DNA of 64,000 nucleotides from Anaerotruncus sp. G3(2012) (GTDB taxonomy: Bacteria > Bacillota > Clostridia > Oscillospirales > Ruminococcaceae): NCBI RefSeq assembly GCF_000403395.2, contig NZ_KE159657.1:358538-422537 (forward strand), written 5' to 3'. The position numbers were made by a program, and so were the translations under genes. A model generated the notes under the pieces. It saw only the letters and a list, made by a program, of their open reading frames with translations, was not told the origin of the DNA and made no database searches. The number at the start of each line of letters is the position of its first letter. Positions within the stretch are counted from its first letter, which is position 1. This document shows, piece by piece, positions 1 to 64,000 of the stretch.

Positions 1-148
1 TGTACAAACAGCGCAACCAAGTTGAGAGGCTTTTTCGCCGTATCAAGCGATTTCGTCGCATTTTTACCCGCTATGACAAACTGGATATTATCTTTTTGGC
101 TTTTGTCTTTTTTGCTCTCATTGTCGATGTGCTTATGTGAACACTACC
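1..148 (+). mobile_element. 3' end of an IS5-family insertion sequence, cut by the window edge
   Basis: Positions 3 to 140 are the last 45 codons of a transposase plus TGA; YKQRNQVERLF holds the catalytic Glu of the C-terminal DDE domain. By eye all 148 bases match the end of the complete copy at 55524-56329, in the same orientation. The inward-read terminal repeat GGTAGTGTTCACA ends at 148 and is followed by TA, the expected target duplication. The rest lies outside the window. It is inserted in the recombinase gene that follows. Confidence 0.93.
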
Positions 149-149
149 T

Positions 150-676
150 AGGATTTCCGAACTCTGCGGGCTGACTGAAACCGACCTTGACTTTGAAAAC
201 CGAGTAATCAATGTAGACCACCAGCTTTTACGGAGCGCGGAAACAGGCTACTACATAGAGAAGCCCAAAACGCAAAGCGGTATCAGACAAATCCCAATGA
301 GTGAAAAAGTGTATGAAGCGTTGGGGCGCGTTTTGGAGAAACGCAAAGGAGCAAAAGCGACCATGATTGACGGTTACAGCAATTTTCTTTTCCTCAACCG
401 GGACGGTTGCCCGAAAACGAATGTGAACTATGCTACCATGTTCCGGGGGGGCTTGCAAAGAAGTACAACAAGTGCCATGAGGAAGCCTTACCCAAAGTAA
501 TGACACCCCACACCCTGCGCCATACATTCTGCACTAACTTAGCCAATGCGGGCATGAACCCGAAAGCGTTACAGTATATCATGGGACATTCCAATATCAC
601 CATGACGCTGAACTATTACGCACACGCAACTTTCGCTTCCGCAAGGGCTGAAATGGAAAGATTGATTGCAGCATAG
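150..676 (+). pseudogene. C-terminal part of a Tn916-type tyrosine recombinase, broken twice
   Basis: Integrase of a conjugative transposon. The frame opens at the insertion sequence with RISELCGLTETDLDF, the first catalytic Arg box, so the N-terminal DNA-binding domains are cut off. The His-x-x-Arg box HTLRHTFCTNLA and GHSNITMTLNYYAHA, with the nucleophilic Tyr, follow before the TAG at 674-676. The frame changes in a run of seven G at 445-451: up to MFRG the protein reads in one frame and from LAKKYNKCHEEA in another. Removing two G or adding one would restore it. Together the IS and the frameshift make this copy inactive, unless the G run is a sequencing error, in which case only the IS disrupts it. 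Similarity to Tn916 Int is judged by eye. Confidence 0.88.
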
Positions 677-904
677 CCGCAGAACAATTTACTACTTTTT
701 TACTACCGACCAGAGAGAAAACCTAAAGGTTTATGAGGGTATATGTGAACTTCTCCCTATATCTAAAATGCCGGAAAAGCCCGGAAATACAGGCTATTCC
801 GACATATAAGAATTTCTAAAGAGATAATCTGATTTTACCAATAATTTTCAATATACTACTTCACATATTTTTCACTTGACGAACAGCTTATAATATTGTA
901 CACT

Positions 905-927
905 AAAAATCATAAAAATGATTTTTT
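905..927 (+). terminator. A/T-only stem-loop followed by T run
   Basis: Nine-base arms (905-913 and 918-926) around a four-base loop, ending in TTTTTT. The stem is all A/T apart from one C-G pair, so it is a weak terminator. It could end transcripts coming from the integrase side. Confidence 0.45.
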
Positions 928-997
928 ATGGTTTTTAAGAGCCGTTTTTTGAGAGTGTTAGTTTTAAGCAACTTTTTATGGCTCTAAAGTAAGACAG

Positions 998-1249
998 CTA
1001 TTTTATCAGTCGTTTCATGGTTCAATTTTGAAATTTGCCGTTGTGGCGAAATTGGCATACGCATCAGACTTAAAATCTTGTGTGTGTTTTTAAGGACTGT
1101 TTCTGTGGATGCTGATTCTAAGCGGCTTCGCAAGGTTCTGAAAACTGAATACAAAAGTTGGTCTGCTGTTTTGCCAGTCGTTTCGCGGTCCAACTTTTGA
1201 AATTTGCCGCCGTGACGAAATCGGCACACGTAGCAGACTTAAAATCTGC
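998..1249 (+). repeat. Diverged direct repeat of tRNA-Leu leader plus tRNA 5' half
   Basis: Unit A (about 998-1079) and unit B (about 1164-1249) share TTTT-CAGTCGTTTC-GG-TCAA-TTTTGAAATTTGCCG and then the tRNA-Leu sequence as far as the anticodon arm, with scattered differences. Unit B continues into the complete tRNA, while unit A breaks off after the anticodon stem. The 85 or so bases between the units match neither. The pattern suggests an attachment-site duplication left by integration at this tRNA. Confidence 0.6.
1037..1080 (+). pseudogene. 5' half of a tRNA-Leu(TAA)
   Basis: Starts GCCGTTG, runs through a D-arm (GGCGAAATTGGCA) and an anticodon loop CTTAAAA identical to the complete gene at 1206-1292, then loses tRNA sequence. 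There is no variable arm, T-arm or CCA, so it cannot be a working tRNA. Confidence 0.7.
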
Positions 1250-1292
1250 CGGGAGCAATCCCTTACGGGTTCAAGTCCCGTCGGCGGCACCA
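1206..1292 (+). tRNA. tRNA-Leu, anticodon TAA
   Basis: Acceptor stem GCCGCCG (1206-1212) pairs with CGGCGGC (1282-1288), followed by discriminator A and an encoded CCA. The anticodon loop is CTTAAAA, giving anticodon TAA for UUA codons. The long variable arm GGGAGCAATCCC and the T-arm GGGTTCAAGTCCC are typical of class II tRNA-Leu. A decayed integrase gene starts 67 bases downstream pointing towards it, so the 3' part of this gene is the likely attachment site of the element to the right. Confidence 0.96.
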
Positions 1293-1358
1293 TTTTGGGG
1301 GCATTGGAGCACTCAGATCCGTTCTTTAGATGAGAAGGATTTGAGGCTCCTTTTCCTT

Positions 1359-2611
1359 TTATTCCGGCGATGTGGAAGGCTCCAGAGCTAAGCAGCCCGC
1401 AATCGTAGCAGCGGAAGCCTGCTTGCTGCTCATATCCAGGTGGGCATAGATATTCGCTGTGGTTGCAAAATTGCTATGCCCCAACCAAAGCTGGATCTCC
1501 TTGAGACTGATGCCATTGGCTAGCAGCGGGCTTGCACAACTATGCCTGAGATCATGGAACCGGATATAGGGCAGATCCAGCCTTTTGATTTTCTCACTGA
1601 ATCCGCGGCTTACTCTATCCGGAAAGGGAAGATTCCCCAGATCATCCACACAGATGTATTCCAAAAAAGTCAGTGTTGTACTGCTTTTTGCAAGTCTTCT
1701 GATTTCGCTTCTGTTTGTCTCGCACCCGCATCAGCATCCGTTTGACCTGGGGGATGAGTGGAAGGGAGCGGAAACTGGATTTGTTCTTTGTTCGATTCTT
1801 CAGGATCAGCTGTGTTTTTCTATCAATTTTTGCTCTGGAAACGGTGTGGCTGACTGCAATGGTGTTGTTTTTGAAATCGATCGCGCTCCACCTCGGACTC
1901 AATACCTCACTGCGGCGGGAGCCGTAGAAAGCGGCAAGCATGATAGGAAGTTCAATCGAGCTGCCTTTGAACGCCTCCAGCATGATAGCCAACTGCTGTG
2001 CATCATAATAGTTGGACACAAAGTTGCCGATTTTGGGGCGGGTGACATCTGCGGCCGGATTGTAAGGGATCAGCTTGTACTTTTTTACTGCATCGGCCAG
2101 ACTTTTTCGGATATTTGCGTGGTAGTGCAGAATTGTGTTCCCGCTGCCCCCCCTTCTGCTTTAAGCTGCTGTAAAATTCTAGGTGTTCATCGTTATTAGC
2201 TTATCCAGGGGAACCAGCCGTTCCTCAAAGTAAGGCGCTATGACGTGTACAATTACTCCATAGTAGGCAGCGTAGGTCGGTTTCCTCCCAGGTCGTGCGG
2301 TTTGCCTGAAGCCAGTATAAAATATACTGGGAAAACAGCATACTGCTCCGCAAATCCCCAGCAGCAACGACCGGCAGGTAATCCTGGTCGCTTTTACCTG
2401 CTTTTGGACGGGGCGGAAGGATCCCCTTCGTTGCCTCCCTTCTGGCCTTCTGCAGCATTTTGTTGGCCTGCGTCTTGTTCCCCTTCGCTTTAAGACCGGT
2501 GGGAAACCAAACCGGCTTTTTCTTTCCTGTTACCGAATCGGGCAAAGACAAAACCATATAGTAAAGGTCGTGCTGTGTACATAAGTGGCCTGCGACTAAC
2601 TTGTTAGCCAT
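1359..2611 (-). pseudogene. Phage/ICE-type tyrosine recombinase with several frameshifts
   Basis: Integrase that would act at the adjacent tRNA-Leu. The N-terminal part (2611 to about 2280) starts MANKLVAGHLCTQHDLYY and has the GKKKPVWFPTGLKAKGNKT style of a SAM-like arm domain. The catalytic domain has YGSRRSEVLSPRW (first Arg), FHDLRHSCASPLL (His-x-x-Arg), LGHSNFATTANIYAHLD (His and nucleophilic Tyr). The protein is spread over at least four frames, with breaks near 2280, near 2180, in a C7 run at 2147-2153 and in an A6 run at 1663-1668. Every catalytic residue is still encoded, which suggests recent decay or sequence error. Start from ATG at 2611 after AAAGGAG. Confidence 0.85.
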
Positions 2612-2659
2612 AAAATAACTCCTTTCTTTCCAGGCCGCTATGAAATTGACACTTCTATT

Positions 2660-2932
2660 TTATCGAAACGGCCCCTTGCTTTCAAGTGGAACACTCCCTT
2701 CTTTTTCCGGCATACCGCATTTTTGAAGGTACGCGATGATATGACACTTGGGGATCTTATAGGCTCTCCCAACCTTCAAATGGGCGATCTCGTTATCTCG
2801 CATGAGCTTGTAGGCGGTTTTTCTGCTGATTCCTCCCAGCATTTCACCCAGATGTGGTATATCTACCACATCTGGGTAATTAGGAAATAACAGGCGATAA
2901 GCCTCCCTGTCTTTCAAATCGCTATAAATCAT
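2660..2932 (-). CDS. Excisionase-like winged helix DNA-binding protein
   Basis: A 90-residue protein with an excisionase-family helix-turn-helix: IPHLGEMLGGISRKTAYKLM, then HLKVGRAYKIPKCHIIAYL, the usual wing and second helix. It would bind arm sites and help the integrase that lies just downstream to excise the element. ATG at 2932 follows GGAGGTGATATTCACCCT; a longer frame begins at 3019 but lacks a site this good. A 32-base perfect inverted repeat lies inside the coding region (2846-2877). It lies directly upstream of the integrase in the same direction, as in many integrated elements. Confidence 0.8.
   Translation of the reverse strand: MIYSDLKDREAYRLLFPNYPDVVDIPHLGEMLGGISRKTAYKLMRDNEIAHLKVGRAYKIPKCHIIAYLQKCGMPEKEGSVPLESKGPFR
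2846..2877. repeat. Perfect 14-bp inverted repeat inside the excisionase gene
   Basis: ACCCAGATGTGGTA, four bases TATC, then TACCACATCTGGGT. It encodes the YPDVVDIPHLGE part of the protein, so both protein and palindrome must be kept. It could be an operator for self-repression or a strand-exchange site; I have no direct evidence for either. Confidence 0.85.
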
Positions 2933-3210
2933 AGGGTGAATATCACCTCCATTTTTTTTGACATCCCTCATCGGAGCCATCCCCGTCCGGCCTGGCGTGA
3001 CCATTAGGCGGGTTGTCACTGGTCTCCTGTCCGCTCGCTGAAAAGGTCCTGGCAGACAGAAAAACCGGGTAGGTCCCGAAGCAGATGGTATTCAGCTGTC
3101 AAGGTGCAGGAGGGGAAAATTACCCTCTCGCTAAGTAATCAACCAGGTGAGCAATAAAAACTGACAGAAAAAGGGGCAGCCGAAAAAATTTTTCTCGACC
3201 GCCCCCACAC
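2933..3210. other. Intergenic region upstream of the excisionase
   Basis: No gene is seen. It carries the excisionase leader and a terminator for the sigma-like operon (3173-3206). An alternative in-frame extension of the excisionase to 3019 is possible but has no good ribosome site. Confidence 0.5.
3167..3206 (-). terminator. Terminator of the sigma-like operon
   Basis: On the minus strand GGGGC-GGTCGA-AAAAA/TTTTT-TCGGCT-GCCCC forms a long stem followed by TTTTT. It lies just past the stop of the 61-residue gene at 3211. Confidence 0.75.
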
Positions 3211-3396
3211 TCAGATGTGAAAATGCCGGATACAGGCCAGCAGGGTATCGTAAAGGTTCTGCATCAAGTCCTCGTCAAAGGTCCCCTCAATACTGCTTTC
3301 CTTGACGATCAGCCCCCGGTAGAGCTCCAGGATCACCCGGAGCGCATCTTTATCCCCCAGCTGAGCCTTCATCAAAAGCCGCTTAAAGCCTTTCAT
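3211..3396 (-). CDS. Small helix-turn-helix protein, conjugative-element type
   Basis: A 61-residue acidic protein, MKGFKRLLMKAQLGDKDALR..., resembling the short helix-turn-helix proteins that accompany a sigma-like factor in Tn916-family elements (orf8-like). The pattern of short helices around LGDKDALRVILELYRGLI looks like sigma region 1.2/2 helices. It overlaps the preceding gene by 14 bases (ATG at 3396 inside its 3' end after GGAAGGAGAGG), so the two are translated together. It probably helps control element gene expression. No stronger family assignment is possible by eye. Confidence 0.65.
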   Translation of the reverse strand: MKGFKRLLMKAQLGDKDALRVILELYRGLIVKESSIEGTFDEDLMQNLYDTLLACIRHFHI

Positions 3397-3856
3397 CCTC
3401 TCCTTCCTCCTCCATATACCTTCTCAGTTTTTTGATGGTCCTGGCGTAGCATTGCTCCACCGTGTTCGTCCTAAGCCCCAAAATGGCTGCAATTTCAGCG
3501 TGCTTCATCTTGTGGACCAGGTGCAGGTTCAGGATCTTCCGTTCCCGGTCGCTCAGCTTCAAGACGGCGATCAGCAGCTGGTCGCTGCAGATCACTTCCT
3601 CCAAGGCCCCGTCCCGAAGGATCCGTTCTACCTCGTCCTCATAAACCGCCAGGTTCTTATCCAAAGGGCCGCCCGGCATCTCCTCCTGCCGGTCCAGCAA
3701 TTCGTCCAATGATGTCACCATCCTTTGATGCTCGTAGTATTTCATCAGGTACTTACCCTTTCTGCGCCGGAGCGCAGTGAGAAAATACGCGGTAAACTGG
3801 TTGTGGAGCCGTTCGTCTTCGGCTTCTTCTGCCAGGATATTTCTGTTGTCCTCCAT
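3383..3856 (-). CDS. Sigma-70 region 4-like regulator
   Basis: A 157-residue protein ending with a clear sigma region 4: LSDRERKILNLHLVHKMKHA, then AEIAAILGLRTNTVEQCYAR, a helix-turn-helix that contacts the -35 box in true sigma factors. The N-terminal half is charged and lacks a recognisable region 2, so it is either an accessory sigma factor or a transcription activator of the Tn916 orf7 type. ATG at 3856 follows AAAGGAGTCCGGTAT. A hairpin in the leader (3868-3898) includes the first bases of that ribosome site. It is co-transcribed with the 3396-3211 gene. Confidence 0.75.
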   Translation of the reverse strand: MEDNRNILAEEAEDERLHNQFTAYFLTALRRRKGKYLMKYYEHQRMVTSLDELLDRQEEMPGGPLDKNLAVYEDEVERILRDGALEEVICSDQLLIAVLKLSDRERKILNLHLVHKMKHAEIAAILGLRTNTVEQCYARTIKKLRRYMEEEGEDERL

Positions 3857-3867
3857 ATACCGGACTC

Positions 3868-3898
3868 CTTTGCACATTTTTTGCGGGAATGTGCAAAG
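3868..3898 (-). promoter_or_regulatory. Leader hairpin masking the ribosome site of the sigma-like gene
   Basis: On the minus strand CTTTGCACATT and AATGTGCAAAG are perfect 11-base arms with a nine-base loop. The 3' arm runs into the AAAGGAG ribosome site of the gene that starts at 3856, so folding would hide part of it. Confidence 0.55.
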
Positions 3899-4015
3899 AG
3901 GGCGGGGCCCGGCTCCTGTACCCAGCTATGTTCTGTCACCTTCTTTGGACCAAGCTGGGCACAGGGTAGGATTTTTTGACGAAATCTACTGTCAAAATTT
4001 GGATATGGAGAAGCG

Positions 4016-4050
4016 AAAAAAAAGAAACCTGTCCTCTGGTGACAGGTTTC
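4016..4050 (-). terminator. Terminator after the ParM/ParR-like pair
   Basis: On the minus strand GAAACCTGTC-ACCAGAG-GACAGGTTTC followed by TTTTTTTT, directly beyond the stop at 4068. Confidence 0.88.
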
Positions 4051-4067
4051 GACAAGGAATTTTTAAT

Positions 4068-4466
4068 TTACCGGTTAATTCGAGAGCGCAGCGAGCCTAA
4101 TCCGTTCGCCAGCAGATCGCGCTCTGCTTCCGAAATTTCTACAGTCGCCGCTGGCTCCTTGACCACCGGTTGTGCCGGCATCACGGGTCCCGGAGAGGGT
4201 CTGACAGTTACCTTTTCCAGCCCATCCAGGACTCTTTTGGCCGTTTGCTCGATGATCCGGTCTGCAAGGCTTTGGAGGGACTGGTGCTCACCGGTGGAGT
4301 CCACTGGCAGCTTATTGCAGTCGATGTAATGGAGAATAGCGGTGACGATGTACTGGCTCTTGCTCTTACCCTGCTGGTTTAGGATCTCAACGGTCCGGCG
4401 GTGGCGCGGGTCAGTCTGGTTAAAGAGCAGAGTAAACCGGTAGGGATTGCCTTTTACATCCGGCAT
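4068..4466 (-). CDS. Putative ParR-like segregation adaptor
   Basis: A 132-residue protein encoded 11 bases after the ParM-like ATPase. Residues 1 to about 50 (PYRFTLLFNQTDPRHRRTVE, then LNQQGKSKSQYIVTAILHYI) look like a ribbon-helix-helix fold, as in DNA-binding ParR/StbB proteins, followed by a Pro-rich linker and an acidic C-terminal region. The order ParM then ParR, tight spacing and a shared terminator support a type II partition pair. The role is mostly inferred from position; the sequence itself only suggests a small DNA-binding domain. I did not recognise a centromere-like repeat array beside it. Confidence 0.6.
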   Translation of the reverse strand: MPDVKGNPYRFTLLFNQTDPRHRRTVEILNQQGKSKSQYIVTAILHYIDCNKLPVDSTGEHQSLQSLADRIIEQTAKRVLDGLEKVTVRPSPGPVMPAQPVVKEPAATVEISEAERDLLANGLGSLRSRINR

Positions 4467-4477
4467 GAGGCATCACC

Positions 4478-5428
4478 TCACAGCCCCAGCTGGTAAAGCC
4501 GCTGGTACCCGATGGCGTTGGATTTGATCTCCTCCACAAAGGTGCAACGCCCCAGCTTGTCCGGGCTTTCGATCAGCGGCCGGAACAGGATGGAGCCGCC
4601 GCCGACAAACACCGTATAGTAGGTCTTGAGGTCGATGCCCTGCTCCCGCAGGCGGTTGAAGAAGTCCTCCACAAACTCTCTGGCCATCTTGGTGATCTGC
4701 ATAGCCACCGGTTCCTCCAGCAGCGAATTGCCTCCCCGGAGGACGGTATCAATATCGTTTTCGTCCAAAAGGAGGTCGAAGGTGGAATTGATCCGCTTAA
4801 TGGCCAGGTTGTAGAAATTGATGGTGCCATACTCCAGGGAGTCGCAGACAGAAAGGTCCAGCATCCCGCTGCTGATCTTCAGAATGTCCGCCGTATAGCC
4901 TCCAATGTCCACCACCAGGGCCTTGGAATACCCCTGCAGCTGGAAGATCATCGGGGCAACGGCTGCATATGCCTGGGGATAGACCCGCACCTCGCTGATG
5001 AAAAGGAAAACCGGCCGGTCGTTGAACCGGAAGTCGATCTGGCTGTATTCGTGAAAATAGCTCCGGTACCGCTCCTCCTGGGTGCCAAAGTGGGCCGGAG
5101 GCAGCCCCAGGAGGAGGACGATATTGACGCACTCCTCGGTATCCAGCCCGGCATCCCGCAGCTCGCAGGCGATGCCGAACAGGCTGAGGATGAAGTACCG
5201 CTCGTCGGCGGTCTTGTCCCGCATATAGGGGACACGCTGGTCGCTGAGGGTGTAGTATTTTCCCTTATACTGGATGACATCCTTCCCAAACGGCGGGTAA
5301 CTATCGTGACAGGTCAGGCCGGCGGTGAAGATGTGGCGTGGGGTCTTGATCTGCTTGTTGCCGGTATCCACCGGGACCAGCAGGCTTTCGGTTACGGCAG
5401 TGCCGGACAGGCAGGGGCTTTGTATCAT
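4478..5428 (-). CDS. parM: ParM/Alp-type actin-like segregation ATPase
   Basis: A 316-residue actin-fold ATPase of the kind that forms filaments to separate plasmids or excised elements. Nucleotide-binding elements are visible in order: VPVDTGNKQIKTP (phosphate 1 loop, about residues 18-30), VVDIGGYTADILKI (phosphate 2, about 172-185) and VFVGGGSILFRPLI (adenosine loop, about 285). The length fits plasmid actin homologues rather than cellular MreB. ATG at 5428 follows GGAGGAGATCCC; an upstream in-frame ATG lacks a ribosome site. Its presence in an integrated element suggests the excised form replicates or must be partitioned. Subfamily is uncertain, so the gene symbol is by function. Confidence 0.8.
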   Translation of the reverse strand: MIQSPCLSGTAVTESLLVPVDTGNKQIKTPRHIFTAGLTCHDSYPPFGKDVIQYKGKYYTLSDQRVPYMRDKTADERYFILSLFGIACELRDAGLDTEECVNIVLLLGLPPAHFGTQEERYRSYFHEYSQIDFRFNDRPVFLFISEVRVYPQAYAAVAPMIFQLQGYSKALVVDIGGYTADILKISSGMLDLSVCDSLEYGTINFYNLAIKRINSTFDLLLDENDIDTVLRGGNSLLEEPVAMQITKMAREFVEDFFNRLREQGIDLKTYYTVFVGGGSILFRPLIESPDKLGRCTFVEEIKSNAIGYQRLYQLGL

Positions 5429-5540
5429 GGGATCTCCTCCTTCAGATGTTTGATGAAATCGCGTTTCTGCTTTACCCATAGGAAGAATGAGGTAAATTTG
5501 CAACAGCTTTTTGCGCTTTCTTTACGGAAAAATTGCAGCA

Positions 5541-5573
5541 AAAAGAGGAGGGTATTTTAAGACACCCTCCCCT
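5541..5573 (-). terminator. Terminator between zinc-ribbon gene and parM
   Basis: On the minus strand GAGGGTGT-CTTAAA-ATACCCTC followed by CTCTTTTT, six bases after the stop of the zinc-ribbon gene. Confidence 0.7.
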
Positions 5574-5578
5574 TCGGT

Positions 5579-5809
5579 TTATTTCTGCCGTCCCAGCAAA
5601 AGCGCGATGATCTGCTTTTCGGCCCGGCGGTGCAACCTTGCGCCGCCGGTGCCAACAAAGATCCCCTTAAAGTCTGCCAGCCGCAGCGGCCGCCCGCACC
5701 GTTGGCAAAGCTGCCGCAGGTCGGCGCAGCCTTTGCAGATGATGGTCCCTTCGGGGGCCTCGCTGAGATCCTTGCCGCAGTATTCGCAGGAAACAGCGCT
5801 TTGATCCAC
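5579..5809 (-). CDS. Zinc-ribbon protein of unknown role
   Basis: At least 76 residues from a GTG at 5809, with CEYCGKDL, CKGCADL and CQRCGRPL, so three Cys-x-x-Cys knuckles able to bind one or two zinc ions. The frame stays open upstream to the stop of the previous gene and encodes one more Cys pair (CEPIFCQKCL), but that extension has no ATG, GTG or TTG. Either translation starts at the weak GTG and loses the first knuckle, or a base is missing upstream. It is the last gene before a terminator. Function unknown. Confidence 0.5.
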   Translation of the reverse strand: MDQSAVSCEYCGKDLSEAPEGTIICKGCADLRQLCQRCGRPLRLADFKGIFVGTGGARLHRRAEKQIIALLLGRQK

Positions 5810-5890
5810 CGGTTCGATCAGTTCTGTGGATAAGCATTTTTGACAGAAGATAGGCTCACATCCTTTCGGTATGGGATAAGAATCGGTTAT

Positions 5891-6436
5891 TCAAAAATGA
5901 TGATCAAAGAAGACCAGCGCCCAATCCTGGGGCTTTTCCTGGATCTCTCTCATCGTGGATTCATCCAGCCGAGCAGTATACTTTGCGGTATCGTAGAAGC
6001 AGGAATCGTAGAAATACTCGCCATCCAGCAGCTTTGCCATCTTTTTCAGTAGAAAAGCGTGTGATATTTGCATCGGGGAACCGTCCATGGCACCTTTCTG
6101 GATGCCGGATATGATACCGCTTAACTGGTCGCCAAAGCATTTTGTCAGAGTATCCATACAGTATTCGATTTCCAGAGCCTGACTTTCCTGGATCTCCTTC
6201 AACTCCCGAAGGAGCATTCCCCCATCCTCAGAACCAAGGAGAACATTTTCGGGATATTCGCTGCGCCACCTTCCAGCGGTAGCAGTTTCCCGCCAGTCAT
6301 AGGCGGTTTCATAAAATTCCTCGGTTTCTACCTCCGCATAAAAGCGTATCCTCTCCAGATACTCCCTGCGAGATTCTCCCTCGCTTGCTGGGACATCTCC
6401 GGGTAAGTGAACCAATATCCTGTGAAGAATGTGCAT
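5891..6436 (-). CDS. Hypothetical protein of the element backbone
   Basis: A 181-residue acidic protein beginning MHILHRILVHLPGDVPASEG, with several aromatic-rich stretches (FYDSCFYDTAKY) but no motif I recognise. ATG at 6436 follows GAAGGAGGTCTACTT, a strong site, and excludes the longer frame to 6508. It lies 13 bases after the preceding gene in the same operon. No membrane segment or signal peptide is seen. Function unknown. Confidence 0.65.
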   Translation of the reverse strand: MHILHRILVHLPGDVPASEGESRREYLERIRFYAEVETEEFYETAYDWRETATAGRWRSEYPENVLLGSEDGGMLLRELKEIQESQALEIEYCMDTLTKCFGDQLSGIISGIQKGAMDGSPMQISHAFLLKKMAKLLDGEYFYDSCFYDTAKYTARLDESTMREIQEKPQDWALVFFDHHF

Positions 6437-6449
6437 AAGTAGACCTCCT

Positions 6450-6776
6450 TCAGCATCTCTTTTGCATATAGCGTTCATTCTTTTCAAAGCCGACCCATTT
6501 GGCACCATGCTTGCTGGCCCAGCAACCCCTGCAGTTTTTTAACATACTGTCTTTCTCCAGGCACCCCTCGTATCCAAAGTCTTTGGGACAATGCCCATTC
6601 ATCTGCTGGATATGCAGGTATTCCTTTTCCCCCAACTGTTCCAGCTGGTTCTTATGGGTGGCCAGCATCGCTGTTCCCCCAGCGGCATTGAGGATAAACC
6701 CATACCGTTCGGCCAACTCCATCACCTGCTGCCAATGGCGGTCCGCTTCCATATCATAAAAGTTTTGTCTATTCAC
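6450..6776 (-). CDS. Small Cys-rich hypothetical protein
   Basis: A 108-residue protein starting at a GTG (6776) with the strong site GAAGGAGGTATCCCG. The N-terminal half is helical (YDMEADRHWQQVMELAERYG), and the C-terminal half has GHCPKDFGYEGC and NCRGCWASKHGAKW, four Cys that could hold a metal. Homologues of this style occur in Clostridia conjugative elements, but I cannot name a family. Cotranscribed with its neighbours. Confidence 0.6.
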   Translation of the reverse strand: MNRQNFYDMEADRHWQQVMELAERYGFILNAAGGTAMLATHKNQLEQLGEKEYLHIQQMNGHCPKDFGYEGCLEKDSMLKNCRGCWASKHGAKWVGFEKNERYMQKRC

Positions 6777-6844
6777 CGGGATACCTCCTTCGTCATTATT
6801 GGGGGAGCCCGGCTTCCCAGGCTCCCCCAAACACTTTGCTGCCA

Positions 6845-7317
6845 TCAAGCAGCCGTAACTGCATAGTGGGACAAGGTCTGCGCTGCATCCTCATAGGCCC
6901 GGATCAGCAGCTTCTTTTGCTGCCGCCGGTCCATCCAGAGGCAGGCGGTCTGGAGTTTGCGTACCTCCTCGCTGTACCAGCCGACCACCGAGCGGATGTC
7001 CCGGAGGGGTAGGTCGCGCTCAAAGCCCTTGGCATAGAGGAGAAGGCACTCGTCACTGAGGGCAAGCAGGCTGATGCAGGAAAACCTCATCTGATAGCAG
7101 GCCAGAAGCCGGCGTATCCGTCCCATCTCTCTGGCGCTGCGAGTCCCAAGCCCCCCCTATCCGAGTACCCCGTTGTGATAACGGCGATAAACTCGGAAGG
7201 CATCTTCTGCTCCGCCGCCTTTTTCAGCTGCGCCCGCTGGAAGGGATCTAACCATCCTGGCAGGGCACTCCTTACGGTGAGAAAATGACTCTCTGTCAGA
7301 TCACGAAATAAGCGCAC
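6845..7317 (-). pseudogene. Hypothetical protein, frameshifted in a C7 run
   Basis: Two overlapping frames make one plausible 157-residue protein. The first (GTG at 7317 after GGAGGGAGAAGTAG) gives a domain with LTESHFLTVRSALPGWLDPF; the second carries LLALSDECLLLYAKGFERDL and DRRQQKKLLIRAYEDAAQTL. They join at a run of seven C (7151-7157 on the plus strand): with eight bases the reading is continuous as DRGGLGTRSAREMGRIRRLL. The start overlaps the stop of the preceding gene by 17 bases. Function unknown. Either a real one-base loss or a sequence error. Confidence 0.55.
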
Positions 7318-8243
7318 CTACTTCTCCCTCCGCTTTCTTCATCTCATCAGGCCGAAGATAGGCTCCAATCCCGTTCTTCTGAAACAGCGTCAGCAGGTGG
7401 GAAAGGAAATCCTCCGAATCAAAGAGTCCAAGTGCCATATAGGCTTTCTCCAAAGATTCAGCGGGAAACCTTAGCTCCCCCTGAATAGAAAAGGGCAGGC
7501 GGTAAACCGACTGTCCCTCCTTTGGCGGTTTTGGATTTTCCGGGAAGATGAGCAGCGGTGTTTCGTAGCGGCACTGCTTGCCATCGAAGCAGTAGCGCCC
7601 GGCTGCTGTACCGTCATGCCCAGCTTCTGGGAAGTCTGCTGCCGCTGTGCGGGGGTCTGCTGGCCGGAAATAACGGCCTGTGTGGCCTGCTGCACCGGCG
7701 GAGAGGTCACACTGGAATACTGCCGGGGCGGGGCTGCCTGCGCTGCCGCCGGCTGGGGAGCCGGGGTCGGGGCAGCAGCCGGGCCGCCGTTTTCCTCCAG
7801 CACCTCTCCGGTGAAGGGGTCCAGCAGCAGCCCGTCCTGAAGGACATTGACGAAAGGCACATCAAAGCCGGCATTGGTCAGCGCCCGGCCGATGGCCACC
7901 GTCTCCGCCCAATCAGCAAAGTACAGCTCATAGGGCTTGGCGGAGGCCGGGTCGCCCGGAGCGAACCGGCCTCCGCCAGATAGGAGTCCGGCGGGTCCAT
8001 ACGGTCGGCGTAGACTCTGGCGTTGATGCAGATATGGCGCTCGTCCTTTTCCAGAACAGTGGTGCAGATGCGCCCGTTGGGGTAGATGGTCCGGAACCAC
8101 AGCTTTTTGAAGGCGGTGTCCAGGGACCATTCCCGGCGGCCCTCCTCGTTGGTGTTCAGCCGGAGGAACTGTCGGGGGTCAAACCCCGACTGGTAAAGGC
8201 CCGGCCGCAGGGCGGCATCATTGTACATTCCGTTTGCGTTCAT
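7301..8243 (-). pseudogene. Possible single-strand annealing protein (ERF-like), two frameshifts
   Basis: One protein of about 310 residues read in three frames. Frame 1 from ATG at 8243 (after GAGAGGAGTTTTCAGA) contains LDTAFKKLWFRTIYPNGRI. Frame 2, from about 7975, has ADWAETVAIGRALTNAGFDV, which resembles the AET-AIGRAL-GY signature of ERF/Rad52-like annealing proteins, then a Pro/Gln-rich linker. Frame 3, from about 7598, has GRYCFDGKQCRYETPLLIFP and a C-terminal domain ending at TGA 7301-7303. The changes fall in GGCGGAGGCCGG and CCGGGCGC. Position behind YqaJ and RecD2 genes supports a recombination role, but the family call is tentative. Confidence 0.5.
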
Positions 8244-8300
8244 TCTGAAAACTCCTCTCACAAAATAATCAGCCCGCCAGCTTGCAAAACCTGACAGGTC

Positions 8301-10529
8301 CTAAGCGGAAATTTTGCTTTTTCCGGCGTTCATCTGCCGGTAATAGGAGACGATCCGGTCGGCCAGCAGGGTATTGCGCCGATCCACATCATTCCTATCA
8401 ATGGCGATATAGAGCGCCTGCTTCTGTCCCACCAGGGACACCTGCTGCTTTGCGCGGGAGACCGCCGTGTAGAGCAGGTTCCGGCGCAGCATGATGTACT
8501 GGTCCTTGAGGATGGGGATGATGACCGTGTGGTACTCGCTCCCCTGGCTCTTGTGGATGGTGGTGGCGTAGGCCAGCTCCAGCTGGGAAAGCTCCTCAGC
8601 GGAATAGTCCACCGCCCGTTCATCGGAAAACAGCACCCGGACGGTGTCGCCCTCCTCCTCATCCTGGGTGATGCTGACGATGAGCCCCACATCCCCGTTA
8701 CTGACGGCCTCCCGGTTTTTGGTCTGGATCACCTTGTCCAGTTCCCGGAACACCTGGGCGCCGTATTTGATCTCTTTCTTGCAGGGGTCCGGCGGATTGA
8801 TCCGCTTCTGAATTTCCTCGTTGAGCCGCTTGACGCTGCATTCGCCCCGGCTGCGGAAGGGGGCCAGGATCTGCACCTCCAGCAGGTTCTGGTGGGTAAC
8901 AGCCTCCTGATAGACAGCCAGGACGATCTGCGCCGCTTCATCCGCCTGTTCGGCGGGCAGAAAGCGGAAGTCCTCTCCATAGGCCAGGGAATCCTTGTCC
9001 CCTTCGTTGATGGTATGGGCGTTCAGCGCAATCCGGCTGGCATTCTTCTGGCGGTAGGCGATGTCCAGGTGGACGGTGGGGATCAGACGGCACCGCAGCA
9101 GCTCCCGCAGCACATTGCCGGGGCCCACCGAGGGCAGCTGATCCGGGTCACCCACCAGAAGAAGCTGTGTCCCTGTTTCGACGCGGCGGAACAGCTCTGC
9201 CGACAGCCGCATATCGATCATGGAGACTTCGTCCACGATCACCAGGTCGGCCTCCAGCGGTATGCTGCCGCCGAAATATTCCTCGCCGTCATTGGCATAA
9301 AGACCCAACGCGCTGTGGAGCGTAGAGGCCGCCGGGTGCCCGGTGGATTCCACCATCCGCCTGCTGGCCCGCCCTGTGGGGGCCGCAAGAAGGATCTCCC
9401 CCTTGGGTCTGACCCGTTTGTAGATGTCCAGGATCACCCGCAGGGTGGTGGTCTTGCCGGTACCGGGGCCGCCGGTGATGATGCTCAGGGGGCTTTTGGC
9501 CCACATCCGCACCGCCTCCGCCTGTTTTTCCGAAAGGGTCAGGCCAAGGGACCTTTGGGAACGGGCAAGCTCCGCATCCATATCCGCCGGCAGGCTGTTT
9601 TTGTCGGAAAGCATCTGCAGCACCTTGCGGGCCACATCCACCTCCGCCTTTCTCAGGTCGGGCTTATACACCCGCTGAATATCGCAGAACAGCTTTTTCT
9701 CCGCCAGAAGCTGGTTTAGCCGCGCCTCCACAACGGGGCGGGTGACCTCCTCCTGGGGCAAGCCCTCGTTGAGCAGCAGGTGGGCCTTTTGCATCTGTTC
9801 CTCATAGGGGAGGAACAGATGCCCGGCCTGCTCCGCCTCGTCCAGCAGGTAGCACAGCCCGCCGCCGATCCGCAGAGGGTCGGTGGGGCTGCACCGGACC
9901 GCGCGGGCGATGGCGTCCACGATCTTGAAGCCGAAGCCGCGGATCTCGCAGAGGCGGAAGGGCTGGTTCTGAAGGATGTCCATGGCGTTTCCGCCGAAGG
10001 CTTCCAGCACCTTAGCCGCCTTTTTGACGCTGATCCCGTAGGGGGAAAGGCGGGCCACAATGTCCCGCAGCGCCCGGCTGTCCTGAAAGGAAAGCCGGAT
10101 CTTCTCCAGCTTCTGGGGGGAGCTGCCGCGGATACGCAGCAGCTCCTCCGGCCGGTTTTCCAGCACCTCCATCGTCTGGAGCCCAAAGACTCCATAGATG
10201 GCGGCGGCCATTTTGGGCCCGACGCCCTTGATGAGCCCAGAGCTCAGATAGCCGATGATCCCCTCCTTGGTCTGGGGGACCAGCTCCCGGAAGGACTCGA
10301 CGCTCAGCTGAAGGCCGTACTTGCTGTCCTCCCACTGGCCGGTGATCTCGAAATCCACTGCGTCAGTGGTGGGCAGGTTGTAGCCCTTGGCCGTAAAGAC
10401 CGGCCGGCCCGCAACAGAGAATTTGCTGTGCGCCGCCAGCGGCAGACCGGGGTCAGCCGTAATATACCGGCAGATGGCAAACCCGTTTTCCTTGCTCTGA
10501 AAAATGGTGCTGTGCCAGGTGCATCTCAT
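8301..10529 (-). CDS. recD2: RecD2-family helicase (SF1B, 5'-3')
   Basis: A 742-residue DNA helicase working in repair or element replication. Seen in order: N-terminal domain, helix-hairpin-helix repeats (LIKGVGPKMAAAIYGVFG), Walker A GGPGTGKTTTL at about residue 350, Walker B VIVDEVSMID, motif III VGDPDQLPSVGPGNVL, and the C-terminal YTAVSRAKQQVSLVG of motif VI. The length matches RecBC-independent RecD2 of Gram-positives. ATG at 10529 overlaps the stop of the preceding gene as ATGA, fixing the start and showing coupled translation. In this operon it sits with a YqaJ exonuclease. Mobile elements carry RecD2 copies beside the chromosomal one. Confidence 0.93.
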   Translation of the reverse strand: MRCTWHSTIFQSKENGFAICRYITADPGLPLAAHSKFSVAGRPVFTAKGYNLPTTDAVDFEITGQWEDSKYGLQLSVESFRELVPQTKEGIIGYLSSGLIKGVGPKMAAAIYGVFGLQTMEVLENRPEELLRIRGSSPQKLEKIRLSFQDSRALRDIVARLSPYGISVKKAAKVLEAFGGNAMDILQNQPFRLCEIRGFGFKIVDAIARAVRCSPTDPLRIGGGLCYLLDEAEQAGHLFLPYEEQMQKAHLLLNEGLPQEEVTRPVVEARLNQLLAEKKLFCDIQRVYKPDLRKAEVDVARKVLQMLSDKNSLPADMDAELARSQRSLGLTLSEKQAEAVRMWAKSPLSIITGGPGTGKTTTLRVILDIYKRVRPKGEILLAAPTGRASRRMVESTGHPAASTLHSALGLYANDGEEYFGGSIPLEADLVIVDEVSMIDMRLSAELFRRVETGTQLLLVGDPDQLPSVGPGNVLRELLRCRLIPTVHLDIAYRQKNASRIALNAHTINEGDKDSLAYGEDFRFLPAEQADEAAQIVLAVYQEAVTHQNLLEVQILAPFRSRGECSVKRLNEEIQKRINPPDPCKKEIKYGAQVFRELDKVIQTKNREAVSNGDVGLIVSITQDEEEGDTVRVLFSDERAVDYSAEELSQLELAYATTIHKSQGSEYHTVIIPILKDQYIMLRRNLLYTAVSRAKQQVSLVGQKQALYIAIDRNDVDRRNTLLADRIVSYYRQMNAGKSKISA

Positions 10530-10983
10530 AGTTCCATACACCAGCTTTCGATCTTCAGATCCGGCATCAGCAGAATTGGTTTCCCCAGTGAGATTCCATA
10601 AGCAATCTCCTCTGCCATGCCTTTGGAGATGGTATTTCCGCAAAGAACGATGCCGTCGCAGAAAAAGAGCAGCTTACGGCCAAAGGACAGGGCAAGCGCA
10701 CGATCCGCCGGGATGTAGTCATTTAATATTCGCGGCAGCCATAATGCGCGGCGGTTTCCCGCATATATTGCCGGGCCTTTCTCATGTTGGCTTCGATCCC
10801 CTCCGGAGAGGGGGCGGATGAGGGCGAACAGACATAGAGCTTTTGGTATGTCACCGGCCCCGTTTTACAGGCGATGAATACCGTCCGACCGCTGGGCAGG
10901 AACCTGGCGGCTGTTTTGCCTTCTCCCAAATCAGTCAGTTCAAAGGCCTTCCCGTAGTATCGGGAGAGCTTGGTTGGCTGCAC
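10526..10983 (-). pseudogene. DUF4406-like / nucleoside deoxyribosyltransferase-fold protein, one frameshift
   Basis: About 152 residues in two frames. The first (GTG at 10983 after AAGGAGGTGAGCCAT) includes KLYVCSPSSAPSPEGIEANM and MRKARQYM; the second continues LNDYIPADRALALSFGRKLL, FFCDGIVLCGNTISKGMAEEI, and GISLGKPILLM. Together this is the Rossmann-like layout (Y-CSP-N--AR-Y; D----GD-IS-GM--EI--A) of DUF4406 proteins related to nucleoside 2-deoxyribosyltransferases. The frames join near 10725, where GAATATTAAATGAC would be in frame with one more T. The stop TGA overlaps the RecD2 start. Probable role in nucleotide handling; unproven. Confidence 0.65.
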
Positions 10984-10996
10984 ATGGCTCACCTCC

Positions 10997-12031
10997 TTAT
11001 GCGGTTTCCAGCTTTTTGACCGCAAAGCTGCGGCTTTCGCTGGTAGTGGCGTACTGGTCATGAATATCCGGATGGTCAAGCCGCAGCCGTTCCAGTTCGT
11101 CCTTCTTGATACTGGTCTTGCTGGTGGGCTTGTAGGTCACCCGGTACTCGGTTTTCCCATCGGTGCAGATGGCGGCGCAAGCCTGGCCCATCCGATCCAC
11201 AATGGGGGCATAGACGCCCTTGATCTCCTTTTCCAGCTCCCGGCCCCGCTTGTCCAGCGCCTGCTTCTCCTCCCGGAGCTTCAGGCACTGCTCCAGCCGC
11301 AGGGCGTCCGCAGAGGACAGGGTGATCTGCGGCAGGGAGGGGTCGGCCTTGCCCTGGTAGCGCCGGATGCTCTCCAGCACCAGGTCTCCGGATTCGGTGT
11401 AGGGCGGCTCCACATTGGCAGCTACAAAGTCCTGCCAGAAGTGGGCCAGCTCCAGAATGGTCATCTCCTCCTCCAGGTCCCGGTCGATCTCCCGCATGAG
11501 GAAATCCCCCTCGGAATTGCCGAACAGGCAGGCGAAGGCGCAGAAGTCCAGATTGGTGACAGACAGGTAGTGCTTCCCCTGCACCTCGTAGTGCCGGGGG
11601 ATACCGTCGTCCGCCCACCGGTCCTTTGCCATAAAGCTGGAGGTCTTGCATTCCAGCACGCCTCGTTTACCGTTGGGCTTCTGGACGAAGTAATCCACAT
11701 CGGCGATCATAAAGGGGTAGAGGGGGTGCTGGAAGATCTTGCGGATGGGATAGACAGTATAGCCCGTCTTTCTCCGGTAGATCTCCGCCACCAGCTCCTC
11801 CAGGCGATGGCCCACCTCCTTGGCGACCCAGTTGCTTTCATCCGGCTGCATAGGCTGCACGCCGGTCTTTTCATAGAACAGTTCCCGCCTGGTTTTCCAG
11901 GGGGAGATGCCCAGGACCGCCGCCACATCGCTGCCGCCGATGCCCTTGGTGCGCTCCCGGAGCCATTCTTCCTCGGTGAGCTGCGTGATGTCCTCCACCA
12001 GAACAGACGGCTCATAGTTCAGGTCTAACAT
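10997..12031 (-). CDS. YqaJ-family (lambda exonuclease-like) recombination nuclease
   Basis: A 344-residue nuclease. The N-terminal RTKGIGGSDVAAVLGISPWK, followed by ELFYEKTG, is the YqaJ signature, and PFMIADVDYFVQ with GVLECKTSSFMAKDRW supplies the Asp and Glu-x-Lys of the PD-(D/E)xK active site; HYEVQGKHYLSVTNLDFCAF follows, as in viral YqaJ recombinases. The C-terminal third is a coiled, charged region. Such enzymes resect 5' ends for a partner annealing protein, for which the 8243-7301 gene is the candidate. ATG at 12031 follows AAGGAGGGAGCATC. Likely co-transcribed with the gene before it (50-base gap). Confidence 0.9.
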   Translation of the reverse strand: MLDLNYEPSVLVEDITQLTEEEWLRERTKGIGGSDVAAVLGISPWKTRRELFYEKTGVQPMQPDESNWVAKEVGHRLEELVAEIYRRKTGYTVYPIRKIFQHPLYPFMIADVDYFVQKPNGKRGVLECKTSSFMAKDRWADDGIPRHYEVQGKHYLSVTNLDFCAFACLFGNSEGDFLMREIDRDLEEEMTILELAHFWQDFVAANVEPPYTESGDLVLESIRRYQGKADPSLPQITLSSADALRLEQCLKLREEKQALDKRGRELEKEIKGVYAPIVDRMGQACAAICTDGKTEYRVTYKPTSKTSIKKDELERLRLDHPDIHDQYATTSESRSFAVKKLETA

Positions 12032-12080
12032 GATGCTCCCTCCTTTACCATTTCACTTCCCCGGCGTAGTCGTAGTCCTC

Positions 12081-13193
12081 CTAGTGCACCTTCAGGGCAC
12101 GGGAGATGTTTTCTTCCATCTGGGCCACCCTGGGGGCGCTGGCTCCGTCGCACTGGAGCAGGAACTCCGCTTCGCAGATCCCCAAATACAGGTCGTAGGC
12201 CGTGCAGGGGCGTTCCCCGTTTTGGGCCTGCCAAAGCTCCGCAGCCCGGTAGGCCAGACGCTTGGTGACGCCGACACGCTTCATCACCCGCAGCATGGTG
12301 TTGTAGGGGTAGTCGATGCCGGTTTCCATCAGCTTCCCCAGCCGGGCGATGGCGTCGCCGTACTTGGGATAAAGCAGGGAAAGCTGCTTTTTGAAATCGG
12401 CGATACTCGCCTGGTTGCTGTGTTCCAGACAGAGGGCGCTCCCCAGGGCAACGCTACGGCCGGACTTCTCCTCCATCAGCATGGGGTAGAGATTCGCGCC
12501 GCTGATCCCCACATCCGAGGTGGAAAAGCGCAGGGCCGGGACGAACTGCCCGGCATAGACACCGTGCTTTTTGGCAGTTGCCTCATATGCCTCCACCAGC
12601 TCCCGGTTGTTGGGAAAGGACCAGATCGCCGTCATCATGGCGTGTTCATAGTGACCGCTGATGAACCGGCAGCTCCCGAAATCCGTATCCAGCTGGTCGG
12701 TGACCGCCTGGAACAGCTCCGGGATCTCCAGCACCGCATACTCGCTCTCGTCCCCGCCGTGCATTGCCGAAATCTTTTCATTGCTCAGGCGCAGCAGGGC
12801 GTTCCCGCTGGCCACACTGACGCAGTGGTTGAGGATCTGGGCCAACACCGGTTTGCTCACCTTGCTCAAAGCGTGCCCGGAGATGCGGGCACGGCTGAGG
12901 ATGGTGGACAGGGCGCAGCTGCGTACCGGGTAAAGGGCGTCCTCCGCCCGGAGGAGCAGCTTGGTATTGGCCATGGTGTCCTGGAGGATCCCCTCCTTGC
13001 CCATCAGCCGGTACCAGTCGCAAAGGACCTTGCTGGAGGTGGAGCCTTCGTCAATGGCCTCAAACCGCACCTCTCTGGTGGGGATGGAGCGCCAGGAGGC
13101 GTTCTCCTCCCGTTCCCGCAGGAACTCCAGACACTCCTGTTGTTCTCCAAAGCTCCTGGAGAAGTTGTCCGCATAGCACATGGTTTCGCTCAT
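12081..13193 (-). CDS. DUF932-like hypothetical protein under the leader-RNA promoter
   Basis: A 370-residue protein, first gene after leader RNA copy 1. It has VPALRFSTSDVGISGANLYP and GSALCLEHSNQASIADFKKQ, in the style of phage/plasmid DUF932 proteins, but I am not certain of the family. No membrane segment is seen. ATG at 13193 lies after AAGGCGGAAAACAGA; an in-frame ATG at 13259 sits in the leader terminator and is unlikely. The stop at 12081 is 50 bases before YqaJ, so it probably heads the recombination operon. Position suggests a role in element DNA metabolism. Confidence 0.6.
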   Translation of the reverse strand: MSETMCYADNFSRSFGEQQECLEFLREREENASWRSIPTREVRFEAIDEGSTSSKVLCDWYRLMGKEGILQDTMANTKLLLRAEDALYPVRSCALSTILSRARISGHALSKVSKPVLAQILNHCVSVASGNALLRLSNEKISAMHGGDESEYAVLEIPELFQAVTDQLDTDFGSCRFISGHYEHAMMTAIWSFPNNRELVEAYEATAKKHGVYAGQFVPALRFSTSDVGISGANLYPMLMEEKSGRSVALGSALCLEHSNQASIADFKKQLSLLYPKYGDAIARLGKLMETGIDYPYNTMLRVMKRVGVTKRLAYRAAELWQAQNGERPCTAYDLYLGICEAEFLLQCDGASAPRVAQMEENISRALKVH

Positions 13194-13256
13194 TCTGTTT
13201 TCCGCCTTTCTGAAAATTATTTGAAGCACCGGCCGGATGGCCAGCGCGTTCAGACA

Positions 13257-13307
13257 CAAAAAAAGAGCGGAACCGCCCGGAGGTTTCCTCCTGGGTCAAT
13301 TCCGCTC
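13257..13307 (-). terminator. Second terminator hairpin in the leader before the DUF932-like gene
   Basis: On the minus strand GAGCGGAA ... TTCCGCTC with an inner GGAGG-AAA-CCTCC, then TTTTTTTT. It lies between leader RNA copy 1 and the coding region, so two intrinsic terminators stand between promoter and gene. The ssb terminator at 57636-57680 has the same two-storey shape. Confidence 0.8.
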
Positions 13308-13337
13308 GCTTGCCGGCTCTTTAGGCCGGGAATAAAT

Positions 13338-13442
13338 GAAAAAAGCGCCAACAGGGTACAAAGACCCCACTGGCGCTGCTTTACAAAAACTTCTACCTGG
13401 GTACCGCCCTCAGATGAGGGGGATAGCCTAACAACAATTTGC
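13338..13442 (-). ncRNA. Leader RNA copy 1 (structured, ends in terminator)
   Basis: Minus-strand transcript of about 105 bases from the promoter at 13449-13478. It starts near 13442 with AGAGCAAATTGTTGTTAGGC, then CCCTCA-TC-TGAGGG hairpin, GGTACCCAGGTAGAAG, and a terminator GCGCCA...TGGCGC with T run (13345-13376 stem). The same parts occur in the same order before ssb (58196-58317), with the hairpin loop changed and an extra stem inserted in the second copy. This is either a small RNA or an attenuation leader. I cannot match it to a known RNA family from memory. Confidence 0.7.
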
Positions 13443-13448
13443 TCTTTT

Positions 13449-13502
13449 AGTTTACCATATACTATATCTTGTTGTCAATAAAAATAATCGACTATATATA
13501 GT
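13449..13502 (-). promoter_or_regulatory. Promoter and palindromic operator of leader RNA copy 1
   Basis: On the minus strand TTGACA (13478-13473), 18-base spacer containing GATATAGTATATGG, then TAAACT (13454-13449). The perfect palindrome ACTATATATAGT (13491-13502) lies exactly 12 bases upstream of the -35 box, the same distance as in copy 2. The cargo gene LysR ends only 21 bases beyond the palindrome. Confidence 0.8.
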
Positions 13503-13522
13503 GAAAATTGGATATTGACCTG

Positions 13523-14353
13523 TCAGAACAGCCTTTTCACCCGGTGCAATCCCTGTTTCAAACAAACCGCATAATAAGCAACCGTCGCCTCCGGGTCGAG
13601 GATAGGGACGACCTTCCGATTCTCCGGCGGGCCGTAGAGCCGCATGGCGGCATCGGTCACAAAGGAGGGCAGCACCGAGGACTGGACCAGCTCGGTAAAG
13701 GCAAAACGGTCGCTTTGGATCAGGAACCGGGAATGGGGCATCTTTTGGGCGGGAAGCTCATGCCAGAAGCCTATATCCGCATAAAGAAGCATATTTTCCC
13801 CGTCCAGCTCCCGCATATAGAGGCCGTCCCGGTTTGCCAGCGGATGCCCCGGAGGAAGGGCGAAGGCCAGCGTTTCGGTCCCGTATTCCTTCCAGCACAG
13901 GTCCTGCCCTTCCGGCTGGTAGGGCAGGATAATGGCCTGATATTCCCCATTTCTCAGCCCCGCAAGAAGTGTTTCGTTATCCTTCGACTCGGTGGAGACC
14001 GCCATGTTAGGGTACGCCTGAGCCGCGTTCTGAAGCAGGATGAGCGCCGGCACCGGGGCGCAGGTGCCAAAGGACAGGGTGTGGCTGGCCCGGTCTTTGG
14101 CCCGGACCAGCTCCAGCATATCCCTCGTCTGGTTCAAAATACGGACTGCATGTTCGGCGGCCAGTTCCCCGTTTTCATTGAACTCCAGCTTGTTCTTTGC
14201 ATGGCGGAACAGGGATACCCCAAATTCAGCTTCTAATTTCTGCATGGAACGGGTTAGGGTTGGCTGGGACAGATGCAGGGCCTCGGCAGCTTTGGACAGC
14301 GTCCCGTACTTTCCAAAAGCCGCAAGCTGTTCCAGCTGGAATAGCTCGATCAT
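13523..14353 (-). CDS. LysR-family transcription regulator
   Basis: A 276-residue regulator with the N-terminal winged helix (LEQLAAFGKYGTLSKAAEAL, HLSQPTLTRSMQKLEAEFG) and a LysR substrate domain from about residue 90. It is divergent from the EFR1 gene at 14473, the usual arrangement for a LysR protein and its target, and so probably controls the promoter at 14409-14438. ATG at 14353 after AAGGAGGAAGAGCCG. The inducer is unknown. It is the only minus-strand gene of the cargo block. Confidence 0.9.
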   Translation of the reverse strand: MIELFQLEQLAAFGKYGTLSKAAEALHLSQPTLTRSMQKLEAEFGVSLFRHAKNKLEFNENGELAAEHAVRILNQTRDMLELVRAKDRASHTLSFGTCAPVPALILLQNAAQAYPNMAVSTESKDNETLLAGLRNGEYQAIILPYQPEGQDLCWKEYGTETLAFALPPGHPLANRDGLYMRELDGENMLLYADIGFWHELPAQKMPHSRFLIQSDRFAFTELVQSSVLPSFVTDAAMRLYGPPENRKVVPILDPEATVAYYAVCLKQGLHRVKRLF

Positions 14354-14408
14354 CGGCTCTTCCTCCTTTCAGTATTCATTTACAGTATAGCACAATGCAG
14401 AATCCATA

Positions 14409-14438
14409 TTGTACATTTTCTGAAAAGTTTTTTATAAT
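14409..14438 (+). promoter_or_regulatory. Promoter of the EFR1 ferredoxin gene
   Basis: TTGTAC, 18-base spacer, TATAAT, 34 bases before the ATG at 14473 and divergent from the LysR gene. Confidence 0.7.
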
Positions 14439-14472
14439 AAAGGCAGAAAAGCAGGATGGAGGGAAACAAGGG

Positions 14473-15270
14473 ATGGTTTTTTATTTTACCGGGACTGGCA
14501 ACAGCCTGTATGTGGCAAAGCAGCTGGACGAGACCCGCATCAGCATCCCCCAGGTGATCCATCTGGAGGGGTTGACCTTCGAGGAGGAGTCCATCGGCGT
14601 GGTCTGCCCCGTCTATGGACACGAAATGCCGGGGATGGTCAAGGAGTTTCTGCAAAAGGCGCGATTTAAGACCGATTATTTCTATCTGGTCCACACCTAC
14701 GGCAACATCCACGGCGGGGCGGCGGAGTTGGCAGAACAGTTTCTGGCCTCCTGCGGTAAGAAAGCCGACTATATCAACACTGTCCTCATGGTGGACAATT
14801 TCCTGCCCGCCTTTGATATGGAGGAGCAGCTGGCTTCGGAGCCGGGAAAAAAGGCGGAGGAACACATCGCAGCCATTAAGGCGGACATCGACAGCCGCCG
14901 GAAATACCGCCAGCCGGTTACAGAAAAGGACAGAAGCTGGCACCGGGTCTTTCTGGAGCGGTCGGCAGGGGCATCGGAAGGCCAGCGGCGCTCCCTCTAC
15001 CGGATCACCGAGGAGTGCATCGGCTGCGGCGTCTGCACCAGGGTCTGTCCGGCGGGGTGTATCCGTCTGGAAAACCAAATGGCGGTGAACACCGGGGAAA
15101 ACTGCCAGGTCTGTATGGCCTGTATCCACCACTGTCCCGAAAACGCGATCCGGCTTACGATACCGGAGAAAAATCCGGACGCTCGGTATCACAACGGGCA
15201 TATCCGGCTGACAGAAATCGTGGCGGCCAACGACCAGGGAATCACGGTCAGCGCGCAGCACACTTACTGA
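14473..15270 (+). CDS. EFR1-type ferrodoxin: flavodoxin-like domain plus two [4Fe-4S] clusters
   Basis: A 265-residue cytoplasmic electron carrier. Residues 1-160 are flavodoxin-like, starting VFYFTGTGNSLYVAKQL, the FMN phosphate loop. The C-terminal ferredoxin has CIGCGVCTRVCPAGCI (about 182-195) and CQVCMACIHHCPENAI (about 211-226), two complete Cys4 sets. Such fused proteins are common in strict anaerobes and pass electrons between flavin and iron-sulfur partners. ATG at 14473 follows GGAGGGAAACAAGGG. LysR regulator upstream, DUF362 protein downstream, which may be its redox partner. Confidence 0.92.
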   Translation: MVFYFTGTGNSLYVAKQLDETRISIPQVIHLEGLTFEEESIGVVCPVYGHEMPGMVKEFLQKARFKTDYFYLVHTYGNIHGGAAELAEQFLASCGKKADYINTVLMVDNFLPAFDMEEQLASEPGKKAEEHIAAIKADIDSRRKYRQPVTEKDRSWHRVFLERSAGASEGQRRSLYRITEECIGCGVCTRVCPAGCIRLENQMAVNTGENCQVCMACIHHCPENAIRLTIPEKNPDARYHNGHIRLTEIVAANDQGITVSAQHTY

Positions 15271-15310
15271 TGAAAAATTTAGGAGGTACTCTCGTTCACA
15301 AACATTTTAC

Positions 15311-15341
15311 TTGACTTGGAGTTCACTTTATCCTGTATCTT
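15311..15341 (+). promoter_or_regulatory. MerR-type promoter with 19-base spacer
   Basis: TTGACT, then a 19-base spacer, then TATCTT. The overlong spacer holds TTGGAGT-TC-ACTTTAT, an imperfect palindrome as bound by MerR-family activators that untwist such promoters. No merR gene is in the window. It drives the DUF362/permease pair. Confidence 0.55.
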
Positions 15342-15372
15342 ATAAACATTTCAGAAAATGGAGGTATCCCCC

Positions 15373-16290
15373 ATGAACGCGAAAAGAGTCCTTTCCGCTC
15401 TGGAGCATCAGAATGATGGGGCGTCCTCCACCGTCTACTATACCAAGGAAATCAGCCCGGAGGCTATGACCTCCATCTACGCCGCCCTTGGCCAGGAAGT
15501 CACCGGGGAAAAGATCGCGGTGAAGCTCTCCACCGGGGAGCCTCCGGCCAGCAACTACCTGGACCCGAATCTCATCAAGGACCTGGTGCAGCAGGTAAAC
15601 GGCACCATTGTGGAATGCAACACCGCCTATGGCGGTCAGCGGGCCAATACCGCCATGCACTACCAGGTGGCCAAAGACCACGGCTTTACCGATATTGCGG
15701 ACTTTGTGGTGCTGGACGAGGACGGTTCGGTAAGCCTGCCGGTAAACGGCGGGGAGCAGCTCACCGAAAATCTGGTGGGCGCCCACTTCCCGGAGTATGA
15801 CGGATACCTGGTCCTTTCCCACTTCAAGGGCCACGCTATGGCGGGAATGGGCGGGGCCATCAAGAACATCTCCATCGGCCTGGGAAGCCAGGAGGGCAAG
15901 TGCCTCATCCACACCGCCGGAAAGAGCCACGACAGCCCCTGGGGCGGGGAACAGGATCCCTTCACCGAGAGCATGGCGGAGGCCGGGAAGTCCGTCGTAG
16001 ACAGCCTGGACGGAAACATCCTCTTTATCAGCGTGATGAACCATCTTTCGGTGGACTGTGACTGCAACGGCAATCCCGCCCAGCCGGATATGCACGACAT
16101 CGGCATTCTGGCCTCCGCCGACCCGGTGGCCCTGGACCAAGCCTGCGTCGATCTGGTCTATGCCTCCCAGAATGACACCGCCTCCCTCATCCAGCGGATG
16201 GAATCCCGTAACGCCATCCATGTGGTGGAGCATGGGGAGAAGATCGGCCTGGGGAGCCGCAGCTACCGGCTGGAGAATCTGGATGCTTGA
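15373..16290 (+). CDS. DUF362-family protein
   Basis: A 305-residue protein of the DUF362 family (seen in IKNISIGLGSQEGKCLIHTA, GHAMAGMGGAIKN and HDIGILASADPVALDQACVD). Family members are often fused to ferredoxin domains and are thought to act in iron-sulfur redox reactions; this one has no Cys cluster of its own, and the EFR1 protein before it may supply it. ATG at 15373 follows GGAGGTATCCCCC; the in-frame ATG at 15358 overlaps that site. The stop overlaps the start of the permease by eight bases. Confidence 0.85.
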   Translation: MNAKRVLSALEHQNDGASSTVYYTKEISPEAMTSIYAALGQEVTGEKIAVKLSTGEPPASNYLDPNLIKDLVQQVNGTIVECNTAYGGQRANTAMHYQVAKDHGFTDIADFVVLDEDGSVSLPVNGGEQLTENLVGAHFPEYDGYLVLSHFKGHAMAGMGGAIKNISIGLGSQEGKCLIHTAGKSHDSPWGGEQDPFTESMAEAGKSVVDSLDGNILFISVMNHLSVDCDCNGNPAQPDMHDIGILASADPVALDQACVDLVYASQNDTASLIQRMESRNAIHVVEHGEKIGLGSRSYRLENLDA

Positions 16291-17197
16291 GGTGATCCGC
16301 CGGGAGGCGGTGTATCTGTGGTATTACTTCGACATCCAGTTCCGTCAGATCTTCTGGTACTGGGTATTGGGAATGGTGCTGGGCTCCGCCATCTCGGTGT
16401 TCGCCAAGGACCGCATCCACAACACCTTCCGCACCTTGGGAAAGCGGAAGGTGGGGGTGCTGGGCATTGTGGCGGCAAGCGCCCTGGGAATCGCCTCGCC
16501 CCTGTGTATGTACGGCACCATCCCCATCGCCGCCTCCTTCTCCCGCAGCGGGATACGGGACGACTGGCTGGCCGCCTTTATGATGAGTTCCATCCTTCTC
16601 AATCCCCAGCTGATCATTTACAGCGCCGCCCTGAGGACTACCGCCCTCACGGTACGCATCCTGTCCTGTTTTCTCTGCGGGATCTTGGCGGGCCTGTTGG
16701 TACGGGTATTCTACCGGGAAAAGTCTTTCTTCAACTTCACCGGCTTTGATGAGCCGAAAAGCCGGGATACCGACCCCAATATTCTGCTTCGCTTCCTCAA
16801 AAATCTGGGACGGAACATCAAAGCCACCGGGCTTTATTTCCTGTTTGGCATCATTCTTTCCGCTCTGTTCCAGCGGTATGTTCCCCAGGAGCTGATGACC
16901 TCCCTCTTTGGGGGAAACGAGGCCTTTGGGGTGCTGATGGCGGCCACCATCGGGGTGCCCCTCTACGCCTGCGGCGGGGGAACCATTCCGCTTTTACAGG
17001 CTTGGCTGCTGGACGGGATGTCTATGGGCAGCGCGGCGGCCTTTATGATCACCGGCCCGGCCACCAAGATCACCAACCTGGGGGCGGTAAAGATCGTGCT
17101 GGGGATAAAGCGGTTTTTGCTGTACCTCGCCTTTGTGATGGCCTTTGCCCTCCTTTGCGGACTGGCGGTAAATGGAGTGATCGGGCTCACGGGATAA
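16283..17197 (+). CDS. Permease of the UPF0718/ArsP (DUF318) family
   Basis: A 304-residue inner-membrane protein with about eight hydrophobic segments. The paired signatures of this permease family are present: IASPLCMYGTIPIAASF near residue 75 and GVPLYACGGGTIPLLQAW near 220. Members export organoarsenicals or other small molecules; the substrate here is unknown. The ATG overlaps the DUF362 stop by eight bases, so the two are translationally coupled and probably work together. Control is expected from the MerR-type promoter at 15311. Confidence 0.85.
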   Translation: MLEVIRREAVYLWYYFDIQFRQIFWYWVLGMVLGSAISVFAKDRIHNTFRTLGKRKVGVLGIVAASALGIASPLCMYGTIPIAASFSRSGIRDDWLAAFMMSSILLNPQLIIYSAALRTTALTVRILSCFLCGILAGLLVRVFYREKSFFNFTGFDEPKSRDTDPNILLRFLKNLGRNIKATGLYFLFGIILSALFQRYVPQELMTSLFGGNEAFGVLMAATIGVPLYACGGGTIPLLQAWLLDGMSMGSAAAFMITGPATKITNLGAVKIVLGIKRFLLYLAFVMAFALLCGLAVNGVIGLTG

Positions 17198-17270
17198 AGC
17201 CGGGGCTTGACGCCAGCCCCTTTGTCCCCTATCATAATATCATCTAACCGGAAAAGGACGGTGACGCCCT

Positions 17271-18164
17271 ATGTACAATCCCCAGCTGGAGACCTTTCTC
17301 AAGGTGGCCGATGCCGGCAGCTTCAACAAGGCGGCGGAGGAAGCCTTCATCACCCCCACGGCGGTCATCAAGCAGGTAAATCTCCTGGAGGATTCCCTTG
17401 GGGTAAAACTGTTTGTCCGCTCCCACCGGGGGCTTACCCTCACCAAAGCAGGGCAGTCCCTTTATAAGGACGCCCGGTACATCATCCAGTATTGCCGGGA
17501 TTCGGTGACACGGGCCAAAAACGCCATGCAGGAGGATGTGGGGGTGATCCGCATTGGAACCTCTCCCATGACCCCCGCCCAGGTGCTGGTGGAGCTTTGG
17601 CCTAAGATCCACGCCCTCTGCCCGGAGATCAAGTTCCAGCTGATCCCCTTTGAGAACACCCCGGAAAACGCCAGGGAAATTCTGAAAAACCTGGGGCAGA
17701 ACATTGATGTGGTGGCGGGCATCTTCGATGAAACCATGCTGGAGCTGCGCCAGTGCGCCGGCTTTGAACTTTTCCGCCAACCCCTGTGCTGCGCCGTTTC
17801 CATCCACCATCCCCTGGCGGCGAAAAACAGCCTTACCGTCCAGGAGCTCTACGGCGAAAAGCTGATGCTCATGCGCCGGGACTGGAGCCGCTATGTGGAC
17901 GAGCTTCGGGACGACATCTGGCAGAACCATCCCCAGATCCGCATTGAGGACTTCGATTTTTACAGCGTGGAGGTCTTTAACCGGTGCGAAAACGGCGGCA
18001 GTATCCTCATGGCGGTGCAGGCCTGGGAGAACGTCCACCCGCTGTTAAAGGTCATCCCGGTGGAGTGGGATCACGCCATTCCCTACGGACTGCTCCATTC
18101 GCCCCAGCCGTCGGAAACAGTGCGGAAATTCCTTTCCGCCACCCAGACCGTGCTGCAGGGATGA
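17271..18164 (+). CDS. LysR-family transcription regulator
   Basis: A 297-residue regulator with an N-terminal winged helix (LETFLKVADAGSFNKAAEEA, FITPTAVIKQVNLLEDSLG) and a substrate-binding domain (IRIGTSPMTPAQVLVELWPK). The ATG at 17271 lies in GGTGACGCCCT context with a weak ribosome site. It is followed by the first copy of the repeated promoter element. Whether it acts on the permease unit, the MoxR unit or the oxidoreductases is not shown by the sequence. Confidence 0.9.
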   Translation: MYNPQLETFLKVADAGSFNKAAEEAFITPTAVIKQVNLLEDSLGVKLFVRSHRGLTLTKAGQSLYKDARYIIQYCRDSVTRAKNAMQEDVGVIRIGTSPMTPAQVLVELWPKIHALCPEIKFQLIPFENTPENAREILKNLGQNIDVVAGIFDETMLELRQCAGFELFRQPLCCAVSIHHPLAAKNSLTVQELYGEKLMLMRRDWSRYVDELRDDIWQNHPQIRIEDFDFYSVEVFNRCENGGSILMAVQAWENVHPLLKVIPVEWDHAIPYGLLHSPQPSETVRKFLSATQTVLQG

Positions 18165-18169
18165 AGGGG

Positions 18170-18245
18170 TAATAACCTTTGGGTATCAACCTATAAACCA
18201 AACGGGACTTCCCCAGGGAGTCCTGTTTTCTTTATAATAAAAGCA
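18170..18245 (+). promoter_or_regulatory. Repeated palindrome-plus-TATAAT element, copy 1
   Basis: ACCTTTGGGT, AACC, then AACGGGACT-TCCCCAGGG-AGTCCTGTT, then TTTCTTTATAAT (18233-18238), 34 bases before the moxR ATG. The same arrangement occurs at 22532-22605 and 29783-29855. The hairpin and T-rich tail can also end transcription of the LysR gene. Confidence 0.65.
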
Positions 18246-18271
18246 AAGACTGAAAAAGAAAGGGGAAGCGT

Positions 18272-19219
18272 ATGGAAAACCGCCGGATGCTTCAAAGGGT
18301 TCTGGAACAGGTCGATCAGGTGATCTTAGGGAAGGAGCGGGAGAATCGGGAGATCCTGCTGGCTTTTCTGGCAGGGGGAAATGTTCTGCTGGAGGATATT
18401 CCTGGCGTGGGGAAGACCACTCTGGCCCTGGTCTTTTCCTGCGCCATGGGGCTGGAGCGCCGCCGCATCCAATTCACCCCGGATGTTCTTCCTTCCGACC
18501 TTACCGGCTTTTCCATCTACCGGCGGGAGACCGAAACCTTTGTCTACCAGCCGGGGAGCGTATTCTGCAATCTTCTGTTGGCGGACGAGCTGAACCGCAC
18601 TTCCCCCAAAACACAGTCCGCGCTGCTGGAGGTGATGGAAGAGGGGCAGGTAACGGTGGAAGGGGTCACCAGAGCGGTTCCAAAGCCCTTTTTGGTGATT
18701 GCTACCCAAAATCCGGCCGGAACTGCCGGGACCCAGCCGCTGCCGGAGGCCCAGGTGGACCGTTTCCTCATCAGCCTATCCCTTGGCTATCCGGACCCGC
18801 AAAGCGGGCTTTCCCTTGCCCTCTCCCCTATGGGAAAAGAACGGCTGGCACAGGTCGTTCCGGTGATGGAGGGAAAGGAGCTGCTGGCCCTCCAAAGGGA
18901 GGTCGTCGGGGTGTTTATGAAGGGCGGCGTGGGGGAATACCTTACAGGGCTTGTTCGGGCCACGCGGGAACACCCTATGATAGAGCGGGGTTGCAGCCCT
19001 CGCGGGACCATCGCCCTCGCCCGGATCGCCAGAGCGTCGGCCTGGATGGCGGGCCGGAATTTTGTCACCCCCCAGGATATTCGGGAGCAGTTTCCCTTTG
19101 TGGCCTCTCACCGGCTCATTCTTTCTTCTTCCGCCAGAATGGAAGGGGTCCCGGTCAAGGAGATCGTTGACGAGATAGTAAAGCAGGTCCCTCCGCCCCC
19201 TATGGAGGCTGACCGATGA
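18272..19219 (+). CDS. MoxR-family AAA+ ATPase
   Basis: A 315-residue chaperone-type ATPase. Walker A is IPGVGKTTLAL (residues about 43-53), Walker B LLADELNRTSPKTQSALLEV, sensor region ATQNPAGTAGTQPLPEAQVD, and Arg finger region RVxxxP-RG (RGCSPRGTIALARIA). It is the first gene of the conserved MoxR / DUF58 / transglutaminase set; family members help assemble or activate the partner proteins. The stop overlaps the DUF58 ATG by four bases. Promoter element at 18170. Confidence 0.94.
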   Translation: MENRRMLQRVLEQVDQVILGKERENREILLAFLAGGNVLLEDIPGVGKTTLALVFSCAMGLERRRIQFTPDVLPSDLTGFSIYRRETETFVYQPGSVFCNLLLADELNRTSPKTQSALLEVMEEGQVTVEGVTRAVPKPFLVIATQNPAGTAGTQPLPEAQVDRFLISLSLGYPDPQSGLSLALSPMGKERLAQVVPVMEGKELLALQREVVGVFMKGGVGEYLTGLVRATREHPMIERGCSPRGTIALARIARASAWMAGRNFVTPQDIREQFPFVASHRLILSSSARMEGVPVKEIVDEIVKQVPPPPMEADR

Positions 19220-20287
19220 AGCGCGCCCTATTTTGGGCCCTCTTTGCGGCGGCTTATTACCTGGCGGCCATGTACCGCAGCCAGCCGCTGATGGCCTTCT
19301 GCCTGGGGATGCTGCTTCTGGCCATGGCCTCCTTTGTGCAGTCCCGGCTGCTTCGGAAAGGGCTCTCCGTCACCTTTCCCCACGGGCTGCAAACCGTGGT
19401 TTTCGGGGGCCCGCGGATGTTTTCAGTGCAAATCGCCAACGCCTGCCCTTTGGGGGCGGGGTACTGCAGCCTTACGATAAGAGCCGCCTACGCCGGGCAG
19501 GCAGGCCCCGGTGATACCATCCGCCTGAAAGCCATGGCAAAACAGGGCGAAAAACAGCTGTGCTTTTCCCTTTCGGCTCCCTATTGCGGGCTGCTTCTTT
19601 TCCGGCTTGACCGGCTGGCGGTGTGGGATGGCCTTTCCCTCTTCTGTGCCAAAAAGGCTTTGGCGGCAGAGGCGAAGGCGGCGGTTTTTCCTCCTTGGGA
19701 GAGCCTGTCCATTACGCTTTCCCGCCCGGCGGAAGATGCCAACCTTTCCATGCCGGAGCGGGCCGGGACTCCGCTGTCGGAGGATCACCACGAGATCCGG
19801 CAGCTGCGGGAATACCGCAGGGGGGGACCGGAACCGCTTTATCCACTGGAACCTCAGCGCCAGAACCGACAGGCTGTGGATGAAGGAATTTGAAGAGGAA
19901 CGCGACCGCTCCTTAGTCCTTCTCCTTGTCTGGAAAGAGGAAATGCTCCTTCTTCCGCAGCAGAGCAGCTTTTTCCGGCTTTTGTCCGCATTGATTCACG
20001 GGCTTTTGCAAATCGTTCCCCGCCTGAGCGTTTTTTGGCGGGAGGAGGAAGGACGCCCCGTTTGGGACGAGGCCACCGACGAAGACGGATGCAGGCGGCT
20101 GCTGGTGAAACTGTACCGGCTGGCGGCAAGGGGGAACCTTCCCCGGTACCTTCCCGCCCCGGAGGAGCGGCAGGACGCCTTTCTTCTGGACACCGGTTTG
20201 GGGCTGTACTGGGGGGACCGCCTGCTCCATCGCTTTTCACCGGATGGATTGGAACAGGAGATCCGGGAGAAGCGTTTTCTGCTGTGA
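19216..20287 (+). pseudogene. DUF58 protein, frameshifted in a G7 run
   Basis: Membrane-anchored DUF58 protein of about 356 residues; two N-terminal membrane segments (ALFWALFAAAYYLAAMY, then LMAFCLGMLLLAMASF). The family signature spans the break: HEIRQLREYRRG is read in frame 1 and DRNRFIHWNLSARTDRLWMK in frame 2. They join if the seven G at 19820-19826 are counted as six. Everything around it is intact, so this is a strong candidate for a sequencing or slippage error. It lies between MoxR and the transglutaminase protein, its usual partners. Confidence 0.85.
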
Positions 20288-20309
20288 TAACGGGAAGGGG
20301 GAAGAACGG

Positions 20310-22505
20310 ATGGCAAAGCGCCGGGAAATCGTTTGGCAAAAGCGAAGCGGCAAAACGGCCCCATGGCCGGAGCTGTTGCTGCCTCTTTTGGGGGTGCTGG
20401 GCCTCCTCCTTCTGCTTTTGGAGGTTCCGGGGCTTTCCTTTGCCGGGTGGGTGGTTTATCCTGCCTCGGCCCTGCTTTGCGTAGGGCTGTGGTACTCCCG
20501 CCGCAAAGGCAAAGGAGTGTTTTGGGCAGCATGGGGCATAAGCGTGCTGCTTACCGCCATCGGGAGCTTTGTCTTCCGGAAAGATCTGACAGGCCAGCTT
20601 GGGTATATGGGGGAGCTTTTTCTTTCCCAATCGGCCGCTGCCCCTGCCAATACCACCGGTGCGGTCCTGCTCCTGCTTGCCGTCTCCCTCCTGCTGCTGT
20701 TTTTAATAGGGCAACGCTGGTTCTCCGCTCTTTTGGCCATGGCCCTGCCGGTTCTGGCAGTGTTGGCGGGCATCCCGGTGGGGCCTTTGCCCCTGGCCCT
20801 TCTTTTCCTCTGGTTCATCGGTTCGTGGGCCCTCTGGGGGCTGGGCGATTTTCCTTGCCCGAAAGGCGTTTCTCTTGCCGCCGTTATGATCGCTGCCGCC
20901 CTGCTTTTGGCCTGGGCTATTTCCGCCGGCTTTTTCACCCAGCTGGGCCAACCCGCCTATTGGGCCGAGGGGGCGGCCTACCGCATCTGGCGGGGGCTTT
21001 CCGGTACTGCTTCGGACCCCTATACAGACGGCAGCGTGAGCCGGGGGAACCGGTATCTGACCGGAGCGGTTCAAATGGAGATCACCACTTCCCGCAGGCC
21101 CTCGGAGACGATCTATCTTCGGGGCTTCAGCGGTGGAGAGTATCAGAAGGGAGAGTGGGCCCCGGCGGATGATGAGGCGCTGCTGCAGGAGGTGAAGGAA
21201 ATCCTGGACTGGGGTAACTGGAGCAATATGGTGGACGGAATGTACCACACCATGTACTATGTCGTCAACCGGGAGATGATCTGGGAAACGCCACCAGTCC
21301 CCATAAGCATCACCATCCGCTACAACGGGAATCAATATCCAAACCATTTTGCCCCCTATTACAGCCGCCTGACCAGCGACTGGCTCACCGCGGAGGACGG
21401 GTACACCTGTGAGTTTTACGAACCCAAGGATATGCAGTTGGACTGGGAGAATGTCCCCGACCATTTCGCCATGCAGCGGGACTGGAACCGCCGTGTACAC
21501 AAAACCTATGCGCAGCTGGCCCCTGCCGCTTATACCGGGGTCCCAAGGGAAAGCCTTCTGAGGCTTGTGCGGCTGGCGGAAGAACATCCCCTCCGGGATA
21601 TGGACGAGATCACCGCTTTTATTTTGGACACCCTGCATAACGGGGCGGCCTACAGCCAGACCCCCGGCTGGACCCCTATGGGAGAAGATGTGGTGGAGGA
21701 TTTCCTCTTTGAAAAGCACAGCGGCTACTGCGTTCACTATGCCTCTGCGGCAGTTCTGTTGTATCGTTTATACGGTATCCCCGCGCGGTATGCCGCCGGG
21801 TATCTTGTTCCGCCGGAGGAATTTTCCCCTGGGGAGGACGGAAACTGGACAGCAGCTGTTACCGATGAAGCCGCCCATGCCTGGGCGGAAATCTTCCTGC
21901 CGGATCACGGCTGGACCCCGGTAGAGGTCACTCCAAATTCTCAAGGGGAGATGGAGGTCCATTATCCCGGATTTACCTGGTTCTCCTCTCATCTCCCCCA
22001 ATGGGAGCCTGCGCTTGCCTTTGAGGGCGGCGAAAGGCCGGAGGCCCCTGTGGCTTTCGATAGTCCCTCCCGCAGCCCTGCCCGGCCAGAGCCGCAGCAG
22101 TGGGGGGTGCTGTGGGGGTATCTCGGCTTTTGTGCGGTTCTTTTTCTCCTTTTGGCCGCCGATGCCCGGCGTGTCGAAAAACTCCGCAGGCTGGACCTGG
22201 CAGACTGCCGGGAACTCTTTGGACACCTGCTGGCGGCTTTCCGCTTTTGCGGGATACTGACCGATCTGAATGGAACGGAGGCCGATTTTCCTCAAAGAGC
22301 GTCAGAAGCGATTCCTGCCGTTTCCCTGGCAGACTGGAACGAGGCTGTTCAAATCATTTCCGCCGCGGCCTATGGCCAAGAGGGGCCGGAGCCTGACGGG
22401 GACGCTTTTGTCCGGAAGGTCTACCGGCGAGCGGTTCGGGAGATGTTCCGGCGGCTCCCCTGGTCCAGGAAATTGATTTTCCGCTTTGGAAAGGGATTCC
22501 TATGA
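20310..22505 (+). CDS. TgpA-like transmembrane transglutaminase-domain protein
   Basis: A 731-residue membrane protein: a basic N-terminus, about five or six membrane segments in residues 20-200, an extracytoplasmic region with a transglutaminase fold, and one C-terminal membrane segment (WGYLGFCAVLFLLLAADA) followed by a cytoplasmic DUF4129-like tail. The catalytic triad is visible: Cys in HSGYCVHYASA (about residue 474), His in EAAHAWAEI (about 523) and Asp in PDHGWTPVEV. ATG at 20310 after GGAAGGGGGAAGAACGG. Third gene of the MoxR set; substrate unknown, perhaps a cell-surface protein or peptidoglycan peptide. Confidence 0.9.
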   Translation: MAKRREIVWQKRSGKTAPWPELLLPLLGVLGLLLLLLEVPGLSFAGWVVYPASALLCVGLWYSRRKGKGVFWAAWGISVLLTAIGSFVFRKDLTGQLGYMGELFLSQSAAAPANTTGAVLLLLAVSLLLLFLIGQRWFSALLAMALPVLAVLAGIPVGPLPLALLFLWFIGSWALWGLGDFPCPKGVSLAAVMIAAALLLAWAISAGFFTQLGQPAYWAEGAAYRIWRGLSGTASDPYTDGSVSRGNRYLTGAVQMEITTSRRPSETIYLRGFSGGEYQKGEWAPADDEALLQEVKEILDWGNWSNMVDGMYHTMYYVVNREMIWETPPVPISITIRYNGNQYPNHFAPYYSRLTSDWLTAEDGYTCEFYEPKDMQLDWENVPDHFAMQRDWNRRVHKTYAQLAPAAYTGVPRESLLRLVRLAEEHPLRDMDEITAFILDTLHNGAAYSQTPGWTPMGEDVVEDFLFEKHSGYCVHYASAAVLLYRLYGIPARYAAGYLVPPEEFSPGEDGNWTAAVTDEAAHAWAEIFLPDHGWTPVEVTPNSQGEMEVHYPGFTWFSSHLPQWEPALAFEGGERPEAPVAFDSPSRSPARPEPQQWGVLWGYLGFCAVLFLLLAADARRVEKLRRLDLADCRELFGHLLAAFRFCGILTDLNGTEADFPQRASEAIPAVSLADWNEAVQIISAAAYGQEGPEPDGDAFVRKVYRRAVREMFRRLPWSRKLIFRFGKGFL

Positions 22506-22531
22506 GCCGTTCACCATTCTCCCGGCAAGAC

Positions 22532-22605
22532 TTATAACCCAAAGGTAACAACATCCGAACCAAACGAGACTTCTCCGGGGGTCTCGTTTTCTTTATAATG
22601 GGGAT
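22532..22605 (+). promoter_or_regulatory. Repeated palindrome-plus-TATAAT element, copy 2
   Basis: ACCCAAAGGTAACAAC, AACC, AACGAGAC-TTCTCCGGGG-GTCTCGTT, then TTCTTTATAAT (22594-22599). It precedes the first esterase lipoprotein. Relative to copies 1 and 3 the palindrome arms change in pairs. Confidence 0.7.
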
Positions 22606-22631
22606 AGAAACGAAAAAGGCGGTGGTGGATT

Positions 22632-23660
22632 TTGAGAAAGAACCGATTGCCCGCTCTACTGCTCTGCACCCTCCTTTGTCTGGCGGGATGCGGGGGTCAG
22701 GGCCGGCAGATCAGCGATGCAGCAAGCCCTCCGCCCTCCGGGGCGGAGATAACGCCTGCGGAGGTGACAGAAACGGCGGCACAAACCGAAAGCTACACCA
22801 GAAGCACCCCCATTTCCGCGGTAATGTCCGACCCCGCCTTTGGGGACTACGGAAGGCTCATCTTCCCGGCCAACACCGGATATTGGAGCGGAAACACCCT
22901 GGAGGAGCTGCACCTCACCTGGTACAGCCATGTCGACCCGGACAAGACGGTGGAAATCGTAAACTACATGAAAGCCCGTGCCGAAGCGGGGGAGACCATC
23001 TTCTACGACATCTACACCGAGGAGGAAAAGGCGGCGGACCCGGCCAAACGGGACACCGGGCTGTTCTTCTTCCGGGGAGAACCGGGAGCAAAGTTCGCCG
23101 TCTGCAACGCCGGGGGCGGCTTTGCTTATGTGGGGGCGATGCACGATAGCTTTCCCCACGCCCTGGAGCTTTCCAAAAAGGGCTATAACGCCTTTGCCCT
23201 GATCTACCGTCCGGGGGCCCAGACCGCCTGCGAGGACCTGGCAAGGGCCATCAGCTTTATCTTTGCTTACGCAGAAGAATTACAGGTGGACACCGACTGT
23301 TACTCCCTCTGGGGCGGCTCGGCGGGAGGGCGGATGGCCGCCTACCTGGGTACCTACGGCCCGGCGGGCTTTGGCGGGGATGACCTTCCCCGGCCCGGCG
23401 CGGCAGTCATCCAGTACACCGGCCACAGCGAATATTCCCGGAACGACCCGCCCACCTACTCCTGTGTGGGGGAAAGCGACGGCATCGCCAGCTGGCGCGT
23501 GATGGAGCAGCGGCTGGCGCAGCTGTCAGCCCTGGGGATCGACACTGAATTTCACCACTACCCCGGCCTGGGCCACGGCTTTGGGCTGGGGACAGGAACG
23601 GCGGCAGAGGGCTGGCTGGACGACGCTGTGACCTTCTGGGAAAAACAGATGGAGGGATAA
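22632..23660 (+). CDS. Exported lipoprotein esterase (alpha/beta hydrolase)
   Basis: A 342-residue lipoprotein: basic start, hydrophobic segment, lipobox LCLAGC, then a Ser/Pro/Glu linker. The hydrolase fold has WGGSAGGRMAAYLG (nucleophile Ser in GGSAGG) and HHYPGLGHGFGLG with the catalytic His. It would act outside the membrane on an ester or acyl substrate. The start is TTG at 22632 after GGCGGTGG, the only one that includes the whole signal sequence. It is four bases upstream of a second lipoprotein hydrolase of related design. Confidence 0.87.
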   Translation: MRKNRLPALLLCTLLCLAGCGGQGRQISDAASPPPSGAEITPAEVTETAAQTESYTRSTPISAVMSDPAFGDYGRLIFPANTGYWSGNTLEELHLTWYSHVDPDKTVEIVNYMKARAEAGETIFYDIYTEEEKAADPAKRDTGLFFFRGEPGAKFAVCNAGGGFAYVGAMHDSFPHALELSKKGYNAFALIYRPGAQTACEDLARAISFIFAYAEELQVDTDCYSLWGGSAGGRMAAYLGTYGPAGFGGDDLPRPGAAVIQYTGHSEYSRNDPPTYSCVGESDGIASWRVMEQRLAQLSALGIDTEFHHYPGLGHGFGLGTGTAAEGWLDDAVTFWEKQMEG

Positions 23661-23664
23661 AACG

Positions 23665-24981
23665 ATGACCATACGAAAAATCCTGTCCGTTGCCCTTTGC
23701 ACGGCCCTGCTTACCTCACTGACCGCCTGCGGAGGGAACAGCAGCGGCCCCGTCTCCCACGAAACGCCGGAGTCCCAGGAAACGCTGACCGAGATCACCC
23801 TCACCGCCGGGGAGACGGTTCTCTCCGGGGTGCTGTTCGACAACGAGACCGCCAGGGCTTTTGCGGAACTGCTGCCCCTGGATGCCCCTCTCTGGGACCC
23901 GGCTCCCGGCTATGCCAGAGCCTTTGACCTGCCCCGGCGGATCACAGACGCCCCGGTCCGCACCCGCGCCTACGAGTTGGGAAGCCTCGCTTATTGGGAT
24001 GAGGGGCCTTCCATCGCGATCATCTACAACGACAACCGGGAGGAAACGGTGGTCCCGGTGACCGCTATCGGACGGCTGGATGGGGATGTGAGCATCTTTT
24101 TTGGCTACGACCAGCCGGTCCATATCGAAGAGGTAAAGGCAGAGGAGGCCCCGCCTCCTGCCAGGGGCGGAGACACTGTTCTCACCGCTCTGCCGGATCC
24201 CCGTATCCGTCAGACCTTTTATCTGTGGGAAGAGGGGAACGCTCCGGCAGTGACCGAGTACACGGTGAACAGCGGCGGTTACTTTGACGAGCCGGATTTC
24301 CGTCCCACCATCACCAGCTTCCCCGTCCCGGAGGGGACCTCTGTCAAAGGGGCCGTTCTGGTCTGCGCCGGAGGGGCCTTTCAGTTCCGCAGCGATGAGA
24401 ATGAAGGGACCCCTGTGGCGGAGGCTCTGGCAAAGTTAGGGTATCAGGCGTTTGTTGTAGATTACCGCCTGCGCCCCTATACCCAGCAGGAGGGAGCGCT
24501 GGACCTGGCCAGAGCGGTGCGTTTCGTCCGCAAAAATGCGGATCTTTACGGCATCAATCCGAAAGATATTGCGGTGATGGGCTTTTCCGCTGGAGGCATT
24601 CTGGCCGGGGAGATGCTTCTGCATTGGGACGGTACGGTCAGTCCCGCCGCCTTGGACAGCAGCTATCTCCCCGATGAGCTGGACGCTGTTTCCGCCGATG
24701 CGGCTGCGGATGGGATGATCTATTCCTTCTACGGGCGGCCCAGCGTGGGGACCACCGATGTGGAGCTTCTCCGCTCCGGAGAACTGCCGCCCACCTTCTA
24801 CTGCTACGGAACAGAGGATCCCTTTTACCGCCAGTTTCTGGCCAACGCCAGTGCCGCCGAGGAGGCAGGCGTCACGGTACAGCGGCTGCAGCTGGACGGA
24901 ATGCCCCACGGCTTCGGCAGCCGGGGCGACTGGCTGGAGGAGTACGACCGTTTTCTGACGGATGTGTTTTCAGAGAAGTAA
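23665..24981 (+). CDS. Exported lipoprotein: cyclophilin-like domain plus alpha/beta hydrolase
   Basis: A 438-residue lipoprotein with lipobox SLTACG. Residues about 40-150 resemble the cyclophilin-like DUF (AFAELLPLDAPLWD, then GSLAYWDEGPSIAIIYNDN), and about 170-438 form an alpha/beta hydrolase with GFSAGGILAGEM (nucleophile), ELPPTFYCYGTEDPF (acid) and DGMPHGFG (His). The same two domains are found as separate genes in many Clostridia oxidoreductase clusters. Overlaps none; ATG at 23665 after GGAGGGATAAAACG. It shares an operon with the esterase before it. Confidence 0.88.
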   Translation: MTIRKILSVALCTALLTSLTACGGNSSGPVSHETPESQETLTEITLTAGETVLSGVLFDNETARAFAELLPLDAPLWDPAPGYARAFDLPRRITDAPVRTRAYELGSLAYWDEGPSIAIIYNDNREETVVPVTAIGRLDGDVSIFFGYDQPVHIEEVKAEEAPPPARGGDTVLTALPDPRIRQTFYLWEEGNAPAVTEYTVNSGGYFDEPDFRPTITSFPVPEGTSVKGAVLVCAGGAFQFRSDENEGTPVAEALAKLGYQAFVVDYRLRPYTQQEGALDLARAVRFVRKNADLYGINPKDIAVMGFSAGGILAGEMLLHWDGTVSPAALDSSYLPDELDAVSADAAADGMIYSFYGRPSVGTTDVELLRSGELPPTFYCYGTEDPFYRQFLANASAAEEAGVTVQRLQLDGMPHGFGSRGDWLEEYDRFLTDVFSEK

Positions 24982-24991
24982 GGAGGAAAGT

Positions 24992-26721
<1,730 letters not shown>

Positions 26722-26742
26722 TAAAAGAAAAGGAGTATTGTT

Positions 26743-27300
26743 ATGAGAAAGAATTTTGGAGCGAACCCCTGGTTTTATCCCCTGCCGGTGCTCATCATCG
26801 GAACCTATGGCGAGGACGGTACTGCCGACGCCATGAACGCCGCCTGGGGCGGGCTGTATGACCGGGACAAGGTGGAGCTCTGCCTCAGCGCGGGGCATAA
26901 GACCACCCGGAATATCAAGGCCAGAGGAGCCTTTACCGTCAGCTTTGCCGATGCCGCCCATGTGGTGGAGGCGGACTATGTGGGGCTGGTTTCCGCCAAC
27001 CAGGAGCCAAGGAAGCTGGAAAAGGCGGGGCTGCACACCACAAAGAGCGAATTTGTGGACGCTCCCCTCATCGACGAATTTCCCCTGACCCTGGAGTGCA
27101 GGCTCCTGAAGGTCACCGAGGACGGGAATATCATCGGGCAGATCGTGAATGTCAGCGCCGACCAGCGCATTTTGGGGGAGGACGGAAAGCCCGACCCCGC
27201 CAAGCTCCGGGCTATCGCCTTCGACCCGGTGGGAAACGGCTATCTGGTGCTGGGGGAAAGAGTTGGGAATGCCTTCAGCGATGGGGCGAAACTGCAATAA
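26743..27300 (+). CDS. Flavin reductase-like FMN-binding protein
   Basis: A 185-residue protein of the flavin reductase domain family: LPVLIIGTYGEDGTADAMNA and LSAGHKTTRNIKARGAFTVS are the usual FMN-contacting stretches. It reduces free flavin or uses FMN to reduce small molecules and may feed the flavodoxins encoded downstream. ATG at 26743 after AAAAGGAGTATTGTT. Confidence 0.9.
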   Translation: MRKNFGANPWFYPLPVLIIGTYGEDGTADAMNAAWGGLYDRDKVELCLSAGHKTTRNIKARGAFTVSFADAAHVVEADYVGLVSANQEPRKLEKAGLHTTKSEFVDAPLIDEFPLTLECRLLKVTEDGNIIGQIVNVSADQRILGEDGKPDPAKLRAIAFDPVGNGYLVLGERVGNAFSDGAKLQ

Positions 27301-27315
27301 GGAAAGGAAGGCTTT

Positions 27316-27645
27316 ATGATGGAAAAAGTGACCGCAGGCAGAGACGCCATGAGCGAATTTGCCCCTAAATTTGCCGAACTCAACGATGATGTCCTCTTTG
27401 GGGAGGTCTGGTCCAGGAAGGAGCAGCTCTCCCCCAGGGATCGCAGCCTCATCACCGTTTCCGCCCTGATGGCCAGCGGTATCCTGGATTCCTCCCTGCT
27501 GCACCATATCCAGCGGGCAAAGGCCAACGGCGTCACCGCCGTGGAGATGGCGGAGGCGCTGACCCAGCTGGCCTTCTATGCCGGCTGGCCCAAGGCCTGG
27601 GCGGCTCTGCGGATGGCGAAGGAAGTTTATGGGGAGCAGAAATGA
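27316..27645 (+). CDS. Carboxymuconolactone decarboxylase-family protein
   Basis: A 109-residue all-helical protein with the family core (DVLFGEVWSRKEQLSPRDRS, LITVSALMASGIL, ALTQLAFYAGWPKAWAALRM). It lacks the Cys-x-x-Cys of AhpD peroxidases; the equivalent place reads SSLLHH, so it is of the decarboxylase-like branch. Such small proteins very often travel with aldo/keto reductases and flavodoxins in Clostridia. Substrate unknown. Confidence 0.9.
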   Translation: MMEKVTAGRDAMSEFAPKFAELNDDVLFGEVWSRKEQLSPRDRSLITVSALMASGILDSSLLHHIQRAKANGVTAVEMAEALTQLAFYAGWPKAWAALRMAKEVYGEQK

Positions 27646-27663
27646 ACCAGGAGGTGTTTGAGA

Positions 27664-28533
27664 ATGGATTTTGTTACACTGAATAACGGCATAAAGATGC
27701 CGCTGGAGGGTTTTGGTGTTTTTCAAGTACGGGATAAGGAAGAATGCAGACGGTCGGTGCTGGATGCTATCCGTGCGGGTTACCGGCTGATTGATACGGC
27801 GGCCTCCTATACCAATGAGGATGCCGTCGGCCAGGCGGTGCGGGAGGCGATTGCCGAAGGGATCTGCACCCGGGAGGAGTTATTCATTACCTCCAAGATG
27901 TGGGTACAGGATATGCAGAGCTATGACACGGCAAAAAAGGCTATCCATGCTTCCCTGGAGAAAATGGGGCTGGAATATCTGGACCTCTATCTGCTTCACC
28001 AGGCAATGAAGGATTATTTCAGCGCCTGGAGAGCCATGGAGGATGCTTACCGGGAAGGAAAGCTGAGAGCCATCGGCGTTTCCAATTTTTACCCGCATAT
28101 CCTGACCAATTTCTGCGAAACGGTGGAGATAAAGCCTGCCGTTAATCAGGTGGAGCTGCACCCCTTCTTTTCACAGGAAGCGGCACTGGAAACCATGCGG
28201 TACTATCAGGTACAGCCGGAGGCATGGGCCCCGCTGGGCGGCGGGCGGTATGCGCCCTTTGAGAACGAGAGCCTGTCCGCCATCGCAAAGGCCCACAGCA
28301 AAAGCATCGGGCAGATTATGCTGCGCTGGAATGTGCAGCGCGGCGTGGTGGTGATCCCCAAATCCACCCACAGGGAACGGATTGTGGAAAATTTGGATAT
28401 TTGGGATTTTTCACTGAGCGGAGAGGAAATGCGGCAGATAGACGCGCTGGATATGGGCTATACCGGCACGGCAATCAAACACTTCGATCCGGATTTTGTC
28501 CGGATGTGCGTCACTCGAAGAATTCATGATTAG
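27664..28533 (+). CDS. Aldo/keto reductase, AKR5-like
   Basis: A 289-residue reductase with a complete tetrad: Asp and Tyr in RLIDTAASYTNE, Lys in FITSKMWV, His in LYLLHQAM. The cofactor-binding IPKSTHRERIVENLDI is intact. ATG at 27664 after AGGAGGTGTTTGAGA. It begins with nearly the same protein sequence (DFVTLNNGIKMP) as the reductase at 28934, and the two look like a tandem duplication separated by a SnoaL-like gene. Confidence 0.94.
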   Translation: MDFVTLNNGIKMPLEGFGVFQVRDKEECRRSVLDAIRAGYRLIDTAASYTNEDAVGQAVREAIAEGICTREELFITSKMWVQDMQSYDTAKKAIHASLEKMGLEYLDLYLLHQAMKDYFSAWRAMEDAYREGKLRAIGVSNFYPHILTNFCETVEIKPAVNQVELHPFFSQEAALETMRYYQVQPEAWAPLGGGRYAPFENESLSAIAKAHSKSIGQIMLRWNVQRGVVVIPKSTHRERIVENLDIWDFSLSGEEMRQIDALDMGYTGTAIKHFDPDFVRMCVTRRIHD

Positions 28534-28546
28534 GGAGGACCCCGAT

Positions 28547-28921
28547 ATGACAAAGCGGATAATCACCATATCGGATAAATTCTGGAAAGCGATGGAAACC
28601 GCCGATGAGGCCGGTATGCGTGCTCTTGCGGCGCCGGACTGTACCTTTGTCCACATCGGCGTTACCTGTGGGCTTGATAAGGAAATTGAGTGCTATACAA
28701 GCGGCCTTTTCAAGCCCACGGAACTGGTATTTCATAGCAAGAGCGCCCGCGTCTACGGTGATACGGCCGTTGTGATTACCGACTGCGATTACGGCTTGCT
28801 GCTTGACGGCAAGCCAACAACGCACCATTTTGCCGTAACCGAGGTTTACAGCCTTATTGAGGGCCAATGGAGGCTTGTACAGTTTAGCTTTACTGCTCTT
28901 GTTTATCCATCATCAAAATAA
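28547..28921 (+). CDS. SnoaL/DUF4440-like small protein
   Basis: A 124-residue cone-shaped-fold (NTF2-like) protein: KFWKAMETADEAGMRALAAP, CTFVHIGVT, VYSLIEGQWRLVQFSFTAL. Members bind small hydrophobic ligands or act as isomerases and accessory enzymes. ATG at 28547 after AGGGAGGACCCCGAT. It lies between two aldo/keto reductases and probably serves the same substrate. Confidence 0.85.
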   Translation: MTKRIITISDKFWKAMETADEAGMRALAAPDCTFVHIGVTCGLDKEIECYTSGLFKPTELVFHSKSARVYGDTAVVITDCDYGLLLDGKPTTHHFAVTEVYSLIEGQWRLVQFSFTALVYPSSK

Positions 28922-28933
28922 AGGAGGAATTAT

Positions 28934-29776
28934 ATGGATTTTGTCACACTGAATAACGGCATAAAAATGCCCCAGCTGGGCTATGGGGTCTATCAGGTAA
29001 AAAACAGCGAATGCGAACGGTGCGTTCTGGATGCCATAGAGGTGGGCTACCGCTCCATTGATACCGCCCAGGCCTATGGCAACGAGGAAGCGGTGGGCCG
29101 GGCAGTGAAGAAAAGCGGCGTTCCCCGCAGCGAGCTGTTTCTCACCACCAAGGTCTGGATTTCCAATGCCGGTTACGAAAAGGCAAAGGCATCGATTGAG
29201 CAGTCGCTCAAGAAGCTGGGAACCGATTATATCGACCTGCTGCTCATCCATCAGCCCTTTGGCGACTACTACGGCACCTGGCGGGCGATGGAGGAGGCCT
29301 ATAAGATAGGCTACCTTCGGGCTATTGGCGTTTCCAATTTTTATCCTGACCGGCTTATTGACCTGTGCAGATTCGTGGAGGTCACCCCGGCGGTGAACCA
29401 GGTGGAAACCCATGTGTTCCAGCAGCAGAAAAAGGCCCATGAGTATATGCTGAAATACGAGGTCCAGCACGAAAGCTGGGGCCCCTTTGCCGAAGGACGC
29501 AAGGATTTTTTTACCAATCCCACCCTGACAGCAATCGGGGCAAAGCACGGAAAAACCGCTGCCCAGGCCGCTTTGCGCTTCCTGCTCCAAAGCGGCGTGG
29601 TGGTGATTCCCAAGTCCACCCATAAGGAGCGGATGGTCCAGAATTTCGATGTGTTCGACTTCCAGCTCCCGCCGGAGGATATGGCCGCCATTGCCACTTT
29701 GGACGAGGGGGAAAGCCTGTTTTTCTCCCATTATGACCCCGCCACTGTGGAAATGATCACCGGGCTGAAAAGATAG
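28934..29776 (+). CDS. Aldo/keto reductase, AKR5-like
   Basis: A 280-residue reductase with intact Asp/Tyr (SIDTAQAYGNEE), Lys (FLTTKVWIS) and His (LLLIHQPFGDYY), and the NADPH loop IPKSTHKERMVQNF. It is last in its operon: the repeated hairpin/promoter element follows 7 bases after the stop. Starts with ATG at 28934 after AAAGGAGGAATTAT. Sister of the 27664 gene. Confidence 0.95.
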   Translation: MDFVTLNNGIKMPQLGYGVYQVKNSECERCVLDAIEVGYRSIDTAQAYGNEEAVGRAVKKSGVPRSELFLTTKVWISNAGYEKAKASIEQSLKKLGTDYIDLLLIHQPFGDYYGTWRAMEEAYKIGYLRAIGVSNFYPDRLIDLCRFVEVTPAVNQVETHVFQQQKKAHEYMLKYEVQHESWGPFAEGRKDFFTNPTLTAIGAKHGKTAAQAALRFLLQSGVVVIPKSTHKERMVQNFDVFDFQLPPEDMAAIATLDEGESLFFSHYDPATVEMITGLKR

Positions 29777-29782
29777 CCGACT

Positions 29783-29855
29783 GCAAACCCAAAGGTATAA
29801 ACCCACTAACCAATCGAGACTTCTCCGGGAGTCTCGATTTTTTTATAATAGAGAT
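29783..29855 (+). promoter_or_regulatory. Repeated palindrome-plus-TATAAT element, copy 3
   Basis: ACCCAAAGGTATAAACC, AACC, AATCGAGAC-TTCTCCGGGA-GTCTCGATT, then TTTTTATAAT (29844-29849), 45 bases before the double flavodoxin lipoprotein. Most like copy 2. Confidence 0.7.
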
Positions 29856-29893
29856 ATGGAAAAAACATTTTCCGTCTGAAAGGAGAACAAACG

Positions 29894-31231
29894 ATGTCCC
29901 AGTTCAAGAGATTTTTCACCTTTGTTTTAGCGGGAATGACCGCCCTTTCCCTGTTGGCGGGATGCAGCCAGCAATCCTCCTCCGGCAGTACGTCCCAGAG
30001 CCAGCCTTCTTCGGCGGCCCCCTCCGGCAGCCCGGCTTCTTCATCTTCGGAAAATCCTGCTTCTAAAACGGACGCCGCACCTTCGGAAAGCCAGCCAGCT
30101 TCGGCATCCTCCGAATCCGCTCCGGCTGAACCGGAGACCGGTAAGACCCTGGTCCTCTACTTTTCTGCCAGCGGCAACACCAAGGCGGTGGCGGAAACCA
30201 TTGCAACTGCTGCCGGATCCGAGCTTTACGAGCTGACCCCTGCTGAGCCTTACACCAGCGATGATCTGCGGTGGACAAATCCCGACAGCCGGGTAAACAC
30301 CGAACACAACGACCCCGCCCACCGCACCGCCATCGCCGGGGAGCTTCCCGACCTTGCCGCCTACGATACCATCTTCCTGGGCTATCCTCTGTGGTGGCGG
30401 GAGGCCCCCAGCATCGTCTGGAACTTTATGGAGAACGCCGACCTTTCCGGCAAGACCATCATCCCCTTCTGCACCTCCACCTCGGACGGCATTGAGGGCA
30501 GCGTGGAGACCCTTCGGGGCATGGCTCCCGCCGCCAACTGGATGCAGGGACGCCGGTTCGGGGAAAACCTAAACGAGTCCGCCGTCACCCAATGGGTAAA
30601 CAGCCTGGAGCTGGAAGCCGATGGATCCAGCCAGCCCGCCGCTCCGGAGGGCACTTCGGCTGAACCCGCATCGACGGGAACGAATGCCCTTGTGGTGTAC
30701 TTCTCCGTCCCGGAGGATGTGGACACCACCGGTGTGGACGCTATCGCTGGGGCCAGCGTACTGGTCTCAAATGGTACGGCCCTGGGCAACATGGAGTACA
30801 TGGCGGGGATCATTCAGCGGGAGACCGGGGCGGACAGCTACCGCATCGTGGAGCAGAACGCCTATCCCCGCGACCATCAGCCCCTCATCGACCAGGCCCA
30901 GCAGGAGCAGAGAAACAACGACCGCCCTGCCATCGCCGGGGAACTGCCTGACCTTTCCGGATATGATGTCATCTACCTGGGCTACCCCAACTGGTGGGGC
31001 GATATGCCCATGATCCTCTACACCTTCCTGGACGCTGTGGATCTCTCCGGCAAGACGGTCGTTCCCTTCTGTGTCCACGGCGGCAGCGGCTTCTCCGGCA
31101 CCATCCGCACCATTCGCCAGCTGGAGCCGGGGGCCGAGGTTCTGGACGGCCTCACCATCTCCCGGAACAGCATTGGGGGTGCGGAGCAGGAGATCGTCAC
31201 CTGGGTAAACGGATTACCGGTCAATCAGTAA
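29894..31231 (+). CDS. Exported lipoprotein with two flavodoxin domains
   Basis: A 445-residue lipoprotein: signal segment FFTFVLAGMTALSLLAGC, about 60 residues of Ser/Pro/Ala/Glu linker, then two Flavodoxin_4-like domains. Domain 1 (about 92-240) has the FMN phosphate loop YFSASGNTKAVAETI and FLGYPLWWREAPSIVWNF. Domain 2 (about 260-445) has the loop-changed form YFSVPEDVDTTGVDAI and YLGYPNWWGDMPMILYTF. Flavodoxins are normally cytoplasmic, so two of them tethered outside the membrane is notable. Domain 1 is closely similar to the flavodoxin domain of the 32462 gene. ATG at 29894 after AAAGGAGAACAAACG. Confidence 0.9.
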   Translation: MSQFKRFFTFVLAGMTALSLLAGCSQQSSSGSTSQSQPSSAAPSGSPASSSSENPASKTDAAPSESQPASASSESAPAEPETGKTLVLYFSASGNTKAVAETIATAAGSELYELTPAEPYTSDDLRWTNPDSRVNTEHNDPAHRTAIAGELPDLAAYDTIFLGYPLWWREAPSIVWNFMENADLSGKTIIPFCTSTSDGIEGSVETLRGMAPAANWMQGRRFGENLNESAVTQWVNSLELEADGSSQPAAPEGTSAEPASTGTNALVVYFSVPEDVDTTGVDAIAGASVLVSNGTALGNMEYMAGIIQRETGADSYRIVEQNAYPRDHQPLIDQAQQEQRNNDRPAIAGELPDLSGYDVIYLGYPNWWGDMPMILYTFLDAVDLSGKTVVPFCVHGGSGFSGTIRTIRQLEPGAEVLDGLTISRNSIGGAEQEIVTWVNGLPVNQ

Positions 31232-31259
31232 GCGAATGAGCAAACGAGGAGGAGCGGTT

Positions 31260-32432
31260 ATGAATAACTTTATCTTTGAAAATGCCACCAAGACTTTTTT
31301 CGGCAAGGGCTGCGTCGGGGAATACCTCTGCTGCCTTGCCAAGCACTACGGAAAAAATGTCCTGCTCTGCTACGGCGGAGGCTCCATCAAAAAGAACGGC
31401 GTCTATGACGAGGTGATGGAAAGCCTCCGCAAAGCCGGGAAGAATGTCACCGAGTTTTCCGGCATCATGTCCAACCCCACCTACCAAAAGGTTCTGGAGG
31501 GAGCGCGGCTGGCCCGTGAAAATCAGATCGACCTGATCCTCGGCGTGGGCGGCGGTAGCGTCATGGACTGCTGCAAGGCCATCTCTCTAGCGGCGGTCTA
31601 CGAGGGGGATGTCTGGGCGGACTTCTGGGCCCGCCCCGGCATCATCGACTTTGAGCCTCTTCCCCTGGGCGTCATCGTCACCGCCGCCGGAACTGGCAGC
31701 GAAATGAACGGCGGCGCGGTCATCACCAACGAGGAGCTGAAAATCAAGACCGGCAGGGATTATCCCAGATGCAACCCCAAATTTGCCCTGCTGGATCCCT
31801 CCTACACCTTCAGCGTCCCCAAGCGGCAGATGGTTTCCGGCGGCTTTGACACCCTTTCCCATATCATGGAGATCTACTTTAGCCGCCCGGATGAGGAGAA
31901 TGTCTCCGACGACATCGCCGAGGGGCTGATGCGGGGGGTGATCCGGGACCTGCGGGCCGCCGTCAAAGACCCCCTGGACTACACCGCCCGCTCGAACCTG
32001 ATGTGGGAGGCCACCATGGCGGAGAACCGCATCATCAAGCTGGGCAAGCAGACTGACTTCCAGTGTCACATGATGGAGCATTCCCTGGGGGCCTACACCG
32101 ACTGCAACCACGGCGAAGGGCTGGCGGTGCTGCACCCCGCCTACTACCGCCGTATCTGCGAAGCCGGGGCGGAGAAGTTCGCCCGGTTCGCTGTCCGGGT
32201 CTGGGGCGTTTCCCCGGAGGGAAAGACCCAGGAGGAGCTGGCAAGGGCCGGGGTGGAGGCGCTGGCGGACTTCATCCGGGAGATCGGGATGCCTGCCACC
32301 CTGAAGGAGCTGGGCATCACCCCGGAGAACACCGACCTTCTGGCGGTGGCCAACTCCTGCGCCATCGTCTCCGGTAGCTACAGGAAACTGAGCCATGAGG
32401 AGATCTATGAGATCTTCCGGGAGTGTCTGTAA
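31260..32432 (+). CDS. Iron-containing alcohol dehydrogenase (butanol dehydrogenase-like)
   Basis: A 390-residue NAD(P)H-dependent group III alcohol dehydrogenase. Seen: nucleotide stretch LILGVGGGSVMDCCKAISL, GTGSEMNGGAVITN, and the metal ligands in SGGFDTLSHIME, HMMEHSLGAY and NHGEGLAVLHPAYYR. Reduces aldehydes in the cytoplasm. ATG at 31260 after GAGGAGCGGTT. It is the only cytoplasmic enzyme among the lipoprotein genes of this stretch. Confidence 0.95.
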   Translation: MNNFIFENATKTFFGKGCVGEYLCCLAKHYGKNVLLCYGGGSIKKNGVYDEVMESLRKAGKNVTEFSGIMSNPTYQKVLEGARLARENQIDLILGVGGGSVMDCCKAISLAAVYEGDVWADFWARPGIIDFEPLPLGVIVTAAGTGSEMNGGAVITNEELKIKTGRDYPRCNPKFALLDPSYTFSVPKRQMVSGGFDTLSHIMEIYFSRPDEENVSDDIAEGLMRGVIRDLRAAVKDPLDYTARSNLMWEATMAENRIIKLGKQTDFQCHMMEHSLGAYTDCNHGEGLAVLHPAYYRRICEAGAEKFARFAVRVWGVSPEGKTQEELARAGVEALADFIREIGMPATLKELGITPENTDLLAVANSCAIVSGSYRKLSHEEIYEIFRECL

Positions 32433-32461
32433 CATTTAATTCTTTCAAAAGGAGAGCCACC

Positions 32462-34243
32462 ATGAAAAGAATAAAAAAAATTCTGACTTTTCTATTAGCG
32501 GGCGTCACCGCCCTCTCCATGCTGGCAGGATGCCAGACGGCACCCTCATCCTCCAGCCAACCATCTTCTTCCTCACAGCCTTCCTCCGCACCGGAGGTTT
32601 CCCAGCCGGAGGAGGACGGCGTTCTCCGCATCCGGGAACAGGGCCTTTTCTCCGCCGGGGGCATCACCGTCACCTCGGAGGGAACCTTTTACCCGGAGAA
32701 CCAGTGGGAGGACACCGGAGCCGGGCAGACCGCTCATGTGGACCACGCCAATGTCTTTTATCAGATCCCTGCCGATGAAACCGGCCTGCCTATGGTGTTC
32801 CTCCACGGCTACGGCCAGTCCCGGATGGGATGGATGACCACCCCCGATGGCCGGGAGGGCTGGTCCGATCTGTTTCTCAAAAAAGGCCACAGCGTTTTCC
32901 TCATCGACGAGCCCCGGCGGGGAGAGGCTGGCGGCACTTCGGTAGCGGGAACCATCAGTACCAAGACCCTGGATCAGCGGTGGTACACCCAGTTCCGCAT
33001 CGGGCGCTGGGTGGACGGGAAATCGGTGGCCAACGAGGGGAGCCAGTTCCCCAACGACGACGCCTCGGTGGACCAGTTCTTCCGCCAGATGACCCCGGAC
33101 ACCGGCATGAGCAGCGACATGGGCGGGGATTTTGACAACGAAACCGTTTCCAAGGCTGTCGCCGCCACCATCGACGAGGTCTATGCCCGCACCGGCAAAA
33201 ATTCCATCCTGGTGACCCATTCCCAGGGCGGCGGTCCCGGCTGGACAGCGGCAAATTACACCGACCATATCGCGGCTATCATCGCCATCGAGCCCGGCGG
33301 CGCCCCCGGAGCGGACAGCCCTGACTTTGCGGCGGTGCTTTCCAAAAATATCCCCGTCACCATCTACTTTGGCGATTACATTGACAACGGCGATCCCGCC
33401 ATCCAGGCAACCGGAATGTGGCAGATGATGCGCCAGGCCTGCTACGCCTTCCGGGATGCCTATAACGCCCAGGGCGGAAACTGCACCGTCGTTGATCTTC
33501 CCCAGGAGGGCATCACCGGCAACGACCACTTCCTGTTCCAGGACCTGAACAACGATGTCATCGCAGACCACGTGGAAAACTGGATCGGGGCCAATGTCAG
33601 CGCCGACGGGACCTATGCGCCCATCCAGGTTTCCGCTCCTGCCAGCAGCGAATCCGAACCGGCACCGGAGGAGCAGCCCTCCGGCAGCGAACCCGAACCG
33701 GAAACAGCGGCCCCGGCTTCTTCCAGCGAGCCTGCCCCTGAAGCCCCCGTGGAGCCTGAGAGCGGAAAAACGCTGGTGGTCTACTTCTCCGCCAGCGGCA
33801 ACACCAAGGCGGTGGCGGAAGTGATCGCCAAAACCGTCGGAGCGGACACCTATGAGCTTACCCCGGCGGAGCCTTATACCAGCGCCGACCTCAACTGGAC
33901 CGATGAAAACAGCCGGGTCAACCGGGAGCACAATGACCCCAGTCACCGCACCGCCCTGGCCGGCACTCCGGACCTCTCCGGCTATGATACGATTTTCCTG
34001 GGCTACCCCCTGTGGTGGCGGGAGGCTCCCAGCATCGTCTGGAACTTTGTGGAGAACGCCGATCTTTCCGGCAAGACCATGATCCCCTTCTGCACCTCCA
34101 CCTCCAGCCCCTTCGGCAGCAGCGGCGACACCTTAAAGGGAATGGCTCCCAACGCCAACTGGCTTGCCGGTGAACGCTTTGGCGAAAACCTGAATGAAAG
34201 CGCTGTTACCCAGTGGGTGAACAGCTTAAACCTTGCCGGTTAA
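32462..34243 (+). CDS. Exported lipoprotein: alpha/beta hydrolase fused to a flavodoxin domain
   Basis: A 593-residue lipoprotein (lipobox SMLAGC). Residues about 60-385 form an esterase-like hydrolase: FLHGYGQSRMGWMTTPDG (oxyanion), VTHSQGGGPGWTAAN (nucleophile Ser) and ITGNDHFLFQDLNND (His). A Ser/Pro/Glu linker follows, and residues about 435-593 are a flavodoxin with YFSASGNTKAVAEVI and LGYPLWWREAPSIVWNF, almost copied from the 29894 protein. I know of no common protein joining these two domains outside the membrane. ATG at 32462 after AAAGGAGAGCCACC. Confidence 0.88.
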   Translation: MKRIKKILTFLLAGVTALSMLAGCQTAPSSSSQPSSSSQPSSAPEVSQPEEDGVLRIREQGLFSAGGITVTSEGTFYPENQWEDTGAGQTAHVDHANVFYQIPADETGLPMVFLHGYGQSRMGWMTTPDGREGWSDLFLKKGHSVFLIDEPRRGEAGGTSVAGTISTKTLDQRWYTQFRIGRWVDGKSVANEGSQFPNDDASVDQFFRQMTPDTGMSSDMGGDFDNETVSKAVAATIDEVYARTGKNSILVTHSQGGGPGWTAANYTDHIAAIIAIEPGGAPGADSPDFAAVLSKNIPVTIYFGDYIDNGDPAIQATGMWQMMRQACYAFRDAYNAQGGNCTVVDLPQEGITGNDHFLFQDLNNDVIADHVENWIGANVSADGTYAPIQVSAPASSESEPAPEEQPSGSEPEPETAAPASSSEPAPEAPVEPESGKTLVVYFSASGNTKAVAEVIAKTVGADTYELTPAEPYTSADLNWTDENSRVNREHNDPSHRTALAGTPDLSGYDTIFLGYPLWWREAPSIVWNFVENADLSGKTMIPFCTSTSSPFGSSGDTLKGMAPNANWLAGERFGENLNESAVTQWVNSLNLAG

Positions 34244-34258
34244 GAAAATTTGTGATGA

Positions 34259-34292
34259 GGGGGAGCCGGGAAGATAAAAACCCGGTTCCCCC
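34259..34292 (+). promoter_or_regulatory. GC-rich hairpin before the third flavodoxin lipoprotein
   Basis: GGGGGAGCCGGG-AAGATAAAAA-CCCGGTTCCCCC, one G-T pair in a 12-base stem, with no T run after it. It could trim or slow transcription or protect the downstream message. Confidence 0.55.
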
Positions 34293-34314
34293 ATTTCGGA
34301 AAGTGAGGCACAAC

Positions 34315-35079
34315 ATGAAGAAGCTCCTTCTCTTGCTTATGGCTGCGGCAATCGTCCTTTCCCTTGCCGCCTGTGGCGGGAATGCTCCCTCATCCCAATC
34401 ACCGTCTCCTGCGGCAGATGCCGCTTCTCCGGCTGCGGATACGCCCTCTTCTTCCACTGAATTTTCGGAGCCCACAGAACCCTCCCTGTCCTCCAAAGGG
34501 GAGGAAGACGCAGAGGGAGAAGAGGGCGGCTCCAGCAGCAACATCCTTATCGCCTACTTTACGGCAGCGGAAAACAGCGGGGTGGACGCTATCGCTTCCG
34601 CCAGCTTTACCACCATAAACGGAACAGCGGTGGGCCGTCTGCGGGCGGTGGCGGATATGATCCAGGCAGAAACCGGCGGCGACCTGTTCTCTATTCAGAC
34701 CTCTGTTGTTTATCCTGCCGATGGCGGCGAACTCATCAACTACGCCTCCCAGGAGCAGGCTGACAATGCCCGCCCGGAGCTGACCAGCCATATTGAAAAC
34801 TTAGACCAATACGATGTGATCTTCGTCGGCTTTCCCACATGGTGGTACGATCTGCCCCAGGTGCTGTACAGCTTTTTTGACGAGTACGATTTTTCCGGAA
34901 AGACCATCGTCCCCTTTAATGTCCACAACGGCAGCCGCTTTTCCGGCACCATTGGCACCATTAAAGAATTAGAACCGGGGGCCACCGTGGTCGAGGACGG
35001 ATTTACCGTCAGCGAACAAACGGTGGCGGCGGCACAGGCCGATGTTGCCCAGTGGGTAGAAGGGCTGGGATACAAATGA
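34315..35079 (+). CDS. Exported lipoprotein with one flavodoxin domain
   Basis: A 254-residue lipoprotein with lipobox SLAACG, a Ser/Glu-rich linker to about residue 75 and one Flavodoxin_4-like domain starting ILIAYFTAAENSGVDAIASA, the same altered phosphate loop as domain 2 of the 29894 protein. FVGFPTWWYDLPQVLYSFFD and PFNVHNGSRFSGTIGTIKEL are the other family stretches. The missing canonical S/T-x-T-G-N-T loop raises the question of whether FMN binds in the usual way. The stop overlaps the next start as ATGA. Confidence 0.9.
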   Translation: MKKLLLLLMAAAIVLSLAACGGNAPSSQSPSPAADAASPAADTPSSSTEFSEPTEPSLSSKGEEDAEGEEGGSSSNILIAYFTAAENSGVDAIASASFTTINGTAVGRLRAVADMIQAETGGDLFSIQTSVVYPADGGELINYASQEQADNARPELTSHIENLDQYDVIFVGFPTWWYDLPQVLYSFFDEYDFSGKTIVPFNVHNGSRFSGTIGTIKELEPGATVVEDGFTVSEQTVAAAQADVAQWVEGLGYK

Positions 35080-36002
35080 GCTGGAAGGAAAAAGGAACGG
35101 CTCTTGCGCTGGCGTTGCTTCTGACTGGGTGCGGGGCGCCGGAAAGTACAAGCGGCCTTCCTGCCGAAGCCGCGCCCTCTATGGCATCCTCTTCCCAGGT
35201 CCGGCCGGAGAGCAGCCTCTCACCGGGATCGGAAGTTTCTGTCGGGGAAAGCAGTTTCTCCGCTCCAGCAGAAACCGACCTGCCGGCCATGCAGACCGGC
35301 CTTGTCCGGGAGCAGCTTTTGGACAGCGAGGAAAGCCCCATCCATTACAGCTATTTCCTGCCGGAGAACTACGACGGCCAAAAAGCATACCCTCTCGTAA
35401 TGACCATGCCCGGCTATGACCGGATGTGGTTCGGGGAAGATTCCTCCGGCAGCAACCTCACCTGGAACGGTTTTACCGCCTGAACAGAGTACCCGGAAGA
35501 GATGATCGTGGTATCCGCCCAGCTTACCGATTGGGGAGAGACCTCCGCCAAGCAGGCTGTTTGCCTGACAGAGCATTTTATCGAGAATTTTGCGGTGGAC
35601 AAAAGCCGTGTCTACGCCGCCGGGTATTCGGCGGGCGGGGAAACCATGTCCAGAGCGGTGGCGATGCGGCCCGACCTGTATGCCGCCTACCTCCACGGCG
35701 GCTCCCAGTGGGATGGGGACTACACGCCGGTGGCGGAAAACGGTGTGGCGGTTTATATCTTTATGGCGGAGAACGACGAATATTATGGCTCCCAGAAGGC
35801 CCGCGACGCTTACAACAATCTATATGGGGCATACCAAAAGGCCGGATACACAGAGGAGCAGACCGCGGCGGTTTTGCAGGCGGAGATACCGGACAACGCC
35901 TATTTCAATGCCTTGGGCATTTATAATTATCACGGCGGCGGGTCGGTCGTGTTTGACGATGAAAAAGTCCTCCGCTGGATCCTTTCCCACCAAAAATCCT
36001 AG
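35076..36002 (+). pseudogene. Exported lipoprotein esterase with an in-frame TGA
   Basis: A 308-codon alpha/beta hydrolase lipoprotein (lipobox LLLTGC). TGA at 35481-35483 (codon 136) interrupts it; reading continues in the same frame as TEYPEEMIVVSAQLTDWG and carries the nucleophile GYSAGGETMSRAVAM and the late LGIYNYHGGGSV. TGA stands where the family often has Trp, so TGG to TGA is the simplest reading. ATG at 35076 shares ATGA with the gene before it. If the stop is real, only a 135-residue fragment without an active site is made. The downstream cupin-esterase begins 17 bases after its stop. Confidence 0.82.
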
Positions 36003-36019
36003 CAGAAAGGAACATCTAC

Positions 36020-38464
36020 ATGAAACGGACAAAGCAAATTTTATCCGTCCTGATGGCAGGAGCGATGATCCTGTCCCTGACCGCCTGCGGACAGCAGCCG
36101 GCCCCCTCTTCCCAGCAAAGCTCTCAATCGGAACCTCCCGCTTCTTCCTCCGCCTCGAAGGAGGTTCTGGAGGAGGGCGTTGTGCGAACCACTGCCGGAC
36201 TCGTTCGCGGTACAGATACAAACGGTATTCTCCGGTATCTGGGCGTTCCCTATGCTCAGGCAAAGGAGCGCTTTGTCCCCGCCGTTGCGGCAGACTCTTG
36301 GGAAGGGGTCCGGGAAGCGGACAGCTACGGTCCCATCTCGCCCCAGGGCGCCATCCCCGGACTGGGCGGAGGAGACGGCCAGGAGGGCACCGACAACAAC
36401 TGCCAGAATCTGAACCTCTGGACGCCGGGCATCCGGGACGGGAAAAAGCGCCCCGTGATGGTCTGGCTCCATGGCGGCGGCTTTTCCTCCGGCTCCGGCA
36501 ACGAGGCGGGATATGACGGAGAGGCGCTCAGCCGCAGCGGGGATGTGATAGTGGTGGCAGTCAACCACCGGCTCAATGTCTTCGGCCATCTGGACCTGTC
36601 CGCCTATGGGGAAAAATATCAGGATTCCGCCAATGTGGGAATCACCGATATTGTGGCGGCGCTCCAGTGGGTCCAGAAGAACATCGAAGCCTTTGGTGGC
36701 GACCCGGAAAATGTCACCGTCTTTGGACAGTCTGGCGGCGGGGCCAAGGTGCTGACGCTGATGACCGCTCCCTCCGCCAAGGGATTGTTCCATAAGGGTA
36801 TCGTACAGAGCGGCGCCACCGAGACGATGGGGGTACGCTTCAATACCCAGGCTTCCAGCACAAGGCTGGCAGAAAACCTCCTCTCCATCCTGGAGATCTC
36901 CCCTGAGAATGTGGAGGAATTGCAAACTGTTGCCACAGACAGGCTGGAAGAGGCAGCCGCCCAGGCTCTTCAGCAGACGGGGGAGGAGCTTCAGATCCCT
37001 GCCGCTCTGGGTGGAGGATATTCGATGGATTGGGAGCCGGTGGTGGATGGTATCTTCCTGCCCACTGACCCGGTTACCGAGACCTCTTTTGCCGAGGCGG
37101 GGCGGGATGTCCCCCTGCTGATTGGCAGTAATCTCAATGAATGGAGCGGCTTTCTTCCTGCCGACCCCATTCAGCATACGGCGGAGTTAGATACCGCTGT
37201 TCAGGCAACCTATCCGACCAAGGAAGGACTGACCGCGGAACAGATCGACAGCACAGTGATCCGTCTGCCCCTTCTCAAGATCATGACCCATAAAGCGGTC
37301 CAAGACGGCGCGCCGGTCTACGCCTATGTCTTTACCTACGGCAATTCCTATCACGGTGCAGAGATCCCCTATGTCTTTGCCAATGCGTCCGGCTCCCCGG
37401 AGGAGACCGCTCTGGCCGAACAGATGAGCCAGGCCTGGGTAACCTTTGCCCGCAGCGGCGTTCCTGCTGCCCAAGGCCTGCCGGAGTGGGAGCCCTACAC
37501 CTATGACGGCGGGGCCACCATGCTGCTGGATACCGTTTCCGAGCTGGTCCATGGCCACGATCGGGAATTGATGGCCCTTCTGGCCCCGGACTACGATTAT
37601 ACTGCCAGCGGGGAAACCGGCATTCTTACCACCCAAGCGGAAGTGACCTTCCCCATCGGGATGGAGCTGGGGCCAAGCTTTACCGGCAGCGCCTACCTTG
37701 CCCCCATGATCCAGAACGATGACACCTACAATTTCCCCGCCACCAACAACATCGTCTTTGCCCCCGGCTCACGGAGCAGTTGGCACAGCCACGGCGGTAT
37801 GGTCATCATTGGTACCGGCGGCGTGGGATACTACCAGGAGGAGGGAAAGCCCGCCCGGATCATCCGCAAGGGGGATGTGGTGGAATGCCCGGCAGGGGTT
37901 CGCCATTGGCACGGGGCCGCCCCGGACAGCTGGTTTTCCCAGATCGTAATTTTTGACTCCCATTACACCCCCTCCGCAGACGCCGCCCCGGATGCTCCTG
38001 TCACCGATGAGGAGTATGCAAACCTCACCACCGAAGAGGTGGAAAGCGGTACACAGGGAGACAGCCTGATGTTCCATCAAGGGGAGCAGCCCTTCCAAAG
38101 CCCCACCTTCAGTGGAACGGCTTACCTTTCCTCCGTTCTGGAGGAACAAAACGCAGCGGGGGCGCCAGGACTTCACTATGTGGTGTTTGAACCGGGGGTT
38201 ATCAACAACTGGCATACCCATGAAGGGGGACAGATCCTCATCGCTACCGATGGCATCGGCTACCACCAGATCGAGGGACAGCCGGTGGAGGTGCTTCATC
38301 CGGGAGATGTGGCCCTCTGTCCTCCTGGCGTGAAGCACTGGCACGGCGGCAGCGCCGGAACCACCTTTGCTCATATCGCGGTCAATACCAATCCGGATAA
38401 ACCGGGAGTGGAATGGTTCGACCGCATTTCTGACGAAGAATACGCAAAACTTCCCACAGAATGA
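36020..38464 (+). CDS. Exported lipoprotein: type B carboxylesterase plus two cupin domains
   Basis: An 814-residue lipoprotein (lipobox SLTACG). Residues about 50-510 are a type B carboxylesterase: VWLHGGGFSSGSGNEAG (oxyanion), VTVFGQSGGGAKVLTLM (nucleophile Ser), SYHGAEIPYVFAN (His). Then two cupin domains, each with the metal-type motif: SSWHSHGGMVIIGTGG with RHWHGAAPD near 590, and NNWHTHEGGQILIATDG with KHWHGGSAG near 740. The cupins alone resemble the small cupins usually found in aldo/keto reductase clusters; here they are fused to an exported esterase. ATG at 36020 after AGAAAGGAACATCTAC. Confidence 0.9.
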   Translation: MKRTKQILSVLMAGAMILSLTACGQQPAPSSQQSSQSEPPASSSASKEVLEEGVVRTTAGLVRGTDTNGILRYLGVPYAQAKERFVPAVAADSWEGVREADSYGPISPQGAIPGLGGGDGQEGTDNNCQNLNLWTPGIRDGKKRPVMVWLHGGGFSSGSGNEAGYDGEALSRSGDVIVVAVNHRLNVFGHLDLSAYGEKYQDSANVGITDIVAALQWVQKNIEAFGGDPENVTVFGQSGGGAKVLTLMTAPSAKGLFHKGIVQSGATETMGVRFNTQASSTRLAENLLSILEISPENVEELQTVATDRLEEAAAQALQQTGEELQIPAALGGGYSMDWEPVVDGIFLPTDPVTETSFAEAGRDVPLLIGSNLNEWSGFLPADPIQHTAELDTAVQATYPTKEGLTAEQIDSTVIRLPLLKIMTHKAVQDGAPVYAYVFTYGNSYHGAEIPYVFANASGSPEETALAEQMSQAWVTFARSGVPAAQGLPEWEPYTYDGGATMLLDTVSELVHGHDRELMALLAPDYDYTASGETGILTTQAEVTFPIGMELGPSFTGSAYLAPMIQNDDTYNFPATNNIVFAPGSRSSWHSHGGMVIIGTGGVGYYQEEGKPARIIRKGDVVECPAGVRHWHGAAPDSWFSQIVIFDSHYTPSADAAPDAPVTDEEYANLTTEEVESGTQGDSLMFHQGEQPFQSPTFSGTAYLSSVLEEQNAAGAPGLHYVVFEPGVINNWHTHEGGQILIATDGIGYHQIEGQPVEVLHPGDVALCPPGVKHWHGGSAGTTFAHIAVNTNPDKPGVEWFDRISDEEYAKLPTE

Positions 38465-38481
38465 AAAGGAGAGTGTCTGAG

Positions 38482-39114
38482 ATGAAAGTATTACTGGTCA
38501 ACGGAGGCCCCCACAAGAACGGCTGCACCTTTACCGCCCTTACCCAGATCGCCGACACCTTAAAGGAAGAAGGGGTGGAAAGCGAGATCTGCTGGATCGG
38601 CAACAAGCCCATTTCCGGCTGTTTGGGCTGTCGTGGCTGTGCCAAGAAAAAGGCCTGCGTTATCGACGACAAGGTCAACGAGTTTTTGGACCTGGCGGCG
38701 GACTTTGACGGCTTTATCTTTGGCTCCCCCGTTCACTGGGCAGGGGCTACCGGTGCCATCACCTCTTTTTTGGATCGGGTGTTTTACGCCGATTTTTGCA
38801 GCGGACGCAGTAATTTTTACCTGAAGCCTGCGGCGGCCATTATGTCCGCCCGCCGGGCCGGAACCACCGCCACCTGGGACCAGATGAACAAATACTTCGG
38901 CCTCATGCAGATGCCCATCGTCACCTCCCGGTACTGGAACATGGTCCACGGTGCCGCCCCCGACCAGGTAAAGGAGGACCTGGAGGGGATGCAGTGTATG
39001 CGCTTTTTGGCCCGGAACATGGCCTGGTTCCTCCGTTGTAAGGAGGCCGGGGAGAAGGCCGGCGTCCCCCTTCCCCGGCAGGAGCAGATCACCTTTACCA
39101 ACTTTATCCGATAA
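38482..39114 (+). CDS. Cytoplasmic NADPH-dependent FMN reductase (flavodoxin-fold)
   Basis: A 210-residue protein starting KVLLVNGGPHKNGCTFTALT, the phosphate loop of the FMN reductase family, with a Cys-rich stretch ISGCLGCRGCAKKKACVIDD and GFIFGSPVHWAGATGAITSF, which marks iron-sulfur/flavin type members. It could pass electrons from NADPH towards membrane or exported carriers. ATG at 38482 after AAAGGAGAGTGTCTGAG. Confidence 0.92.
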   Translation: MKVLLVNGGPHKNGCTFTALTQIADTLKEEGVESEICWIGNKPISGCLGCRGCAKKKACVIDDKVNEFLDLAADFDGFIFGSPVHWAGATGAITSFLDRVFYADFCSGRSNFYLKPAAAIMSARRAGTTATWDQMNKYFGLMQMPIVTSRYWNMVHGAAPDQVKEDLEGMQCMRFLARNMAWFLRCKEAGEKAGVPLPRQEQITFTNFIR

Positions 39115-39131
39115 GGGAAAGGAGGCCCCCG

Positions 39132-39809
39132 ATGGGCAGGAAACAAACCCTGAAAATAACGGTAGACGCCCTGATGACCCTGGCCCTTCTGATGCTTATG
39201 GCCTATGAGCTGATCGGCCAGACCACCCATGAGATTACCGGTACTGCGATGCTGCTGCTGTTTGTGGCCCACCATCTTCTGAACCGGAGCTGGCATAAAA
39301 ATCTGTTCCGGGGGCGGTACAGCCCCTACCGCGTGTTCCAGACGGCGTTGGCAGCGGCTATCTTCCTTTTGATGGTGGTCCAGGGAGTAAGCGGCGTAAT
39401 GCTTTCCCGGCATCTGTTCACCTTCCTGCCCATCCAGGGAGGGGCCTACTGGGCCCGCGGCCTCCATATGCTGGGGGCTTATTGGAATTTCGTCCTGATG
39501 AGCCTGCACCTGGGGCTCCACTGGTCGATGGTGCTGCCCCCACTGGGAAAGGCTTTCCGGGGAAAAGCTGTCCTTCTCCCGGTGGCAGGAGCCGCGGTGG
39601 CCCTCTTTGGCGTTACCGCTTTCCTCCGCCGGGAGGTGGGGGCCTACCTTCTGGGGCAGATCCAGTTTGCCTTCTTCGACTTTGAAGAACCGCTGGTCCT
39701 TTTCTTCCTGGATTATCTGGCCATTATGGGCCTGTTCGTTTGGACGGGGCATTATTTGGGGCTGCTGCTTCGGAAACTTTCCCGGCCCCGGAAGGGAGGA
39801 CAAAAATGA
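39132..39809 (+). CDS. DUF4405 membrane protein (cytochrome b-like)
   Basis: A 225-residue protein with about five membrane segments. His residues in TTHEITG, VAHHLLNRSWH, RGLHMLGAYWNF and SLHLGLHWSM are placed as heme ligands would be. DUF4405 is described as a flavinylation-associated cytochrome, so it could move electrons across the membrane to the exported flavin proteins encoded before it. No ApbE-type flavin transferase is in the window. ATG at 39132 after GGAAAGGAGGCCCCCG. Confidence 0.82.
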   Translation: MGRKQTLKITVDALMTLALLMLMAYELIGQTTHEITGTAMLLLFVAHHLLNRSWHKNLFRGRYSPYRVFQTALAAAIFLLMVVQGVSGVMLSRHLFTFLPIQGGAYWARGLHMLGAYWNFVLMSLHLGLHWSMVLPPLGKAFRGKAVLLPVAGAAVALFGVTAFLRREVGAYLLGQIQFAFFDFEEPLVLFFLDYLAIMGLFVWTGHYLGLLLRKLSRPRKGGQK

Positions 39810-39859
39810 CGCTGGTGAAACGGCTTCTTGCCGCTCTGATTCGGGAGAAACAGGCATGA
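39806..39859 (+). CDS. 17-residue mini-gene translationally coupled to dltD
   Basis: ATG at 39806 after GGAGGACAAAA, encoding MTLVKRLLAALIREKQA, with its TGA overlapping the dltD ATG as ATGA. It may be a leader peptide or the worn-down remnant of a small gene. It is too short for confidence. Confidence 0.4.
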   Translation: MTLVKRLLAALIREKQA

Positions 39860-41067
39860 GACAGGCGGCAAAACAGATTTTCCTTCCCAGCTTGGCGCTG
39901 CTCCTGGCGGTTTCCCTGACCTTTCTGGGGGCAGGGGCCGCTGTCACCGGCACCATGCCCCCCTGGCGGGACAGCGTGGGAGATGTGAACCATACTGAAA
40001 AGATCACCGGGACTTATCTGGTGGAGCAGTCCGCCGGACAGGAGGACACGCTGCTCCTTTTCGGCTCCAGTGAGCTGCGGACCGCCGAAATTTCCACCCA
40101 CCCGGCCAATTTCTTCGCCGGGAAACGGGCGGGCTTTCAGGTGGACCTCATCGGACGGGGCTCCTGCCAGTCGCTGATCCACGCCCTGCAAATTGCCGCC
40201 TCCGGGGACTCTCTTCGAGGGAAAAGGGTGGTGCTGATCACCTCCCCCCAGTCCTATGTGGAGGGCGGCATCGCCCCGGACCTGTTTATGGCGAACTTTT
40301 CTGTCCAGGGGTACCTGGAGCTGTTGGCAGACGACTCCCTCTCGGACGAGGTGAAGGTCTACCTTTCCCGGCGGGTGGCAGAGTTGATGGAGGAATACAA
40401 GGCTTTGCCCGATGCCGCTCCGGTGGACCCGGCCATCGCCGCTTTGGCCGAGCATACCGCAGAGCCGGCCCTTCTTTCCGGCATAGGAAATGCGATTCTT
40501 TCCCCCTATTATGTCGCCAGACGCTGGCTGTACGAATTAAAGGACAAGGCTTCGGTTCGGGATATTCTGGCAGCTGGTGAGGATTTCTCTGTCCCCGGAA
40601 AGCTGCCCGCCATCGACTGGGCCGCCGAGGAAGAAGCCGCCATCACCGAGGGCAAAGCCATGAGCGGCAACAACGACTTCTGGATGCTGGACGACTATTA
40701 TACCACCTACATTGGCTCCCGGCTGGAGCGGCAGAGAGACCGGGACGCAGACCTCAGCTATTCTCAATCTAAGGAATACGACGACCTGCGGATGCTTTTC
40801 GCTGTCTGCCGGGAAAAAGGAATCCAGCCGCTGTTTATCCATGTGCCGCTCCACGGGCCCTGGAGCGACTACACCGGCTTTGGCGCGGACCGCCGGGCGG
40901 AGTACTACCAAAATGTCCGGGGGATTGCGGCGGAATACGGTGTTCAGACATTGGATCTCACCGGGCACGAGTACGAGGAATATTTTATGTGCGACACCAT
41001 GCACCTGGGATGGAAGGGGTGGCTTGCGGTTGATAAAGCGCTTATCGAATATTATTACGGCGGGTAA
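39856..41067 (+). CDS. dltD: DltD-like protein
   Basis: A 403-residue protein with an N-terminal membrane anchor (IFLPSLALLLAVSLTFLGA) and an extracytoplasmic SGNH-type hydrolase domain: LLLFGSSELRTAEISTHPAN (Ser block), LIGRGSCQSLIHAL, and CDTMHLGWKGWLAVD with the late Asp and His. DltD helps transfer D-alanine to teichoic acids, normally beside dltA, dltB and dltC, none of which is here. It could instead serve the esterase-rich cluster. ATG at 39856 is fixed by overlap with the mini-gene. Confidence 0.85.
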   Translation: MRQAAKQIFLPSLALLLAVSLTFLGAGAAVTGTMPPWRDSVGDVNHTEKITGTYLVEQSAGQEDTLLLFGSSELRTAEISTHPANFFAGKRAGFQVDLIGRGSCQSLIHALQIAASGDSLRGKRVVLITSPQSYVEGGIAPDLFMANFSVQGYLELLADDSLSDEVKVYLSRRVAELMEEYKALPDAAPVDPAIAALAEHTAEPALLSGIGNAILSPYYVARRWLYELKDKASVRDILAAGEDFSVPGKLPAIDWAAEEEAAITEGKAMSGNNDFWMLDDYYTTYIGSRLERQRDRDADLSYSQSKEYDDLRMLFAVCREKGIQPLFIHVPLHGPWSDYTGFGADRRAEYYQNVRGIAAEYGVQTLDLTGHEYEEYFMCDTMHLGWKGWLAVDKALIEYYYGG

Positions 41068-41071
41068 GGAG

Positions 41072-41191
41072 TGGGTATTTGCCCATGCCGCCGCCCGGTA
41101 CGGCTGGTATCTGCTGGCGGCGGTGGGATTGCTCCTTTTCTGGCTTCTCTCTCTGGAGGGGGAGATTGCTTTTGTGTATAGTGCGTTTTGA
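41072..41191 (+). other. Short hydrophobic open frame after dltD
   Basis: In-frame codons give HAAARYGWYLLAAVGLLLFW and LLSLEGEIAFVYSAF before a TGA. It has no ATG or GTG at its beginning but GGTAAGGAG lies just upstream. It may be a truncated membrane protein cut where the cargo block ends. Confidence 0.3.
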
Positions 41192-41267
41192 TGATGGACA
41201 GCAATCCTTTGCCGCTAATATTCAAAAAAACTGGTCCCTATTGTTATTAAGGAATGGAGGTCATCAA

Positions 41268-41531
41268 ATGTTACTCTCAAGATCCCATCTGTACTATATC
41301 AAAAAAGAGAAGGACCGGCGTGCCAGGGTCCTCTCCGCCAAAATTTGCAGAGAGTTTGAGAGCACAACTACCTCCCTCTACATAAAGATGATCAAACGCC
41401 ATATGAGCCTGGAGCTGAACCAAAAGTTCGGCATCCAGCGGTTAGAACAGAGGGATGACAGCCTTTTCCCGGAATATCTGAAGGCGGTCCACGAGTATCA
41501 GTTCTCCTATGGCGGTAAAACCTTTGGATAA
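41268..41531 (+). CDS. Small basic protein next to the recombinase, unknown function
   Basis: An 87-residue protein with a strong site (GGAATGGAGGTCATCAA) before ATG at 41268. It is rich in Lys and Arg (HLYYIKKEKDRRARVLSAKI) with helix-forming stretches and no known motif. It sits at the right edge of the cargo block, before a hairpin and the repeat cluster. It could be a DNA-binding helper of the recombinase at 41778, by position only. Confidence 0.55.
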   Translation: MLLSRSHLYYIKKEKDRRARVLSAKICREFESTTTSLYIKMIKRHMSLELNQKFGIQRLEQRDDSLFPEYLKAVHEYQFSYGGKTFG

Positions 41532-41534
41532 CAA

Positions 41535-41561
41535 CAGGGCAGCAGAAATCCTGCTGCCCTG
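41535..41561 (+). terminator. Perfect 11-base hairpin after the small basic gene
   Basis: CAGGGCAGCAG-AAATC-CTGCTGCCCTG followed by TCGGTCTGTCG, with no real T run, so termination is uncertain. Confidence 0.55.
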
Positions 41562-41777
41562 TCGGTCTGTCGTCAATAAAAGCTCGCCGGGCCGGTTCAA
41601 CATAAGGTTATTTATGTTGAGCTGGCCCCTTTCCTTTCTGTTGTTTTCCCCTTCCAGTTCAACATAACTGCCGGGCTTCCGTGGAAAAACGAGTTCGACA
41701 TAAATAAATTGAACCCCTGTTGCAAATTCCCCTCTTTCCTCCTATGGATAGAAAAAGACCATCTGGAGGAAAAGCAC
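41562..41777. repeat. Cluster of GTTCAACATAA repeats before the recombinase
   Basis: GTTCAACATAA at 41595 faces an inverted copy (TTATGTTGAGC, to 41622); further copies start at 41658 and, as GTTCGACATAA, at 41693. They lie in the 216-base gap between the small gene's hairpin and the recombinase. I see no gene in the gap. The layout looks like recombinase binding sites. Confidence 0.6.
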
Positions 41778-42635
41778 ATGGAAGAATACCGGCACTATTT
41801 GGAATCCCTTGGGCGCTCGCCCAATACCATCGAAACCTACCTGCTGGCGGTGGAGGGATACCGGAAATGGTATCAGGACAGCTTCGGCCTTGAAATGACA
41901 CAACTGTACCGCCCCAATATTCTGGACTATAAATCCTACCTCATCCATATCCGCAAGCTGAAGGAGGAGTCGGTCAACGCCAGGCTGGCCGCCCTGATGA
42001 GCTACAACCGGTTCCTGGTTGCCTCCGGCCGGCAGGAGCAGCTGGTCATCGACCGGGAAACGGACTATATCCCGGTGCAGGCAAGCTACGCCAGCCCCGG
42101 CACCGTCAGCCAGGCGGAGGTGGACGCCTTCCGGCAGGCGATCCTGGCCTCCGGGAAGGAGCTCTGCCAACGGGACTACGCTATGGTGACGCTGCTTGCC
42201 TATGCGGGACTGCGGGACAGCGAAATGGTGGGGCTTCTACTGGCAGATGTTGACCTGACCAGCAAAGAGCTGGCCGTCCGCAAAGGAAAAGGAGGGAAAA
42301 AGCGAATCGTCTATCTGGGGGATAAGGTGGTCCACGCGGTTCGGGAATACCTTCCGGTGCGAACCCGGCAGCGTTATACAGACAGCCCTTATCTGTTTGT
42401 GAGCCGCCAGGCGCCCAAGCTGCACCGAAGCCGGGTCAATCAGATCTGCGCCCAATATTCACAAGTCATCACCCCGCACACTCTGCGGCATTTCTTCTGC
42501 TCCCATGCGCTGGAAACCGGCGCCTATACCATCGCCGAACTGGCCAATCAGGCGGGACACGCCAATGTCCGCACTACCCTGCGCTATACCAATCCCTCTG
42601 TGCAGAAGATGAAGGAGAAGGCTAACAGCCTATGA
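41778..42635 (+). CDS. Tyrosine recombinase, XerC/D-like, intact
   Basis: A 285-residue recombinase. N-terminal core-binding domain (EEYRHYLESLGRSPNTIETY), then the catalytic set: YAGLRDSEMVGLLL (Arg), KGKGGKKRIVYL (Lys hairpin), ITPHTLRHFFCSHAL (His-x-x-Arg), ANQAGHANVRTTLRYTNPS (His and nucleophilic Tyr). ATG at 41778 after GGAGGAAAAGCAC. It stands between the cargo block and the right-hand backbone, so it may be the enzyme that brought the cargo in. It is the only full-length recombinase in the window. Confidence 0.9.
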   Translation: MEEYRHYLESLGRSPNTIETYLLAVEGYRKWYQDSFGLEMTQLYRPNILDYKSYLIHIRKLKEESVNARLAALMSYNRFLVASGRQEQLVIDRETDYIPVQASYASPGTVSQAEVDAFRQAILASGKELCQRDYAMVTLLAYAGLRDSEMVGLLLADVDLTSKELAVRKGKGGKKRIVYLGDKVVHAVREYLPVRTRQRYTDSPYLFVSRQAPKLHRSRVNQICAQYSQVITPHTLRHFFCSHALETGAYTIAELANQAGHANVRTTLRYTNPSVQKMKEKANSL

Positions 42636-42674
42636 AAAAAGGGACAGCCCAAGAAAATGGACTGTCCCTTTTTC
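42636..42674. terminator. Two-way terminator between recombinase and next minus-strand gene
   Basis: AAAGGGACAG ... CTGTCCCTTT with A run before and T run after, so it can stop transcripts in both directions (recombinase ending at 42635, minus-strand gene ending at 42691). Confidence 0.85.
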
Positions 42675-42690
42675 TATGCCATAGATAGAA

Positions 42691-43188
42691 TTATCGTTCC
42701 AGCAGCTTCCCCAGAAGAATGGGCTGAACTTTGGGATCCCGCAGCTGATCGCGGTTTTCCTCCAGCAGCTTTTCCGCCTCCTGCCGGGTCGCACAGAAGG
42801 CGGCATACACCGGAACCTCTCGGACCCAGTAGAGATTTGCGCTCTCCAGGCCGTAGCAGTAGAGGTAGCTCACCACACCGTCAATGAGGACCTTCTCGCC
42901 CTCCTGCCCGTCCATCTCCTGGCCAAGCAGTTCATCAAACGAACGGACTGGCACAGGCGGTTGTTCCTTGCGGCCTTCATACACCTTCCGAACCAGCCCC
43001 TCCCAGGAATCAAAGGTCATATCCTCATGGGGGTCATAGTCCATCTCGGTGCTTTCGCTGTAAACACGGAGGAAATCCGGCATATACTCGTCGTTTTCTT
43101 CGGCGTAGGGGTACTTTTCAATTTTTGTCTCAACGATGGCAAACAGCTGCTGTCCATCGAATTGTGCTACGATAGCTTCACTGGTCAT
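42691..43188 (-). CDS. Hypothetical acidic protein
   Basis: A 165-residue acidic protein (YAEENDEYMPDFLRVYSEST) with no motif I recognise. ATG at 43188 follows AAAAGGAGGCTTGGCAG, and a -10-like TATAAAAT lies about 35 bases upstream. Its upstream region carries two TTTAGTTC copies 21 bases apart. Separate transcription unit from the DUF4143 gene. Function unknown. Confidence 0.65.
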   Translation of the reverse strand: MTSEAIVAQFDGQQLFAIVETKIEKYPYAEENDEYMPDFLRVYSESTEMDYDPHEDMTFDSWEGLVRKVYEGRKEQPPVPVRSFDELLGQEMDGQEGEKVLIDGVVSYLYCYGLESANLYWVREVPVYAAFCATRQEAEKLLEENRDQLRDPKVQPILLGKLLER

Positions 43189-43406
43189 CTGCCAAGCCTC
43201 CTTTTCATTCTACTATTTTATACCATTTGGCCCCGCAATACAATATGGAACTAAAAATAAATTATTTTGAACTAAACATCAACAACGGGAAAGCAAAGAA
43301 GCGGCCGTCGGCATAAACCAACGACCGCCTCGGAATGGTTTGTGCAAGGGATATTATTCCACAGGCATCCCCGAAATTTTGTCGAATCCTGTCATAAAAG
43401 AAGCGG
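43189..43406. other. Intergenic region with promoter of the 43188 gene and a terminator-like hairpin
   Basis: The minus-strand promoter lies near 43217-43245, and the direct repeats of TTTAGTTC begin at 43248 and 43269 (plus-strand GAACTAAA). GCGGCCGTCGGC and its near-complement around 43301-43328 form a hairpin that may end the DUF4143 transcript. No gene is seen. Confidence 0.5.
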
Positions 43407-44771
43407 TTATCCGTTCCGATAGAGGGATTTCCCCCACTGGTAGATATGCCGCATACACCCTTCGCCTTCCAACAGCGTGAAGGTGAATCCCTTCAGCTCC
43501 CGGCGTTCGGACAGGAGGGAGAATCCCTTGTAGCTGGCCCCATCAGTGAGCTTCACCTCGAAAGCCCGTTTCTCACCCAGATCAATCAGGTCGATCTCCG
43601 CCACCAACTCGCCTCCAGGGGGACAATGGGTGCGGGCAAACCGGATGTTTGCATCCTTGTGGCTCTGCTGGTACTCGCTGACAACAGCCGCCTCCAGCAG
43701 ATCGCCGAACAAGGGCTTGTGTTCATCCATAATCTGGGCGTCCGTCATCTTCCGCAGCTTCTCGGTAAAGTGGAACCGCAGGAACGGCGCCTGCACATAG
43801 CATTTGTAGGGCTCGGTGTCCTCGTACAAATTGGGCAACACCGTGATCACACCGCAGTCCACCAGGAAATCCAGCAGCGCCACCGTTTCGGTCCGCTTCA
43901 TCCGGTATCCCCGGTCTGTGCGGTTCAGGCTGAAGTATTCTTTGAAGTCCCTGGCCACCTGTTTGGAGATCTGGGCGTCCAGCACCTCAAAATCCTGGAT
44001 CAGAGAGACCGGCATCTGAAAGCTCTTGTTGGAAACATAGTTGCTGGAGAGAAAGAGCGCCGTGTTGACATAGCCCTTCCAGTCCACCGTTTCATTCTCC
44101 GGCTTCAGCCAGACAAAGACTTCGTTTTCCGACTGTTCGTGGAACAGCTCCACGATGGAGTCGGTGATGCTGGTCTGCACATAGTCGGGAATATCCGCCG
44201 GGGCCTGGAACAGCCCCCCGGACTTCATATACTCTTTGAACTGGTCGAAGCTGGGGGAATCGGTTTGCAGCACAAAGCGGCAGTGTTCATAGAAACTCAA
44301 GTAGGGGACTCGGATCACATCGCAGCGGTCATACAGGGTCCGTTTCCCGGCCACATAAAGGGCCAGCAGATTCGTCCCCGCGATCACGACCTTGTGGCCG
44401 TAAAGCCGCACTTGGGTGTCGTAGAGATAGCTTCCGCTTTTTAAGAAGTTGGCGAAAAAGCCGATCTCATCTATAAAGATATAGGAAAGCTCCTGATGGG
44501 CCTCCAACTCCAGGTAAAGGTCGTCAAAGTTGTCGCCCTTCATCCCGGTGAAATAGCCGATCTCATTGGCGGAAACGCCCTGCATCAGCAGTTTCTTGAT
44601 TGCTTGCAGCAGAAGGGTGGTTTTCCCCGTCCGCCGCAGTCCGTATAAGGCGCAGACACGCAGGCAGCCATTGTTCTGGCTGTCTAAATAGTTCATCAGG
44701 TCATTCAGCTGGCGACGCGGCTCCTTGGGAGTTGTAAGCAGGCCCAGCTGTTCGCCTGTAATAAAAGTCAT
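43407..44771 (-). CDS. AAA ATPase with DUF4143-type nuclease domain
   Basis: A 454-residue protein: Walker A YGLRRTGKTTLLLQAI (about residue 50), Walker B YIFIDEIGFFANFL, then a C-terminal domain with EIDLIDLGEKRAFEVKL, the Asp/Glu-x-Lys pattern of a PD-(D/E)xK nuclease (DUF4143). Family members are widespread solitary ATPases of unclear role, some linked to mobile elements or defence. ATG at 44771 after GAGGTGATTGACC. No partner toxin is seen nearby. Confidence 0.87.
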   Translation of the reverse strand: MTFITGEQLGLLTTPKEPRRQLNDLMNYLDSQNNGCLRVCALYGLRRTGKTTLLLQAIKKLLMQGVSANEIGYFTGMKGDNFDDLYLELEAHQELSYIFIDEIGFFANFLKSGSYLYDTQVRLYGHKVVIAGTNLLALYVAGKRTLYDRCDVIRVPYLSFYEHCRFVLQTDSPSFDQFKEYMKSGGLFQAPADIPDYVQTSITDSIVELFHEQSENEVFVWLKPENETVDWKGYVNTALFLSSNYVSNKSFQMPVSLIQDFEVLDAQISKQVARDFKEYFSLNRTDRGYRMKRTETVALLDFLVDCGVITVLPNLYEDTEPYKCYVQAPFLRFHFTEKLRKMTDAQIMDEHKPLFGDLLEAAVVSEYQQSHKDANIRFARTHCPPGGELVAEIDLIDLGEKRAFEVKLTDGASYKGFSLLSERRELKGFTFTLLEGEGCMRHIYQWGKSLYRNG

Positions 44772-44821
44772 GGTCAATCACCTCGTTCCTATGTTCATTA
44801 TATCATAAGCCTTTTTCGTTG

Positions 44822-45805
44822 TCAGCAAGATTTATGGCAGCAGGAGCGGTCTGCTTGGAAGTATTGCTTCCAGAGCAAAAAATCCCCTGGCTCCAGCAGC
44901 GCCTCCATATAGGAAGCGTCCCGGTACTCGCTGTCCTGGAACTCCTCCAGGCAGGCATAGCAGTTTCCGTCCACGCCAGTCTCCTCGTCAATCTGTTCGG
45001 GACGGAGGCCGCGTGCGGCGCACCAGTCCCGTTTGTAGAGGCCGTAGGCTTTTAAGAGAAGCAGGTGTTGCTGGCGCTCGCCTGTCGGCAGTTCCTCAAT
45101 GGGGAACCATGCCGGAACCTCCGAAAAGGATAATTCCTTCTGCCAAAGTATCACCGCCCCCATAGCATTGGCCTTCAGTTGGGGGGCAAAGGGCTCTTTG
45201 ACATCATATTTGAGATAGAGAAACACAAAGAGGGAGGAACAAAAACTTTCCTTCTGTTCATCGGGCATCTGCGGCCAGAGAAAGTGGAGGGCCCGTACAA
45301 ACAGAGCGAGCAATTCTCCCCACATCATGCCGGTCTGCTCCCCCTCCTCGCTGCAAAGATGGCCCAGCCACTGGCGCACTGTTACGGTGCGGTCGGTGCC
45401 GCCGCAGGGATTCCCCGGCTGCAGCACATAAAAGGGAGCAGGTTCTCCCGGCTGGGCGATCCGGGCCAGGGGATAAACGGCGCAGACCATCGGCTTGTCC
45501 TGATGGACGATGCACTTTTTGTTCCGCAGGAAGGGACAGGAATTGTCCGGTGGGACCGGCCTGATCCGCACCACAGGGAGATGGCTGTCCGGCCCTATGT
45601 AGGTATCGCAGTATTGGTTTATAATTTCAGAAGGGGTCCGCCCCAGATACCGGGCGATCCGAAAGAGGTCGTAGGGAGTCAGCAACACATCCTCCCGGTT
45701 TTTACAGCACTTACCGCAGGCTTTGCAGCGGAACCGGAAGGTATCGTCCAACCCCATCTTGTGGCTCATGATATAGTCAATATCTTTTCTAAATTCTCCT
45801 GCCAT
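44822..45805 (-). CDS. YkgJ-family Cys-cluster protein
   Basis: A 327-residue cytoplasmic protein. FRCKACGKCCKNREDVLLTP and CPFLRNKKCIVHQDKPMVCA are the metal-binding Cys cluster of the YkgJ/UPF0153 family (zinc or iron). The C-terminal part adds LEEFQDSEYRDASYMEALLE and is not shared by short YkgJ proteins. Role unknown. ATG at 45805 after AAAGGAGAGAGAAGAA; the next gene upstream ends 19 bases before. Confidence 0.83.
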   Translation of the reverse strand: MAGEFRKDIDYIMSHKMGLDDTFRFRCKACGKCCKNREDVLLTPYDLFRIARYLGRTPSEIINQYCDTYIGPDSHLPVVRIRPVPPDNSCPFLRNKKCIVHQDKPMVCAVYPLARIAQPGEPAPFYVLQPGNPCGGTDRTVTVRQWLGHLCSEEGEQTGMMWGELLALFVRALHFLWPQMPDEQKESFCSSLFVFLYLKYDVKEPFAPQLKANAMGAVILWQKELSFSEVPAWFPIEELPTGERQQHLLLLKAYGLYKRDWCAARGLRPEQIDEETGVDGNCYACLEEFQDSEYRDASYMEALLEPGDFLLWKQYFQADRSCCHKSC

Positions 45806-45823
45806 TTCTTCTCTCTCCTTTTT

Positions 45824-46693
45824 TTAATCCAGCATAGCCATAAGGTCCGAAACCGTGATCTGTGGGATGCCAAGAGCGGCGGCCTCGTTCAGCTTGGTCG
45901 CGCCGGGCTTATCCGCTACCACCAGGTAATCGGTGGAACGGGTCACGGAAGCTCCCATTTTCCCGCCGGCCTGTTGGATCATAAATTCCACCTCCGACCG
46001 GGTGTAGTTGGGAACCGTCCCGGTTAAGACCACCGTTTTCCCCGCAAGGGAACCAAGGACGGTGGTTCGTTTCTCTTTGAAGCAGGGCCTCGTTTCCCGA
46101 TACTCCCCATCCGGTTTCTTGTTGGTATAGGAAAGCAGGTCGAAGGCCCATGTGCCTATCTGTTCCGCTCCGGGAGCAGAGGGCGGATACTCTCTGTCCC
46201 CCCGGCCGTTCCCGCAGGCCGTCAGCAGGGGGAGTGGGTCCGGGCAGCTGTCTCCGGAACGGTTGAAGCCGATATAATTCCTCATATCGAGGTAATCCAT
46301 TTTGCTGTGGTTGATGAGATATGCCTCTTTTGTTTCCATCTGAACGGCGAATTGAAGCATATCCGGAGCGAACTGTCTTGGCAAGATGATCCGGCCGGCG
46401 CTGACTCTGCCCCACGCTGTTTCGTAATACTCCATGAATTCTTCCTCCGGCAGGGCATCCGCATAAAGGTCGATGCCGGGCTGATAAGGCTCATCGGCGA
46501 AGGCGCCCATCCAGCAGACCCTTTGGGGCCTTGGAGAAGAAAGAAGGATATAGACAGCGTTGGCAAGCCGGTTTTCTCTGCCGATCCTATTTGGGATACC
46601 CAATCTTACCGGAACGCCAAAATCGGCTGGGTCAAGCCGCATGAGCTTTTTGCCATCACAGACAACGACTCTGAAGTTCTGTTCCATCTTCAT
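45824..46693 (-). CDS. BRCT-domain protein beside DNA ligase
   Basis: A 289-residue protein. The N-terminal 200 residues are unfamiliar (FRVVVCDGKKLMRLDPADFG), and residues about 215-289 are a BRCT domain: LAGKTVVLTGTVPNYTRSEV, QQAGGKMGASVTRSTDYLVV. The BRCT closely resembles that of the ligase encoded 58 bases upstream, which suggests that the two share a binding partner or arose by duplication. ATG at 46693 after AGAAAGGAAA. Function not known. Confidence 0.8.
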   Translation of the reverse strand: MKMEQNFRVVVCDGKKLMRLDPADFGVPVRLGIPNRIGRENRLANAVYILLSSPRPQRVCWMGAFADEPYQPGIDLYADALPEEEFMEYYETAWGRVSAGRIILPRQFAPDMLQFAVQMETKEAYLINHSKMDYLDMRNYIGFNRSGDSCPDPLPLLTACGNGRGDREYPPSAPGAEQIGTWAFDLLSYTNKKPDGEYRETRPCFKEKRTTVLGSLAGKTVVLTGTVPNYTRSEVEFMIQQAGGKMGASVTRSTDYLVVADKPGATKLNEAAALGIPQITVSDLMAMLD

Positions 46694-46751
46694 TTTCCTT
46701 TCTGAAAATCAGGGTGCCGGAGGAACGAGCCCCCGACACCCCTTTTTCGTG

Positions 46752-49582
<2,831 letters not shown>

Positions 49583-49593
<11 letters not shown>

Positions 49594-50389
49594 TGCAGCA
49601 CGCCTCCTCCACATTTGCCTTATGGACGCTTATCCACTCCGGGTACCGAATCAAGCCGTACATTGGTTCCTGGCAGACCTTCAGCTTTTCATCATCCAGA
49701 CTACGCTTACCGGTCATCCCCAGCGGCTTTCTCCAAACCCATCTGTCCAGAATATAGATCGGTGTGTACCACCGGTCGAACTCCTCGGTGGTGATGGTAT
49801 TTCCATGGAGAACCACCGCCGGAATGCCATAAAGGGAAAGCTGGATGTAGGCCATCAAAACGCAGTGGATGTCCAGGTCCTGAGCCAAAACAACCAGCTC
49901 TGAGCAGTAGTTGCGCCCATGTTTTTGCATCATTTCCGCATAGGCCAGGATCATAGAACCAGAACCACAGGAGGGCTCATTCAGGGTGACGACCTTTTCC
50001 TCTGCCGGAACACCGGTCAGCCCTGCCATCAGACGGCAAACAGAGGCCGGGGTAAAATCTTGGCCCAAAGCTCTGCTGCCACTTCCCAGTCGTTCAAAAA
50101 CAGGACCGAGAATATCCTCTAACTGTCCCATATCGCTATTTTGAGAGATCCCGTCAAGGAAAAGTTCCAAGATGCTTGAAAATAAAGCGATTTCCTGGCT
50201 GGAATAGTTCTTCCAAACCTCTCTTGCCAGTTTCAGCCGTTTCTCCAGATGGACCGGGTCAGTCCGGTTACTGATTTGGTAAGCAGTCAGATAAAGGAAA
50301 TCCCTAAAAATCTGCCTCCTATTAAATCTGCCGGATAACCGTTCCATCTGCTTCATGATTTCCGCAGGAATATCTTTCTTCAAGCTCAT
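49583..50389 (-). CDS. N-6 DNA methylase-like protein (HsdM type), motif IV not seen
   Basis: A 268-residue protein. LGQDFTPASVCRLMAGLTG and NEPSCGSGSMILAYAEMM form the type I methylase FTP and AdoMet-binding (motif I) regions; VLAQDLDIHCVLMAYIQLSL continues the Rossmann fold. I do not find the NPP(F/Y) catalytic motif IV expected about 60 residues later, where TPIYILDRWVWRKPLG appears instead. It may bind DNA or AdoMet without methylating. No restriction or specificity subunit is adjacent. ATG at 50389 after GGAAGGGGAA. Confidence 0.8.
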
Positions 50390-50483
50390 TTCCCCTTCCA
50401 AATTGAAAATATAGAGGCAGGCGGTTTTTTACCCGCCTGCCTCTATTCCTGCCGCATCCGCGGCGTCCTGTGGAGCCGGAGCC

Positions 50484-51189
50484 TTAAAATACCGTTGCCG
50501 GCATCTGGTCCGGGATGTCGTAAAACCCGCCCACAGGGGGGCTCCCCGTACTGGTCGTCCACCGGGGGATACATACCACCCCCATGAACAGGGGGCGCAC
50601 TGGAATCATCCGGCAGGGGAGGCTGCGTCTGGTTATTCTTCGGCGCTACCGTGAGCCCGGTAAACTCGAAGCCTTCCGACTTGGCGATCCCCTCCTGGAT
50701 GTACCGGGGAAGGCTCTGGAAGGTCGGATAAGTACCCGCATCGTCCAGGTCAAAGACCACAGGCTTTACCGCCGGAGGCTTCTTTCCCACCATGGGGATG
50801 ATGGTCTCTATGGTGGCATAGTCGCCGTTCTCACCGGTCTTGTGCATCACCTGAAGGACGGCCCCGGCACCCAGGACCTTACGCAGGTCAAAGCCCTTCA
50901 GCTCCTGGGGAGTAAAGGACTTGCCCCGCCAGGACTGGAGCGCCTTACGCAGATTGCTCTTGTCCGAGAGGGAATTGGTGAACTCCTTGGAGATCTGCCG
51001 GGGGTACTCTTGGTCGCCGATCTTGACGGTCTGGCCCAGCACCTCCCAGACAAGACGGATCTTGCGGGAGCTGGTGCCAAACCGGGGATTGTTCTGCACC
51101 CCCATGTCAATGAGCATGGTGCAGACGGCCTCATACATACCTTCGGGCATCGGGGGGATACGCTCGCTGTTTTCCTTTGCGATCAACAT
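50484..51189 (-). CDS. Phage-type DNA metabolism protein, C-terminus frameshifted
   Basis: About 235 residues. The pattern IRLVWEVLGQTVKIGDQEYP, ISKEFTNSLSDKSNLRKALQ, SWRGKSFTPQELKGFDLRKV, GAGAVLQVMHKTGENGDYAT is that of a phage protein family found beside replication and recombination genes; I cannot give its function. The tail shifts in a six-C run (G6 at 50536-50541): with five the end reads GEPPVGGFYDIPDQMPATVF and stops at 50484-50486. As given it runs on in another frame to 50443. ATG at 51189 after AGGAAAAGAATC. Confidence 0.65.
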
Positions 51190-51251
51190 GATTCTTTTCC
51201 TCGCTTTCTGTTTTTGCCTATTTCCTGCCGCTATGCGGCTCGTACACAGTC

Positions 51252-51677
51252 TTAATACTCCATAACCGGATTGTACTGCGGATTTTTCAGCAGTTGCCTT
51301 GCCTTCGCAAGCCCGATGTCGCTCAGGTTTGTATAGGTGATCTCTTGGGAAGTGATAACCGTGCAGTCGCCTACCAGATAGCGCAGCTTTTCATAGCCGA
51401 CCTCGGTAATGATGATTGCATGGCCATCGGCGACCACCTGCTGCAATGCGCTGTGGAAAGCACCCAGATCACATTCATAGTCTTCCTCATCGCCGCAGGG
51501 CAGGCCGGAAAGGCTGCCATAACAGCCAAACGCAAACAGCGTCTGACCATCCACCGCTTCTTCCCAGACTTCGGGATTTTCCTTGCTGGCCTGGCAGGAA
51601 GCAACCACCTGCCGGAACCTTTCTTCATCCTTAACCGCAAAATAGTTGATGCGGGTAAAACCATAGTAGTTTGCCAA
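51252..51677 (-). CDS. Hypothetical protein
   Basis: A 141-residue protein (LANYYGFTRINYFAVKDEER, GCYGSLSGLPCGDEEDYECD). It has no motif I recognise; the Cys pair is far apart. TTG at 51677 has GAAAGGAGTGGCCGTA in front; GTG at 51686 has no room for a ribosome site. It lies between the VWA gene and the phage-type gene in one direction, with a 15-base gap to the first. Function unknown. Confidence 0.55.
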   Translation of the reverse strand: MANYYGFTRINYFAVKDEERFRQVVASCQASKENPEVWEEAVDGQTLFAFGCYGSLSGLPCGDEEDYECDLGAFHSALQQVVADGHAIIITEVGYEKLRYLVGDCTVITSQEITYTNLSDIGLAKARQLLKNPQYNPVMEY

Positions 51678-51692
51678 TACGGCCACTCCTTT

Positions 51693-53753
51693 CTACGCCA
51701 CCCGAACATACCGGGCGATCAGCCTGGCCAGGTTCTGGGGCAGCTGGTTCAGATCGGTGATGTCCAGATACCCCTCCTGGTAGATGCGTTCGATGTTCTC
51801 CCGGTCGTCCCCGATCGCCGCAGCGAACAGGGTGACACCCTTGTTGGTGTACTCCCGGCGGATACCCCGCAGGTCGGCTTCCGCCCCTGTTCCGGTATAT
51901 CCGTCATCGTTTGGCTGCCCGTCTGAAATAAGGATCAGCAGCTTGTGCTGCTCCGGCCGCTTGACCAGCTGCTCCGCCACATAGCGCAGGGCGGCGCCGT
52001 CCCGGTTGCAGCCTCTCGCGGACATATCCATCATGCGGTAACAGTCCTTGCCGTCGATGGAGCCGAATTCAGCGTAGGAGAAAAGCTCCACCTGCTTGCC
52101 GCCTGCGGTATGGCCCATGATCATCACGGGGATACGCGGCCTTTTGCAGAAGTCGTAGATGACGATGCTGGCCGCCCGCGCCGTAGTGATCCGGTCCAGA
52201 CAGCCCATGCTGCCGGATTCATCCACCAGCAGCGCTACTGCCAGCTCCGCCTTGTCCTGGGGCAGATTGTTCTTGTAAAAATACCGCCCATCGTTTCGCA
52301 CCAGGCTTCTGGCCTCTAGCCGCCGGCCCATCAGAAGGCCATTTTGTTTGCCACCCTGCCTGCGGTCCTTCAGCACCTGCAGCACCTGCTTCTGCATCCG
52401 TTTGGAGAGCAGCAGCAGGGGCGCCGAAATTCGGCTGTATTCCTGAGCCAGATATTCCGGCACCATACTCATCCGGTTCACCGTCACATGGATGCCCAGA
52501 TGGGCATTCCCATAGTGGATATGGTTGGCTTCTGCCTGGAGTTCTTCGGTAAGCTCCTGTTCCATCCGCGTGTTGACACGGTCCTCCGCCACACTGGAGA
52601 GCAGCCGGTCGATGTCCTTCCCGCATTCCTCATACCCGGCCCCGCCGTAGTTCTGGTCGAAGGCGACAGAACCACCGGTCTCGGCCTCCGGGTCAGCGGT
52701 TTGGGTCAGGGCGATGCGGTCGCCGTCCTGCTCGCTCACCCCGTTCACATCGAACCGGCTGTTGGGGTCGTTTTTCTCCTTGGGGGCGAAGTAGCCCACC
52801 GGCCGGCCACTTCCGTTGGGGGCGTTGGAGGTCTCCTGAAGCTGCTCAGAAAGCTGCTGCAAGACCTCCTCCGGCGGCTTCTTCCTGGCCTCCTCGATCA
52901 GAGGCGCCAGATAGTCCCACAGCTTCAGCAGGATGTGGTTGACCGCATCAAACCGGACACGGGGATCCTCCGCCAGCTTGCTGTCGTCTATGTAGGGGAT
53001 GCAGCCGTTCAGCACATCCAGAAGCGGCCCCCGGTATCCATCCACATTGTTGACGGTGCCCTGGAAGCAATACTGGATCAGCAGGTTCATCAGGATGGAC
53101 AGCTCGCCCATCTGCCGGTCCTGCATTTCTGTAATGCTGATGCTCTGTTCCCCCATTCGCTGCCGGTTGATAAGGATACCGGTCCGCAAGCGGCCGGGGA
53201 AATTCCGGCACATCTGTTCCTCGATATAGGTGTCCTCCGACAGATTGCAGAGGGTATGAGCCACATAAGCTACCACGGACAGAGCAGCCTTGTCGCCGTC
53301 TGCCGCAAACTGCTGCAATTCCTCCACCGCCTTTTCCTCCGCTGGCGTCAGGTTTTTCATCCGCTTTGGATAGAATCTTCCCTGATCCAGTGCCCGATGG
53401 TAGGTGGAAAGGGCCCGGAAGTCGGTGTAGTTGATATGCCCGGCTTCATGGGCCAGCATTCCCACCAGACTGAGGGCCTTGGTCTCTCTGACCGGGAAAC
53501 TCATGGTGATATGATTCCCTGTATTGATGGTGATGGTATGGTTGTCGGTCCAGGCGGCGTCCGCTCCGGGGTCGGTATCCCAAAAGGTCTTTACCCGGAA
53601 GGGCCGCCCATACCGCTTGGCCACTGTCTCCCCAATGTCCGAGAGATAGGCCGCAAAGGCCGGGGAAGAAAACAACTCCTCATCGGTGATCCTGCCCTTT
53701 TCGTCCAGGATCCTTTTTCTGATCTCAAGATGAGAGGTCCCCATCTGCATCAT
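51693..53753 (-). CDS. VWA-domain protein with HExxH motif, MoxR partner
   Basis: A 686-residue protein. AHEAGHINYTDFRALS (His-Glu-x-x-His, about residues 102-106) suggests a zinc site near the N-terminus. The C-terminal VWA domain has the MIDAS set LLVDESGSMGCLDRITTARA, then GHTAGGKQVELFSYAEFGSI, and LILISDGQPNDDGYTGTGAE. This matches the VWA half of AAA/VWA chaperone pairs such as CobS/CobT and GvpN-type systems, with the MoxR-like ATPase encoded just upstream. It also carries a long acidic, low-complexity middle. ATG at 53753 shares ATGA with the XRE gene stop. Confidence 0.86.
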   Translation of the reverse strand: MMQMGTSHLEIRKRILDEKGRITDEELFSSPAFAAYLSDIGETVAKRYGRPFRVKTFWDTDPGADAAWTDNHTITINTGNHITMSFPVRETKALSLVGMLAHEAGHINYTDFRALSTYHRALDQGRFYPKRMKNLTPAEEKAVEELQQFAADGDKAALSVVAYVAHTLCNLSEDTYIEEQMCRNFPGRLRTGILINRQRMGEQSISITEMQDRQMGELSILMNLLIQYCFQGTVNNVDGYRGPLLDVLNGCIPYIDDSKLAEDPRVRFDAVNHILLKLWDYLAPLIEEARKKPPEEVLQQLSEQLQETSNAPNGSGRPVGYFAPKEKNDPNSRFDVNGVSEQDGDRIALTQTADPEAETGGSVAFDQNYGGAGYEECGKDIDRLLSSVAEDRVNTRMEQELTEELQAEANHIHYGNAHLGIHVTVNRMSMVPEYLAQEYSRISAPLLLLSKRMQKQVLQVLKDRRQGGKQNGLLMGRRLEARSLVRNDGRYFYKNNLPQDKAELAVALLVDESGSMGCLDRITTARAASIVIYDFCKRPRIPVMIMGHTAGGKQVELFSYAEFGSIDGKDCYRMMDMSARGCNRDGAALRYVAEQLVKRPEQHKLLILISDGQPNDDGYTGTGAEADLRGIRREYTNKGVTLFAAAIGDDRENIERIYQEGYLDITDLNQLPQNLARLIARYVRVA

Positions 53754-54014
53754 CCTTTCCTGTCTTCTAAAAATTCGGAGACCGGCACGCCGAAATACTC
53801 GGCAGCGGCGCATACGAACCACAGGGGGATCGCTACACGGCCAGTCTCATAGTTCGCCAGCGTTGCCCGGCTGACCTTCAGCCGCCTGGCAAGCCGTTCC
53901 TGAGATAACCTTGGGGATCTGCTCAGCCGCAGTTCCTTGAGCCTTTTGGCAAAAAGTTCGTTGTTCAGGTACGGGTCAAAGGCTTCCGGTATCTTTACTT
54001 TTCCATTCTTTCAT
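53750..54014 (-). CDS. XRE-family helix-turn-helix regulator with a frame problem at the start
   Basis: About 80 residues. RLKELRLSRSPRLSQERLAR and LKVSRATLANYETGRVAIPL form a clear XRE helix-turn-helix, ending EFLEDRKG. The ATG with a good ribosome site (AAGGAGGTGAACAGG, 54014) is out of frame by one base; GAATGGAAAAGTA near 54005 would be in frame with one A more or less. It lies between the MoxR-like and VWA genes, overlapping the VWA start as ATGA. Likely autoregulator of this pair. Confidence 0.7.
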
Positions 54015-55523
54015 CCTGTTCACCTCCTTTACCTTCTGGCGAAGATGGGCTCCAGGCAGGTATTGATCAGCTCCTCCCGGTTCTCCGGGTCCGCTGAGGC
54101 GGAGGAGATCACCGTATAAAGGGCCGATTCAAATGGGTTGCCCAGGATCATCGCCGACTGCACCCAGGAGATCAGCTCCCGGACTCCGCAACTCCCGTCC
54201 TGGATCATCGTTTCCCTGCACCGCTGCTGGATGTCCCGCACCACCTCCGCCATCTGCCGCACCAGCTTCTGGTCGGAACAGCCGGTGATGCCCGCCACGC
54301 GCTTTACCGTGGTGTCCACATCCGGCTCATCGAAGTCGATGGTCAGGTTCATCCGGCTGATGACACTCTGGTTCAGATCCTTGCAGCCCTCATAGCTGGT
54401 GTTGGTGGTCACCACGACCACCGTTTCCGGGTGCCGCTGGATCCGCTCCCCGTTGGGCAGCGTAATGGAAGCGCACCGGTCCAGCAGGGAGTTGAGCCCT
54501 ACCAGGACGCCGGGATTGGCGATCACCGTAGGCTCCTGAAGCTCCACCAGGTAGCCATACCGCATGGCCTTGACCAGCGGCGTGTCCACATAACGGAAGC
54601 TGTTCCCGTTTAAGCCGTCTCCCAGTTCCTGAGCCTTCAGCTCCACCATCTTCTGAAGGACCTCGTTCTCGGTGACATCCTCCCGGTATTCCCCGGTCAT
54701 CTGGCAGTAGGCCGACGCAGGGTCCATCTGGATGTCCATCAGCAAGGGAAGGCCGGAGCAATTCGCCGCCTCCGCGTCCATCTTGGGAAGCACCTGGCCC
54801 AGCAGGTCGAACACCTCGGTGTTGGCCGAACAGGTGAGGAAGGTATAGGGGATCCCCAGCCCGGCGGCAATAGCCTTGGCTCCCTCCGTCTTGCCTGTCC
54901 CCGCAGGCCCCCTGAACATGATGTTCCGCATGGGATTCTGGGAGCCGGTGGTCTGAGCAATATGCCGGCAGACCTGCTCCACCTCCTTGGGGATCACATA
55001 CCAATCCGGCAGGACCGGGATCATCCCTGTTTCCGCCGGGGAAAAGCCGCGGTTCGACATCCGGTGCTGCCCCGCAAAAGAGCTGTGGGCGATCACCACC
55101 GATGGCGCACCGGGGGCTGAGCCGGGCTCGAAGATCTGAAACTCCCCGTACAGAACAGCGGTGGGCGCGTAGGTGTTGTTCGCCATGGCCATCTCGGTCA
55201 GCTGGGAGAGATTCCCGGTGCTGGGAATGTCCACCTTGACGCCGTCCTTCCGCAGCGCAGCATGGTTCTCGATCCGGCGGTAGACATTATCGCACAGCAG
55301 GATCGCCGCCCGCGAAGCGGAGTCCAGGTCGGGATACCCGTTTTTGGCCGCCTCGCAGAGCTCCTTGAACCCTTCTGAAAATTCGTCATCGTCCAGGAAC
55401 AGGGGCATCAGGGTGAACAGCAGGGCATCCCCGCTACAAGCGGTCTCGCCGATAGTGTAGACTCCCGGCGGGTCGCCGGGGGTGCGGACGATCCCTGCGG
55501 TGAACCGGCAGTTGCGCTTATTA

Positions 55524-56329
55524 GGGTCTGTTCACACAAACGAAGATATGCTATAATAAGGGAATGGAACTGAAGAAAGAACAATACGAACAAATCGCAG
55601 AGTGCTTTCCGAAACAGCGGAAAGCAGCAAAAATCAGCAATCTGGATGTATTGAATGCGGCGCTGTACGTAATGGAAAATGGGTGCAAATGGAGGAGCCT
55701 GCCCAAAGAATACGGAGATTGGCACGTGATCTATGTCCGGATAAACCGCTGGGCGAAAAAGGGAGTTTTGGAAAAAGCATTTTTGCGTTTGCAGCAACTG
55801 GGAATCATCAAAATCCAAGTAAACGTGGTCAGTTTGGATTCCACCTGCATCAAGGTTCATCCTGACGGAATGGGTGCACTGAAAAAAACGGAGCGCAAGC
55901 CGTCGGAAGAACACGTGGTGGGTGGAACACCAAACTTCATATGGTCGCCGCATCTGATCGAGATGGGGTAATCTTTTCGTTGTCTGCCGGAAACCGTGGA
56001 GATGGCCCTGAAGGCCGTACTCTTTTGCAGCAGCTCGGTCCGGCGGATCACCCGGTTTACCTTCTGATGGATCGGGCCTACGAAGGGGATGAGACAAGAG
56101 CTTTGGCAGTGGAACTTGGCTATATCCCTGTTGTTCCGCCAAAAAGCAATCGCAAAGATCCTTGGGACTATGATAAAGAGCTGTACAAACAGCGCAACCA
56201 AGTTGAGAGGCTTTTTCGCCGTATCAAGCGATTTCGTCGCATTTTTACCCGCTATGACAAACTGGATATTATCTTTTTGGCTTTTGTCTTTTTTGCTCTC
56301 ATTGTCGATGTGCTTATGTGAACACTACC
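55524..56329 (+). mobile_element. Complete IS5-family (IS427-like) insertion sequence, 806 bp
   Basis: Ends GGGTCTGTTCACA and, read inward, GGTAGTGTTCACA: 13 bases with three differences. TA is duplicated at 55522-55523 and 56330-56331. It encodes a transposase in two frames. The last 148 bases are the same as those at the left end of the window. It interrupts the MoxR-like gene with no loss of target sequence, which suggests a recent jump. Confidence 0.93.
55564..56321 (+). CDS. IS5-family transposase, two frames joined by -1 frameshift
   Basis: First frame (55564-55971) has RKAAKISNLDVLNAALYVME and KWRSLPKEYGDWHVIYVRIN; second (to 56321) has MDRAYEGDETRALAVELGYI, IPVVPPKSNRKDPWDYDKEL and YKQRNQVERLFRRIKRF. 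The catalytic acids are the Asp in VSLDSTCIKVH, the Asp in LLMDRAY and the Glu in QVERLF. The frames join at seven A (CTG AAA AAA ACG), a -1 slippery site: the joined protein reads GALKKNGAQAVGRTRGGWNT. About 252 residues. Confidence 0.9.
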
Positions 56330-56640
56330 TAAAGACCACGCATTCCGGCTTGGCCCCAGGGTATTCCGCCACCAGCCGTTCATCGTTCTGGCTACCGATA
56401 GCGCCCAATCCATCCACAGGGTCCCCTTGCTCCACCGCGTTCACCAGCGCCGCATAGGCCAGCAGCGCCCGAAGGGTGGGGGCGTGCATAGAGGACTGCT
56501 TGCTGGAGGTGCTGTTGTATTTCGAGAACACATCCGTGCGTTTCGGCTGGACAGACGGGTCCGCAAATTCCTTTGGCAGCTCCTGCCGCCAGGTCCAATC
56601 GGCAAACAGCTTTGACTTTGCCATTTTGATCACTCCTCAC

Positions 56641-57489
56641 TTAGTTCGCCCAGGTCAGGAGAATACTGTCCTCCTCCACCGTGGCGGTAATATCATCTTC
56701 CTCAAACAACGGGACCAGGTCTGCCCAGAGCTTTTTGCCCGGCAGATAGGAAAGCTGTCCCTGCCCCACCTGCACCTGCTGTTCCAGCACATAGAGAGCG
56801 CCATCCTCTGCGATACGCAGTTCCCGATACCCACGGGTGTAGACCTCGTCGATGGTGGCCCGCACCACTGCCGAAGCGGACAGGTCGTACCAGTCACGTA
56901 GATTGACCGAGTCCGGGTCCCCGTCTGCGGCGGGGCCCTCTTTTGCCGGCTTCTGCATCTCCTCCAGAGGGCGCAGCGACAGCATTTCCAGCCGGATCCG
57001 GCCGGAGCGTTCAAAAAGCACATCCGCAAAGTTCCAGTCGGGGACACCGGAGAGCCGGATCCTGGCCGAACTGCCCTTCACCACCTGCTCTAAGGGCCTT
57101 TCCGTCTCCCACCGCCATACGGCGGAGGGGAAGGCGCCCTGCAGCTTTTCGGTGATCCGGAAATTGATATGGCGGAGCATGACTCTCTCCATCTCCGGGT
57201 CTATTGGCTGGGGCCTGAGCACGGCTGGCTTTGGCTGTTGGACAGGGGCCGCCGGGCGGCTTGCCTGTACCGGCTGGACCGCCGGAGCGGCAGCCGGTTT
57301 TGCAGCCGCCTTCCCCTTTTGGGCAGGCGGCTCCTTTCTCCGGGAGCGGTGCAGCTCCAGAACCTTGGCGAACATCCAGACAAGGGCGGCCGCCATCAGG
57401 AGATACTGTCCCGCGTCGCCGCAGAAGGCCATGATGATGAGGACCATCATCGCCAGACACTTGAGATCGGTAAACTTAAATCCGTTCAT
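56641..57489 (-). CDS. Membrane-anchored hypothetical protein
   Basis: A 282-residue protein with two short hydrophobic stretches at the N-terminus (LAMMVLIIMAFCGDAG, QYLLMAAALVWMFAKV), a Lys/Pro/Ala/Gln-rich linker (about residues 50-110) and a soluble C-terminal domain (LRHINFRITEKLQGAFPSAV, LRPLEEMQKPAK, LRIAEDGALYVLEQQVQVG). ATG at 57489 after ACAGGAGGAAAGCGT. It precedes the MoxR-like gene by 16 bases, so it may be part of the same complex at the membrane. Family not recognised. Confidence 0.65.
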   Translation of the reverse strand: MNGFKFTDLKCLAMMVLIIMAFCGDAGQYLLMAAALVWMFAKVLELHRSRRKEPPAQKGKAAAKPAAAPAVQPVQASRPAAPVQQPKPAVLRPQPIDPEMERVMLRHINFRITEKLQGAFPSAVWRWETERPLEQVVKGSSARIRLSGVPDWNFADVLFERSGRIRLEMLSLRPLEEMQKPAKEGPAADGDPDSVNLRDWYDLSASAVVRATIDEVYTRGYRELRIAEDGALYVLEQQVQVGQGQLSYLPGKKLWADLVPLFEEDDITATVEEDSILLTWAN

Positions 57490-57516
57490 ACGCTTTCCTC
57501 CTGTTTTGGTACTCAT

Positions 57517-57703
57517 TGTCGATTAGAAATCGACGATACGCACGCTGCGCGTGCTGGCATCGTTGCGCGCTGCCCCGTCCCATCGAAAAACCTGCAAATT
57601 GGAATAATCGGTTTTTCGGATCGGACATAAAAAAAGAGAGGAACCATCATCCCGCCTTTGCGGGTCTGACAATTCCTCTCAATTTTCCCTCCCGTCCATT
57701 GGA
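57517..57703. other. Intergenic region after ssb with terminator
   Basis: No gene is seen. The ssb terminator lies at 57636-57680, and a small hairpin GTCGATT-AGA-AATCGAC at about 57518-57534 stands before the membrane-protein gene. Confidence 0.5.
57636..57680 (-). terminator. Terminator after ssb
   Basis: On the minus strand GAGAGGAA ... TTCCTCTC with an inner CCCGC/GCGGG stem, then TTTTTTT. It has the same two-storey shape as the hairpin at 13265-13307. Confidence 0.85.
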
Positions 57704-58123
57704 CTAAAAGGGCAGCTTATCTCCGGAAACCCGGATCTCCTCGATCTCATCGTTTCCGGTATTGGGCGGCTGCTGTGCCGCCGGGGGCTGTGGCTGTACC
57801 TCCTTTTTCCCGCCGCTGGGGACATACTCCAGGTCGTACAGCGTGATTTTCGGGGCCATCCCCTCGCTGCCATCCTTGCGCTTAAACTTTTCCAGTTCCT
57901 GCGCGCCGATGACATGGACCAGGGATCCCTTGGCCGCCTTCAGCTTGAGGATACGGTCCCTGACGCTTCCGAAGGCGATGCAGCGGTACCAGTCGGTCTC
58001 CTTTCGGTCGCCGAATCCCCGGTCCACCGCAAGGTCGAACAGGATGTATTCTGTCCCCTTGAGGCTCACCTTCTGCTCCGGGTCGTTCCCAAGCCGTCCA
58101 ATGGCGCTGATTGTAGTGATCAT
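57704..58123 (-). CDS. ssb: Single-stranded DNA-binding protein
   Basis: A 139-residue OB-fold protein: TISAIGRLGNDPEQKVSLKG, FDLAVDRGFGDRKETDWYRC, then a Pro/Gln-rich tail ending SGDKLPF, the partner-binding tip of SSB. Coats single strands during element replication or recombination, alongside YqaJ, RecD2 and LigA elsewhere in the backbone. ATG at 58123 after GAAAGGAGCAGAAA. It is the first gene after leader RNA copy 2, so its expression depends on passing that leader's terminator. Confidence 0.93.
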   Translation of the reverse strand: MITTISAIGRLGNDPEQKVSLKGTEYILFDLAVDRGFGDRKETDWYRCIAFGSVRDRILKLKAAKGSLVHVIGAQELEKFKRKDGSEGMAPKITLYDLEYVPSGGKKEVQPQPPAAQQPPNTGNDEIEEIRVSGDKLPF

Positions 58124-58191
58124 TTTCTGCTCCTTTCTTGCCTGCCGGCATATTGTATTTGCAAAACCGTGGACGCGGTGTTTACCAAAAG

Positions 58192-58317
58192 AAAAACGCC
58201 AACAGGGTATAAAGACCCCACTGGCGCTACACAGTATCAATCTTTAGATTGACACCTATAAAAACTCCTACCTGGATACCTCCCTCAAAGTGAGGGGATA
58301 GCCTAACAACAATTTGC
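58192..58317 (-). ncRNA. Leader RNA copy 2 (structured, ends in terminator)
   Basis: Minus-strand transcript of about 125 bases: AGAGCAAATTGTTGTTAGGC, CCCTCA-CTT-TGAGGG hairpin, GGTATCCAGGTAGGAG, an extra stem TCAATCT/AGATTGA not in copy 1, then the terminator CGCCA...TGGCG with a TTTTT tail (stem 58197-58226). Parts shared with copy 1 (13338-13442) are nearly identical; differences lie in loops. It ends about 70 bases before the ssb start. Confidence 0.7.
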
Positions 58318-58323
58318 TCTTTT

Positions 58324-58377
58324 AGTTTACCATATACTATATCTTGTTGTCAAGCAAAACAAATTACTATATTTAGT
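58324..58377 (-). promoter_or_regulatory. Promoter and palindromic operator of leader RNA copy 2
   Basis: TTGACA (58353-58348), 18-base spacer, TAAACT (58329-58324) on the minus strand. The near-palindrome ACTATATTTAGT (58366-58377) lies 12 bases upstream of the -35 box, as in copy 1, and 10 bases past the stop of the XRE gene. Confidence 0.8.
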
Positions 58378-58387
58378 GCCCCACTTT

Positions 58388-58723
58388 TTATTCCCACTTC
58401 GCAACCATCCGAATAAAGGCCAGAATATCCCCCTGCTGCTGCGAGCTGAGCTTGCCCATCTGCCGCTGCAGGTCCAACCATGCGTTTTCGTCCAGCCTGC
58501 CGGTCCGATATTCCCGAATATCCACAAGCTCGACCAAGGACACGCCCAGCCCTTTCGCAACACGGTCAAGGGTCTGGACGGTGGCGTTGCTCTCCCCGCG
58601 CTCCAGCTTGCTGAGGGGAGCGGCATCGATGCCACAGCGGCCGGATAACTCCTCCAGGCTGAGGCCCTGCCCCATACGAATGGTGCGGATGTTGTTGCCA
58701 ATCTGAACAAGAATTCCTGCCAC
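58388..58723 (-). CDS. XRE-family regulator, likely controls the leader promoters
   Basis: A 111-residue repressor-type protein: NNIRTIRMGQGLSLEELSGR, CGIDAAPLSKLERGESNATV and QTLDRVAKGLGVSLVELVDI are the full XRE helix-turn-helix. The C-terminal tail (LQRQMGKLSSQQQGDILAFI) is probably for dimerisation. GTG at 58723 has GGAGGTGATACA before it; this site lies in a hairpin (GTATCA ... TGATAC). The stop is 10 bases before the operator of leader copy 2. That makes it the best candidate for binding both palindromes; this is inference from position. Confidence 0.85.
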   Translation of the reverse strand: MAGILVQIGNNIRTIRMGQGLSLEELSGRCGIDAAPLSKLERGESNATVQTLDRVAKGLGVSLVELVDIREYRTGRLDENAWLDLQRQMGKLSSQQQGDILAFIRMVAKWE

Positions 58724-58835
58724 TGTATCACCTCCATAATAAGATGATACCGTGACAGGAATTTATCCGCAAAGAAGCATATTTCAATATATAGATATAA
58801 AGTTCAAATTCATAAAGAAAAAAAGGAACTAAACA

Positions 58836-59441
58836 TCAAATTTCATGCCGTATATATCCAAACCATCCCTCCCTGGAATATTCCTCACGCTCCAAAACCA
58901 CCATTCGCTTCAGATAGAGGTTCGCGGCAGCCGGCAAAAGCTGTGGCGGAGAGAAGGAAAGCGCCGGACAAACCAGGAGCGTGTTTAAGAGCGCTTTTTC
59001 CTCATTGCTCAACCGGTCCGGTCCAAAGATATGCCGGGCGACCCGAAGGGGATACCCGTCCAGCAGAAGCCCCAGGAAGCCTTTCATCTTCTGTAAAGGG
59101 GAAAGCTGGATGGGGATCAGGCAGACCTCACGGAAAAGCTCCTGTAATGCGGCCGCTCCGGTAAAGCCCTGCCCCTTTCTGATGAGCCCACGGAAAAGCA
59201 GCCGTTCCAGGATCCGGTCAAAGTCAGCCTCTGCCATTGGGATATGAAACCGCCGCGCTTTTTGCAGGCAGTCGGTCCTCAAGGCGTCATAGTTTAGGAT
59301 GTTCCAGAGCAGTGCGTTCCACAGAATATACTCCGGAATGGTGACGCCGTACTCGTTTCCGGCAATCAAGACGACCGGTCGGCTCCCGCCATCAAACTGC
59401 TCCAGCCGGTATTTCCCCATGGCGGCGTAGTATGTGATCAT
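58836..59441 (-). CDS. Hypothetical protein
   Basis: A 201-residue protein (ITYYAAMGKYRLEQFDGGSR, LNYDALRTDCLQKARRFHIP, PLQKMKGFLGLLLDGYPLRV) with helical, winged-helix-like spacing but no firm family. ATG at 59441 after TTGGAGGGAGGGACTTTG; it starts 21 bases after the sigma-like gene. Probably a regulatory or element-maintenance protein. Function unknown. Confidence 0.6.
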   Translation of the reverse strand: MITYYAAMGKYRLEQFDGGSRPVVLIAGNEYGVTIPEYILWNALLWNILNYDALRTDCLQKARRFHIPMAEADFDRILERLLFRGLIRKGQGFTGAAALQELFREVCLIPIQLSPLQKMKGFLGLLLDGYPLRVARHIFGPDRLSNEEKALLNTLLVCPALSFSPPQLLPAAANLYLKRMVVLEREEYSREGWFGYIRHEI

Positions 59442-59461
59442 CAAAGTCCCTCCCTCCAAAT

Positions 59462-60019
59462 TCAGGAGACCAATTTCAGCAATGTCTGGTCCTGTAAAAG
59501 CCGATGCTGTGCCCTGGAGATCCACGCGCTGACATGGTTGGGCTTCACACGGTAGAGCTTTGCGATCTCCGAGCCGGAAAGGCCGTCCAGCTTGAGCCCC
59601 ATGGCCTGGATCCCCTTGCGTACCGTTCCCTGGTACCGCTCCTCCAGCGCCTTCAGCTCTTCGCGGTTCATCCGGTTTTCGGCCTCATAAACAACATTAG
59701 CCTCATCCGCCAGGGACTCCGAAAACGAGAGCCCGCCATCGGTCTCATATTCCATGGAAAGGGTTTTCGGATTCCGGCTCAGGTCTTTGAAGTGGTGGAG
59801 CAGCTGGTGCCAGATCACCTCCCGCGCATAGGCGGGGAAGGGGCGGACGCCGTCATAGCCCTGTGCGGCCAGGCACAGCCCCAGCCGGCCGATCTGCTGT
59901 AGATCCTCCAGGTCGTGGTCCGGGTCACAGGGGTTCCGTTTCACCCGGTAGTAGATCACTTCATTGACCAGGTTCAGGTTTTGAACCACCAGGTCCTTTT
60001 GCTCCAAGGTCATTTTCAC
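59462..60019 (-). CDS. Sigma-70-like protein
   Basis: A 185-residue protein. DLEDLQQIGRLGLCLAAQGY and AYAREVIWHQLLHHFKDLSR resemble sigma region 2, and GLSGSEIAKLYRVKPNHVSA with WISRAQHRLL is a region 4 helix-turn-helix. Unlike the 3856-3383 protein it has both parts and could be a real alternative sigma factor for element promoters. GTG at 60019 is preceded by AGGAGGTATCACC; ATG at 60013 is also possible. Confidence 0.78.
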   Translation of the reverse strand: MKMTLEQKDLVVQNLNLVNEVIYYRVKRNPCDPDHDLEDLQQIGRLGLCLAAQGYDGVRPFPAYAREVIWHQLLHHFKDLSRNPKTLSMEYETDGGLSFSESLADEANVVYEAENRMNREELKALEERYQGTVRKGIQAMGLKLDGLSGSEIAKLYRVKPNHVSAWISRAQHRLLQDQTLLKLVS

Positions 60020-60042
60020 GGTGATACCTCCTTTCCTCGCTG

Positions 60043-60447
60043 TCAGCTTGCAATCCAGTTTGCCCGCAATGCCTTTTGGCATTCGCGGATCAGATCGTCG
60101 CAGATATAATCCGAAAAACAGGCGATATGCGCCTGGTCCTCCCGCAGCCCGTACTTTTCCCGCAGCCACCGGTAGGCGTTGGCCCGGCTCATGATCCGAT
60201 GGCGCCAGATCTGGTCGAAGGCCCGGTGCGCTTCAATCCTTTTGTGCCGCAGGTCGCCGTTGGCCAGCGTCCCCATGGGCTCCCTGGTCTTTTCGTTGGC
60301 GGATACATAGGCGTCACACTCCGGGTAATGGGAGCAGACATACAGGTAACGGCCTCTGCCCGCATCCTTATGGACAAAGCTGTCCGGGCGCAGCACTGCG
60401 GGGCTGCCGCAGTAGGGACAAATGGGATTCCTTTTTCTTTTAGACAT
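60043..60447 (-). CDS. DUF3268-family zinc-finger protein
   Basis: A 134-residue protein. ICPYCGSPAVLRPDSFVH and YLYVCSHYPECDAYVSAN form a zinc ribbon; LANGDLRHKRIEAHRAFDQI, SRANAYRWLREKYGL and AHIACFSDYICDDLIREC complete the DUF3268 layout. Common in phages and mobile elements of Firmicutes, function unknown. ATG at 60447 after AGAAAGGAGTAATCGA. The next IS lies just upstream. Confidence 0.82.
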   Translation of the reverse strand: MSKRKRNPICPYCGSPAVLRPDSFVHKDAGRGRYLYVCSHYPECDAYVSANEKTREPMGTLANGDLRHKRIEAHRAFDQIWRHRIMSRANAYRWLREKYGLREDQAHIACFSDYICDDLIRECQKALRANWIAS

Positions 60448-60573
60448 TTCGATTACTCCTTTCTTGCGTATGATTACGGAAGGTTTGCGCTTTGATTGCG
60501 CCCTCTATCTAATATTTTACCGGTGAAAGGGCTGGAAAGATATAGGTTTGGCTTTGGTTTTTGCATAGATTTA

Positions 60574-61420
60574 GGGCTTGTTTGAAAAATAAATATTGCA
60601 CAAACCAAATAAAAGTGCGAAAATAGAGCTATGAAGCGATATGAATTGACAAAAGCACAATGGGAACGCGTGAAGAAGTTGCTTCCAGCAGGGAGGACGG
60701 GGAAACGAGGCCGACCTCGGAAAGATGATCGAAATATGCTCAATGGGATGCTTTGGATCGTCCGCAGCGGAGCACAGTGGCGCGAATTGCCGGAGGCGTA
60801 TGGCCCCTGGCAGTCTGTGTATGCCCGATTTGCCAAATGGCGGGACGATGGTACATTGGAAACCATATTTCGCGCATTGACCGCAGATGCGGATATGGAA
60901 AACCTGAGCCTGAACTCTACCTGCATCAAGGTTCACGAGAGTGCCAACGGAGGGGGAAAAAACGGCGGATAAGGCAGTTGGGCGGACCAGAGGTGGGTTG
61001 AACACAAAGCTGTACGCTATTGTGGATGGACTGGGGAATCCGGTTGAATTCATGCTGTCTGCAGGGAATGACCATGATTCAGTCCACGCTGTTGAACTGC
61101 TGGAAAAGGTAAAAATCAGCGGCAGCAATGTATTAGCAGACCGGGCTTATGGGGCAAAGACGATCCGAGCTTACATCTCGGAACAAGGAGCCAGCTATGT
61201 GATCCCACCGCAGAGCAATGTTTCTGAGCCATGGCCGGTAGACTGGTGCTTATATAAAGAGCGTCATTTGGTTGAATGCTTCTTCCAAAAGCTCAAATGG
61301 TTTCGCAGAATCGCCACCAGATATGACAAATTGGATGCGTCTTTTCTCGCTTTCGTTTACATTGCCGCTATCGCTATTTTGTTGATTTAGCTCAGCCTTC
61401 ACTATTTTTCAAACAAGCCC
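60574..61420 (+). mobile_element. Complete IS5-family insertion sequence, 847 bp
   Basis: Perfect 18-base terminal repeats GGGCTTGTTTGAAAAATA, flanked by TA at 60572-60573 and 61421-61422. Transposase in two frames. It is a different element from the 806-bp IS. It lies between the DUF3268 gene and the 61802 gene without breaking either. Confidence 0.93.
60631..61390 (+). CDS. IS5-family transposase, two frames
   Basis: First frame (60631-60972): YELTKAQWERVKKLLPAG, LWIVRSGAQWRELPEAYGPW. Second frame (to 61390): RTRGGLNTKLYAIVDGLGNP, VLADRAYGAKTIRAYISEQG, CLYKERHLVECFFQKLKWFR. Catalytic acids: LNSTCIKVH gives Asn at the usual Asp place, so check; Asp in LADRAY; Glu in LVECFF. The frames meet at GGGGGAAAAAAC with six A. 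A -1 slip would need seven A, so this copy may be inactive or the run miscounted. Confidence 0.85.
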
Positions 61421-61436
61421 TAGCACAAAATGATAT

Positions 61437-61802
61437 TTATTTGTCAAAGTCGCCCTGCCGGTACCGCCAAGCGATGCAGGGGACCATCTTCCGGAGGGGA
61501 CAGCAGTTTCTCTCAAGGGTCCTGGTATTCAGCCACCGGTGGTAAAGCTCCCGGAACATGAAGTTGCTCATGCGGCCCAGGCATTCGCTCCAGTCGATAG
61601 GGCCAAGCTGCTCAGCTGCATAGGACACCGGATACAGGAAGGGCCGCCCGGTCTCATCGGGCACAAAGAGAAAATCTCCGCAGCCTTCCGGCCGCTCATA
61701 GGGGCAGGCGGAACAGTCGATATAAAAGGAATTGCGCCAGTTGCCCTCGGTGAGCTCTGAAAAGCGTTTGGTCAATGTGGTTTTGTCTAATGGGGATGTC
61801 AT
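61437..61802 (-). CDS. Hypothetical Cys-rich protein
   Basis: A 121-residue protein. YIDCSACPYERPEGCGDFLF has four Cys closely spaced, and NCCPLRKMVPC adds three, so metal binding is likely. ATG at 61802 after AAAAGGAGGCTTTC. A palindrome-like ACTATACGATTTAGT lies about 35 bases upstream. The 847-bp IS follows its stop by 17 bases. Function unknown. Confidence 0.62.
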   Translation of the reverse strand: MTSPLDKTTLTKRFSELTEGNWRNSFYIDCSACPYERPEGCGDFLFVPDETGRPFLYPVSYAAEQLGPIDWSECLGRMSNFMFRELYHRWLNTRTLERNCCPLRKMVPCIAWRYRQGDFDK

Positions 61803-61877
61803 GAAAGCCTCCTTTTTTCTGAACCATGCAATTTGCTACTATACGATTTAGTAAATTACAATCGAGCTGTTTACAGA

Positions 61878-61923
61878 TAAAAAGAAAAGTGCCGGCACAG
61901 TGGTCTTACCCACCATGCCGGCG
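61878..61923 (-). terminator. Terminator after the CnaB-protein remnant
   Basis: On the minus strand GCGCCGGCA ... TGCCGGCAC followed by TTTTCTTTTT. Confidence 0.82.
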
Positions 61924-61955
61924 CTATGCTTTAGGGATTTGGGATGAACTCGCTA

Positions 61956-63109
61956 TCAGCCGCCGAAGCCGGTTTTCGGCAGGCAGCCTCTGGGCGGGGC
62001 AAAGATGCAGGTGGTCCAGGCATCCTTGGCATAGACCCATTCATCCTCGGTGCGGCCGCCCACATCGGCCCGGTTGGTAAACCGGTAGCCATCCGGCAGG
62101 TCCGCCAGAACCGTTACCGTAACGATGGGACTGGTGACGCTGTGGAAGCCCTCGCCCACCTCCGCGAACTGGAGCTTGATGTCGGTGACATATTCGTTTG
62201 CCGCAAGGCCCAGTGCCTCCCGGCCGCACTCCAGCTGGTTGTCAGTGGTGGTAGAAAGGTTAGAGGCCAGGGTCCGGTAGGCATCCTTCTTGTTGGTCCG
62301 GTAGAGGACATCGAACTTGCCCTTCTCGCTCCAGGTGCCGGTGCTGAGTTGGTTCAGCCGGACAGCATCAGTGGGGAGGAGGTCGTGGACATAGAATTCC
62401 TCCAGGGGGATGTTGCTGGTGTTGGAAATGTTGTCCAGGGTATAGAAGATCACATCACCGGGCATCGCCTGGACATTGCCGCGCTTTTCGATGGTGACAG
62501 AAATATCCTTGGGCTTGTTCTTCACCTCAAAGCGGACCAGATCGCCGTCTACCTTCAGCTCCGCGTAGAAGACGGTCCCGTCGGTAAAGTAATACTTGGG
62601 CGCGGCGATCTCCTTGATGCCGTAAACGCCTATGGGCAGCTCCTTGGAGACAGCAAGCCCTCTGGAATCGGTGGTGATGCGGTCCACTACCTCCAGACGA
62701 GTGTTGTAGATCTCAAAGACGGCCCCTTCCAGAAGGGCTCCGGTCTTGTCTCTGGTGATGGTGTTGTTCTCGGCGGCAGTCTTCACGATCTGGATCTGGC
62801 CCCGCATGGGTTTGTTGAGGATCTCCAACTCCAGCGTCTCGCCGGCCTTCACCTCGATGGTCTTAGGCATCTCGTCCAGCACATAGCCTGCAGGCGCCTT
62901 CACCTCTTTGAGCTTGTACTTGCCAGCCTGCACCTCCTTGGGGAACTCGATGATCCCCCGGTTGTCGGTGGTGTACTCGCCCAGCAGGTTGCCCTTCAGG
63001 TCGTAGAGGTTGAACACCGCGCCAAAGAGAGGCTGCTTGGTCTCGCTGTCAATCTTCTTAATCCGCAGGGTGCCCAGCGGTGTGTTGGGGATCTCCAGCT
63101 TGCAACGGT
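61956..63109 (-). pseudogene. Truncated CnaB/SpaA-type surface protein
   Basis: About 380 residues of Ig-like CnaB repeats: TLRIKKIDSETKQPLFGAVF, GKYKLKEVKAPAGYVLDEMP, RGQIQIVKTAAENNTITRDK. The C-terminus ends CLPKTGFGG, an LPxTG sortase signal, but stops there without the membrane helix and basic tail. At the front the frame begins NRCKLEIPNTPLGTL, the end of an earlier CnaB repeat, with no ATG and no signal peptide (TGA just upstream). Both ends are thus missing. A start TTG nearby is out of frame. Confidence 0.82.
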
Positions 63110-63179
63110 TTCACTCCCTTTCGGTTTTGGTCAGCAACAATAGATACCACAACTCCCGGCGAAAGTCTACAAAAACTTT

Positions 63180-64000
63180 TTACATCATCGCCTGCCCAAT
63201 CTCCGGTGCGGGAGGGAAAGGCTTGCTCAGGCGGCGCGCCAGACCGAACTCCGTCCGCCGGACGCCGTCCTCTGCCATGGAGTCCTCGCCCAGACGGGAA
63301 AAATCCATATACCCGTCGATGGTATCAATGACTTCATCGTCAGCCCCAGTGCGGCGGAGTACCTGCTTCCCGTACTCATCCATATTCTCCGGGACCCGCT
63401 CGTAGTCATCCCGGTCCATGGCAATGCTGACAGCTTCTGTGAAGGTATCCGGCTGTTCCACCTCCAGAACAGCGCAGAACTTCATCAGTTCCCCGTCCTC
63501 CTGCTCCATCTCCTGAAGGCACAGCGCCAGCGTATTGGCATCTTCCACAGTGATTGTATCCAGCGGGAGGAGACCGTCCAGATACGGGGAGGAGAACTTG
63601 ACGGCGGTGATGCCGGCCTGGGCGAAGTCCTCCACGTCCAGCGCCCTTTTTGCCTGCTCCAGCCGCTCGTCCGAGGCGGGAAAGCTGAGGGGAAATGTAC
63701 CCTTTGCCGAGGAAAGCGTCAGGTGAAGGACGCCCTGCTCCTCCATGACCTGCTCCGCAGCGCCTGACCGAATGCCAGTGTAACCGTCAGACAAAAACTC
63801 TCCGTCATGGCTGTTGCAGTAGTCTACGCCAATGGAGCGGTAGTCCAGGTAGGGCCGCAGGGCTTCCGGTACCTTATCTTCCAGACGGTCATGCTCCACC
63901 AGCCATCTGCCCAGCTCCTGGTGGGAGGTCACACCTGGAATGACCTCGTAGCAATCCAGGCTGGCCGGTTTGATATGGGCGGCGATCCGAAGCACATCGT
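63180..64000 (-). CDS. ArdA-like antirestriction family protein, 5' end outside the window
   Basis: At least 273 residues: CYEVIPGVTSHQELGRWLVE, DYRSIGVDYCNSHDGEFLSD, then FTEAVSIAMDRDDYERVPEN, EVIDTIDGYMDFSRLGEDSM and GVRRTEFGLARRLSKPFP. The second half is typical of proteins in Clostridia conjugative elements that are often called ArdA. ArdA mimics DNA and protects incoming DNA from type I restriction. The open frame runs past 64000. The YodL-like first half might be a separate domain. Family call from memory only. Confidence 0.65.
   Translation of the reverse strand, partial: DVLRIAAHIKPASLDCYEVIPGVTSHQELGRWLVEHDRLEDKVPEALRPYLDYRSIGVDYCNSHDGEFLSDGYTGIRSGAAEQVMEEQGVLHLTLSSAKGTFPLSFPASDERLEQAKRALDVEDFAQAGITAVKFSSPYLDGLLPLDTITVEDANTLALCLQEMEQEDGELMKFCAVLEVEQPDTFTEAVSIAMDRDDYERVPENMDEYGKQVLRRTGADDEVIDTIDGYMDFSRLGEDSMAEDGVRRTEFGLARRLSKPFPPAPEIGQAMM

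Follow-up and report, generated by a model that had tools for sequence, protein, structure and literature searches.

Organization of the locus

The window analysed here, a stretch of 64,000 nucleotides from Anaerotruncus sp. G3(2012), carries a mobile DNA element of a gut bacterium in which one type of leader RNA stands before both a DNA-repair operon and an ssb operon. The left end of the element is probably at 1206-1664, where a tRNA gene lies beside a fragment that matches phage integrases. Two proteins with sigma-70-like regions are also encoded by the element on the minus strand, one at 3383-3877 (region 4) and the other at 59462-60169 (region 2). The DNA-repair operon and the first copy of the leader consist of the following features, in the order of transcription:

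13491..13503, minus strand: AT-rich palindrome CACTATATATAGT, a candidate operator judging by its sequence
13449..13478, minus strand: promoter of copy 1 by promoter match, with -35 box TTGACA at 13478-13473, 18-nt spacer and extended -10 box TGgTAAACT at 13457-13449 (10 of 12 consensus matches)
13338..13447, minus strand: leader RNA copy 1, to the U-run of T1 (120.3 bits with model R1, which was built from copy 1 itself)
13399..13428, minus strand: hairpin I, from folding and alignment
13393..13405, minus strand: box GGTACCCAGGTAG, the first bases of which form the 3' arm of hairpin I
13344..13377, minus strand: intrinsic terminator T1 (14 pairs; dG -20.8)
13265..13307, U-run to 13258, minus strand: second terminator T2 (dG -31.9)
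12081..13193, minus strand: first gene of the operon, with a predicted fold resembling phage DUF932 proteins
10997..12031, minus strand: YqaJ-like recombinase (Pfam PF09588, 9.9e-30)
8301..10643, minus strand: RecD2-like helicase (Pfam HHH_RecD2, AAA_30)

A preliminary description of this DNA had placed a promoter, a leader RNA with a hairpin and a conserved box, and a terminator before this operon at 13338-13502, and all of these are present there on the minus strand; the second terminator, T2, is an addition to that description. Judged from the promoter alone, the transcript of copy 1 would start near 13442. A promoter-match scan found no plausible promoter downstream of T1 or T2 in copy 1, where a weak promoter-like site at 13243-13216 (9 of 12 matches) would place the RNA start inside the ribosome-binding site. 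The label "DUF932-like" given earlier to the first gene is not borne out by Pfam or NCBIfam, in which the gene has no family match, but it agrees with the predicted fold (pLDDT 78), for which the best named match among phage DUF932 proteins has an E-value of 1.1e-12 and a TM-score of 0.69. The same structure has no match in the PDB at E 0.001.

The second copy of the leader and the ssb gene string are arranged as follows:

58366..58378, minus strand: AT-rich near-palindrome CACTAAATATAGT upstream of the promoter, a candidate operator by sequence
58324..58353, minus strand: promoter of copy 2, with TTGACA at 58353-58348, 18-nt spacer and TGgTAAACT at 58332-58324 (10 of 12 consensus matches)
58189..58322, minus strand: leader RNA copy 2, to the U-run of T1 (153.7 bits with R1, which was built from copy 2 itself as well)
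58274..58303, minus strand: hairpin I, from folding and alignment
58268..58280, minus strand: box GGTATCCAGGTAG, by sequence
58234..58256, minus strand: extra hairpin, from folding, which copy 1 does not have
58195..58228, minus strand: intrinsic terminator T1 (14 pairs; dG -17.7)
57704..58123, minus strand: ssb (54.2 bits against Pfam SSB when the longer frame is used)
57636..57680, U-run 57635-57629, minus strand: terminator directly after ssb, within the gene string (dG -30.6)
54029..55408, minus strand: AAA_5 ATPase (44% identical to its counterpart at locus L097)
51693..53822, minus strand: CobT-type VWA protein (the equivalent protein at L097 is 52% identical across 353 aa)

The second set, reported before ssb at 58192-58377, was confirmed at about 58189-58378 on the minus strand, and no plausible promoter was found between its T1 and ssb in the promoter-match scan. 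The terminator after ssb is strong, is likewise absent from the preliminary description, and lies 139 nt before the next start codon; no promoter match was found in this gap, which could in principle hold one. As the two identities listed show, the ssb gene string of the window is related to that of L097; the genes directly after ssb are only weakly alike. The palindromes CACTATATATAGT and CACTAAATATAGT each lie about 13 nt upstream of their -35 box. A Cro/C1-type HTH protein (Pfam HTH_3) is encoded at 58388-58723 on the minus strand, ending just upstream of copy 2, and could be the binder of the AT-rich palindromes before both promoters.

The type A leader

The RNA of the window itself is referred to as type A, and both of its copies went into the covariance model R1. 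As described previously, both copies contain a hairpin (CCCTC/GAGGG), a GGTAYCCAGGTAG box and T1, with a leader length of about 105-130 nt. An unbroken run of 60 bases, reaching from the -35 box into hairpin I, is identical in the two copies; beyond T1 their alignment is poor. Compared with shuffled sequences, the whole RNA folds well in both copies (z -2.65 with 4 of 200 shuffles for copy 1, z -4.25 with 0 of 200 for copy 2). Once the terminator is removed, copy 1 folds no better than its shuffles (z -0.12), while copy 2 cut inside T1 has a z of -2.63. The earlier observation that stems are kept, loops differ and copy 2 has an extra stem holds literally, but two-sided changes are found in none of the 35 stem pairs. 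The selection on RNA structure that was proposed from it is thus not supported for type A, as the four intact sequences lack paired base changes (0 of 35 pairs) and pair in 98.4% of cells, no more than in shuffles. At the level of sequence, type A copies are too alike to prove or disprove a structure.

The earlier statement that the leader matches no known family agrees with Rfam (release 15), in which nothing exceeds the gathering score. The tRNA alone was matched in the Rfam scan of the window, and the best score in the leader region was 23.1 bits against a threshold of 45 (ctRNA_pGA1). Homologues exist, but they are few, with five distinct sequences in all. R1 located type A in 4 of 396 family genomes, and a pattern scan of GTDB contigs gave 18 matches, four of them real by their flanks, in records named Pseudoflavonifractor, Angelakisella and Oscillospiraceae. 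One of four copies, L016, has no -35 box. The source genome holds a third, decayed copy with a broken T1 on another contig (L003, 1501-1640), with part of an ssb gene and reading frames resembling transposases after it. A blastn search with the type A leader in 100 relatives gave matches in its own genome alone, and none were found in plasmids, phages or viral contigs.

Several candidates were set aside. Of 14 weaker R1 places (32.5 bits or less), eight were inspected in alignment, and in these either the match comes from the terminator or many of the pairs are broken. Part of L016 resembles a T-box sequence, but these bases differ between copies and have no Rfam match. Pairing of the box with the T1 loop, suggested by a C to U change with G to A between copies, amounts to a single change that an internal loop of hairpin I explains as well.

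Homologous operons with other leaders

Homologues of the first gene occur in 10 of 297 family genomes and 8 of 394 order genomes (the source genome being counted in both), and at four loci on viral contigs. All of the 19 loci examined have one or more terminator-like hairpins ahead of the first gene, a count made without a matched control and including a locus cut by a contig end (L061) and some near-duplicates. The pairing of the first-gene/YqaJ/RecD2 operon with ssb, first noted in the window, recurs in other Clostridia elements, but with unrelated leaders. Two further types were defined, type B (L011-L015, L059, L063, L065 and L066) and type C (L017, L018 and L062). Other leaders stand at L060 and L067-L070, with L067 and L068 representing a further terminated leader type with hairpins of its own. 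Each of types A, B and C is found before ssb and before the same first-gene family. Rfam gave no leader above threshold at the type B and type C loci.

In type B, hairpin I shows two-sided changes in five of seven pairs among eight sequences. Across 18 distinct copies, 24 two-sided cells were counted against 9.5 in shuffles, a value reached in 0 of 500; the number of covarying pairs alone was reached in 28 of 500 shuffles, and the alignment was fitted to the structure. A model of the type B leader alone, without terminator or protein (R2), was searched against 19 genomes or records and found 13 further places. Two were judged false (L089 and L081), and of the remaining 11, six lie before ssb and one before a gene for an NAD-dependent DNA ligase. 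At least five type B copies lie within 29 kb on one strand of a single contig in one genome (G575); such copy numbers per genome (five for type B, ten for type C) are lower bounds, since few candidates were scored per genome. A search of 371 class genomes with R2 added seven new places. Three of them precede first-gene homologues, whose proteins are 67-71% identical to those of type B; two precede ssb, one lies ahead of a different gene and has T1, and one, L135, was judged false and left out of the counts. By contrast with the RNA model, which found the others, a protein search for ssb homologues in 11 genomes (E 1e-8) recovered the source genome alone.

T1 follows the type B leader in 18 of 18 copies (17 tabulated, the 18th at a locus edge and seen in L059) and, by eye, in six of the seven new places of the class genomes. 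Before first genes, T2 ends about 28-50 nt ahead of the start codon in six of seven complete type B copies.

Type C reaches the highest copy numbers. The leader of L018 occurs at least 10 times on one contig of genome G002, and model R3 finds it at least 10 times in G014; in each genome the copies share a strand and span about 53-56 kb. All 20 of these copies have T1, and T2 was called in 9 of 10 (G002) and 5 of 10 (G014). One copy, carrying T1 only, precedes an ssb gene (Pfam SSB). Within the set of ten from G002, 5 of 12 pairs in the leader and 4 of 14 in T1 show compensating changes. Support is weaker over all twenty copies, with 4 of 10 pairs (reached in 36 of 500 shuffles) and 8 cells against 3.2 (0 of 500); paired changes are less well supported in type C than in type B.

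By eye, types A and B seemed likely to share an origin, but this was rejected: R2 gives no match at the window leaders, and in a block-score test the score was reached by 425, 355, 215 and 410 of 500 shuffles. R3 finds nothing in the window up to E 10. Taken together, R2, R3 and the block test detect no common sequence among types A, B and C, nor a shared RNA motif. What the types have in common is position. First-gene copies of all three carry T1 and T2 (G682 being unclear), and ssb copies have a single T1 before the gene in eight of nine cases, the ninth (G575, L092) having an extra weak overlapping call. Judging from these sequences, the layout outlives the leader: homologous operons in other Clostridia elements start with unrelated leaders that end in predicted terminators.

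A promoter, about 105 nt of RNA and a terminator make up a complete small-RNA gene, and the leaders might accordingly be read as independent genes of this kind that lie upstream of operons by chance and whose products work in trans, perhaps as antisense RNAs or decoys. The faint resemblance to ctRNA_pGA1, which stays below the Rfam threshold (23.1 bits, with 45 required), would fit such a role. However, the copies examined sit directly upstream of a gene on the same strand, no plausible operon promoter follows T1 or T2, and ten copies per element would be odd for a trans-acting RNA, leaving this explanation quite improbable.

Terminators and the apparent need for read-through

The preliminary description argued that, as each leader ends in a terminator, some signal must let polymerase pass, and the two leader copies of the window, each ending in T1, support this. 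In four type B elements, 22-32 nt separate the end of the terminator after ssb from the following start codon, which leaves no room for a promoter. With T1, often T2, and the terminator after ssb in the path of the transcript, read-through seems needed. Terminators within 45 nt before a same-strand start codon number 9 of 59 in the elements versus 14 of 187 in control chromosome, a difference that is not significant (Fisher p 0.12), so the case for read-through rests on the conserved positions of the terminators rather than on their number.

One way to account for these terminators is as leaky insulators, in which a promoter is followed by terminators that block outside transcription and let a fraction of polymerases leak through, the leader having no specific role as RNA. 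The type A copies, which do not covary, are compatible with this, as is the control chromosome, which also has terminators close before genes (14 of 187). On the other hand, type B hairpin I covaries (0 of 500 shuffles), conserved unpaired sequence is found in the leaders of all types, and leakage through two strong terminators in series would be costly. Leaky insulation is considered improbable.

A structured leader followed at once by a terminator is also the classical layout of a conditional attenuator, in which T1 would be formed by default and its formation prevented, operon by operon, by a ligand, tRNA, small RNA or protein acting on the leader. In copy 1, part of the leader can indeed pair with the 5' arm of T1 (-15.3 kcal/mol versus -19.9 for T1; z -1.12). 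However, leader and T1 arm do not pair more than expected by chance in type A (mean z -0.40, n 4) or in type B (mean z +0.87, n 17), a result that argues against an attenuator of the classical kind. Attenuation, for which there is also no Rfam family above threshold, would furthermore leave T2 and the terminator after ssb unexplained, and is regarded as unlikely. With respect to protein factors, a search for a second NusG found one NusG in each of six genomes (drawn from outside the type C genomes), indicating that these six have no LoaP-type paralogue.

Comparison with known antitermination systems

In phage lambda, several RNA sites (nut) in one genome serve several operons, with the N protein being required. 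The leaders described here are similar in that several RNA sites per genome stand before several operons.

RNA-based antitermination is known from few systems, those named in the literature cited here being put, EAR and canT. In phage HK022, two related put RNAs (putL and putR) of about 70 nt with stem-loops follow two early promoters and enable polymerase to pass terminators, and put is described as binding the E. coli polymerase (PMC9378689). Like put, the leaders are short, promoter-proximal structured RNAs present more than once per genome (two and a remnant in type A, at least 10 in type C). Unlike put, to which they appear to be dissimilar in sequence and host phylum, they reach at least 10 copies in a genome (type C), their terminators follow directly after the leader, and their activity is predicted. 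The canT element of Tn916 is described as a cis-acting, orientation-specific RNA antiterminator in a Gram-positive integrative element, the DNA-processing genes of which are insulated by terminators; it is a 452-bp region, one per element, that lies apart from its terminators until excision, and its read-through extends to unrelated terminators (PMC11658703). The leaders here, in contrast, measure about 65-100 nt, adjoin T1 and occur once per operon. The conAn system of pLS20, which has a protein part, ConAn1, and serves a single operon, is reported to give rise to processive antitermination where a conjugation operon with internal terminators begins (PMC8955417). The terminators after ssb (22-32 nt from the next start codon in four type B elements and 139 nt in the window) are candidates for such internal terminators, although the overall count is not significant against control (p 0.12). 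The leaders here stand at several operons rather than at one. Should the reading as antitermination be right, the leaders would work like canT, conAn and put. A literature search found no paper on such leaders.

Proposed mechanism and its implications

The best explanation, held tentatively and with a likelihood slightly short of even, is that the leaders are antitermination sites of the nut, put or canT kind, one per operon, acting as RNA alone or with a factor. The sequences themselves show the promoters, leaders and terminators, the positions at which these recur, the covariation of the type B leader and the presence of several copies in an element. The inferred parts of this explanation are that the terminators work, that the leader RNA causes read-through, that there is an insulating role, and any trans-acting factor. 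Each leader would be the start of a real operon transcript. Hairpin I and the conserved single-stranded box, made just after the promoter, would mark the elongating polymerase, either by RNA alone (as in put and canT) or through a recruited factor (as in nut and conAn). A polymerase marked in this way would read past T1 and T2 and past terminators further on, for instance the one that follows ssb, while polymerases arriving from outside or from chance internal starts would have no leader RNA and stop at T1 or T2. With one leader type before several operons, control could be element-wide.

A more specific form of antitermination, which is considered somewhat unlikely, is a switch that covers the whole element. 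Two to ten nut-like leaders would be acted on together by a single factor that the element encodes, or by the RNA itself, and as long as this factor is absent the terminators of each leader-bearing operon would halt its transcription. On this view, types A, B and C would have arisen through at least two events of replacement, or of divergence too great to be recognized, while the arrangement at ssb and at the recombination operon persisted.

Two RNA families, neither of which had an Rfam match above threshold, gain usable covariance models from this analysis. The recurring layout points to an element-wide, RNA-based reading past stop signals, as far as can be judged from sequence. If antitermination is the correct reading, three unrelated leader families, whose copy numbers per element go up to at least 10 and which keep their places before ssb and the recombination operon, would offer many natural variants of a mode of regulation known from few systems. 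They would also suggest that terminator-gated expression is common in the mobile elements of Clostridia, and would open a way to study what keeps these elements silent in gut bacteria.
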